Assembly (NCBI GenBank): GCA_902624185.1
Contig: CACNWU010000009.1
Span: 1 to 36,481, forward strand
DNA from: an uncultured Pelagibacteraceae bacterium
Lineage (GTDB): Bacteria; Pseudomonadota; Alphaproteobacteria; Pelagibacterales; Pelagibacteraceae
Length of the DNA stretch: 36,481 nt
Direction: 5' to 3'
Shown here: one piece after another, positions 1 through 36,481 of the stretch
How the letters are laid out: each line of letters starts with the position of its first letter
Numbering within the stretch: position 1 is the first letter of the stretch
Position numbers and translations under genes: made by a program
Notes under the pieces: generated by a model
Told to the model about the DNA's origin: nothing
Database searches by the model: none
The model's input: the letters and a program-made list of their open reading frames with translations, nothing else

Positions 1-253
1 TTAAAACTCGACAACCGTTTAATAAACTTTTTAAAACGATTAAGTATTTTTTTTTACTTTTTTGATTTATATTTTGGTTTGATAAATTTTTAGTTTGAAT
101 TCCTATAGACTCTGGTCTTCCAGGAATATTAGATTTGTTATAGAGTATAAATAAAGGATATTCTTGATCAATTTTGCCTCTATATAAAATTGCAAGTTTG
201 TTACAAAAATCCAAACCTGCTTGAGTTCCCATACCACCTAAAATACCAATCAT
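1..253 (-). CDS. Aspartate/glutamate racemase family protein (partial, N-terminal 84 aa)
   Basis: The gene reads off the left edge of the window, so only the first 84 residues are visible. They begin MIGILGGMGTQAG, the glycine-rich N-terminus of cofactor-independent Asp/Glu racemases (YgeA/RacX type), and continue with a YNKSNIPGRPESI segment that fits the family's substrate loop. The ATG at 253 lies 10 bases after the cupin gene's stop on the same strand, so the two are probably co-transcribed. The catalytic cysteines are not both visible; the missing part would hold at least one. Family is a confident call from the N-terminus, substrate is unknown. Confidence 0.8.
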   Translation of the reverse strand, partial: MIGILGGMGTQAGLDFCNKLAILYRGKIDQEYPLFILYNKSNIPGRPESIGIQTKNLSNQNINQKSKKKYLIVLKSLLNGCRVL

Positions 254-263
254 AATTTATATA

Positions 264-614
264 TTATTTTTTTATTCGATTGTTATGTCCTCTCATGAAA
301 GTTAAAACTAAACAACCTTTTTCTGTATATGATGAATGACTACTATTTGGTTTGTAAGTAACAAAGTCTCCTTTTTTCAAAATTGTACCATCAGAGTCAA
401 TTAATTCTCCATCGAGAATTAAAAATTCTTCATGCCCAGTATGTTCATGTGGAATTGTTTTTGTTCCAGGGTCTAGTTTTGAAATATAAGTACCAAAATT
501 AGTTTTTTTATCAAAGCTAATGTTGTGCCAATACCAACCTTTAATAGGTTTGCCATATTTATCGAATGGTTTAAATTTAAGATGATCTAATTTTGTTAAT
601 TTTCTTTTATTCAT
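264..614 (-). CDS. Small single-domain cupin protein
   Basis: A 116-aa protein with one cupin barrel. Cupin motif 1 is visible as PHEHTGHEEF (His56, His58, Glu62) followed by the turn LDGEL, and motif 2 as GDFVTYKPNSSH (His93). These four side chains are the usual metal ligands, so a metal-binding cupin of the ChrR/anti-sigma-like or dioxygenase-like type is likely. There is no second domain and no signal peptide. It lies between the cold-shock gene and the racemase on the same strand. Function is not predictable beyond the fold; sugar or amino-acid modification and redox sensing are both possible. Confidence 0.75.
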   Translation of the reverse strand: MNKRKLTKLDHLKFKPFDKYGKPIKGWYWHNISFDKKTNFGTYISKLDPGTKTIPHEHTGHEEFLILDGELIDSDGTILKKGDFVTYKPNSSHSSYTEKGCLVLTFMRGHNNRIKK

Positions 615-632
615 ATAAGATAAAAGAATAGA

Positions 633-692
633 TTATTGGCTATAAAAATAAATCAATTCTTATGAAGAATTGATTTGAATTACAGCCAATAA
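633..692 (-). terminator. Compound hairpin downstream of the cold-shock gene
   Basis: An outer 9-bp inverted repeat (633-641 with 684-692) encloses an inner perfect 12-bp stem, AAATCAATTCTT at 650-661 with its complement at 665-676, and a 3-base loop. It sits 16 bases past the stop of the cold-shock gene and just upstream of the cupin gene. It is most simply a terminator, or an mRNA 3'-end stabiliser, for the cold-shock transcript. It lacks the GC-rich stem of textbook terminators, as expected at this base composition. Confidence 0.6.
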
Positions 693-707
693 ATAGTTGT
701 GTGAAAA

Positions 708-914
708 TTATGCAGTTTTTAAGTTAACTGCTGAAGGACCCTTGGGACCATCTTCAACATCGAAAGTCAAAGCTTGACCCTCATCTAAACCGTTCATACC
801 AGCATCTCTTACAGCTGAAACGTGTACAAACACATCTTTTTCTTTATCTTCTCTTTCAATAAATCCAAAACCTTTGGTTGGATTAAACCATTTTACTTTT
901 CCTTGTAGACTCAT
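708..914 (-). CDS. Cold-shock domain protein, CspA family
   Basis: A 68-aa single OB-fold protein of standard CspA length. RNP1 is KGFGFI (residues 14-19) and RNP2 is VFVHVS (28-33), preceded by [11 protein letters not shown]. It should bind single-stranded RNA/DNA in the cytoplasm and melt mRNA secondary structure. It is monocistronic, with its own promoter-like -35 TTGACA at 993-998, a dyad at the start of the leader and a hairpin after the stop. Family assignment is secure; whether this copy is cold-induced or constitutive cannot be told. Confidence 0.95.
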
Positions 915-943
915 ATGTTTCTTCTTACTTTTTGTTATTAATT

Positions 944-965
944 AATTACTTATAATTAAGTAATT
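944..965 (-). promoter_or_regulatory. Leader hairpin of the cold-shock gene
   Basis: A perfect 9-bp inverted repeat, AATTACTTA and its complement, separated by 4 bases, starts 30 bases upstream of the cold-shock ATG. If transcription starts from the promoter proposed at 972-998, this hairpin forms the extreme 5' end of the mRNA. Weak AT-only 5'-terminal stems of this sort could act on mRNA stability or as a temperature-dependent element; that role is inference. Confidence 0.4.
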
Positions 966-971
966 CGCCTT

Positions 972-998
972 TCTTTAGAATTTAAAGGGTTTTGTCAA
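972..998 (-). promoter_or_regulatory. Candidate sigma-70 promoter of the cold-shock gene
   Basis: On the minus strand a perfect -35 hexamer TTGACA lies at 998-993. A weak -10 candidate TAAAGA follows about 15 bases later, near 972-977. It is correctly placed for the cold-shock gene starting at 914 and gives a leader of about 50 bases. The -35 match is exact; the -10 is poor and the spacing short, so the exact start site is uncertain. Confidence 0.4.
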
Positions 999-1029
999 CT
1001 AAATTTAAGCAATAAGCGACCTTTTTATA

Positions 1030-1497
1030 TCAATCGTTGTTTATAAGTTTTGTTAAATAAATTGAATTTATATCCTTTTTATAATGTGCAAATGGTTCAC
1101 AAACCTCAAAATTACATTTTTTAAAGAGCTTTCTAGCTGAATTAAAAAATTTTCCTGCCCCAGTCTCAATACTTATTCTTTTAATATTTAATTTTTTTGC
1201 TTCACCAATTAAGTGGGTCATTACTTTAATACCATTACCTTTCTTTCTAAAGTTATCGTGCACCCTAATTGATTTAAATTCACCATGTTCCTCATTAATG
1301 AACTTTAAAGCGCCACAACCTAGTAATTTTTCATTTTCCCATAGGCTCCAAAATTTTATAGATGAAACTTTTAAACCTGGTATATCTAAAACATGAGCAC
1401 TTCCCTCAGGAGATGCTGCTCTTAGTTCAACAAAATGTTTAACAAGAAGTTCATTTACTTCTGGATGGTCAAAATTTCCTTCAATAGATTTTATCAT
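1030..1497 (-). CDS. GNAT-family N-acetyltransferase
   Basis: A 155-aa protein with the GNAT acetyl-CoA loop RKKGNGIKV (R84-x-x-G87-x-G89) after the beta-4 strand FKSIRVHDNF, and a C-terminal ETGAGKFFNSARKLFKKCNF segment typical of the family. It should transfer an acyl group from acetyl-CoA to an unknown amine. Its ATG immediately abuts the purK stop, so it is the third gene of a purE-purK-GNAT transcript. No purine role is implied by the sequence; it may simply ride on the operon. Confidence 0.85.
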   Translation of the reverse strand: MIKSIEGNFDHPEVNELLVKHFVELRAASPEGSAHVLDIPGLKVSSIKFWSLWENEKLLGCGALKFINEEHGEFKSIRVHDNFRKKGNGIKVMTHLIGEAKKLNIKRISIETGAGKFFNSARKLFKKCNFEVCEPFAHYKKDINSIYLTKLINND

Positions 1498-2544
1498 TTA
1501 TAACAGTTTTGTTATGTGACCCATTTTTCTTTTGTCTTTTATTTCTTTTTTAAGATAGTCAAAGAAAAATTCATTTTTACCAAGTTTTAAATTTTTTCTA
1601 TAGGGTTCAATTTGTTTTCCAATCAAATTAATCATTTTTGCATTTGATAATTTTTTAAGGGGAATTTTTTTAAGACCACATACCGCCCTAACATGATTTT
1701 CAAACTGGCTAACATTATAAGCATTAATAGTTAAATGACCTGAGTTATGAACTCTTGGAGCTATCTCATTAACATACAAATTTTCATTTCTATCAATAAA
1801 AAATTCTACACATAATGTACCTATATATTTTAATTCTTCTGAAATTTGGGTAGCCCATCCAACAGATTGATCAAATATTTTTTTACTGACTGCAGCAGGA
1901 ATTTTTGAATGTTTGAGTATTTGATTTTCGTGACTATTTTCTATTGGTTCATATATCTCATAACTATAATTACCAAATCTAGTTATTATAACTGAGATTT
2001 CTTTTTTTAGTTTTACTAATTTTTCAAGTATAAAACCTTTTGAAAAATCTATATTAAGTGTATCAAGATCATCAATTCTTTTAACAGGATATTGACCTTT
2101 ACCATCATAACCCATAGTGGTAGTTTTTAAAATTCCAGGCAGAAAATCACCTAAAGTTTCAATTTCAGATTTTTTTTCTATTTCTACATATCTTGTAGTT
2201 CTAATATTAAGTTTATTAACGAAGTCTTTTTCTGCTAATCTATGCTGTATAAGTCTATTGACAGAAGGTTTTGGTAAAACTGTTTTTGATTTATTCATTT
2301 CATTTAAAGTCTCATAGGGAATATTTTCAAATTCATAAGTTATAACATCAACTTTGCCTACAAATTCCTGAATCTTATTTTTATCGTCATATTCTCCAAA
2401 TATAAACTCATCACTAAAGTTTTGTGCAGGTGCATTGACATCATCACAATAGATAATTGTTTGAATATCTAATTTCTTTGCTGCAATAGAAAGCATACTT
2501 CCTAATTGACCACCACCAATTATCCCCAGTTTTATTTTAGACAT
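1498..2544 (-). CDS. purK: N5-carboxyaminoimidazole ribonucleotide synthase
   Basis: A 348-aa ATP-grasp enzyme that converts AIR, ATP and bicarbonate to N5-CAIR in purine synthesis. The N-terminal pre-ATP-grasp motif is IIGGGQLGSML (residues 8-18), the glycine-rich ATP loop region is KTTTMGYDGKGQ, and the C-terminal metal/phosphate region is FFIDRNENLYVNEIAPRVHNSGH, all diagnostic of PurK. Length fits the family. It follows purE by 7 bases on the same strand, the usual operon order, and is directly followed by a GNAT gene. Confidence 0.95.
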   Translation of the reverse strand: MSKIKLGIIGGGQLGSMLSIAAKKLDIQTIIYCDDVNAPAQNFSDEFIFGEYDDKNKIQEFVGKVDVITYEFENIPYETLNEMNKSKTVLPKPSVNRLIQHRLAEKDFVNKLNIRTTRYVEIEKKSEIETLGDFLPGILKTTTMGYDGKGQYPVKRIDDLDTLNIDFSKGFILEKLVKLKKEISVIITRFGNYSYEIYEPIENSHENQILKHSKIPAAVSKKIFDQSVGWATQISEELKYIGTLCVEFFIDRNENLYVNEIAPRVHNSGHLTINAYNVSQFENHVRAVCGLKKIPLKKLSNAKMINLIGKQIEPYRKNLKLGKNEFFFDYLKKEIKDKRKMGHITKLL

Positions 2545-2551
2545 TTTTAAT

Positions 2552-3043
2552 TTACTTAGGATTTTTTTTAACAGATTTTGTTTGAGATAATCTCCAACTA
2601 TTTAATCTTTTTTTCACATTTAAATCAGTATTTGCTATAATTGATGCAGCTAGTAAAGCAGCATTTATAGCTCCATCTTCACCTATTGCTAATGTCCCAA
2701 CCGGAACTCCTTTCGGCATCTGAGCTATAGATAATAAGCTATCCAAACCTTTAAGCTTCTTAGTTTCTATAGGAACGCCTAAAACTGGAATGGTTGTCAA
2801 AGCTGAAATCATACCAGGCAGATGTGCAGACCCACCGGCACCTGCAATAATGACTCCAATTTTATTTTTGGAGGCAGAAATCGCAAAATCATACATTCTT
2901 TTAGGAGTACGGTGTGCTGATATTATTTTCATTTCATACTTAATGCCCATCTTTTTCAATATATAACCGGCTAATTTCATGGTTTTACTGTCAGATTGAC
3001 TGCCCATTACAATTGAAACTTTAAGATTTTTATTCTTTTTCAT
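2552..3043 (-). CDS. purE: N5-carboxyaminoimidazole ribonucleotide mutase
   Basis: A 163-aa class I PurE that isomerises N5-CAIR to CAIR. Visible motifs are MGSQSDSKTM (residues 13-22), ISAHRTPKRM with the catalytic His44, and the GAGGSAHLPGM loop with His74. It is the first gene of the purE-purK-GNAT operon and is divergent from the M19 gene across about 100 bases (3044-3146) that should hold both promoters. A lysine-rich C-terminal tail is a lineage-style feature. Confidence 0.96.
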   Translation of the reverse strand: MKKNKNLKVSIVMGSQSDSKTMKLAGYILKKMGIKYEMKIISAHRTPKRMYDFAISASKNKIGVIIAGAGGSAHLPGMISALTTIPVLGVPIETKKLKGLDSLLSIAQMPKGVPVGTLAIGEDGAINAALLAASIIANTDLNVKKRLNSWRLSQTKSVKKNPK

Positions 3044-3146
3044 GATTTAATTTGCTCAAACCTTATTTCAAAATTAAATAAAAATTTCAATAAAATAAAT
3101 AGTATTTAAAAAAACATATTGGTATGCTTTAAAATTATTAATCAAA

Positions 3147-4112
3147 ATGAAATTTAAAATAGATAATCTTCAGTATTGCAATTGGTCTAGGGAGGTTTTT
3201 GAAATTAACAGAGAAGCAGGTCTAGATGCAGTCCATGTAACTATAGTTTATCATGAAGATTTTGATGAATTATTAAATGAAATAAAAAAATGGCAAAAAT
3301 TATTTAAAGATAATTCAGATCTAATTTTTTTAGGTAAAACTTTTAAAGATATTGAGAAAGCGAATATTGAAAATAAAACAGCTATTTTTTTTGGTTTTCA
3401 AAATTGCTCACCTATAGAAGATAACATCAATTTAGTAGAAAAAATTCATGAACTTGGCTGTAGATTTATGCAGCTGACGTATAATAATCAGTCTTTATTA
3501 GCTACAGGTTGTTATGAAAAAATTGATAGTGGTGTAACAAATTTTGGTAGAGAGGTTATAAAAGAGATGAATAGGGTCGGGGTTGTTATTGACATGTCTC
3601 ACTCAGCAGAAAAAAGTACTTTAGATGCTATAGAGATTAGTGAAAAACCTATCGCCATTACACATGCTAATCCATCTTTTTGGCATGCAGCGAAAAGAAA
3701 TAAATCATCAGATTTATTAAAAAAGTTAAGTGATAGCGGAGGTATCTTAGGACTTTCACTTTACCCTCATCACTTGAGAGATAATTCAAGTTGCACTTTG
3801 AAAAGTTTTTGTGAGATGGTGGCTAAGACAGCAGATATAATGGATGTAAAAAATATAGGTATTGGTTCCGACCTTTGCTTAAATCAACCCGATGAAGTTG
3901 TTGAGTGGATGAGAAATGGAACATGGTCTAAAAATAGAAATTATGGAGAAGGATCAAAAAATAAACCTGGTTTTCCAAAACAACCTGATTGGTTTATAGA
4001 TGCAAGAGGATTTATGAATTTAGAAAAGGGATTAATAGAAGTAGGCTTTTCTGAAACTGAGACGAATGGAATACTTGGTAATAATTGGTATAATTTTTAT
4101 AAAACTATTTAA
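3147..4112 (+). CDS. Peptidase M19 (renal dipeptidase-like) protein with incomplete metal site
   Basis: A 321-aa TIM-barrel amidohydrolase-superfamily protein of the M19 family: GVVIDMSHSAEKSTLDA (His152), PIAITHANP (His173) and GIGSDL (Asp242) match M19 positions. The usual N-terminal HxD zinc pair is absent (the segment reads IDNLQYCNWSREVFE), and the position of the bridging glutamate carries Gln85 in FFGFQN. From memory, a Pseudomonas M19 protein encoded beside glycine-betaine/dimethylglycine catabolism genes has the same N-terminal pattern, so this is probably a distinct subfamily and may not be a dipeptidase. It opens a four-gene plus-strand block with 2-base or overlapping junctions and has no signal peptide. 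Confidence 0.85.
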   Translation: MKFKIDNLQYCNWSREVFEINREAGLDAVHVTIVYHEDFDELLNEIKKWQKLFKDNSDLIFLGKTFKDIEKANIENKTAIFFGFQNCSPIEDNINLVEKIHELGCRFMQLTYNNQSLLATGCYEKIDSGVTNFGREVIKEMNRVGVVIDMSHSAEKSTLDAIEISEKPIAITHANPSFWHAAKRNKSSDLLKKLSDSGGILGLSLYPHHLRDNSSCTLKSFCEMVAKTADIMDVKNIGIGSDLCLNQPDEVVEWMRNGTWSKNRNYGEGSKNKPGFPKQPDWFIDARGFMNLEKGLIEVGFSETETNGILGNNWYNFYKTI

Positions 4113-4114
4113 TA

Positions 4115-5782
4115 ATGAATGTAGAATTAAGAGACCCAAACACTATAATGAAATTATCAAGATTAGGATCATTTCATCAGTCAAAATTATCATTCTTAAG
4201 AAGTTTTTTAAATGAATTTAAAGATTGGGATTATAAAAGAGATATATTTAATTTGGATAAAAATGGATTTGGTATTGCAGTTTATTCATTTAAGAAGCAA
4301 GAAAGAGTTTATTCACTTATTTGTTTTGCAAATCAAATAAATGATAATGAAAGATCTGATAGAGTGATTGCAACAAAGTGGGATGCAGCTTTTACTTTAT
4401 ATGATGGCATTCCAAACAATCAAGATATTGAAAGATTAAAAAATGAGGTTCCAAAACAAGAAGTTGGAAGACTTTCTTATAAAGAATTAACTTTATCGAG
4501 AGCAAATAAATCAGTAAGAGTTTTTGACCATGTTGTAGAAAGTTTAAGTAATGGAGTTCAACCTAATTTAAGTCTCTTAGAAAAAGTTGGTTATCTTTAT
4601 AGAACCACGGCAGTTTATGGATCTGGTAAATTTGGTTTAGCTGACAGATTCAGAATCAAAAATAGAGATGAAATTAATGGCCCTTTCAGGCTTGAAATGA
4701 TGTTAGTATATTTAGTAAGACAATTTACATTCGATCAAGTTAATCATGTGGCAAAATCTAAAAATCCTAAAAAAGCTGTTAATTTAGATTTGAAGATTTG
4801 TAAAAGTCTTGGTATTGGAAACTCTACAGGTTTAGGAATGGCACCATTTATTGTAAATCATCCTACTTTACTTAATAATTGGATTTTTTGTAGAGAAACT
4901 GCCTTAAAAAAAATACGAGAAATTAAAAAAGTAAAATCTAATGATAGTGATCTCTTTAAAAGCTGCATAAGAAATTCTATTAAAAATATTACAAGCTGGA
5001 ATACTGAAAGTAAATATCAGCTTGATAAAATTAAAAATTTATTAAGAGATATAAAAAAATTTGTAGACTTTATTGAAAATGAATTTGATTTTCATGTTGA
5101 TTATCCATTTAACGAAATTTATCTTTGGATTGAAAAAGAGACATGCGAAGAATGTATTGAATACATTGTCTCAATCATGATGGAACCATATGGTGAAATT
5201 ACGAATCCACTTATTAAAAAAATGAGCTCTGAAGAAGAAAAATATTTTAATATACCTACTGATAGAACTGTTAATGAATTAATCGAAATAATAGAAAAAA
5301 AATATCCATATATTTTATCTATAAATTTCAATAAGAAGGAAAATTATAAAAAATTTTGGTTTATTTCCAAAAATAAAGAGGAACCTAGACTTGCAGACCG
5401 TTTTGAGGAACAAGGGTCAGATTTAGAACAACCTCTCGCTGTAGCAAGAGATATTAAAAAATTGCGGGAAAGGCTATCAACATATAAAAAAGATTTAACG
5501 ATTGATCAATTCTTAATTAAAAATTCTGATTTGAGACACGTGGTAAGAAGAGCATTTATAATTGAAAAATTTCCTTATTCTGAAATTCAAGATAATACAA
5601 TAGGTGAAAATGTTGTTCCAATTGATATGTTAAGATTGAAGCTGTCTTTCTTTGGGGCGTTAAAATTTGATCCGAGGTCAGATAAGTGGCTTCGTATTTG
5701 CATGTTTCAAGGCGCTCCGCTCCCTAATGAGTTAAAAAATTATGATGAGCAATGGGTATATCAATCACACTTTAAAATATGA
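4115..5782 (+). CDS. Unrecognised 555-aa conserved-looking protein
   Basis: I do not recognise a domain in this protein. It is predicted soluble, with no signal peptide or membrane segment. It is rich in charged residues and has long helical stretches (for example around residues 290-330 and 440-470). Tryptophan- and arginine-containing segments such as RVIATKWDAAFTLYDG and YLYRTTAVYGSGKFGLADRF look like conserved core motifs. A CEECIEYIV segment gives one CxxC. It starts 2 bases after the M19 stop and its end overlaps the DUF3726 start by 4 bases, so translation is probably coupled. Its job should therefore be tied to those genes. A complex of the three is a reasonable but untested idea. Confidence 0.8.
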   Translation: MNVELRDPNTIMKLSRLGSFHQSKLSFLRSFLNEFKDWDYKRDIFNLDKNGFGIAVYSFKKQERVYSLICFANQINDNERSDRVIATKWDAAFTLYDGIPNNQDIERLKNEVPKQEVGRLSYKELTLSRANKSVRVFDHVVESLSNGVQPNLSLLEKVGYLYRTTAVYGSGKFGLADRFRIKNRDEINGPFRLEMMLVYLVRQFTFDQVNHVAKSKNPKKAVNLDLKICKSLGIGNSTGLGMAPFIVNHPTLLNNWIFCRETALKKIREIKKVKSNDSDLFKSCIRNSIKNITSWNTESKYQLDKIKNLLRDIKKFVDFIENEFDFHVDYPFNEIYLWIEKETCEECIEYIVSIMMEPYGEITNPLIKKMSSEEEKYFNIPTDRTVNELIEIIEKKYPYILSINFNKKENYKKFWFISKNKEEPRLADRFEEQGSDLEQPLAVARDIKKLRERLSTYKKDLTIDQFLIKNSDLRHVVRRAFIIEKFPYSEIQDNTIGENVVPIDMLRLKLSFFGALKFDPRSDKWLRICMFQGAPLPNELKNYDEQWVYQSHFKI

Positions 5783-6390
5783 GATCGTTAAGTGAAATAG
5801 AAACAACATCTAAAAGAGCTTGTAGAGCTATGGGTTTTTCTTGGGGAGTATCAGAAGAAGTAGCCAAAGGAATTAGATTATTAGAGTTATTTGGATTACC
5901 AGGAGTAAAAAATTTAAATCAATATTATGAAAATCAAGATAAAGAAAATTTCGAAAATTTAGATTTAATTAATGAAGATAATAAAGCTTATAATTCACCT
6001 TTGTGTCCAATTAACTTAGGTATTAGATTTTTGGATCAAGTAAAAAAAATTGAAAATATAAATCAATGTAGATTTAAAAAAGTAGCATATCCAATTTTAT
6101 TATTACCATTTCTAAGCAGAAGTTCAGAAATTATAGGAAAAAAAATATCTTTTAAATTTGATAAAAATGAGTTTCTTTTAAATTTTAACATCAATATTTC
6201 ATCAAATTTTCTCGATAAAGAGTTTCCTGTTATTGCAAGCGAGGCTGAGATAAGTTTTTTAGAAAATAAAGATTCATTTACTGATAGAGAGTGGAAAAAC
6301 CTTTATAAATTATCTGAAGAAACTTTTGTAGAAGAAACAGAAAGTTTAAAACAAGGTGCAGCAGGAGCTGGTTTAACTGATAATGATTGA
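5779..6390 (+). CDS. DUF3726 family protein
   Basis: A 203-aa protein. The N-terminus RSLSEIETTSKRACRAMGFSWGVSEEVAKGIR and the C-terminus ending GAGAGLTDND are the marks of DUF3726, a family of unknown function found in Alphaproteobacteria, in part near demethylation and betaine-catabolism genes. The start ATG overlaps the upstream stop as ATGA, and its stop is overlapped by the small CxxC gene. Predicted cytoplasmic. The family call rests on my recognition of the two termini; no biochemical role is known to me. Confidence 0.75.
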   Translation: MRSLSEIETTSKRACRAMGFSWGVSEEVAKGIRLLELFGLPGVKNLNQYYENQDKENFENLDLINEDNKAYNSPLCPINLGIRFLDQVKKIENINQCRFKKVAYPILLLPFLSRSSEIIGKKISFKFDKNEFLLNFNINISSNFLDKEFPVIASEAEISFLENKDSFTDREWKNLYKLSEETFVEETESLKQGAAGAGLTDND

Positions 6391-6544
6391 TGATCAAGAT
6401 ATTAAAGAAAAAGACTTAAAAGATTTAGATAATATCTGTGATGAATGTTTAGATAAAGATGAAAGTGTTTCCCAAAACCTAATTTTAACAGGCTTTAAAC
6501 TTTGTAATTCATGTAGAATTTCTAAAACTATATTTCCTATCTAA
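6383..6544 (+). CDS. 53-aa double-CxxC (zinc-knuckle-like) protein
   Basis: A short acidic protein starting MIDDQDIKEKD with two CxxC pairs, CDEC and CNSC, about 20 residues apart: the spacing of a small zinc knuckle. The ATG lies 8 bases inside the end of the DUF3726 gene, and the stop TAA interlocks with the TAG of the convergent YIP1 gene at 6541-6544. The exact fit into the gap supports a real gene. It may be a metal-binding partner of the three upstream proteins. Function unknown. Confidence 0.65.
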   Translation: MIDDQDIKEKDLKDLDNICDECLDKDESVSQNLILTGFKLCNSCRISKTIFPI

Positions 6545-7083
6545 ATATGGTTCACAGGCAGCATGTTCATTCGGCTCATTACAAATGAAATAGATAAAAA
6601 TGCAATTATCAAAAAAGATAAGAATACTATACCAAAAGACTTAAAGTTAGATTTTAGATTTAATATTTGTTTAGTTGATATTATCAATGCAGCAAAAATC
6701 CAAAATTGGGTTAAGAAAATTATTGGTATCATTAAATCTGGCGTGACAGCAAAAAATCTTAATAATCCAGGTGCATGAGCAAAACCAACAGCAGTCAATA
6801 CTTTCCTAAAAGGAACTTTTGTTTGTTTATCAGGAAATATCTTTACCCCAATCACAAAAATAAAAATAGCCCAAATAAACCATGTTAAAATTGCAGTCAG
6901 ACCTGACATAGCTATTGCAGTTTTAATAATCGTATTAGCTGCAACTGCACCAGCAACCCCATCTAAAATCATTATTAGACCAGCAAAATATATAGACGCT
7001 TCACCAAAATTTTTGTTATCGCTGTATAAAGTTTTATCTAATTTAATTGATTTAAAGATTATATTAAGAAACTCTCCAAACAT
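6541..7083 (-). CDS. YIP1-family membrane protein
   Basis: A 180-aa integral membrane protein with about five hydrophobic segments, e.g. AIAMSGLTAILTWFIWAIFIFV and GIVFLSFLIIAFLSISFVMS. The layout and phrases such as FRKVLTAVGFAHAPGLLRFF are characteristic of bacterial YIP1-domain proteins. Role unknown; related proteins are inner-membrane. It directly follows a 34-aa membrane peptide on the same strand and lies downstream of the demethylase gene, separated from it by a strong hairpin. Confidence 0.75.
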   Translation of the reverse strand: MFGEFLNIIFKSIKLDKTLYSDNKNFGEASIYFAGLIMILDGVAGAVAANTIIKTAIAMSGLTAILTWFIWAIFIFVIGVKIFPDKQTKVPFRKVLTAVGFAHAPGLLRFFAVTPDLMIPIIFLTQFWIFAALIISTKQILNLKSNFKSFGIVFLSFLIIAFLSISFVMSRMNMLPVNHI

Positions 7084-7188
7084 TTATTTTTTTTTATTTT
7101 TTTGCTCTTTATAAGAAATTACCAATGGAAAGATTATTAATGCAATTGTTATTATAATGCAAATTACAATTAAAAAACTTTTAGACAT
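7084..7188 (-). CDS. 34-aa single-pass membrane peptide
   Basis: A short frame starting MSKSFLIVICIIITIALIIF and ending in a lysine-rich tail: one hydrophobic helix with a positive cytoplasmic end. Its stop directly abuts the ATG of the YIP1 gene, so both could be translated from the same transcript. In such AT-rich DNA a hydrophobic frame can arise by chance, so this is only a moderate call. Confidence 0.45.
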   Translation of the reverse strand: MSKSFLIVICIIITIALIIFPLVISYKEQKNKKK

Positions 7189-7198
7189 GTATATCTAA

Positions 7199-7222
7199 AT
7201 GGGGGAGTTTTACCTCCCCCAA
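7199..7222 (-). terminator. GC-rich hairpin after the demethylase gene
   Basis: GGGGGAG at 7201-7207 and CTCCCCC at 7214-7220 form a 7-bp, nearly all-GC stem with a 6-base loop, 10 bases past the demethylase stop. It is the most GC-rich structure in the window and stands out. The run of T that would follow a classical terminator is short on either strand, so it may terminate only partly and set the ratio of the demethylase pair to the YIP1 genes. Confidence 0.65.
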
Positions 7223-7229
7223 AACAATA

Positions 7230-8588
7230 TTAGCCTTTAACAACTTCTCTTGTATTTGCGTTATAAGATTCTTTAAAAGGAATATCGACTATAACAGCAT
7301 CTACTGGTTGACCAGATTTTTCAGAGTATTTTTCTGGTAAATGGACTTTATATTTTGTTCCAACCTTACCTTTTGGAAATCCATTTGCATTTAAAGTCCC
7401 ATCAAATGGCACATACCCCATAGCTATATTAGTTTTCTTTTCAGGGTGATACCAAGGAGAGGTTACAAATCCTACTGGGTCACCACCACTTTCATTTGAT
7501 ATTAACCAAAAATCTGGTGCATAATCCTCAATAGGTTTACCACCCAGTTCAAAACCAACTAATTGTAATTTATAAGGTTTTTTTCCAGCTTTTAAATCAG
7601 CGCCCATTTTTTCTAAAGCTTTTTTTCCAACATAATCAGCTTTTTTATTCCATTCACCTTTTCCGGATAATGAAACTTGGTAACCTAAATTACATTGAAA
7701 TGGATTGTGTTGTTGATCCATATCTTGTCCCCAAGAAAGAATTCCAGCTTGAATTCTTCTGTGGTGCGCAGGTGCTATAACCATAAGATTGTGTTTTTTT
7801 CCAGCTTCAAGAACTGCATTCCACATATCTTCTGCATAGAGTGTTGCATTTCTTAAATAAATTTCATAGCCTGCCTCACCGGAGAAACCAGATTGTGAAA
7901 TTACACAACTTCTACCTCCAACTTTTACTTCTGCTAAACCATAAAAAGGCATATTGTCAAAATCCACTTGATCTCCACATAAATCTTTCATTAGAGCTTT
8001 TGATTTGGGACCTTGAATTTGAACTGGACACGCGTCAATTTCTTCAACTGTGCAATTAAATCTTCCGTCAGCATTAACGCCTTGTAAATACATTCCAATA
8101 TCGGAGTCTGATAAAGAAAACCAAAACTCATCCTTTGAAATTCTCAAAAGAATTGGGTCATTTAAAACTCCTCCGTATGCATTACATAAAATTACATACC
8201 TTGCTCTCATTGGAGAAATTTTTGTTGCATCTCTAGTAATAACGTAGTCAGTAAATTTTTCTGCATCTGGACCTTTAACTCTTATTTGTCTTTCAACAGC
8301 CACATTCCACATTGTAACATGATTGACAATAGCATCATATTCAACCATCGCTCCACCATCTTCAGGTTTAACATAACCTCTAGGATGATAAATACGGTTA
8401 TAAACAGTTGCTCTCCAACAACCTGCTTGCATTGATAAATGCCAATAAGGTGATTTTCTTACTCTTGTTGAAATTAACATTTCAACTTTCGTTGGTCCAC
8501 TTTGTCTTAAATTATATGGTACTTCTCTATCTGATTGATCAACTGAAGTAACATGTTTTAGTTTAGTATAGTCAAATTCTTTAGACAT
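7230..8588 (-). CDS. DmdA/GcvT-like tetrahydrofolate-dependent demethylase, substrate unknown
   Basis: A 452-aa protein of the GcvT/DmdA superfamily. Segments MWNVAVERQIRVKGPDA, GGVLNDPILLRI, FWFSLSDSDIGMYLQG, PVQIQGPKSKALM and SQSGFSGEAGYEIYL follow the pattern of DMSP demethylase DmdA, which moves a methyl group to THF giving 5-methyl-THF. It is about 80 residues longer than DmdA (about 369 aa), with an N-terminal extension, and the residues around the substrate site differ, so it is probably a paralogue for another methylated compound. The start at 8588 is preferred because AAGGAG lies 7 bases upstream; an in-frame ATG at 8594 is too close. It overlaps the end of the MetF-like gene, a pairing that makes sense for a 5-methyl-THF producer. 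Confidence 0.85.
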   Translation of the reverse strand: MSKEFDYTKLKHVTSVDQSDREVPYNLRQSGPTKVEMLISTRVRKSPYWHLSMQAGCWRATVYNRIYHPRGYVKPEDGGAMVEYDAIVNHVTMWNVAVERQIRVKGPDAEKFTDYVITRDATKISPMRARYVILCNAYGGVLNDPILLRISKDEFWFSLSDSDIGMYLQGVNADGRFNCTVEEIDACPVQIQGPKSKALMKDLCGDQVDFDNMPFYGLAEVKVGGRSCVISQSGFSGEAGYEIYLRNATLYAEDMWNAVLEAGKKHNLMVIAPAHHRRIQAGILSWGQDMDQQHNPFQCNLGYQVSLSGKGEWNKKADYVGKKALEKMGADLKAGKKPYKLQLVGFELGGKPIEDYAPDFWLISNESGGDPVGFVTSPWYHPEKKTNIAMGYVPFDGTLNANGFPKGKVGTKYKVHLPEKYSEKSGQPVDAVIVDIPFKESYNANTREVVKG

Positions 8589-9357
8589 AACCATTCTCCT
8601 TCAACCACTTGTTAGTTTCCTTCAAGCCGCCGAATGTATAAATGTGGAAGAAATCAGTATGCGATTTAACTTTCCCAATTAAATCATTAGGGTCTTTAGG
8701 TTTCAATAGGTCTAACGCCTTACTAAAATTAGACTTAAGAAAGTTTAAGGAATTTTTTGCTCCAACAATATTAGCAAATTTAATTAAGCTAGATATTTTT
8801 AGAGGCCCAGTAATTCCCACATGCACTGGCACGCTTTGTCTAGATATAAAATCTATGATAGGCTGGGGATCAAGTAACCATTGAGTTACTATATAATCAG
8901 CATAAGGCTTTTTATCTATCATAGCTTTTTCTAAATCTGAGTCGGATATATCAGGACTCCCCTCTGGGTGTCCAGCAATTCCTATTGTCATCTTCTCAAA
9001 ATAACCAGTCTCTAAAAGTTGAAACGAGCTATCAAATTTTCCGACTGGCTCTCTACCACCACCAATGATTAATACTTGTTTAACTCCCCCATCTTTACAT
9101 CTAAAAACATAGTCTTTAAGCTCTTCCTCATTATTCATTGATCTTGCTGGAAAATGAGGGACTGGGTTAAAACCCTTTTTAACAAGCTCAATAGCTTTTT
9201 GAGCAGTCTCTTTATAATCACCGCCAGGTAACATAGTTATATACACATCATTTACCGGTGGTATTGTTTCAAGATCGGTATTTGGGCCAATTTCTAATGA
9301 AAATTTCATTTCTAGATCATTATCTTTTTTGAAAAAGCTGTCAAAGAAATTCAACAA
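8581..9357 (-). CDS. Methylenetetrahydrofolate reductase (MetF-like)
   Basis: A roughly 258-aa TIM-barrel MTHFR-family protein. Visible features are the catalytic-Glu strand MKFSLEIGPNTDLE, VYITMLPGG, a GFNPVPHFPARS folate/flavin segment, GIAGHPEGSPD and VHVGITGP. Beside a THF-dependent demethylase it would oxidise 5-methyl-THF to 5,10-methylene-THF, the reverse of its usual role in methionine synthesis. The start is uncertain: no ATG precedes residue 17, the frame is open upstream to about 9392, and TTG at 9357 or ATG at 9309 are both possible. It is divergent from the Rieske gene with almost no gap, so their promoters must overlap coding sequence. Confidence 0.88.
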   Translation of the reverse strand: MLNFFDSFFKKDNDLEMKFSLEIGPNTDLETIPPVNDVYITMLPGGDYKETAQKAIELVKKGFNPVPHFPARSMNNEEELKDYVFRCKDGGVKQVLIIGGGREPVGKFDSSFQLLETGYFEKMTIGIAGHPEGSPDISDSDLEKAMIDKKPYADYIVTQWLLDPQPIIDFISRQSVPVHVGITGPLKISSLIKFANIVGAKNSLNFLKSNFSKALDLLKPKDPNDLIGKVKSHTDFFHIYTFGGLKETNKWLKENGYV

Positions 9358-9386
9358 TTGACCCCAACCGATAATTGTTGCGAAAA

Positions 9387-10604
9387 ATGGTGCTCATGAT
9401 AATTTTTTTTGTGGACCAAAATTACAAAAATAAAAACCTATCTGAGGTCCTAGATATAAAAAAAATAGAGGCTGTTAATAAGTCAATAGAGGTAGCAAAT
9501 GGCCTTCCAAATGAGTGCTACACAAGCGAGATCTATTTAACATATGAAAAACAGAGAATTTTTTGTGATAAATGGACAGTCGTTGGAGTTGGGAGTTCAA
9601 TACCAAACCCAGGAGATGCTAAGCCATACAATCTATTGGGGATTCCTTTAATTTTAATTAGAGGTAAAGATATGCAGATTCGAGTTTTTCACAATGTATG
9701 TAGTCATAGAGGATTTAAACTTTTGGATAAAACCTGTAATTTAAAAAATGTAATCAGATGCCCTTATCATTCTTGGTCATACGACTTTAAGGGAAATTTA
9801 GTCGCAACACCTCACATTGGTGGGCTAAACAAACACCACTCAGAAAAATTTGATAAAATCAAGAGTCATCTTAAAGAAGTTAAAAGTAAAGTTTGGATGG
9901 ATATTATTTTTGTAAATATTAACTCTAATGAGATTGAATTTGATGAATACATTAAACCTCTTGAACAAAGATGGTCAAAATTTATTAATAAAGATGATAA
10001 AGAATTAATAGTGCATTCTAATGACTATGGTTATTTCAATTTGGATGTAAATTGTAATTGGAAATTTGCCATAGAAAATTATTGTGAAAGTTATCATCTG
10101 CCAACTATTCATCCTGAGTTAAATAAAGTTTCTAATATTAATGATCATTATCATATCCAAGGTTTACCGAATAGATTTGCTGGACAAGGAAGTAAAAAAT
10201 ATGAACAACCATTTAAAGGAAATAAAAAATTTGACACCTTTCCAAATTGGGAAAAAAATATGTTTAAAAACTCTGAATATATTGCTTTGTTTCCCAACGT
10301 AATGATTGGTTTACATATTGATCATTTTTATGTTTTTTGGTTAGAACCACTTTCTATTAGTAAAACAAAAGAACATATGCAAATGTATTATGTTGGAAAT
10401 CATAGTGCAAATGGAGAAGAGTTGAAAGATTTAAGAAAAAAAAATGCAAGGTTTTGGAAAGATGTTATGTTAGAGGATGTTGATGCAATTGAAGGAATGC
10501 AAGAAGGAAGAAACTCCCCAGTTTATAATGGAGGAAACTTTTCACCTGTAATGGATCAACCAACTCATCAATTTCATAAGTGGGTAGCTAATAGTTTAAT
10601 TTAA
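9387..10604 (+). CDS. Rieske non-heme iron oxygenase, GbcA/CntA-like
   Basis: A roughly 405-aa ring-hydroxylating-type oxygenase alpha subunit. The Rieske [2Fe-2S] site is CSHRG...CPYHSW (Cys105, His107, Cys125, His128), and the mononuclear iron site is in ENYCESYHLPTIHPEL (His237, His242), with a later carboxylate in MLEDVDAIEG. Members acting on quaternary amines (glycine betaine, carnitine, stachydrine) have this architecture, and the neighbouring demethylase and dehydrogenase genes favour a methylated-amine substrate. No reductase partner (GbcB type) is seen nearby. The start is unclear: ATG 9387, ATG 9396 and GTG 9411 are in frame, none with a good Shine-Dalgarno. It is divergent from the MetF-like gene. 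Confidence 0.85.
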   Translation: MVLMIIFFVDQNYKNKNLSEVLDIKKIEAVNKSIEVANGLPNECYTSEIYLTYEKQRIFCDKWTVVGVGSSIPNPGDAKPYNLLGIPLILIRGKDMQIRVFHNVCSHRGFKLLDKTCNLKNVIRCPYHSWSYDFKGNLVATPHIGGLNKHHSEKFDKIKSHLKEVKSKVWMDIIFVNINSNEIEFDEYIKPLEQRWSKFINKDDKELIVHSNDYGYFNLDVNCNWKFAIENYCESYHLPTIHPELNKVSNINDHYHIQGLPNRFAGQGSKKYEQPFKGNKKFDTFPNWEKNMFKNSEYIALFPNVMIGLHIDHFYVFWLEPLSISKTKEHMQMYYVGNHSANGEELKDLRKKNARFWKDVMLEDVDAIEGMQEGRNSPVYNGGNFSPVMDQPTHQFHKWVANSLI

Positions 10605-10605
10605 T

Positions 10606-11013
10606 ATGAAAATAATTCTTATAATGGGCTTACCCGGTTCTGGAAAAACAACTCTAGCCAATGAGTTAGGACCAATGTTAAATGCTAAAAGATTGAATGC
10701 AGATGAAGTAAGAAAAGAAGCTAATGATTGGGATTTCTCTGAAGAAGGAAGAAAAAGGCAAGCTAAAAGAATGGCAGACTTCGCAATTAAATTAAAAGAA
10801 AAAGGCGACTTTGTTGTTGCTGATTTTATTTGCCCAACCCCTGAGGCAAGAAGTTTGTTTCCAGCAGATTTTATCATTTGGGTCGATACAATAAAAGAAG
10901 GAAGATTTGATGATACTAATAAAATGTTTGTAAAACCTGATAAGTATGACTTTCATGTTACAACTCAAGATGCTAAAAATTGGGCACCAAAAATATTAAA
11001 GGAGATAAAATAA
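10606..11013 (+). CDS. Short APS kinase-like P-loop kinase
   Basis: A 135-aa P-loop protein with Walker A GLPGSGKTT (residues 8-16), a RLNADEVRKE segment and VVADFICPTPEARS, which follow adenylylsulfate kinase (CysC). It is about 60 residues shorter than CysC and lacks the usual C-terminal lid region, ending in YDFHVTTQDAKNWAPKIL. It starts 1 base after the Rieske stop and its TAA overlaps the next ATG. SAR11 strains generally lack assimilatory sulfate reduction, so a role in PAPS supply for that pathway is doubtful. The substrate is unknown. Confidence 0.75.
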   Translation: MKIILIMGLPGSGKTTLANELGPMLNAKRLNADEVRKEANDWDFSEEGRKRQAKRMADFAIKLKEKGDFVVADFICPTPEARSLFPADFIIWVDTIKEGRFDDTNKMFVKPDKYDFHVTTQDAKNWAPKILKEIK

Positions 11014-11387
11014 TGACTTACAAATGGGACAATAAAAAACCAACCGCACAAATGCTAGGCAGATGGCAACCTTTTCATGACGGTCATTATACTTTATTTA
11101 AAGAAATTATTCAAAAAACAGGTCAAGTTTGTATCCAAATTAGAGATGTTCAAGGAGTTGATGATAATCCATTTGATTTTGAAACAGTAAAAAAAAATAT
11201 CGAAGATAGATTAAATCCGGAGTTCGAAGGACATTTTAAAATTATGTTGGTGCCAAATATTACTAATATTTGTTATGGTAGGGGAGTTGGATATAAAATT
11301 GAGGAGATTGTATTATCTGAGGAAATACAGAAAATTTCAGCTACTAAAATTAGAGCTAAGATGAGAGAAGAAGGAAAGCTTAAATAG
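11013..11387 (+). CDS. Mini nucleotidyltransferase (HxGH, cytidylyltransferase-like)
   Basis: A 124-aa protein with the nucleotidyltransferase signature GRWQPFHDGH (HxGH at residues 22-25) and the C-terminal ISATKIR motif (ISSTxIR type) close to its end. It is short for NadM/NMNAT-like enzymes (about 170 aa), the central part being reduced. The start at 11013 follows AAAGGAG with good spacing; upstream in-frame starts lie inside the kinase gene. The 1-base overlap with the kinase strongly suggests that the two proteins act in sequence on one substrate, first phosphorylating and then nucleotidylating it, though which comes first is unknown. Confidence 0.8.
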   Translation: MTYKWDNKKPTAQMLGRWQPFHDGHYTLFKEIIQKTGQVCIQIRDVQGVDDNPFDFETVKKNIEDRLNPEFEGHFKIMLVPNITNICYGRGVGYKIEEIVLSEEIQKISATKIRAKMREEGKLK

Positions 11388-11395
11388 AATTTTTA

Positions 11396-12169
11396 ATGAA
11401 TATTAAAGTTAAAGATTTATCTGGTGGAATATCTATTATTACTATTAATGAGCCTAAAACATATAACTCATTATCATTTAAAAACTTAAATGATTTAATT
11501 AAAGTTTTTAAAAAACTTGATAAAGATAAAAAAACAAAAGTAATTATTCTTGAAGGATCTGGTAAAGGTTTTAGCGCTGGACATAACCTTAAAGAGGTTA
11601 AAAATTTAAAAGTAAGAAATAAATATCAAAAATTATTCAATCTTTGTTCAAAATTGATGCTTCAAATTGTTGAAGGAAGAAAACCAGTAATAGCAAAAGT
11701 CCATGGCGCCGCTTATGCTGCTGGATGTCAATTAGTTGCAAGTTGTGATTTAGCCTATAGCACAAACGATGCTTTATTTGCTACTCCCGGAGTAAATATA
11801 GGGTTGTTTTGTAGTACTCCAATGGTTGCTGTGAGTAGAAAAATTAATAGAAAACCAATGATGAAAATGTTGTTAACAGGCGATCCTATTAAAGCAAATT
11901 ATGCAAAAGAAATTGGATTAATTAACGATTGTTTTTCAAAATCTAGATTAAATATGGAAGTTCTTAAAATATCTAAAAAGATTGCTTCAAAATCAAATCT
12001 TACAATTAAAATTGGAAAGCAAGCTTTTTATAAACAATTAGAGATGCCATTGAAGAAAGCATATACTTATACTAGTAAGATGATGACTCTTAATATGATG
12101 GCAATGGATGCAAAAGAAGGTATTTCAGCTTTTTTAGAAAAAAGAAAACCAAAATGGAAAAATAAATGA
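11396..12169 (+). CDS. Crotonase-fold protein, ECHDC3-like, lacking both catalytic glutamates
   Basis: A 257-aa enoyl-CoA hydratase/isomerase family protein. The oxyanion-hole segments GFSAGHNL (58-65) and GAAYAAG (104-110) are present. The two glutamates of classical hydratase are Gln112 (in CQLVASCD) and Val133 (in PGVNIGLFCSTP). This pattern is what I know from the ECHDC3 subgroup, whose reaction is unsettled. It probably binds a CoA thioester but should not be named a hydratase. It follows the nucleotidyltransferase by 8 bases and overlaps the next small gene by 4. Confidence 0.88.
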   Translation: MNIKVKDLSGGISIITINEPKTYNSLSFKNLNDLIKVFKKLDKDKKTKVIILEGSGKGFSAGHNLKEVKNLKVRNKYQKLFNLCSKLMLQIVEGRKPVIAKVHGAAYAAGCQLVASCDLAYSTNDALFATPGVNIGLFCSTPMVAVSRKINRKPMMKMLLTGDPIKANYAKEIGLINDCFSKSRLNMEVLKISKKIASKSNLTIKIGKQAFYKQLEMPLKKAYTYTSKMMTLNMMAMDAKEGISAFLEKRKPKWKNK

Positions 12170-12354
12170 CGATTAAGAATAGTTTAATTATTATCTTTAT
12201 AATTGTAGGGCTTTATATCGTTTTAGATTTTAGAGATCATAATTTTAAAAGAGCGATAGATGCTTGTGTTGCAGGCAGTCAAAAATTAGAGCAACCCATG
12301 ACTCCTTTAGAGGCTAAAAAGTTTTGTGAAGAAAAAATTATGAACAAAAAATAA
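12166..12354 (+). CDS. 62-aa single-pass membrane protein
   Basis: One N-terminal hydrophobic helix (residues 6-21) is followed by a soluble tail containing DACVAGSQKLEQPMTPLEAKKFCEEKI. The two cysteines are about 37 residues apart and could form a disulfide if the tail is periplasmic. The start overlaps the crotonase stop as ATGA, and the next gene begins 8 bases later, so it belongs to the same transcript. Function unknown. Confidence 0.65.
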   Translation: MTIKNSLIIIFIIVGLYIVLDFRDHNFKRAIDACVAGSQKLEQPMTPLEAKKFCEEKIMNKK

Positions 12355-12362
12355 AAACCAAT

Positions 12363-12761
12363 ATGAATACTGAAGAAATTTTACTTAAATTTAAAAAGAT
12401 TGCTTTGATTGGAGCTAGTAAAGACTTAACAAAAACATCATCAATCGTTATGAAATACTTACAGGATCAAGGTTTCAAAGTTTATCCTGTAAATCCATCT
12501 ATGAAAGGAGAAAAAATATTAGGTGAGAAAGTTTTTGGAAATATTTCAGAGATTGATAGCCCAGTTGAAATTATTGATGTATTTAGACCATCTGATGAGG
12601 CTATTGAAATAGCTAAAGATGCTGTCAAAATTAATGCAAAAGTTTTATGGTTACAACTTGATATAAAAAATGAAGAAGCAAAAAAAATTGTTGAAAAAAA
12701 TAATATCTTATACATAGAGAACAAATGTACAAAGATAGAATTTGAAAAATATTTTAATTAA
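12363..12761 (+). CDS. CoA-binding (YccU-like) Rossmann protein
   Basis: A 132-aa protein consisting of one CoA-binding Rossmann domain: KKIALIGASKDLTKTSSIVMKYL at the N-terminus, then GFKVYPVNP and VLWLQLDIKNEEAKKIVEKNNILYIENKC, as in YccU. Such proteins bind CoA, sometimes as a covalent disulfide, and resemble the CoA-binding domain of succinyl-CoA synthetase. Its stop overlaps the ATG of the next gene by one base. Physiological role unknown. Confidence 0.85.
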   Translation: MNTEEILLKFKKIALIGASKDLTKTSSIVMKYLQDQGFKVYPVNPSMKGEKILGEKVFGNISEIDSPVEIIDVFRPSDEAIEIAKDAVKINAKVLWLQLDIKNEEAKKIVEKNNILYIENKCTKIEFEKYFN

Positions 12762-13330
12762 TGAAAAAAATATTCCTTATTTACGGACATTACAATGATA
12801 AATCATTTAATGCTGCTATAAGAGATACTTTTATTAAAACAGCTGAAGAAAAAGGACACTCAATTGATACCGTTGATCTTTATAAAGAAAAATTTGATCC
12901 AGTTTTTGCAGGTGAAGAGCCAGATAACATAGTTTTAGATCACAGAAAAAGAATTGAAAGCTCTGATGCAATAGTCTTAATAGCACCGATATGGAATTTT
13001 AGAATGCCAGCTATTGTAGAGGGATGGATAGATAAAGTTCTTGCTCCACCATGGGCATTTAGATTTAAAAAATTATTTGGAAATTATGGTTATCCACTTG
13101 GAAATCTTAAAGGAAAAAAAGCAGTTGTATTTTGTACATATGGATCTCCTCAATTTGCAGTTAGAACTTTCTTTCTTAATATGCCAACTAAACGATTAAG
13201 AAGAGGAGTATTCAACATATGTGGCATAACGGATGTTGTTTATAGAAGATACTTTGCTGTACCATTTGTGAGTGATAAAAAAAGAGAAGAATTCCTTAGT
13301 GATGTCAAAAAAACTGCACTTAACGTTTAG
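12761..13330 (+). CDS. Flavodoxin-fold NAD(P)H:quinone oxidoreductase
   Basis: A 189-aa protein of the YwrO/KefF/NQO1-like family: IFLIYGHYNDKSFNAAI binds the FMN/FAD phosphate, APIWNFRMPAIVEGWIDKV contains the flavin loop, and GKKAVVFCTYGSP is the second flavin contact. It probably carries out two-electron reduction of quinones in the cytoplasm. It overlaps the CoA-binding gene by one base and the signal-peptide gene after it by 29 bases. Confidence 0.85.
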   Translation: MKKIFLIYGHYNDKSFNAAIRDTFIKTAEEKGHSIDTVDLYKEKFDPVFAGEEPDNIVLDHRKRIESSDAIVLIAPIWNFRMPAIVEGWIDKVLAPPWAFRFKKLFGNYGYPLGNLKGKKAVVFCTYGSPQFAVRTFFLNMPTKRLRRGVFNICGITDVVYRRYFAVPFVSDKKREEFLSDVKKTALNV

Positions 13331-13775
13331 TGTAGTATTAATTTTTTTGTATTTTATATCATTTGCAAAAGCAGATTTACAAATTCCTAATAATTCAATT
13401 ATTCCATCCGAAGTTATCAAAATTCAATTAGTTGGACTTATGAATAATGATAAGAAATTTAAAGATAGTGGGATTGAACAAACATGGAATTTTGCCCATC
13501 CAGACAATAAAAAAAATACAGGACCCCTTCCAAATTTTAAAAAGATGATTAAGAGTAAATCTTATCAAATGCTTTTAGGTCACCTAAGTCATACAATCAC
13601 TAACGTGGGAAGTAGTGACAAATGGGCACAATTTGAGGTCATCATTTTGGATAAAGAAAAGATTTATCATAAATTTAATTGGCAAGTAGAAAAATATACA
13701 GAGGAAGGGCCTTTAAAAGATTGTTGGCTTACTACTATGGTCTCAAGTCCTATTCCCTTAGGAAGTTCAATTTGA
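13302..13775 (+). CDS. Secreted DUF4864-type protein
   Basis: A 157-aa exported protein when started at the ATG at 13302, which puts a clean signal peptide (MSKKLHLTFSVVLIFLYF, cleaved near FAKA-DL) at the N-terminus; an earlier in-frame ATG at 13272 would spoil it. The mature part has WNFAHPDNKKNTGPLPNFKKM and a C-terminal KDCWLTTMV that match DUF4864 as I know it, a small alpha+beta fold of NTF2-like shape. Function unknown. It is the last gene before the dehydrogenase promoter region. Confidence 0.7.
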   Translation: MSKKLHLTFSVVLIFLYFISFAKADLQIPNNSIIPSEVIKIQLVGLMNNDKKFKDSGIEQTWNFAHPDNKKNTGPLPNFKKMIKSKSYQMLLGHLSHTITNVGSSDKWAQFEVIILDKEKIYHKFNWQVEKYTEEGPLKDCWLTTMVSSPIPLGSSI

Positions 13776-13830
13776 TCAATCATAATACAATTTTGTTTCG
13801 AAATGAATAAAAATTTAGTAGGAATCAATT

Positions 13831-16263
13831 ATGAAAACTAAAACAAAAGTAGTTGTGGTTGGTGGAGGAGTTGTTGGTGTCAGTGCTCTATATCACTTAG
13901 CTAAAAAAGGTTGGTCAGATGTTGTTTTAGTAGAGAGAAAAGAATTAACTTCTGGTTCAACTTGGCACGCAGCAGGGCTATTGCCACTTTTTAATATGAG
14001 TTATTCTGTAGGACAACTTCATAAATATGCAGTTGATCTTTACAAAAAATTAGAAGAAGAAACGGGAAAAAATGTTGGGTTTAGCGTCGTATCAAATATT
14101 CGTTTAGCTAGTACAAAAGATAGAATGGATGAGTATCATCAATATGCAGGTGTAGCAAAAACTATTGGTGTTGATGTTAAATTTCTAACTCCTCAACAAG
14201 TAAAAGAAATTTGGCCTTTATGTCATACAGATGATTTAGTTGGAGCAATTCAGCACCCAGAGGATGGATACATTCAACCGGCAGACTTGACACAAGCTCT
14301 TGCAACAGGTGCAAGAAATAGAGGAGCTGAAATTTATAGAAATACAACAGTTTTATCTATGAAACAAACTAAGGATGGATGGATTGTTGAAACAGATAAA
14401 GGCTCAATAGAATGTGAACATGTAATTTCATGTTCAGGAAACTTTGCAAGACAAACTGGTGAAATGGTTGGATTGGATATTCCTGTAATACCAGTTGAAC
14501 ATCAATATATTGTAACTGAACCGCATCCTGAAATCCAAAAAAGAAAAAAAGAGGGACTTCCTGAGATGGGTGTTTTAAGAGATAGTGATAGCAGATGGTA
14601 TATGAGAGAAGAAGCTGGTGGATTAATTTTGGGACCTTACGAAGATGGAGCACCCGCTTGTTATGTTGAGGGACCATCAAAAAATTCAGAATATGAATTA
14701 TTTCAAGAAGATTTAGATAGACTTGCGCCTCATATAGAAGGTGCAATACATCGTGTGCCGGCTTTTGGAGAAGTTGGTGTTAAAAAAGTTTATAATGGTG
14801 CAATATGTTATACTCCAGATGGTAATCCAATAGTTGGTCCAGCTTGGGGATTAAAAAATTTTTGGATAAATGAAGGACATAGCTTTGGAATAACAGCAGC
14901 TGGTGGTGCAGGTTGGCAATTAGCTGAATGGATTATAGATGGTGAGCCAACAATAGATATGTTAGGTGTTGAACCAAGACGTTACGGAAATTATGCAACA
15001 AAATCATATTTAAAAGCAAAAAATGAGGAAGCTTATAGCCACGTTTTTATTGTTCATTATCCAGACGAAGAAAGACCGGCTGCTAGACCTTTAAGAACTT
15101 CACCTTGTTATGAAAGAATGAAAAATTTAGGAGCGGTATTTGGACAAAAATTTGGATGGGAAAGACCAAACTTTTTTGCGACAGACGGAATGGAGCAAAA
15201 AGATGACTGGTCTTTTAGAAGATCAAAATGGTTCGATGCGATTAAAAAAGAATGTGAGAATGTAAAAAAGAATGTTGGTCTATTAGATATGACAGCATTT
15301 GCAAAATGTCGAATTAAAGGACCAAAAGCAGAAGAATTTTTAGACTATTTAGTTGCAAATAAACTTCCAAAAAAAATTGGAAGAATAAATTTGTGTCATG
15401 CACTGAATACTAAAGGTGGAGTTCACTCGGAGTTTACAATCATGAAAGAAGCAGAAAATAGTTATTACTTGGTATCTGCAGGAGCTAATTTAAGACTAGA
15501 CCATGATTGGATTCAAAAGTGGATGCCAACTGATGGATCAGTTATATTTGAAGATCTAACAAACAGCACTGGAGTACTTGTAGTAGCTGGTCCAAAAGCA
15601 AGAGAATTAATGCAAAAAGTATCTACTGATGATTTTTCGAATGAAAATTTTAAATGGCTAACCGCTCAAAATGTTAATGTAGGATATGCTCCAGTAAATG
15701 CGATGAGAGTAAATTTTGTCGGTGAACTTGGTTGGGAATTACATCATCCAATTGAATATCAAAACCATATTTTTGATAAATTGATGGAAGCAGGAAAAGA
15801 TTTAGGAATTAAACCTTTTGGAATAAGAGCAATGAATAGTTTAAGAGTTGAAAAATCATATAAACTTGTGGGAACTGAATTATCAATTGAATATTCACCT
15901 TATGAGTCAGGTCTGGATAGATTTATTCATCCAAATAAAGGAAATTTTATAGGTCTCGAGGCCCTAAATAAATGGAGAGAAAAAGGTTTTGATAATAAAT
16001 TAGTAACACTCGAAGTTCATAACACTACTGACTCAGACGTATTAGGAAATAACCCAATTTATAAAGACGACAAAGTTGTCGGAAGAGCAACTGGTGGTGA
16101 GTATGGATTTAGATTAGATAAATCAATTGCACTAGCAATGGTAAAACCTGATTTAGCAAATGTGGGAGAGAAACTTAAAGTCGATATATTGGGTAAAATG
16201 TATGAGGCTACAATTTTAGAAGAAAGTCCATATGATGTTGATAATAAACTATTGAGAGCTTAA
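13831..16263 (+). CDS. Dimethylglycine/sarcosine dehydrogenase (FAD, THF-linked)
   Basis: An 810-aa two-part enzyme. Residues 1 to about 370 are a DAO-type FAD domain with [10 protein letters not shown] (7-16) and [10 protein letters not shown], whose His46 corresponds to the covalent-flavin histidine of mammalian DMGDH. About 375-430 is a linker, and about 435-800 is a GcvT domain that accepts the methylene group on THF. It oxidatively demethylates dimethylglycine or sarcosine, forming 5,10-methylene-THF. The direct downstream etfB-etfA and ETF-QO genes supply its electron path. The start has TAGGA nearby. Sarcosine versus dimethylglycine cannot be settled by eye; DMGDH is my first choice. 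Confidence 0.9.
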
Positions 16264-17012
16264 TGAAAATCCTTGTCGCAGTTAAAAGAGTAATAGATTA
16301 CAATGTTCAAATAAGAGTAAAAGAGGATGGAACAGGTATTGTTACTGAAAATGTTAAAATGTCAACTAATCCACCCGATGATAATGCAATTGAAGAAGCA
16401 GTAAAAATTAAAGAAGCGGGAAAAGCAACAGAAGTAGTAGCTATATCAGTAGGAGAAGAAAAAGCACAAGAAACAGTTCGAAAAGCTTTAGCAGTAGGTG
16501 CTGATAGAGGAATATTGGTTAAAGCCGAAGGTACAGTTGAACCATTAGCTGTCTCAAAAATTTTACAAAAAATTGTCGAAAAAGAAAAACCTGATTTGGT
16601 ATTTATGGGCAAACAAGCTATCGATGATGATTGCAATCAAACAGGACAAATGTTAGCTGCACTATTAAACTGGCCTCAAGCAACATTCGCGTCAAAAATT
16701 GATGTTAAAGAAAAATCTTTAGAAGTAACTAGAGAAGTTGATGAAGGTTTAGAAACTATTGAGGTAAATGTTCCGGCAATAGTAACATGTGATTTAAGAT
16801 TAAATGAGCCAAGATATGCTTCATTACCTAATATTATGAAAGCAAAAAAAAAACCCATTGAGCAAATAAATGCATCTGATTTAGGTATTGATACTAAGCC
16901 AAGAATTGACCAAATTAAAGTTGAGGAGCCTCCTAAGAGAAAAGCAGGGATTAAGGTCGCAAGTGTAGAAGAATTAGTTCAAAAATTAAAAAATGAGGCT
17001 AAAGTAATATAA
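16263..17012 (+). CDS. etfB: Electron transfer flavoprotein beta subunit
   Basis: A 249-aa ETF beta protein: [19 protein letters not shown] start, [36 protein letters not shown] (AMP/FAD region) and [29 protein letters not shown], the family signature. It forms a soluble heterodimer with EtfA that carries FAD and AMP. The start overlaps the dehydrogenase stop by one base and its own stop overlaps the etfA start by one base, so all three are translationally coupled. Electrons from the upstream dehydrogenase are the obvious input. Confidence 0.97.
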
Positions 17013-17965
17013 TGTCAGTTTTATTAATTGCAGAACATAATAACAAAGAGGTAAAGCCTTTTACTTTAAATGCTATTTCTGCCGCGGCTCAAGTAAATGA
17101 GGATGTTCATGTCTTAGTATTGGGTTCAAATTCAGATGCTGTTGCTAAATCTATATCTGAATGTCCAATGGTAAAGAGAGTAATACATATAAATAACGAG
17201 CTTTATGAAAATTATTTAGCTGAAAATTACACATCAGCCATTGTTAAACTTTCAGGAGATTATTCACATATCATTTGTTCAGCGAATACTTTTGGTAAAA
17301 ATCTAATGCCAAGAATAGCTGCTCTATTAGATGTTTCTCAAGTAAGTGATATTACAAAAGTTATTTCTGAAGATACTTTTATTAGACCAATTTATGCAGG
17401 AAATGCGTTTGCTACTGTAAAAAGTAACGATAAAATAAAATGTGTAACAATTAGACCTACTTCATTTGATCCAGCACCCTCTTCAGGTGGTTCTGCTGAA
17501 ATTCAAAATGGTGAGGCGGGTGATGCAACAAAATTATCTAAGTTTATAAAAAAAGAGGAAATTAAATCAGATAGACCCGAATTAGGAACTGCTAGAGTTG
17601 TAGTTTCAGGTGGAAGAGGTATGCAGAGTGGAGAAAATTTTAAATTGATAACAGCAGTTGCAGACAAATTAAATGCAGCAATAGGTGCTTCAAGAGCAGC
17701 GGTAGACGCAGGATATATAACTAATGATCACCAGGTTGGTCAAACAGGTAAAGTTGTAGTCCCAGACTTGTACATTGCTGTAGGTATTTCTGGTGCAATC
17801 CAACATTTGGCTGGAATGAAAGAAAGTAAAGTAATCGTAGCTATTAACAAAGATGGAGAAGCTCCAATTTTTAGTGTCGCTGATTATGGTTTAGAAGCTG
17901 ATCTTTTTGAAGCACTTCCAAAATTTTTAGATGAATTGAATAAACTAAACACAATTCAAAAGTAA
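17012..17965 (+). CDS. etfA: Electron transfer flavoprotein alpha subunit
   Basis: A 317-aa ETF alpha protein. The C-terminal FAD domain is clear: [55 protein letters not shown] and [27 protein letters not shown]. It accepts electrons from flavin dehydrogenases and passes them to ETF:ubiquinone oxidoreductase, encoded two genes downstream. One-base overlap with etfB. Confidence 0.97.
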
Positions 17966-17987
17966 AAAAATTACTTAATAATTTTTA

Positions 17988-18746
17988 ATGGTATTTCAAA
18001 AATTAAAAAAATTAATTAAAAAATTTGAATTAAGAATAATCCATAAAAAAAAATATAGAGATATTGAAAAATCGATAAATTATAATTTTTTAATTAATCT
18101 TAAAAAAAAAAATTTAAATTTAACCCTTGAAAATTGGACAAAAAGTAAATCACAACTAAAACAAGACTTATTTGTTTTAGATCATTTTAATTTTAAAAAA
18201 AATGGTTTTTTTTGTGAGTTTGGAGCAACTAATGGAATTGATTTGTCAAATACTTGGTTACTTGAAAATGAATTTGGTTGGAAAGGTATTTTGGCAGAGC
18301 CTAATTCAAATTATCAATTAGACCTGAAAAAAAATAGAAAATGTTTAATTACTGAAAAATGTGTTTGGAAAAAGACCGGCGAGTTACTAGAATTTTTAAA
18401 TACACAAGATGGTAAATTTTCTACTATTTCAGGTTATCAAAATGAAGATTTTCATAAAGAAATAAGAAAAAGCAACATCCCAAAAAAAGTTGAAACTATC
18501 AGTCTGTATGATTTATTAGAAAATTTTGACGCACCAAAAAATATAGATTACTTGAGCATAGACACAGAGGGCAGCGAATATGATATTTTAAAAAACTTTG
18601 ATTTAAATAGTTACAATATTGAAATAATCACTGTAGAACATAATTATACAGAAAATAGAGAAAAAATATTTAGATACTTAAATGAAAATGGATACAAAAG
18701 AGTGATGCATGATGTTTCAGATTTTGATGATTGGTATATAAAATGA
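17988..18746 (+). CDS. FkbM-family methyltransferase
   Basis: A 252-aa SAM-dependent methyltransferase: FFCEFGATNGIDLSNTWLLE is the SAM loop and NIDYLSIDTEGSEYDILKNF is the FkbM signature. It should methylate a hydroxyl of a sugar or other small molecule, and such genes commonly belong to surface-glycan loci. The N-terminal 45 residues are lysine-rich and the DNA there is extremely A-rich. It sits between etfA and the ETF-QO gene, where it has no evident role, and may be a later insertion. Confidence 0.85.
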   Translation: MVFQKLKKLIKKFELRIIHKKKYRDIEKSINYNFLINLKKKNLNLTLENWTKSKSQLKQDLFVLDHFNFKKNGFFCEFGATNGIDLSNTWLLENEFGWKGILAEPNSNYQLDLKKNRKCLITEKCVWKKTGELLEFLNTQDGKFSTISGYQNEDFHKEIRKSNIPKKVETISLYDLLENFDAPKNIDYLSIDTEGSEYDILKNFDLNSYNIEIITVEHNYTENREKIFRYLNENGYKRVMHDVSDFDDWYIK

Positions 18747-18768
18747 TAAATATTAAAAATAAAAATAG

Positions 18769-20388
18769 ATGAATAGAGAAGTAATGGAATATGATGTTGT
18801 TATTGTAGGTGGTGGTCCATCAGGTTTATCCACAGCTATTAAATTAAAGCAACTTGATACAAATTTAAATATTTGTTTGTTAGAAAAAGCATCTGAAATT
18901 GGTGCTCATATTTTAAGTGGTAACGTTTTTGAAACAAGAGCATTAGATGAATTAATTCCTAACTGGAAAGAATTAAATTCTCCAATTAAAACTAAAGTTA
19001 GTAAAGAAAAATTTTTATTTCTTGGAAAAACCAAATCTCTTAGTTGGCCAACATGGCTTTTGCCTTCAGTTCAACAAAATCATAACAATTACATTATAAG
19101 CCTCGCAAATTTATGTAGATGGCTTGCTGAGCAAGCGGAGGCATTAGGTGTGGAAATTTTTCCAGGTTTTCCAGCTAGTGAAGTTTTATATAACGATGAT
19201 GGATCAGTAAAAGGTGTAGCTACTCAAGATATGGGAATTGATAAAGAAGGAAATAAAAAGGATGGTTTTGAACCTGGTATTGAACTTGTTGGAAAAGTAA
19301 CAGTTTTTGCAGAAGGGTGTAGAGGACATCTTGGAAAACAGCTTATTCAAAAATATGAGCTTGATAAAGGTAAAGATCCTCAACAGTACGGAATAGGATT
19401 TAAAGAAATTTGGGAGATTGATGATAAAAATCATGAAAAAGGACTAGTAATGCACACTGCTGGGTGGCCTTTAGATAATAATACTTATGGAGGCAGTTTT
19501 ATGTACCACGCTGAAAATAAACAGGTTTTTTTAGGATATGTTATTGGTTTAGATTACAAAAATCCTCATCTGTCCCCATTTGATGAATTTCAAAGATTTA
19601 AAACACATCCTTCAATTAAAAAAATTATTGAAGGTGGAAAAAGAATTTCTTACGGTGCTAGAGCATTAATAGAAGGTGGCTTCCAAAGCTTACCAAAAAT
19701 GTATATGCCAGGAGCTTTATTAGTTGGATGTGATGCTGGTACATTAAATATGCCTAAGATAAAAGGTTCGCATACTGCTATGAAAAGTGGAATGATTGCA
19801 GCCGAAACTATTTTTGATCATTTCAAATCTAATAAAGAACTATCTTCTTTTGAGGAAAAATTTAAAGCTAGTTGGCTATATAAAGAATTATATGAGGCTA
19901 GAAATGTTAAACCTAGTTTTAGTTGGGGTTTAATTTTAGGTATTATTTTTACTGGTATAGATCAAATATTATTTAGAGGTAAATTACCTTTCACATTAAA
20001 ACATAAACATGCTGATCATGAAACTTTAAAACTAGCAGATGAGATGCCTAAAATTAATTATCCAAAGCCTGACAACATAATTACTTTTGATAAAACTAGT
20101 TCAGTGTATTTGACGGGCACAAATCACACAGATAATCAACCAGTACACTTAAAATTAAAGGATCCAAACTTACCAATTAGTTATACTTTAGAGAAATTTG
20201 ATGAACCGGCGCAAAGATATTGTCCAGCAGGAGTTTATGAAGTTCAAAAAGAGAATAATATAAACAAATTTGTAATTAATTCTCAAAATTGTATTCACTG
20301 TAAGACTTGTGATATTAAAGAGCCATCTCAAAATATTATTTGGGTCACACCTGAAGGTGGAGGTGGTCCTAAATATGGAAATATGTAG
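18769..20388 (+). CDS. Electron transfer flavoprotein:ubiquinone oxidoreductase
   Basis: A 539-aa ETF-QO. The FAD motif is VVIVGGGPSGLSTA (10-23). The 4Fe-4S cluster cysteines are Cys485 (CPAGVYE) and Cys508, Cys511 and Cys514 (NCIHCKTCDIK). A hydrophobic segment SWGLILGIIFTGIDQILF gives the membrane-anchoring surface. It moves electrons from reduced ETF to the ubiquinone pool at the inner membrane. In this locus it closes the chain from the methyl-oxidising dehydrogenase through EtfAB. The start may be Met1 or Met6. The TAG stop is immediately followed by the stop of the convergent DUF2237 gene. Confidence 0.96.
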   Translation: MNREVMEYDVVIVGGGPSGLSTAIKLKQLDTNLNICLLEKASEIGAHILSGNVFETRALDELIPNWKELNSPIKTKVSKEKFLFLGKTKSLSWPTWLLPSVQQNHNNYIISLANLCRWLAEQAEALGVEIFPGFPASEVLYNDDGSVKGVATQDMGIDKEGNKKDGFEPGIELVGKVTVFAEGCRGHLGKQLIQKYELDKGKDPQQYGIGFKEIWEIDDKNHEKGLVMHTAGWPLDNNTYGGSFMYHAENKQVFLGYVIGLDYKNPHLSPFDEFQRFKTHPSIKKIIEGGKRISYGARALIEGGFQSLPKMYMPGALLVGCDAGTLNMPKIKGSHTAMKSGMIAAETIFDHFKSNKELSSFEEKFKASWLYKELYEARNVKPSFSWGLILGIIFTGIDQILFRGKLPFTLKHKHADHETLKLADEMPKINYPKPDNIITFDKTSSVYLTGTNHTDNQPVHLKLKDPNLPISYTLEKFDEPAQRYCPAGVYEVQKENNINKFVINSQNCIHCKTCDIKEPSQNIIWVTPEGGGGPKYGNM

Positions 20389-20763
20389 TTAAGAAATATC
20401 TATTGCAAATTTTTTTAGAGTTTCAATTGATAAAACTTTTAAAGTATTTTCGTGAGTTTTTTTGAGAAAAATTGGACATCCTTTTCCTGCCTCAACAGCT
20501 CTAGCATACCAAGATGCACAAACACACCATCCATCGCCATCTTTAAGTCCTGGAAAACCAAATTCAGGATGTGGTGTTATTAAATCATTTCCTGCTTTTT
20601 TACACCATTCTAAAAATTCTGTGTTTACTTTAGCACAAACTGTATGTAGTCCATGATCATTTTCATCAGTGTTGCAACAACCATCCCTATACCAACCAGT
20701 TAGTGGGTCTAGAGAGCATTCTTCTAGTTCCTCACCTAGAACATTTTTTTGTTTTTTACTCAT
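20389..20763 (-). CDS. DUF2237 family protein
   Basis: A 124-aa protein with the DUF2237 pattern: NVLGEELEECSLDPLTGWYRDGCCNT, GLHTVCAKVNTEFLEWCKKAGNDL, PGLKDGDGWCVCASWYARA and GCPIFLKKTH. Many cysteines (GCCNT, CVCASW, VCAKV) suggest metal or redox chemistry, but no function is established to my knowledge. It abuts the hisI stop on the same strand and ends back to back with the ETF-QO gene. Confidence 0.88.
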   Translation of the reverse strand: MSKKQKNVLGEELEECSLDPLTGWYRDGCCNTDENDHGLHTVCAKVNTEFLEWCKKAGNDLITPHPEFGFPGLKDGDGWCVCASWYARAVEAGKGCPIFLKKTHENTLKVLSIETLKKFAIDIS

Positions 20764-21231
20764 TTAAATTTTAGTGGGATTTGGTTGATCTTTATAAACT
20801 TTTTCAGGGTCAAATTTTTTCTCTTTTTCCAAAAACTTCATTTCAATTTTTCTTCCATTCTCAATCGTGCCTAGAGGGATTGACCTATAAAAACAAGATC
20901 GATAACCCACATGACAACTAGCTCCATCCCCAATATCAACTGTTAACCATAAAGAATCTTGATCATCATCTATTCTAATTTCTAATACTTTTTGAGTAAA
21001 TCCACTTGTCTTTCCTTTGTGCCAAATAGCTTTTCTAGATCTGCTAAAATAATGAGCTTCTTTCGTCTCGATGGTCTTTTTTAGTGCATCAACGTTCATA
21101 AAACCGTGCATTAAAATTTCTTTTGTCTTCGAACACATTGTAATTACAGGTATAAGCCCGTCATTATCAAATTTTGGAGAAAGAAGATTTCCTTCTTCAA
21201 TTTCAACTACATTTTCTCTTTTTTTGAACAT
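20764..21231 (-). CDS. hisI: Phosphoribosyl-AMP cyclohydrolase
   Basis: A 155-aa stand-alone HisI, without the HisE domain, opening the purine ring of PR-AMP in histidine synthesis. Motifs: AHYFSRSRKAIWHKGKTSG (59-77), the acidic metal site IDDDQD (87-92) and ASCHVGYRSCFYR (104-116) with the zinc cysteines. Other his genes are not in this window. Followed directly by the DUF2237 gene, and divergent from folE. Confidence 0.94.
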   Translation of the reverse strand: MFKKRENVVEIEEGNLLSPKFDNDGLIPVITMCSKTKEILMHGFMNVDALKKTIETKEAHYFSRSRKAIWHKGKTSGFTQKVLEIRIDDDQDSLWLTVDIGDGASCHVGYRSCFYRSIPLGTIENGRKIEMKFLEKEKKFDPEKVYKDQPNPTKI

Positions 21232-21307
21232 ATTCGGTGATTATGTAGCATATATATCGATATATTAAATATTTTAAAAATAACTATTTATATGTATAAA
21301 ACGACCA

Positions 21308-21922
21308 ATGAAATTAGTAAAAAATACAGATAATAACAAAGAATTAAAAAAAGTCTCAGATCAAGAAGCTGAGGAAGCTTTTAGAACAATTTTAACCTGG
21401 ATGGGAGAAGATCCTGGTAGAGAAGGACTTCTTGAAACACCCAAAAGAGTTGTTAAAGCCTTTAAAGAATATTTTAAGGGTTATAAAGAAGACCCAAATC
21501 AAGTTCTTGATAAAACATTTGGTGATGTAGAGGGTTATGATGACATGGTAGTACAAAAAAATATTTCAGTTCAAAGTCATTGTGAACATCATATGGCACC
21601 TATTATTGGTAAAGCTCATGTTGCTTATATCCCAAAAGAAAGAGTGGTTGGTCTTAGCAAGTTAGCTAGAGTTGTAGAGGTTTTTTCTAAAAGATTACAA
21701 ACTCAAGAAAGATTGACTATGCAAATCGCTAATACTTTAATGGAGTCATTGGATGCAAAGGGAGTGGCTGTAACTATTGACTCTACTCATCAATGTATGA
21801 CAATGAGGGGTATAAAAAAAGAACAAGCTTCTACAGTAACAAATTATTATTTAGGTCAATTTAAAGAAGATCTGAGTTATCAAAACAGATATTTAAGATT
21901 CATAAGTATAGCAAAAGAATAA
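21308..21922 (+). CDS. folE: GTP cyclohydrolase I
   Basis: A 204-aa type IA GTP cyclohydrolase that makes 7,8-dihydroneopterin triphosphate for folate. The zinc ligands Cys92 and His95 are in SHCEHHMAPIIGKAHVAYIP and Cys163 is in THQCMTMRGI; ETPKRVVKAF is the N-terminal signature. In this window it sits close to several THF-using enzymes, which fits a one-carbon emphasis but not necessarily a shared operon. One base separates it from acuI. Confidence 0.97.
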   Translation: MKLVKNTDNNKELKKVSDQEAEEAFRTILTWMGEDPGREGLLETPKRVVKAFKEYFKGYKEDPNQVLDKTFGDVEGYDDMVVQKNISVQSHCEHHMAPIIGKAHVAYIPKERVVGLSKLARVVEVFSKRLQTQERLTMQIANTLMESLDAKGVAVTIDSTHQCMTMRGIKKEQASTVTNYYLGQFKEDLSYQNRYLRFISIAKE

Positions 21923-21923
21923 A

Positions 21924-22925
21924 GTGTCTAATCAATTTAAAGCTCTTATACTTAACCAAGAAGGTGAGAACTTTACAAGAGAAGTAAAATCGATTGAAAA
22001 AAAATTTCTTAAAGAGGGAGATGTAACTGTTAAAGTTCATTATTCAGGTTTAAATTATAAAGATGCTCTGATATTAAAAAATGGAGCAAGATTGGTAAAA
22101 GAGTTTCCACATATACCAGGTATAGATTTTTCAGGAATTGTTGAAGAAAGTAATCATAAAAGTTTTAAGTCTGGTGATGAAATTATTTTAACTGGTTGGA
22201 GAGTAGGTGAAATTTATTTTGGTGGATATTCCCAGTATGCGAAAGTTAATGGAGATTTTCTGGTAAAAAAACCAAAAAATTTAGATTTAAGACAATCAAT
22301 GATTTTAGGTACAGCTGGATTAACAGCATTAATGTGTTCTTTCACAACAAAAGCAACTAGAGAAGAACTTCTTTTAGGAGAAAAAGTTGAAAATGTAATT
22401 GTCAGTGGTGCTTCAGGTGGGGTTGGTAGTATGGCGGTAATGATGTTAAGTAAACTTGGATGTAATGTGACTGCAGTAACAGGAAAAGATAGTAATATCG
22501 ATTATCTCAAATCTATTGGGGCTAAAAGCGTTATAAATACAAATGAAATGACAAAAGATGCTAGGCCATTAGATAAAGGATTGTGGGATGGTGCAGTAGA
22601 TACTGTCGGAGGTAAAGTTTTGGAAAATATACTTGCTCAAACTAAAGATGGTGGAATTGTTTCAGCGTGTGGAAATGCTGCAGATATAAAATTAAATACC
22701 ACAGTTATGCCATTTATAATAAGAGGTGTAAAACTTTGGGGGATAAACTCAGTGACAGCATCCATTAAAAGAAGACAATTTTTATGGAATGAAGCAGCAA
22801 AATTATTAGACTTTGATATACTTGAAAAATCAATTAAGGAAATTAAACTTGATGAGGTAATAAATATATTTCCCAAAATGTTAAAAGGAGAAACATCTGG
22901 TAGATATTTAATAAATTTAGAATAA
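21924..22925 (+). CDS. acuI: Acryloyl-CoA reductase AcuI (MDR, YhdH/YhfP type)
   Basis: A 333-aa medium-chain reductase starting with GTG one base after folE. The AcuI pattern is clear: FKALILNQEG, YSGLNYKDALILKNG, FPHIPGIDFSGIVE, ILTGWRVGEIYFGGYSQYAKV, the NADPH loop VSGASGGVGSMA and AVTGKDSN. AcuI reduces acryloyl-CoA to propionyl-CoA with NADPH and protects against acrylate formed in DMSP degradation. A LysR regulator follows by 2 bases and may control it. The YhdH/AcuI family assignment is strong; the DMSP role is inferred from studied relatives. Confidence 0.88.
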   Translation: MSNQFKALILNQEGENFTREVKSIEKKFLKEGDVTVKVHYSGLNYKDALILKNGARLVKEFPHIPGIDFSGIVEESNHKSFKSGDEIILTGWRVGEIYFGGYSQYAKVNGDFLVKKPKNLDLRQSMILGTAGLTALMCSFTTKATREELLLGEKVENVIVSGASGGVGSMAVMMLSKLGCNVTAVTGKDSNIDYLKSIGAKSVINTNEMTKDARPLDKGLWDGAVDTVGGKVLENILAQTKDGGIVSACGNAADIKLNTTVMPFIIRGVKLWGINSVTASIKRRQFLWNEAAKLLDFDILEKSIKEIKLDEVINIFPKMLKGETSGRYLINLE

Positions 22926-22927
22926 TA

Positions 22928-23818
22928 ATGGACTGGGACAAATTAAAAATATTTCATGCTGTTGCGGAAGCAGGAAGTTTTACTAATGCTACAATAAACC
23001 TTAATTTAAGCCAATCGGCAATAAGCAGACAAATTCAATCTCTTGAGCAAGATTTAAAAGTTCAATTATTTGAGAGACATGCTAGAGGTCTTACACTCAC
23101 TGAAAATGGTGAATATGTTTTTAAAACTGCCAATGAGGTAATATCTAAATTAAAAGAAGTAGAAACATCCTTAGGTGATCAAAAAAACAAACCCACTGGG
23201 AAATTAACAATTACAACTGTAAGAAGTTTTGGTACTCATTGGTTAACCCCGCGTATACAAGAATTTATGCGCTTAAATCCAGAAATTGAGATAGAATTAG
23301 TATTTGATGATAAGGAGCTAGATTTGAGCACCAGACAAGCAGATATAGGGATTTTTATGAGAAGACCTAAGCAACTTAATTATATTCAAAAAAAACTAGT
23401 TGATATTAAATACTTTATATATGGATCAAATAAGTATTTAGAGAAGCATGGAATGCCTAAATCAATTGGTGATTTAAATAAACATAAATTTATTTCTTTC
23501 GGAAAAGGGGCACCTTCTCCAGTTTATAACCCAGACTGGGCTTTAAAGCTTGGTATGCATGATGGAAAAAAAAGAAAATCCATAATGAAAGTTAATAGTG
23601 TAATGGGCTTACTTTTGGCTGTTGAGTCAGGTGTTGGTCTAGCAGCTTTACCAGAATATTTGGTAAGCAATTCAAATAATGTAATAAAAGTTCTCCCAAA
23701 ATCAGAGGGACCAATTACTGAGGCACATTTTGTATATCCTCAATCACTTAAAAATACTGCAAGAGTTCAAGCTTTTAGGAATTTTTTGTTTAGCAAAATT
23801 GGTGATTGGAAGGCATAA
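22928..23818 (+). CDS. LysR-type transcriptional regulator
   Basis: A 296-aa LTTR with the N-terminal winged helix-turn-helix (residues 1-60: KIFHAVAEAGSFTNAT, LSQSAISRQIQSLEQ, LFERHARGLTLTENG) and a substrate-binding effector domain (about 90-290). It begins 2 bases after acuI on the same strand, unlike the usual divergent arrangement, so it is probably in a folE-acuI-LysR transcript. The effector is unknown; acrylate or a related compound is a guess from position. Confidence 0.92.
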   Translation: MDWDKLKIFHAVAEAGSFTNATINLNLSQSAISRQIQSLEQDLKVQLFERHARGLTLTENGEYVFKTANEVISKLKEVETSLGDQKNKPTGKLTITTVRSFGTHWLTPRIQEFMRLNPEIEIELVFDDKELDLSTRQADIGIFMRRPKQLNYIQKKLVDIKYFIYGSNKYLEKHGMPKSIGDLNKHKFISFGKGAPSPVYNPDWALKLGMHDGKKRKSIMKVNSVMGLLLAVESGVGLAALPEYLVSNSNNVIKVLPKSEGPITEAHFVYPQSLKNTARVQAFRNFLFSKIGDWKA

Positions 23819-23869
23819 TTTAGAAAAATAGCTAAAAAAATAACTCTAAATATAAGGTGCGACATACTT

Positions 23870-23912
23870 GCGATTGATAATCATTATCGTTGAGAATAAT
23901 TATCATTCTCAA
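23870..23912 (+). promoter_or_regulatory. Tandem Fur boxes upstream of fbpA
   Basis: Two Fur-box-like sites lie side by side. 23870-23888 matches the classical 19-base Fur consensus at 16 of 19 positions, including an uninterrupted run GATAATCATTATC (23876-23888). 23892-23910 matches 15 of 19 and is itself part of a nearly perfect 23-bp dyad (23890-23912). They end about 24 bases before the fbpA ATG, so bound Fur would cover the promoter (a -35-like TTGATA lies at 23874-23879). This predicts iron-repressed transcription of fbpA. Confidence 0.85.
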
Positions 23913-23935
23913 ATAAACTTAAAAACGAGGAATTA

Positions 23936-24964
23936 ATGAAGAAAATATCGATACTAGCATTAATTGCATCTTTATTTGTTTCAGCTATCGCTGTTGCAAA
24001 CGAAGTTAACGTATTTAATGCAAGACATTATAAAGCAGACGCTGAGCTTTATTCCAAGTTTACAAATAAAACTGGTATTAAGGTTAATTTGATAAATGGA
24101 AAATCAGGTGCTTTAGAGAAAAGAATCATCAGTGAAGGTGCGGATTCATCTGCAGATCTTTATATTACAGCAGATGCTGGAAGATGTGGTGCAATGGATG
24201 CAAAAAAAACACTTCAAGGTGGTTTAACATCAGCAGCAATCAAAGCAGCTGTTCCTGCAAACTTTAGAACAAGTAAGTGGGTTGGAATCGCAAAAAGAGC
24301 TAGAATAATTTATTATTCACCAGAAAGAGTTACTGGTGCTGAATTATCTGGAATGACTTATGAAGGTCTAGCTGATCCTAAATGGAAAGGTAGATTAGTA
24401 ATTAGAAAATCTAGCAACATTTATAATAAATCTCTTGTAGCATCATTGATTAAAAACAATGGAAAATCTGCAACAGCTGAATGGGCTAAAGGTGTAGTAG
24501 CTAACATGGCAAGAACACCAACTGGTAATGACAGAGCTCAAATAATGGCAGTAGCAGCTGGCGAAGCTGATATTGCTGTAGCTAACACTTACTATTTAGC
24601 ACTTATGTTGTCAGGTAAAAAAGGTGCTGAACAACAAGCGGCAGCTAAAAAAGTTAAAGCTTTTTTCCCTAATCAAAACGATAGAGGGACGCACATGAAT
24701 ATTAGTTGTGCAGCTTTAGTAAAAGGCGCACCTAATAAAGCTAATGCTATCAAACTTGTAGAGTTTTTATTAACTCCAGAATCTCAAGAGCATTTTACCA
24801 ATAACACTTTTGAGTTTCCAATGATTGATGGTGTTTCACCAAGTCCATTAGTAGTAAATAACTTAGGATTAGACTTCAAACAAGATATGAAGACTAAGCT
24901 TTCTTCTTATGGAAAAAATCAAGCTGCTGCAGTAGAAGTAATGACAGCCGCAGGTTGGAAATAA
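23936..24964 (+). CDS. fbpA: Periplasmic Fe(III)-binding protein of an ABC importer
   Basis: A 342-aa protein with a signal peptide (residues 1-21, cleavage near AVA-NE). It is an FbpA/SfuA/AfuA-type ferric-binding protein: N-terminal NVFNARHY with His31 and Tyr32, and the paired iron-ligating tyrosines Tyr219-Tyr220 in AVANTYYLALM. It delivers free Fe3+ to the FbpB-FbpC transporter encoded at 25900-28579. The Shine-Dalgarno is GAGGAA. Tandem Fur boxes precede it. SAR11 relatives have a strongly iron-limitation-induced protein of this kind (called SfuC in the literature, as I recall). Confidence 0.95.
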   Translation: MKKISILALIASLFVSAIAVANEVNVFNARHYKADAELYSKFTNKTGIKVNLINGKSGALEKRIISEGADSSADLYITADAGRCGAMDAKKTLQGGLTSAAIKAAVPANFRTSKWVGIAKRARIIYYSPERVTGAELSGMTYEGLADPKWKGRLVIRKSSNIYNKSLVASLIKNNGKSATAEWAKGVVANMARTPTGNDRAQIMAVAAGEADIAVANTYYLALMLSGKKGAEQQAAAKKVKAFFPNQNDRGTHMNISCAALVKGAPNKANAIKLVEFLLTPESQEHFTNNTFEFPMIDGVSPSPLVVNNLGLDFKQDMKTKLSSYGKNQAAAVEVMTAAGWK

Positions 24965-24985
24965 GTGCAAGAAAAGAAAAAATTT

Positions 24986-25135
24986 ATGTCTGACATTGAT
25001 TTAAATAAATCTTCGAAAGCATGTTCCCCATGTCTTAATGAAGTTAAGAAAATTAATGAAAGAATAAATAAAAGAAAACTTAAAGAAATTAAATCAAAAG
25101 AAGTTCCGCATCTTCTTAAAGTATTTAATTTTTGA
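24986..25135 (+). CDS. 49-aa CxxC protein within the iron locus
   Basis: A short frame starting MSDIDLNKSSKACSPCLNEV, then a very basic tail (KKINERINKRKLKEIKSKEV) and ending HLLKVFNF. An in-frame GTG at 24965, directly after the fbpA TAA, would add 7 residues. One CxxC motif followed by a helix rich in Lys/Arg could bind metal or nucleic acid. Its location right behind a Fur-controlled gene suggests co-expression under iron limitation. No family recognised; a chance ORF cannot be excluded. Confidence 0.45.
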   Translation: MSDIDLNKSSKACSPCLNEVKKINERINKRKLKEIKSKEVPHLLKVFNF

Positions 25136-25194
25136 ATTTTCTTAATTTGTGTCCATCATAAATGGGGATTTGTGGTGGACACATAAAGAAAATT
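25135..25194 (+). terminator. Long hairpin between fbpA and the peroxiredoxin gene
   Basis: Two stacked stems: 25135-25143 with 25186-25194 (9 bp) and 25149-25158 with 25073+100-25182, that is 25173-25182 (10 bp, one G-U), with a small internal loop between them and a T-rich stretch after. It begins at the last base of the 49-aa ORF stop. It is best read as a terminator or transcript-end stabiliser for fbpA, lowering read-through into the rest of the locus, as is common where the binding protein must be in excess. Confidence 0.6.
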
Positions 25195-25206
25195 AAGTTT
25201 TGTTTC

Positions 25207-25306
25207 TTCTGTTGAAGGAGTGTTCAATATGATCAAGTTGTCTCCTTAATTATAGTGGGCACTCTTTGAACAGAAAAAACCTCAATAGGAAACGAAGGAG
25301 ACAATT
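25207..25306 (+). promoter_or_regulatory. Structured leader of the peroxiredoxin gene with a loop perfectly complementary to its Shine-Dalgarno
   Basis: A 19-bp hairpin (25207-25225 with 25257-25275, one G-G mismatch and a few G-U pairs) exposes a 31-base loop. Inside the loop TTGTCTCCTT (25238-25247) is the exact complement of AAGGAGACAA (25295-25304), which contains the Shine-Dalgarno just before the ATG at 25307. Pairing would make a pseudoknot and block ribosome binding. The same CTCCTT can also pair with AAGGAG at 25215-25220 in the hairpin's own 5' arm, giving a mutually exclusive alternative. This looks like a translational switch; ligand or trigger unknown. Confidence 0.6.
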
Positions 25307-25852
25307 ATGAAATCAGGATTTAAACTCAATAAAGTAAACTTCAAAATGAGAGAAGGTGATAAAGCTGAAAACTCTAATGAGTGTGCCATAGGTGGTAAAT
25401 GGGTTGATAAAACCACAGATGATTTTTTTAAAGGTAAAAGAGTTGTATTATTTAGTTTGCCAGGAGCTTTTACACCTACATGCTCTTCACAACAACTTCC
25501 AGGATTTGAAAAAAATTGTGAACAATTTAAAAAATTAGGAGTCGATGAAATTTACTGTTGTTCAGTTAATGATGCTTATACTATGAACGCTTGGGCAGAA
25601 AAAATGGAAATAAAAAATGTAAAATTAATCCCAGATGGAAATGGTAATTTTACAAAACAAATGGGAATGTTGATTTCCAAAGATCATCTTGGATTTGGTA
25701 ATAGAAGCTGGAGATACATGGCTGTGATTACTGATGGAATAGTTGAAAAATGGTGGGAAGAACCTGGTATTAATAATGATGGTTCAGATGATGATCCTTA
25801 TGGTGAAACAATGCCTGAAAAATGCTTAGAATATCTAGCTGGAAACTGCTAA
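25307..25852 (+). CDS. Peroxiredoxin, Prx5 type
   Basis: A 181-aa thiol peroxidase of the AhpC/TSA-Prx5 family. The peroxidatic Cys59 is in LPGAFTPTCSSQQLPGF (51-67); CC at 84-85 and a C-terminal cysteine (ending AGNC) are candidates for resolving thiols. Lacks a signal peptide, so cytoplasmic, reducing peroxides. The gene stands between fbpA and fbpB-fbpC of an iron importer, suggesting peroxide defence coupled to iron uptake. It has a very strong Shine-Dalgarno AAGGAG that the leader structure may hide. Both a tandem CC and the long C-terminal extension are worth a note. Confidence 0.92.
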   Translation: MKSGFKLNKVNFKMREGDKAENSNECAIGGKWVDKTTDDFFKGKRVVLFSLPGAFTPTCSSQQLPGFEKNCEQFKKLGVDEIYCCSVNDAYTMNAWAEKMEIKNVKLIPDGNGNFTKQMGMLISKDHLGFGNRSWRYMAVITDGIVEKWWEEPGINNDGSDDDPYGETMPEKCLEYLAGNC

Positions 25853-25899
25853 CAAGTAATTTCTTTTTCAAAACATATATTTATATATAAAATTAACAT

Positions 25900-27525
25900 A
25901 TGTTTAGAATTTTAAATATTTGGTTTCTCTCATCTTTTTTAGTTTCAATTTTTGTAATCATACCAATTTTAACTGTGTTCTTAAGTTTTTTTGAAAATAC
26001 ATCAGATTATTATGAGCTTTTAAAAAATACATTCTTGATTGAATATATATTTAATTCATCTATTTTATTAATAAGTGTACTGGTATTAACATTTATTATA
26101 GGTACAGGGTCAGCCTATTTAGTCTCTTTCTATGAATTTCCATTTAGTAATTTTTTTAAATGGGCACTTATTTTATCTTTTGCAGTTCCTCCCTATATTT
26201 ATGCCTATTCATTAACGGCTTTTTTTGAAAACTACGGAACTGCATATACAATTTTAAAAAATATTTTTGGAGATGGTAATTATAATAGGAGCATACCTAA
26301 ATTTGATGGTATGTTAGGCGCTATATTATCAATTTCTTTTTCATTATACGCTTATGTATATATCTTAGCCAGAGCGTCTTTTTTATACCAATCACAAAAT
26401 CTAATTGACTTGGGAAAAAATATTGGTTTTTCTAAATTTCAATCTTTTTATAAGATTATATTACCTGCTGCTCGTCCAGCAATAGTTGCAGGTTTATCAT
26501 TGGTCGCAATGGAAACATTAGCAGAATTTGGTGCGGTTGATTTTTTTTCAATCAATACCTTAACAACTGGAATTTATAATTCGTGGATAGCTTTTGATGA
26601 CCTTGCATTTGCCAATAGAATATCTTTTTTTCTATTATTATTTATATTTGCTTTATTTATTTTAGAAAATTTATCTAGAAAAAATGCAAAATATCATTTT
26701 AATGCTAAGGGTGGGTTTAAGCAAAAAGAAAAAAATAAACTTTTTGGCAAAAAATCCTTTTTTGCATTTGCGTTTTGTTTTTTAATTTTCTTTTTGAGTT
26801 TTTTATTTCCTTTGAGTCAAATGTTGTATTGGACAGTAAAATTTCCTGAAAATTTATTTGATTTAAAAATTTTAGAACTTTTGATAAATACTCTTTATTT
26901 GGTTTCTTTATCAAGTTTAATTTTAATAATATTTTCTTTAATATCTAATTATGGCAATAGAGTTTCAAAAAACAAAGCATTAAATTTTATGTCTACATTG
27001 TCAATCTCAGGTTATGCAATTCCTGGTGTAATTTTAGCAATTGCTTTTATAACTTTTATAGCATGGCTTGATGAAAGTGTGATTAAAACATTGGGCTTTT
27101 TATCAATAAAAAAATTATTCATAGGCTCAATTCTTGGTTTAGTTTTAGTTTATTTTGTAAGATTTTATTCATTGGCATTTAATGGAATTAAGTCGGGATA
27201 TGAAAAGATTAATATTTCAGTTGATGAAAGTGCTTATTTATTAGGCTATTCTAAAAGAAAAACATTTATGAATATTCATATTCCCTTTTTAAGAAATTCT
27301 CTTTTATTTATTATAATTTTGATTTCTTTAGAAATTATAAGAGAACTTCCAATAACTTTAATTTTAAGGCCATTCAATTTTGAAACTTTTGCTACTACAG
27401 CTTATATTTCAGCATCTGAAGATTTATTAGAGGCTGCAGCAGTGCCAGCATTATTTTTAATTTTAATTGCAAGTTTCTTTATTATAATAACTTCAAAATA
27501 TATTTTGAGAGAAACAAATGAGTAA
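25900..27525 (+). CDS. fbpB: Iron(III) ABC transporter permease
   Basis: A 541-aa inner-membrane protein with about 12 hydrophobic helices in two homologous halves, each with an EAA-type loop: first NLIDLGKNIGFSKFQSFYKIILPAARPAI, second DESAYLLGYSKRKTFMNIHIPFLRNS. This fused double-permease form is typical of FbpB/SfuB. It forms the channel for Fe3+ delivered by FbpA. Its end overlaps fbpC by 8 bases, showing translational coupling. No Fur box is seen directly upstream of it. Confidence 0.93.
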   Translation: MFRILNIWFLSSFLVSIFVIIPILTVFLSFFENTSDYYELLKNTFLIEYIFNSSILLISVLVLTFIIGTGSAYLVSFYEFPFSNFFKWALILSFAVPPYIYAYSLTAFFENYGTAYTILKNIFGDGNYNRSIPKFDGMLGAILSISFSLYAYVYILARASFLYQSQNLIDLGKNIGFSKFQSFYKIILPAARPAIVAGLSLVAMETLAEFGAVDFFSINTLTTGIYNSWIAFDDLAFANRISFFLLLFIFALFILENLSRKNAKYHFNAKGGFKQKEKNKLFGKKSFFAFAFCFLIFFLSFLFPLSQMLYWTVKFPENLFDLKILELLINTLYLVSLSSLILIIFSLISNYGNRVSKNKALNFMSTLSISGYAIPGVILAIAFITFIAWLDESVIKTLGFLSIKKLFIGSILGLVLVYFVRFYSLAFNGIKSGYEKINISVDESAYLLGYSKRKTFMNIHIPFLRNSLLFIIILISLEIIRELPITLILRPFNFETFATTAYISASEDLLEAAAVPALFLILIASFFIIITSKYILRETNE

Positions 27526-28579
27526 AAATTTTTTTGAAGTTAAAAATGTTGATTTTAGTGTTGGGGGAAAAACCAAAGTAAAAAATGTATCTTTTGTTAT
27601 AGAAAAAGAAGGGGATATAGTATGTCTCTTAGGTCCTTCTGGAATAGGAAAAACTACAATACTAAGAACAATTGCTGGATTAGAAAAAATTAGTGGAGGT
27701 TCAATATTCCTTAATGGTAAACAATTGTCGTCAGAGAATATAAATATTGAACCAGAGGATCGAAACATTTCTCTTGCTTTTCAAGATAATAGTCTTTTTC
27801 CCCATTATACTGTTGAAAAAAATATTTTATTAGGTTCTGAAAGAAATCGAGAAAAAAAAGAAAATAAAATTAGCTTAAAAGAAATTGTTGATTTACTTGA
27901 TATCTTTCACATACTAAATAAATATCCTCATCAAATAAGTGCTGGTGAAGCACAAAGAGTTTCGCTTGCGAGATCTCTGATAACTCAACCAGATCTATTG
28001 TTATTAGATGAACCGCTTTCTAATGTTGATCAAAGTTTTAAAGAAGAAATTCAAGTAAGATTGAAAAAAATTTTAAATAAATTAAAAATTACAACTATAA
28101 TAGTCACTCATGACTCTTATGAGGCATTTTATTTGGGCTCGAAATGTGGAATAATTTTAAATCAAGAACTAAAACAATTTGATGATCCTTATAAAGTTTA
28201 TCATTTCCCAAACTCTGTTGAAGTTGTGAATTTTTTAAATAGGGGAATATTGATACCAGCTAAAGTGACCGGCAAAAATACTCTTGAAAACTGGGATTTA
28301 GGGACCATTGAAGGAAATTTTATTAAACAATACCCAAAAGGGTCTAATGTTCAATTACTTTTGCAGCCGGAAGACTTAGAGCATGATGATAAAAGTAATT
28401 TGAAACTCGAGGTAGTTGATAGAAAATTTAGAGGCACAAATTTTATTTATACTTTAAAAACATCAAGTAATACTTTAATTCCTGTTTTTGTTCATTCACA
28501 CCATATACATCAACATGAAATTGATGAAAAATTTGGTATTAAAAGACCAATTCATATTGATCATATAGTTTGCTTTTAA
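27518..28579 (+). CDS. fbpC: Iron(III) ABC transporter ATP-binding protein
   Basis: A 353-aa ABC ATPase: Walker A GPSGIGKTT (39-47), Q-loop around AFQDNSLFPHY, signature SAGEAQ (141-146), Walker B LLLLDEP (160-166), and the H-loop TIIVTHDSYEAF. The C-terminal about 100 residues form a TOBE-like regulatory domain, as in FbpC/PotA. It powers FbpB. Together with fbpA and fbpB this completes the Fe3+ importer. Confidence 0.94.
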   Translation: MSKNFFEVKNVDFSVGGKTKVKNVSFVIEKEGDIVCLLGPSGIGKTTILRTIAGLEKISGGSIFLNGKQLSSENINIEPEDRNISLAFQDNSLFPHYTVEKNILLGSERNREKKENKISLKEIVDLLDIFHILNKYPHQISAGEAQRVSLARSLITQPDLLLLDEPLSNVDQSFKEEIQVRLKKILNKLKITTIIVTHDSYEAFYLGSKCGIILNQELKQFDDPYKVYHFPNSVEVVNFLNRGILIPAKVTGKNTLENWDLGTIEGNFIKQYPKGSNVQLLLQPEDLEHDDKSNLKLEVVDRKFRGTNFIYTLKTSSNTLIPVFVHSHHIHQHEIDEKFGIKRPIHIDHIVCF

Positions 28580-28595
28580 TAAAAAGCTTTAACAA

Positions 28596-29291
28596 ATGAA
28601 TAATAAAAGCAAAAATTTTTTAAAGGGTATCAAAGACACGAGCCCGTTAATGATTCCAGTAGTACCTTTTGGAATAATTTTTGGAGTATTGGCTATTGAT
28701 CTGGGCCTTTCACCATTGGCAACAATAGCTATGTCAATTATTATTTTTGGAGGCGCATCCCAAATTATTTTTTTACAATTGTTTTCTGCAGGAGCCTCAT
28801 CTTTTATTATCTTAAGTTCAGTGGGAGCTGTTAATTCAAGACATTTATTATATGGAACTGTTTTATCAGAGCACCTTTCAGATTTGAATTTGACTTGGAA
28901 AATAATCGTTTCATATTTTTTAGTTGACCAAGCATTTGCAGTTTCAAATGAACATTTTAAAAAAAATAAAAAAGATAAAGATAAATATTTTCATCTAATC
29001 GGGGGTGGATTGAATTGTTGGACAATTTGGCAAATTACCACGATAATAGGAATTTATCTTGGTTCAATTATTCCAGAAAAGCTAGGGTTAACTTTTGCCA
29101 TCCCTTTGACTTTTTTAGCATTATTAGTAAATGATTTTAGAAAATTAATTAATGTAATTGTAATTGTAGTTTCAGGTTCAATTGCAACTTTGGGTTATGA
29201 GATGATTCCCTTCAAAGCCTATGTCATAGTTGCTGCTACTATTGGATTATCTGTAGCATTTGTTCTTACAAAATTTATTAAAAAAACATGA
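28596..29291 (+). CDS. azlC: AzlC-family branched-chain amino acid exporter subunit
   Basis: A 231-aa membrane protein with the AzlC signature: GIKDTSPLMIPVVPFGIIFGVLA at the N-terminus, IIFGGASQIIFLQLFSAGAS, NSRHLLYGTVLSEHL, then several more helices. It forms a two-component exporter for branched-chain amino acids or analogues with AzlD, encoded next. Four-base overlap with azlD. Position behind the iron genes has no obvious functional link. Confidence 0.92.
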   Translation: MNNKSKNFLKGIKDTSPLMIPVVPFGIIFGVLAIDLGLSPLATIAMSIIIFGGASQIIFLQLFSAGASSFIILSSVGAVNSRHLLYGTVLSEHLSDLNLTWKIIVSYFLVDQAFAVSNEHFKKNKKDKDKYFHLIGGGLNCWTIWQITTIIGIYLGSIIPEKLGLTFAIPLTFLALLVNDFRKLINVIVIVVSGSIATLGYEMIPFKAYVIVAATIGLSVAFVLTKFIKKT

Positions 29292-29602
29292 GTATCTTAG
29301 GTTTGATAATTTATTGTGGCTTGATAACTTTTTTGACAAGGTTTTCAATGATAGCTCTTTTGAAAAAAGAGATGTTTAATAATAGAATTAGAGAAGTTTT
29401 ATCTTATGTGCCATCAGCAATTTTTCCAGCCATAATTTTTCCAGCTATATTTCTAAATAATTCTGGCTCAATTCAAATTGAAGAGAATCCCAAAATTTTG
29501 GCTTCAGTTATTGCTATGTTAATTGGCATATTAAGCAGAAATATTCTTGCGACAATTTTTGCTGGATTAATATCTTATTGGTTTTTAATATTTGTTGTAT
29601 AA
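29288..29602 (+). CDS. azlD: AzlD-family small exporter subunit
   Basis: A 104-aa protein with about four helices, matching AzlD: LIIYCGLITFLTRFSMIALL start, REVLSYVPSAIFPAIIFPAIF, and LIGILSRNILATIFAGLISYW. It is the obligatory partner of AzlC in amino-acid export. Starts inside the azlC stop as ATGA. Confidence 0.9.
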   Translation: MSILGLIIYCGLITFLTRFSMIALLKKEMFNNRIREVLSYVPSAIFPAIIFPAIFLNNSGSIQIEENPKILASVIAMLIGILSRNILATIFAGLISYWFLIFVV

Positions 29603-29609
29603 GTTATAT

Positions 29610-29978
29610 ATGAAAAAATTTTTGATTGTAATTTTTTGCTTAGTTACACTTAGCGCTAATGCTTTGGAAAAAAAAACCACTTTTAATAAAGAACTGTTCA
29701 CAAAAGCTCAATCAGATGGCAAAATAGTTGTTGTAAGTTCTTGGATTAAATATTGTACTTCATGCGCTAGCCAAATGAAAGTTTTAGATAAGGCAAAAAA
29801 TGATTTTGAAAATATTGAATACTTTACTTTTGAAGTGACTAATAAAGAGATAGCCAACCTACTTAATGTGCAATACCAAACAACACTTTTAATTTTTAAG
29901 AATAATCAAGAAGTTTATAGAAGTATAGGCGAGACAAGTAAAAAGGCGATTTACAAAGCAATAAAATCCTCAATTTAG
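29610..29978 (+). CDS. Exported thioredoxin-like protein
   Basis: A 122-aa protein. The ATG at 29610 is preferred because it gives a clear signal peptide (MKKFLIVIFCLVTLSANA). The mature domain is a thioredoxin fold with CTSC (Cys49-Cys52) in SSWIKYCTSCASQMKVLD, then YQTTLLIFKNNQEVYRSIG with the conserved position before beta-4 (Thr in place of cis-Pro). It is similar to the periplasmic C-terminal domain of DsbD. Likely reduces or isomerises disulfides in the periplasm. It ends back to back with the persulfide dioxygenase-like gene. Confidence 0.8.
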   Translation: MKKFLIVIFCLVTLSANALEKKTTFNKELFTKAQSDGKIVVVSSWIKYCTSCASQMKVLDKAKNDFENIEYFTFEVTNKEIANLLNVQYQTTLLIFKNNQEVYRSIGETSKKAIYKAIKSSI

Positions 29979-30659
29979 CTAAGCACCTAAATTAATATTT
30001 TTATAAATATTAGATTCGATTTCTGCTGGTTTTTTTAAATTCAAATTATTCATAATATCAATGTATTCATCAACACTATTAACTTGTAATCTTGGGTTTT
30101 GTTTTTTTTCCTTACCAATAGTACTTACCTTTTCACCTTTGTAGTCATGAGCAGGATATAAAAGAGTTTCCTCAGGTAATTTTAATAGTTTATTAAAAAT
30201 TGAATTATAAGAGTCTTTAGCATTTCCGTTTTGAAAATCTGTTCTCCCGGTTCCATTTATTAATAATGTATCTCCAGAAAAGAGATGATTATTCATTAAA
30301 AAGCTAAAGCTATCTGACGTATGGCCAGGAGTATATAAAGCTCTAATTTCCAAGTTATCTAGATTTATTAATTCATCATCTTTTACTTTAATTTCGACCG
30401 CTTCAGCTGGGGTATATTCTCCCATTATTGTTGAACACTTAGTTAAATTTTTGAGTTTGGCAGCCCCTGTAACATGGTCAGCGTGAATATGAGTATCTAT
30501 TACTTTAACTAATTTTAAATCAAGTTCATTTAATAATTTTATATAGCTTTCAACATTATCTAAAACAGGATCAATAATTAGTGCTTCTCTTCCCTTGGAT
30601 GAGGCAATTAAGTAGGTGTATGTACTCGATTTGTAATCAAAAACTTGTTTAAAAATCAT
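29979..30659 (-). CDS. Persulfide dioxygenase-like metallo-beta-lactamase protein (ETHE1 type)
   Basis: A 226-aa metallo-beta-lactamase-fold protein with the metal motif THIHADH (His57, His59, Asp61, His62), PGHTSDS, SGDTLLINGTGRTDFQNG and a late PAHDYKG. The GRTDFQ.G string after the GDTL motif marks the ETHE1/persulfide dioxygenase branch rather than glyoxalase II. It oxidises glutathione persulfide to sulfite with one Fe. No sulfide:quinone reductase is in the window; a rhodanese lies 4 kb away. Divergent from the DUF4396 gene. Confidence 0.85.
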   Translation of the reverse strand: MIFKQVFDYKSSTYTYLIASSKGREALIIDPVLDNVESYIKLLNELDLKLVKVIDTHIHADHVTGAAKLKNLTKCSTIMGEYTPAEAVEIKVKDDELINLDNLEIRALYTPGHTSDSFSFLMNNHLFSGDTLLINGTGRTDFQNGNAKDSYNSIFNKLLKLPEETLLYPAHDYKGEKVSTIGKEKKQNPRLQVNSVDEYIDIMNNLNLKKPAEIESNIYKNINLGA

Positions 30660-30681
30660 AAGTAAATATTATCATATAAGT

Positions 30682-31119
30682 ATGGAAACCACTACATTTG
30701 ACTGGTTATGTAAAAACACTTGGACACAAAGTGCAAAAAATACTGCATGGTGTTTACTTGGTTGTTCAATTGGTGATTTTGGAACTATTTTATTTTTTCA
30801 ATTAACACTAATACCTTTTCCAGTCTTAGCAATTATGATTTTAGCGATTATTAACGGATTGATTACTAGTGTTATTCTTGAAACAATTATATTAATGAAA
30901 CAAAAAATGAATTTTAAAGAATCCTTACGAACAGCACTCGGAATGAGTTTTATTTCTATGATCAGTATGGAGATAGCAATGAATTTGACAGATTATATTT
31001 TCACAGGCGGAGCAATTTTAAATTGGTGGATTGTTCCAATTATGCTTATTGCGGGATTTGTAACACCATGGCCATATAATTATTGGAGATTAAAAAAGTT
31101 TGGCATCAACTGTCATTAA
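30682..31119 (+). CDS. DUF4396 membrane protein
   Basis: A 145-aa protein with four hydrophobic helices. The pattern NTAWCLLGCSIGDFGTILFFQ, INGLITSVILETIIL, RTALGMSFISMISMEIAMNLTDY and PWPYNYWRLKKFGINCH is characteristic of DUF4396. Conserved Cys, His and Met residues in or near helices (CLLGC, SMISMEIAMN, NCH) suggest a possible metal role, which is inference. The 3' end overlaps the following methyltransferase by 20 bases. Confidence 0.8.
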   Translation: METTTFDWLCKNTWTQSAKNTAWCLLGCSIGDFGTILFFQLTLIPFPVLAIMILAIINGLITSVILETIILMKQKMNFKESLRTALGMSFISMISMEIAMNLTDYIFTGGAILNWWIVPIMLIAGFVTPWPYNYWRLKKFGINCH

Positions 31120-31819
31120 AAATTGGGATAAAAATAATTGGCTTTCGTCAAAGAATTATATTTCAAAATTTAATAATTTTTTAACTAAAGTAAATAAACT
31201 TAATTCACATTCAAATATTTTAGATATAGGATGTGGCCGAGGTAAAATTTTAGGATCTCTCTGCTCTAAATTGAAGCTTGAGAATAAGCCAATTGGAATA
31301 GATTTAGTAAGACATAAAGATAGAGATAAAAGAATTAATTTTAAAAAGATTGATGCTTTAACTTTTTTTTCTACCAATAAAAAAAAGTTTGATCTGATAC
31401 TAATTAAGCAAACTATTCACTTATTGAAATTTAATCAAATTAAATTATTGCTTTTAAAAATGACTGAAAAACTAAAACCTAATGGAAAGATATTAATTTT
31501 TACATTGGACCCAAATAAAAACGAAATTCCAAATTTTGCTTTAATGAGAGTTAAATTGTTAAAATCTTTAAAGAGAGACGAAAAGATAATAAAAATGATT
31601 TCAAAGCTATATCCAAAAAGAAATATAAAGTATTTTTCTTATAAAGTTAATATGAGTAAAAAGAAGTATACAGATATGATTTCAGAGAGATTTATTTCAA
31701 CTCTTCTAAGTTTTAAAGATAAGCAAATTGTCACTGGTATCAAACAAATTGATTTTAAATATAAAAATAGATTAAGTTTTAATGATAAATTAGTTTGTAT
31801 AATTATACAAAATAATTAA
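31100..31819 (+). CDS. Class I SAM-dependent methyltransferase
   Basis: A 239-aa Rossmann methyltransferase: motif I LDIGCGRGKILGSL, acidic strand end PIGIDLV, ILIKQTIHLL (motif IV position) and LKPNGKILIFTLDP. Substrate unknown. The only good start is TTG at 31100, inside the end of the DUF4396 gene, since the frame contains no ATG before the conserved domain. Extremely lysine-rich, as is usual in this genome. Confidence 0.82.
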   Translation: MASTVIKNWDKNNWLSSKNYISKFNNFLTKVNKLNSHSNILDIGCGRGKILGSLCSKLKLENKPIGIDLVRHKDRDKRINFKKIDALTFFSTNKKKFDLILIKQTIHLLKFNQIKLLLLKMTEKLKPNGKILIFTLDPNKNEIPNFALMRVKLLKSLKRDEKIIKMISKLYPKRNIKYFSYKVNMSKKKYTDMISERFISTLLSFKDKQIVTGIKQIDFKYKNRLSFNDKLVCIIIQNN

Positions 31820-31828
31820 AAGATTAGT

Positions 31829-32239
31829 ATGAACAAAATATTAATAAAATTTAATAACTTCTTTTCTAATTTTGAAGCTTTAGGATCTCTTTTTTTAAGA
31901 TTAGGAGTAGGAATAGCATTTATTATATATGGTATTGGAAAGTTTCCATTACCACCGGAAGGACTTACAGAATATTTTGGACTTCCACCATTCCTAGCAA
32001 GTTTAGTTGCAATATCTGAGGTAGCTACGGGGATTGTTTTAATAATATCTCATTTTATTAAAAATCCTATTGGACATACTTTGACTAGAATAGCTGGTCT
32101 AAATATAGTTATTTTAATGATATGTATATTTGCTGTAGCTCATAGAGACTGGTTTATTACAAAACAACTATTCACGAGCATACAAATTTTTCTTTTGATT
32201 GGTGGTTTTTATTTTTTATTTAAAGGTAACAAATCTTAA
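31829..32239 (+). CDS. DoxX-family membrane protein
   Basis: A 136-aa protein with four membrane helices and the DoxX pattern LFLRLGVGIAFIIYGIGKFPLPPEGL, then ASLVAISEVATGIVLII and a final helix. DoxX proteins take part in thiol/quinol redox chemistry in several bacteria, but the function here is unknown. Preceded by the methyltransferase (9-base gap) and followed at 5 bases by the cupredoxin gene, so the three likely share a transcript. Confidence 0.82.
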   Translation: MNKILIKFNNFFSNFEALGSLFLRLGVGIAFIIYGIGKFPLPPEGLTEYFGLPPFLASLVAISEVATGIVLIISHFIKNPIGHTLTRIAGLNIVILMICIFAVAHRDWFITKQLFTSIQIFLLIGGFYFLFKGNKS

Positions 32240-32244
32240 AATTT

Positions 32245-32754
32245 ATGTATCTAAAAAAAATATTATTTATTTTAATTTCATTATTCTTTTCATCTGTAGC
32301 ATATGCTGCATCAATGAATATGATCGGTGAGAAGGGTGATCCAAATAAAATTGATAGAGTTGTTAACATTAAGATGTATGACAATTATTATGAGCCAAAC
32401 ATTGTTAAAATTAAAAAAGGAGAAACAATAAAATTTATAGTCCAAAATTTAGGTGAAATGGTACATGAATATAATATTGGAACAAAAGAAATGCACATTA
32501 AACATCAACCTGAGATGCAAAAACTAATTGATCATGAAATAATTACTGTTGATAAAATTGACAGAATTAAAATGAAAAAAATGTCAAAAATGGATCATTC
32601 TTTAGGTCATTCTCATGCAAATAGTATTATGCTTGAGCCCAAAACATCAGGTGAAATTATTTGGAAATTTACAAAAGATATAAATTTAGAGATGGCATGT
32701 AATATTCCTGGTCACTATGAGTCAGGTATGTTTGGTAGTTTAATAACTAATTAG
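32245..32754 (+). CDS. Exported cupredoxin-domain copper protein
   Basis: A 169-aa protein with a signal peptide (1-21). The cupredoxin fold carries a type 1 copper set: His74 (in LGEMVHEYNIG), Cys152, His157 and Met162 (CNIPGHYESGM). Between strands lies an insert of about 50 residues with Met and His (MHIKHQPEM, MKKMSKMDHSLGHSH) that may bind extra copper. Resembles plastocyanin/azurin-like proteins in copper-resistance loci. Probable periplasmic copper carrier or electron carrier; follows DoxX by 5 bases. Confidence 0.88.
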   Translation: MYLKKILFILISLFFSSVAYAASMNMIGEKGDPNKIDRVVNIKMYDNYYEPNIVKIKKGETIKFIVQNLGEMVHEYNIGTKEMHIKHQPEMQKLIDHEIITVDKIDRIKMKKMSKMDHSLGHSHANSIMLEPKTSGEIIWKFTKDINLEMACNIPGHYESGMFGSLITN

Positions 32755-32782
32755 TTTTAGATTAAGTTAGAGGTTCGCCCTT

Positions 32783-32911
32783 TTAGTGGAGTTTTACCAA
32801 AAGAGCTCCTCTAATTAGCCTCTCTGGCTTTAAATCCAAGTGGATTTTTATTTCATTTTTATTTTTGAATTTTTTGCTACCCAGCTAAGTGTCAGGTGGC
32901 ATTTGTTTCAT
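32783..32911 (-). pseudogene. Small ORF with strong Shine-Dalgarno interrupted by an in-frame TAG
   Basis: On the minus strand AAGGAGG (32926-32920) stands 8 bases before an ATG at 32911, an unusually perfect ribosome-binding site for this genome. The frame reads MKQMPPDT, then TAG at 32887-32885, then continues open for 33 residues (LGSKKFKNKNEIKIHLDLKP, then ERLIRGALLVKLH) to TAA at 32783. One base change (TGG to TAG) would explain it, making a 42-aa protein. Alternatively the eight-residue peptide alone is a leader or regulatory peptide. I recognise no family. Confidence 0.4.
32831..32853 (+). terminator. Hairpin with T-run after the cupredoxin gene
   Basis: AAATCC (32832-32837) pairs with GGATTT (32842-32847) around a 4-base loop, followed by a T-rich stretch. 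It lies about 78 bases past the cupredoxin stop and is a plausible end for the DUF4396-methyltransferase-DoxX-cupredoxin transcript. The stem is short; the same bases also lie in the small minus-strand ORF. Confidence 0.45.
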
Positions 32912-32945
32912 TAAAATTACCTCCTTATTAAAAATAAATTTTTCA

Positions 32946-33005
32946 TAGGTTGTATTCAAGAATAATATTAAAAAAAATTAAAATAAATTTATTGAATACA
33001 ACCTA
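32946..33005. repeat. Perfect 14-bp inverted repeat in an AT-only spacer
   Basis: TAGGTTGTATTCAA at 32946-32959 and its exact complement at 32992-33005 are separated by 32 bases, nearly all A and T. It sits 20 bases upstream of the Shine-Dalgarno of the small minus-strand ORF and inside the largest gene-poor stretch of the window (32755-33095). It could be an RNA hairpin in that ORF's leader, a terminator, or a protein-binding dyad. I see nothing else clear in 33006-33095. Confidence 0.65.
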
Positions 33006-33095
33006 ATGTTTTTATAAAATTCGTAAAATTAAAAAATCTTCACACATGACTGTATTTTAAATTGCTTTGGACAGAAATTTATATATGGTAATTTT

Positions 33096-33275
33096 ATGAG
33101 ATATATAACTGGTTCAATAAACTTAATTTTAAGCTTAGTAATATCTACAGTTATCATTTATGCAATAAATATTATTGCTAACTTTGCTGGAGCAGACTAT
33201 TCATTTACCAACGGTGAAGTTTTTGTTATTTGGATTTTGATGGCAATACTAGTTAATAATTGTTTTAAAAAATAA
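33096..33275 (+). CDS. 59-aa membrane protein
   Basis: A short frame with two hydrophobic stretches: SINLILSLVISTVIIYAINIIA and VFVIWILMAILVNNCF, joined by a short polar link containing AGADYSFTNGE. It ends 9 bases before the next gene on the same strand, suggesting a two-gene transcript. No strong Shine-Dalgarno. No family recognised; the small two-helix hairpin could be a membrane-complex accessory subunit. Confidence 0.5.
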   Translation: MRYITGSINLILSLVISTVIIYAINIIANFAGADYSFTNGEVFVIWILMAILVNNCFKK

Positions 33276-33284
33276 CATTTTCAG

Positions 33285-33572
33285 ATGAACGACTCAATTA
33301 AGACTGATGATGTAATCTTTAATTTTTTTAAGCAAATTTGTGATGAGAAAGATGATGTAAAATGTGTGGCTCTAGGTAATAATTGGATTAATGCAATGGA
33401 AATAAATTTGCAAAATCTAGAATCCAAATTAGATGAAAAAGATAAAATTAAATATAGAGAAAATATACAAAGTAATCTTGATCATTTAAAAAGCCTTAAG
33501 GGTAAAAACTCTTCTGAATGGAGAGAATATGCCACTAAATGTATGGTAGAGATAATGGATAACAAAAAATAG
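33285..33572 (+). CDS. 95-aa soluble protein of unknown function
   Basis: A charged, mainly helical protein with no signal peptide or membrane segment. Cysteines at CDEKDDVKC and near the C-terminus (TKCMVEIM), and the phrases GNNWINAMEINLQNLESKL and KGKNSSEWREYATKC, are visible. I recognise no domain. It follows the 59-aa membrane protein by 9 bases and is convergent with the glycosyltransferase-like gene. Confidence 0.6.
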   Translation: MNDSIKTDDVIFNFFKQICDEKDDVKCVALGNNWINAMEINLQNLESKLDEKDKIKYRENIQSNLDHLKSLKGKNSSEWREYATKCMVEIMDNKK

Positions 33573-33602
33573 TTTAACTTATAAAAAAATTATTTAACTT
33601 CA

Positions 33603-34574
33603 TTAAAATTTATTTTCATCCCATAGTTTTTTATAATCAATAAATGGTGATAAACCATAGCTTGAATTTACATTTGTTAAATGTAATGACAAACTTTTCA
33701 GGGGTGAAATACAAATTTCTTTTTTGTATATTTCATTAAGATATTTTTCAAATGGATCGTGTCTGTCTAAACATGTTTTTTGAAAATTTTCCCAATATTT
33801 ATGTAATAAAGTTTTACTTGTCATGAATGTACAAAGTGTTTTATCTATTGTACGCCAATGTCTTTTGTTACCAACTAATATATTTGTTTTTTCATTATTC
33901 ATGTAAAGATATGGATAATCTGCTGGGCACATAAAAATATCTTTTCCAATTTGAGAAGATATTCTTTCATAGGATGCAACCATTTCCTCCAACATTGGCT
34001 CAAAGTGAAGATAATCATCTTCTACAAAAAAAATTAAATCTTCACCCAACTCTTTTCCAATTTCAAAACTTTGAAATAAACTAGCTAAATTTGAAAAAGT
34101 TTGCATAGTTTTTTGTTCTTTAATTTTCTCCTTAAATTTTTTATGATCAAGAAAAATTAAATCAATATTTTTTTCATTAATTATTTTTTTAATATCGTCT
34201 AAATTATCTTTAGTCGAGCTATCATTAACAATAATAGTTTTGATTCTTAAATTTGGGTATTTTTTTTGACAGAAATTTATTGAGCTTATAAGTGAATTTA
34301 TTGAGCGCATAGAATATTCTATTTTTGGTTTTTCAAATAATCTTTTTTTATTTTGGTCCCAAATTTCTATTTCAGTATTCATTCTAACAACTATTAGTAT
34401 TGAGCTTACTTTTCTTGTGATATTAACTGTACCCAAAGGTAATATTATTGATTTTTCATTAAATGTAGATAGATCTTCGTTCAATTCTTTATCAAGAGTA
34501 GGAGATGAAAAATTATTTTGATCAATTATTTCAAACCCCAATTTTTTAATAAGTCTTATGAAAATTTTTTTCAT
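33603..34574 (-). CDS. Glycosyltransferase-like protein (GT-A fold)
   Basis: A 323-aa protein. From residue about 58 it resembles a family 2-type GT-A domain: ILIVVRMNTEIEIW start, TIIVNDSSTKDNLD (114-127) and a DxD-like metal motif EDD (185-187) in LIFFVEDDYLHFEPML. The N-terminal RLIKKLGFEIIDQNNF is a basic helix seen in surface-glycan enzymes of this group. It probably adds a sugar in cell-surface polysaccharide synthesis. No other glycan genes adjoin it. Divergent from the rhodanese gene. Confidence 0.65.
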   Translation of the reverse strand: MKKIFIRLIKKLGFEIIDQNNFSSPTLDKELNEDLSTFNEKSIILPLGTVNITRKVSSILIVVRMNTEIEIWDQNKKRLFEKPKIEYSMRSINSLISSINFCQKKYPNLRIKTIIVNDSSTKDNLDDIKKIINEKNIDLIFLDHKKFKEKIKEQKTMQTFSNLASLFQSFEIGKELGEDLIFFVEDDYLHFEPMLEEMVASYERISSQIGKDIFMCPADYPYLYMNNEKTNILVGNKRHWRTIDKTLCTFMTSKTLLHKYWENFQKTCLDRHDPFEKYLNEIYKKEICISPLKSLSLHLTNVNSSYGLSPFIDYKKLWDENKF

Positions 34575-34610
34575 ATGTTTTAAATTTATGATATAAATAT
34601 TTACAATACT

Positions 34611-34994
34611 ATGACAATTAAATCATCTCAAACTCTTGTTTCTGAGGCACTGAAGGAAATAAAAACTATTTCAACTGATGAAGCTATTAAAATGGTTAAT
34701 GAAAATCAGTGCAATCTTATTGATATAAGAGATATCAGGGAACTTGAGAAAGATGGCAAAGTTGAGGGGGCAAAACATATCCCTAGAGGTATGCTTGAAT
34801 TTTGGTTAGATCCAGAAAGTTTTTATTTTAAAGAAGGGAAACTAGATATGGATAAAGAAATGGTTTTATTTTGTGCAGGTGGTTTAAGATCTGCTTTAGC
34901 AGCTAAATCTTTAAAGGATATGGGTTTTAAAAAAGTTTCACATATTGACGGTGGTTTTGGAGCAATAAGACAAAGCAGTTTTAAAATAATCTAG
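34611..34994 (+). CDS. Single-domain rhodanese
   Basis: A 127-aa rhodanese-like sulfurtransferase with the substrate-loop motif CAGGLRS (catalytic Cys88), IDIRDIRELEKDG and the C-terminal HIDGGFGAI. It transfers sulfane sulfur, probably from persulfide, in the cytoplasm. With the persulfide dioxygenase-like gene at 29979-30659 it could serve sulfane-sulfur handling. Its last four bases CTAG are shared with the stop of the convergent gene. Confidence 0.92.
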   Translation: MTIKSSQTLVSEALKEIKTISTDEAIKMVNENQCNLIDIRDIRELEKDGKVEGAKHIPRGMLEFWLDPESFYFKEGKLDMDKEMVLFCAGGLRSALAAKSLKDMGFKKVSHIDGGFGAIRQSSFKII

Positions 34995-35569
34995 GAATTA
35001 TATTCATCTATAGCATAGTCTAATCGATCTTGACCCCAAAAAATTTTATTATTAACAATAAATGTAGGTGCACCAAAAATATCTTTATCAAACGCTTTTT
35101 GAGTTAATTCTTTTAATTCATCTTTGATCTTCTGGTTTTGAATATTTTCTAAAAACTCATCTCTATTAAGCCCAACTTTTTGGAGAATTTTATTAATATT
35201 TTTTTCATCTGTAATATCTAGATTTTCTTTCCAATAAGCATCAAAGCAACTATCCAAAAATATCTTTTTCATCTCATCCTTTACAGCGATATATCCTCTC
35301 ATTAGATAAAGAGAATTTATAGGAAATTTTGAATTCCAGATAAATTCAATTTTATTTTTTACTGCAACTAATTCACAATCATTTTTCATATTTTTCATTT
35401 TATGTTTGTTAAAAGCTGGTGCTGTTATTCCACCAAGCTTATGAAGACCACCTAAAAGAATTGGCTTATAATTAATATTAATTTTTTTATATAAAATATC
35501 TAGTTTTTTATGTGCTAAATAAGAATACGGACTGATAAAATCAAAATAGAAATCAATTGATTTAGTCAT
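34991..35569 (-). CDS. DsbA-family oxidoreductase, 2-hydroxychromene-2-carboxylate isomerase-like
   Basis: A 192-aa thioredoxin-fold protein with the DsbA-type helical insert. The N-terminus DFYFDFISPYSYLAHKKLD has Ser in place of the CxxC (FISPYSY), as in HCCA isomerases of the kappa-GST type, and FGAPTFIVNNKIFWGQDRLD is the cis-Pro and C-terminal signature. Such enzymes use glutathione. Real substrate unknown. It overlaps the ABA4-like gene by 8 bases on the same strand. Confidence 0.88.
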   Translation of the reverse strand: MTKSIDFYFDFISPYSYLAHKKLDILYKKININYKPILLGGLHKLGGITAPAFNKHKMKNMKNDCELVAVKNKIEFIWNSKFPINSLYLMRGYIAVKDEMKKIFLDSCFDAYWKENLDITDEKNINKILQKVGLNRDEFLENIQNQKIKDELKELTQKAFDKDIFGAPTFIVNNKIFWGQDRLDYAIDEYNS

Positions 35570-36035
35570 ATAGACTTATACTTTTGGCATAAAAAATTCT
35601 TATCAACCAGTAAATCAATAATCCTAAAGGACCAACTAGATAAGTAATAATAAGCGGTATTGTTAAAATAATTTTATTTATTAAAAACTTTTGAGAGTCT
35701 TTCACGATCCAACCTCCGGTGAAAAGATTTATTGAAACGAAATGTATCCAAAACATTATAAGAAATGATTCATTAGAAAATAAATCTGATAAATTGCCAA
35801 TTCCAAAGTAAAGATTGAAGTTATCAATAAAATTATATGAGTCTAAATATGATCTATATAAATAAAATATATAAGCACCAGTTAGAATAAAAATTGGAAA
35901 AATAGACGTAACAAAATATTTACTTAGATGAGACTGAGGAAAAAAAATTAGCACTAACCAAAAAGGAAGAACGCCCAAATTCACCCAGTAGTAGAGTATT
36001 TCTATAGTAAAATAATTATAAATTTGTTCGATCAT
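35562..36035 (-). CDS. ABA4-like (DUF4281) membrane protein
   Basis: A 157-aa protein with about four membrane helices. The pattern YYWVNLGVLPFWLVLIFFP, FWIHFVSINLFTGGWIVKDSQKF and PLIITYLVGPLGLLIYWLIR matches the ABA4-like family, named for the plant factor needed for neoxanthin formation. In bacteria its role is not settled; a carotenoid or isoprenoid link is possible. Divergent from recX, and overlapping the DsbA-like gene. Confidence 0.8.
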   Translation of the reverse strand: MIEQIYNYFTIEILYYWVNLGVLPFWLVLIFFPQSHLSKYFVTSIFPIFILTGAYIFYLYRSYLDSYNFIDNFNLYFGIGNLSDLFSNESFLIMFWIHFVSINLFTGGWIVKDSQKFLINKIILTIPLIITYLVGPLGLLIYWLIRIFYAKSISLYD

Positions 36036-36063
36036 TTGAAAATATATTATATTAAATCTAGAA

Positions 36064-36481
36064 ATGATTCCTATAAGAAATAGAAAAAAAACTTTACAGG
36101 TTACGGTTGAAGAAATGAGAAATTTTGCATTTGTTCATATTGAAAAATATGCACCTTCAAAACAACAACTCAAAACTTACTTATTAAAGAAATATCTTAA
36201 AGGCTCTGCTGGAAGTGTTAAAAAACAAGATATCAATAATTTAATCGACATCGTCATATCAGATCTAGAAAAAAGTAAATTCATTAATGATAAATTTTAC
36301 TCTGATAGTAAAGCTAATAGCATGATTCAAAGAGGTAGCTCAATTAATAAAATCAGAAATTATTTAATTGGCAAAGGTATTAAAGATGAATTTATTAAAG
36401 ATACTATAAACAAGATTCAAGAAGAAAATTCAGACCAGGATTTTTTTTCTGCTATTAAAATTTGTAAAAAAAAAAGAATAG
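36064..36481 (+). CDS. recX: RecX family regulatory protein (partial, N-terminal 139 aa)
   Basis: The frame starts with ATG at 36064 and runs off the right edge. Three RecX-type helical repeats are visible: FAFVHIEKYAPSKQQLKTYL, NNLIDIVISDLEKSKFINDKFYSDSKANSMI and SINKIRNYLIGKGIKDEFIKD. RecX binds RecA and limits its filament growth. It is usually next to recA but here stands apart in the visible region. Confidence 0.85.
   Translation, partial: MIPIRNRKKTLQVTVEEMRNFAFVHIEKYAPSKQQLKTYLLKKYLKGSAGSVKKQDINNLIDIVISDLEKSKFINDKFYSDSKANSMIQRGSSINKIRNYLIGKGIKDEFIKDTINKIQEENSDQDFFSAIKICKKKRI

Follow-up and report, generated by a model that had tools for sequence, protein, structure and literature searches.

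The question raised by this locus is what is done by a long hairpin that stands in the mRNA leader of a peroxiredoxin gene (prx) within an iron uptake operon, and whose loop could mask the ribosome-binding site of that gene. The window, i.e. the whole analysed stretch of 36,481 nucleotides, is a contig of SAR11 (Pelagibacteraceae), bacteria abundant in the ocean, in agreement with most titles of related records. On its forward strand the operon reads sfuC, a small ORF, hairpins H1 and H2, prx, sfuB, and an ATPase gene. The promoter of the iron-binding protein gene carries inverted repeats (23872-23912), read from the sequence and present with the same text upstream of sfuC in relatives, which resemble a Fur box. 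sfuC (23936-24964) codes for a periplasmic ferric-iron-binding protein recognized by Pfam SBP families, whose nearest solved relatives are for the most part annotated as iron-binding proteins (E from 1e-89 to 1e-50 for the first eight). It is followed by an ORF of 56 amino acids with a CxxC motif (24965-25135), matching no Pfam or NCBIfam family, whose strict pattern is present in 60 of 100 regions from relatives; in many of these its tail reads AAG GAG GTT CCG CAT, which is GC-rich for this genome. H1 (25136-25193), a fold with a GGGG tetraloop of a type also found in relatives (e.g. L167 and L172), occupies the usual position of the sfuC-sfuB intergenic hairpin. Downstream of H2 lie prx (25307-25852), a Prx5-like gene with a Pfam Redoxin match and with HI0572, 1-Cys Prx, and Prx5 among the solved relatives of its product, sfuB (25900-27525), assigned by Pfam and homology to an iron ABC transporter permease and lacking a recognizable SD core upstream of its start, and the gene for the ABC transporter ATPase (27518-28579; Pfam).

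H2, the hairpin under study, comprises positions 25207-25275. The sequence-only reading described it as a 19-bp hairpin with a 31-base loop, of which the stem was retained and the open loop was not. The lower stem, 25207-25226 with 25256-25275, has 19 pairs flanking one G.G mismatch, and the 29 nucleotides between its arms hold nine further pairs (25228-25233 with 25249-25254, and 25235-25237 with 25245-25247), so that the apical loop is the 7-nt UUGUCUC (25238-25244), set within AAG/CUU. The 25203-25309 segment folds with -33.2 kcal/mol versus -19.3 kcal/mol in shuffles (z -4.1), and the 16 aligned copies of H2 show a mean column identity of 86%. The exact 10-base complementarity of the loop to the Shine-Dalgarno (SD) region was confirmed: TTGTCTCCTT at 25238-25247, the anti-SD segment (UUGUCUCCUU) made of the apical loop and three closing-stem bases, faces AAGGAGACAA at 25295-25304, i.e. 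the prx SD AAGGAG (25295-25300) with four more bases, the ATG (25307) following six bases after the SD. Seven of the ten loop-side bases are free and three need opening; keeping all ten single costs a computed 2.8 kcal/mol, and the 10-bp duplex is worth -13.4 kcal/mol, so the pseudoknot is favourable on paper, with a net gain of ca. 10 kcal/mol from which pseudoknot penalties are still to be deducted. The linker between H2 and the SD partner has 19 nucleotides (25276-25294), which by our estimate is long enough to span the H2 stem. A loop complementary to the SD and a sufficient linker, two features of an SD-sequestering H-type pseudoknot, are thus both found in the window, the reach of the linker being an estimate. 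A second AAGGAG, pointed out earlier as a competitor for the loop, is indeed present in the 5' arm (25215-25220); it is locked within the lower stem and is therefore judged a weak competitor.

The claim that such a match is unlikely to arise by chance holds, at ca. 0.003: a complement of at least 10 bases appeared with a frequency of 0.0036 when the downstream part was shuffled and of 0.0025 when both parts were (20,000 shuffles each). Since an SD placed opposite an anti-SD-like loop yields six bases for free, the sterner question is how often ACAA would follow a given AAGGAG, and the probability of this is 0.0045. Strong SDs are scarce here, AAGGAG preceding two of the 39 window ORFs taken as genes. 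Among 71 hairpin loops located 5' of these 39 ORFs, that of prx ranked first (p 0.01 versus shuffles), and p<0.05 was reached in 2/71. A separate background scan covering 28 of the 39 ORFs gave one other long match, of 10 nt, AT-rich, at ORF 12363; the rule used in that scan missed the prx hairpin itself.

Among relatives, 46 prx-related loci were found, and prx was detected at E<=1e-40 in 20 of 201 genus genomes. H2 recurs with few changes in 12 other leaders of prx or of a prx homologue, one hairpin sequence being common to three of them and the encoded proteins of L065 and L067 being merely 35-38% identical to the query; UGUCUCCU is invariant across the 16-row H2 alignment. The sequence-only reading implied a pairing of loop and SD conserved in orthologues, and this expectation failed. 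All 12 other leaders keep the loop, and none contains AAGGAG, GGAG, GAGG, or AGGA between the hairpin and the first ATG; moreover, the gap between hairpin and AUG is 3-15 nt in these leaders versus 31 nt in the window. As none of the 12 related leaders carries an SD partner while the loop is unchanged, the partner is private to the window, and SD pairing cannot account for the conservation of the loop in the other leaders. The loop is thus conserved beyond cis pairing with the SD, and its conserved role, perhaps that of binding a protein, is the main uncertainty of the analysis.

Nor was control tied to peroxide defence borne out, because H2 is kept where prx is missing and where its product has lost the expected motif. 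In four genomes (G379, G330, G212, and G434) H2 occupies the same place with prx absent and sfuB next, and at four loci (L065:3001-3489, L067, L105, and L107) a prx homologue without the catalytic PGAFTPTC motif lies in the same slot and the hairpin is retained. L065 reads LFSINEDLNSQN in place of the motif, its loss in L105 and L107 was read in translation, and for L067 it was deduced from similarity to L065. The H2 hairpin is old. Its stem is mostly fixed, with 12 of 28 pairs invariant. In G330 and G212 two basal pairs are altered on both sides (5-75 from UA to AU, and 9-71 from GC to AU, the latter change also occurring in L065); two-sided change in 2/28 pairs is equalled by 231 of 500 shuffles. 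The covariation score is better than that of shuffles, 3/500 of which reach it, and covariation of H2 overall is modest. Of the covariation anticipated in relatives, the H2 stem shows little, two-sided changes being as frequent as in shuffles, and the pairing of loop and SD is absent from the 12 related leaders; a limited form was found in positionally equivalent sfuB hairpins of other lineages, described below. A search with a 16-base pattern gave 24 matches in 300 genomes versus about 75 for the reversed-pattern control, most of the 24 lying at other loci. One further leader (L054) comes from a contig labelled as a Porticoccaceae MAG, in which a 69% identical peroxiredoxin follows AAGGAGG and the H2 model is unmatched, pointing to transfer or misbinning.

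Hairpins at this operon boundary are not confined to H2. Two overlapping samples were searched for the sfuB protein, which was present in 212 of 300 genomes of the genus and in 119 of 147 of the order, and upstream regions were read from 160 genomes. In most genus genomes the binding-protein part is separated from the next gene by a hairpin whose stem varies and whose loop is mainly of pyrimidines (UCUCCUU, UUUACCC, UAUUACCCC, UUCCC) or a GGGG tetraloop; inspection by eye showed none in G387, G402, and G500, and for most of the family's other genera (L295-L302) it gave no clear case. Script-based clustering placed 173 of 201 loci, the window and the prx loci included, in 49 clusters led by 38 sfuB and 11 prx leaders, the other 28 loci being left out because the start was unassigned, the stem was missing, or no hairpin reached -9 kcal/mol. 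Starts and hairpins were partly assigned automatically, a few of them wrongly (the start of L316; L022, represented by H1). When the hairpin with up to 40 nt was folded, z was below -2 in 48/49 clusters (median -4.7), in a set of loci preselected for a hairpin of <=-9 kcal/mol. In certain sfuB leaders, e.g. L159, L248, and L281, the SD AAGGCGGA has TTATAA on either side and could itself occupy the loop of a small A-U hairpin (UUAUAA-GGCGGA-UUAUAA).

The pairing of each loop with its own initiation region was compared with 200 single-base shuffles of that region, which sets the lowest attainable p at 0.005. Values of p<=0.01 were obtained for five of 49 clusters (the window, L189, L231, L324, and L289) with ca. 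0.5 expected, and of p<0.05 for seven, adding L210 (13 loci) and L291, with ca. 2.5 expected; L189 and L324 form one group, so the enrichment is not one of independent events. The window has the lowest energy of all 49 clusters (-16.7 kcal/mol), unmatched by any other cluster's initiation region when combined with the window loop. Against swapped partners p<0.05 was reached in 4/49 clusters (the window, L189, L210, and L054, the last being an unrelated leader), again with ca. 2.5 expected. Significant pairing was absent from 42 of 49 clusters, including L181 (18 loci), L287 (20 loci), and the potC-type prx cluster L035 (28 loci); the leads of L181 and L287 combine UCUCC-type loops with the SD AAGGCGG.

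Changes on both sides of a helix are found in leaders with UUACCC loops. In 22 such sequences two-sided stem changes occur at 10 of 11 pairs, and the whole structure is equalled by 0/500 shuffles. The core pairing of loop and initiation site is formed in 99% of cells of this set and is nearly invariant, and as it never changes on both sides it proves nothing. The partner of the loop is GGGUAA, which in groups X (AGGGUAAA) and Y (GGGUAAUA) belongs to the SD, whereas in G408 (AUGGGUAAU) and, with one mismatch, in G082 (AUGGAUAAUAAA) it lies at the start codon. The flanking positions do vary. On the 5' side of UUACCC the adjoining base forms UA in group X (10 of 13 members), AU in Y, in G408, and in G082, and UG in G384, while in the remaining three X members, having a shorter loop, this pair is lost and the next two are regained; on the 3' side UA is formed in G384 and 12/13 X members and AU in G082, with no pair in Y or G408. 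Of 120 lineage permutations, four, the true one counted, do at least as well as the true assignment of loops to initiation sites, and 4/720 with the window added; over five UUACCC lineages, most of which were picked out by eye ahead of the tests, this is no more than suggestive. In the five-lineage matrix the loops of L288, L289, and L291 pair better with the start site of another lineage. Compensatory change is thus seen at two flanking positions of the UUACCC-loop sfuB leaders, with weak permutation support, and in some SAR11 relatives the loop and the start site of the next gene may have changed together. Among 41 loci with a TTACCCTTTYC loop, GGGTAA or AAAGGGTA occurs within 230 nt downstream in one alone, L231. 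This sfuB leader, which matches potC RNA at 906-974, has the loop UACCCUUU with an exact 8-base partner, AAAGGGUA, which lies a long way downstream, 23 nt 5' of the sfuB start.

potC RNA (Rfam RF01751) precedes, and is defined by, transporter or peroxiredoxin genes. Its model matched another type of prx leader (L028, 92 bits) and the sfuB leaders L231 (84 bits) and L193 (53.9 bits), and scored below the 44-bit gathering cut-off in L194 of group X (32.8 bits) and L288 (36.4 bits); it was found above the cut-off in 33 of 300 genus genomes, the hits adjoining prx on its 5' side (e.g. at 22805-22874 of G052, with prx at 22884). H2 resembles potC RNA in operon position, potC hairpins occupying this slot ahead of prx (L028) or sfuB (L231 and L193), and the 25207-25307 segment has the location of a potC RNA, directly 5' of prx and then sfuB in a marine bacterium. 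It differs in its stem and in its loop, UUGUCUCCUU, which has no UUUACCC and lacks the conserved UUUACCCUUUCC loop of potC; the potC consensus contains the conserved pyrimidine stretches UCUCC and UUUACCCUUUCC. RF01751 gave no match in the window at gathering (44 bits), none at E<=10 over 24960-25420, and none at E<=0.01 in the own genome, so H2 of the window is not a detectable potC member. The columns of the published table that lists potC are, we assume, RNA, cis-regulatory, and riboswitch. The slot occupied by H2 is therefore partly known already through potC RNA, whose row reads "y y ? Marine only" in excerpts of Weinberg et al. 2010 (PMC2864571), passages that give no mechanism for it. 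The phrase "potC RNA" is not used in the literature among the matches listed. In Meyer et al. 2009 the sfuC/SAR11_1239 intergenic region is listed with its motif unnamed, which is the sole mention of sfu in the searched text.

Other known systems share parts of the arrangement. SAM-V and SAM-II riboswitches, as described in excerpts of PMC6061858, follow a similar H-type pseudoknot logic, the SD being contained in a short helix beside the pseudoknot, and SAM-V occurs in P. ubique. H2 differs from both in its long first stem of 19-28 bp, with no triplex-forming strand identified, in the lack of an Rfam match, and in the genes concerned. The absence of a known riboswitch core, noted from the letters alone, was upheld: riboswitch families of Rfam (SAM-II, SAM-V, and others) were unmatched, both at gathering in the window and at E<=10 over 24960-25420, and the window matches at E<=10 were mostly microRNA families far under their cut-offs. 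The related L194 gave a lone sub-threshold SAM-II match (19.4 bits versus a gathering value of 44, E 0.12). Intergenic hairpins are also known at binding-protein/permease boundaries of the malE-malF type. Like these, H2 follows a highly expressed binding-protein cistron; what sets it apart is a conserved anti-SD loop, which in some lineages complements the initiation site. A cis-acting leader hairpin in a potC-like position, with the H-type logic of SD pseudoknots, combines kinds already known.

Our tentative reading, somewhat short of probable, is that H2 acts as a potC-like translational brake on the cistron following sfuC, which in the window takes the form of a loop-SD pseudoknot. The apical anti-SD loop would pair with the prx SD as an H-type pseudoknot, and the ribosome would have to displace ca. 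10 bp for initiation. In the 12 other H2 leaders, where 3-15 nt separate the base of the stem from the AUG, the stem would block the ribosome sterically, and in some sfuB leaders the loop can pair with the SD or the start codon, so that lineages might realize the brake differently, by closeness of the stem or by pairing of loop and start. Formation of the pairing in the cell, repression, and any regulation of the brake are what we infer. What stands of the translational switch originally proposed is that the iron locus has a conserved structured leader and that a loop-SD pseudoknot is plausible on thermodynamic grounds; sensing of a ligand, iron, or redox state is unsupported.

Retention of the loop in leaders devoid of an SD, in the four genomes without prx, and before degenerate prx genes would also be expected if H2 were a recognition hairpin for a trans-acting factor, e.g. 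a cold-shock-type RNA-binding protein reading the UUGUCUCCUU loop, with the SD match secondary or accidental. Excerpts of the P. ubique study (PMC2864753) contain the authors' proposal that RNA-binding cold-shock proteins act on mRNA, and a gene for a cold-shock-domain protein is located at 717-905 of the window (minus strand), being the sole CSD match in the own genome, which is 80% complete. This explanation is less likely than the brake, though it is to be taken seriously. Against it, at the same position the loop varies by lineage (UCUCC, UUUACCC, GGGG), and the candidates Hfq and CsrA were found in none of 31 genomes (0/31 each, the own genome being 80% complete), in searches whose controls were positive, so these two usual helpers of RNA-based regulation seem to be missing. 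An unlikely alternative, also to be taken seriously, treats H1 and H2 as static hairpins guarding the 3' end of abundant sfuC mRNA or setting its processing, to give much binding protein and little permease, with the loop incidental. It would agree with the many lineages having hairpins with changing stems at this boundary, with the lack of an anti-SD in the GGGG-tetraloop versions, and with data for P. ubique under iron limitation in excerpts of PMC2864753, in which sfuC mRNA rises 16-fold and sfuB mRNA 10-fold. However, the loop of H2 is kept, as is the greater part of the stem sequence, needless for a generic stabilizer, and in the window H2 follows a separate H1.

A ligand-binding riboswitch responding to iron, redox state, or a metabolite, with the SD as its expression platform, is very unlikely. 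The highly conserved sequence inside a structured leader would suit it, as would the question mark given to potC RNA, an occupant of the same slot, in what is taken to be the riboswitch column; against it, H2 is a lone hairpin without a junction, the 12 relatives have no SD to control, and Rfam riboswitches were unmatched in the searches described above (at gathering in the window and at E<=10 over 24960-25420). Hardly credible is a leader peptide read from a small uORF within the loop, AUG AUC AAG UUG UCU CCU UAA. AAGGAG stands eight bases before it, a fitting SD and spacing in the window, and its start is ATG or GTG in most relatives; the start is, however, ATA in L056 and L067, the stop is missing in L026, L105, and L107, and since neither codon is conserved this ORF was rejected.

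If the potC-like translational brake is real, the conserved, lineage-rewired class of hairpins in iron operons would provide a concrete and testable element for the decoupling of mRNA and protein, and the orphan potC RNA would gain a candidate mechanism and a gene context of iron uptake and peroxiredoxin. According to excerpts of PMC2864753, protein levels were largely decoupled from mRNA in a cultured SAR11 strain under iron limitation, and in P. ubique the sfuC protein rose 27-fold, whereas suf transcripts rose while their proteins did not; the P. ubique data are compatible with the brake and are no test of it. A wider proposal, speculative and unlikely, is that SAR11 iron operons carry fast-evolving RNA brakes whose branches include the orphan potC RNA and H2, and whose pyrimidine loop serves as a built-in anti-SD for the cistron next to that of the iron-binding protein. 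Wherever pairing is used, loop and start would co-evolve, and the pairing would shift between SD and start codon. RNA structure alone would then let these bacteria, whose genomes are reduced and gave no Hfq, set or switch how much binding protein is made relative to permease and peroxide defence.

Several other roles and origins of the hairpin were tried and rejected. An intrinsic terminator does not fit, as H2 is followed by an A-rich stretch with no U-tract, and a scan of 23780-26000 gave only 24139-24154. Pairing of the loop with the SD of sfuC itself, a 3'-to-5' feedback, had a mean energy of -8.2 kcal/mol for own pairs and -8.8 kcal/mol for swapped ones (27 distinct leaders), and 4916 of 5000 permutations were at least as strong as own pairs. 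A kissing interaction between the GGGG loop of H1 and the H2 loop was judged by eye only, H1 being without GGGG in L065 and L067; pairing of UCUCC loops with AAGGAGG in the small ORF was likewise judged by eye, and AAGGAGG also occurs beside a GGGG loop (L130). A mobile or repeated element was dismissed, because under strict filters the hairpin model hits one place in the own genome, on both strands as a palindrome, and a DNA search gave no second long match. Viral carriage was rejected as well, the 17-base core being present in two viral contigs without the hairpin flanks. It is worth adding that in the second family of the order (L304, L307, L308, L311, and L312) hairpins between the binding-protein gene and the next gene carry another recurring loop text, CCGTCT ... 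TTAGTATC.
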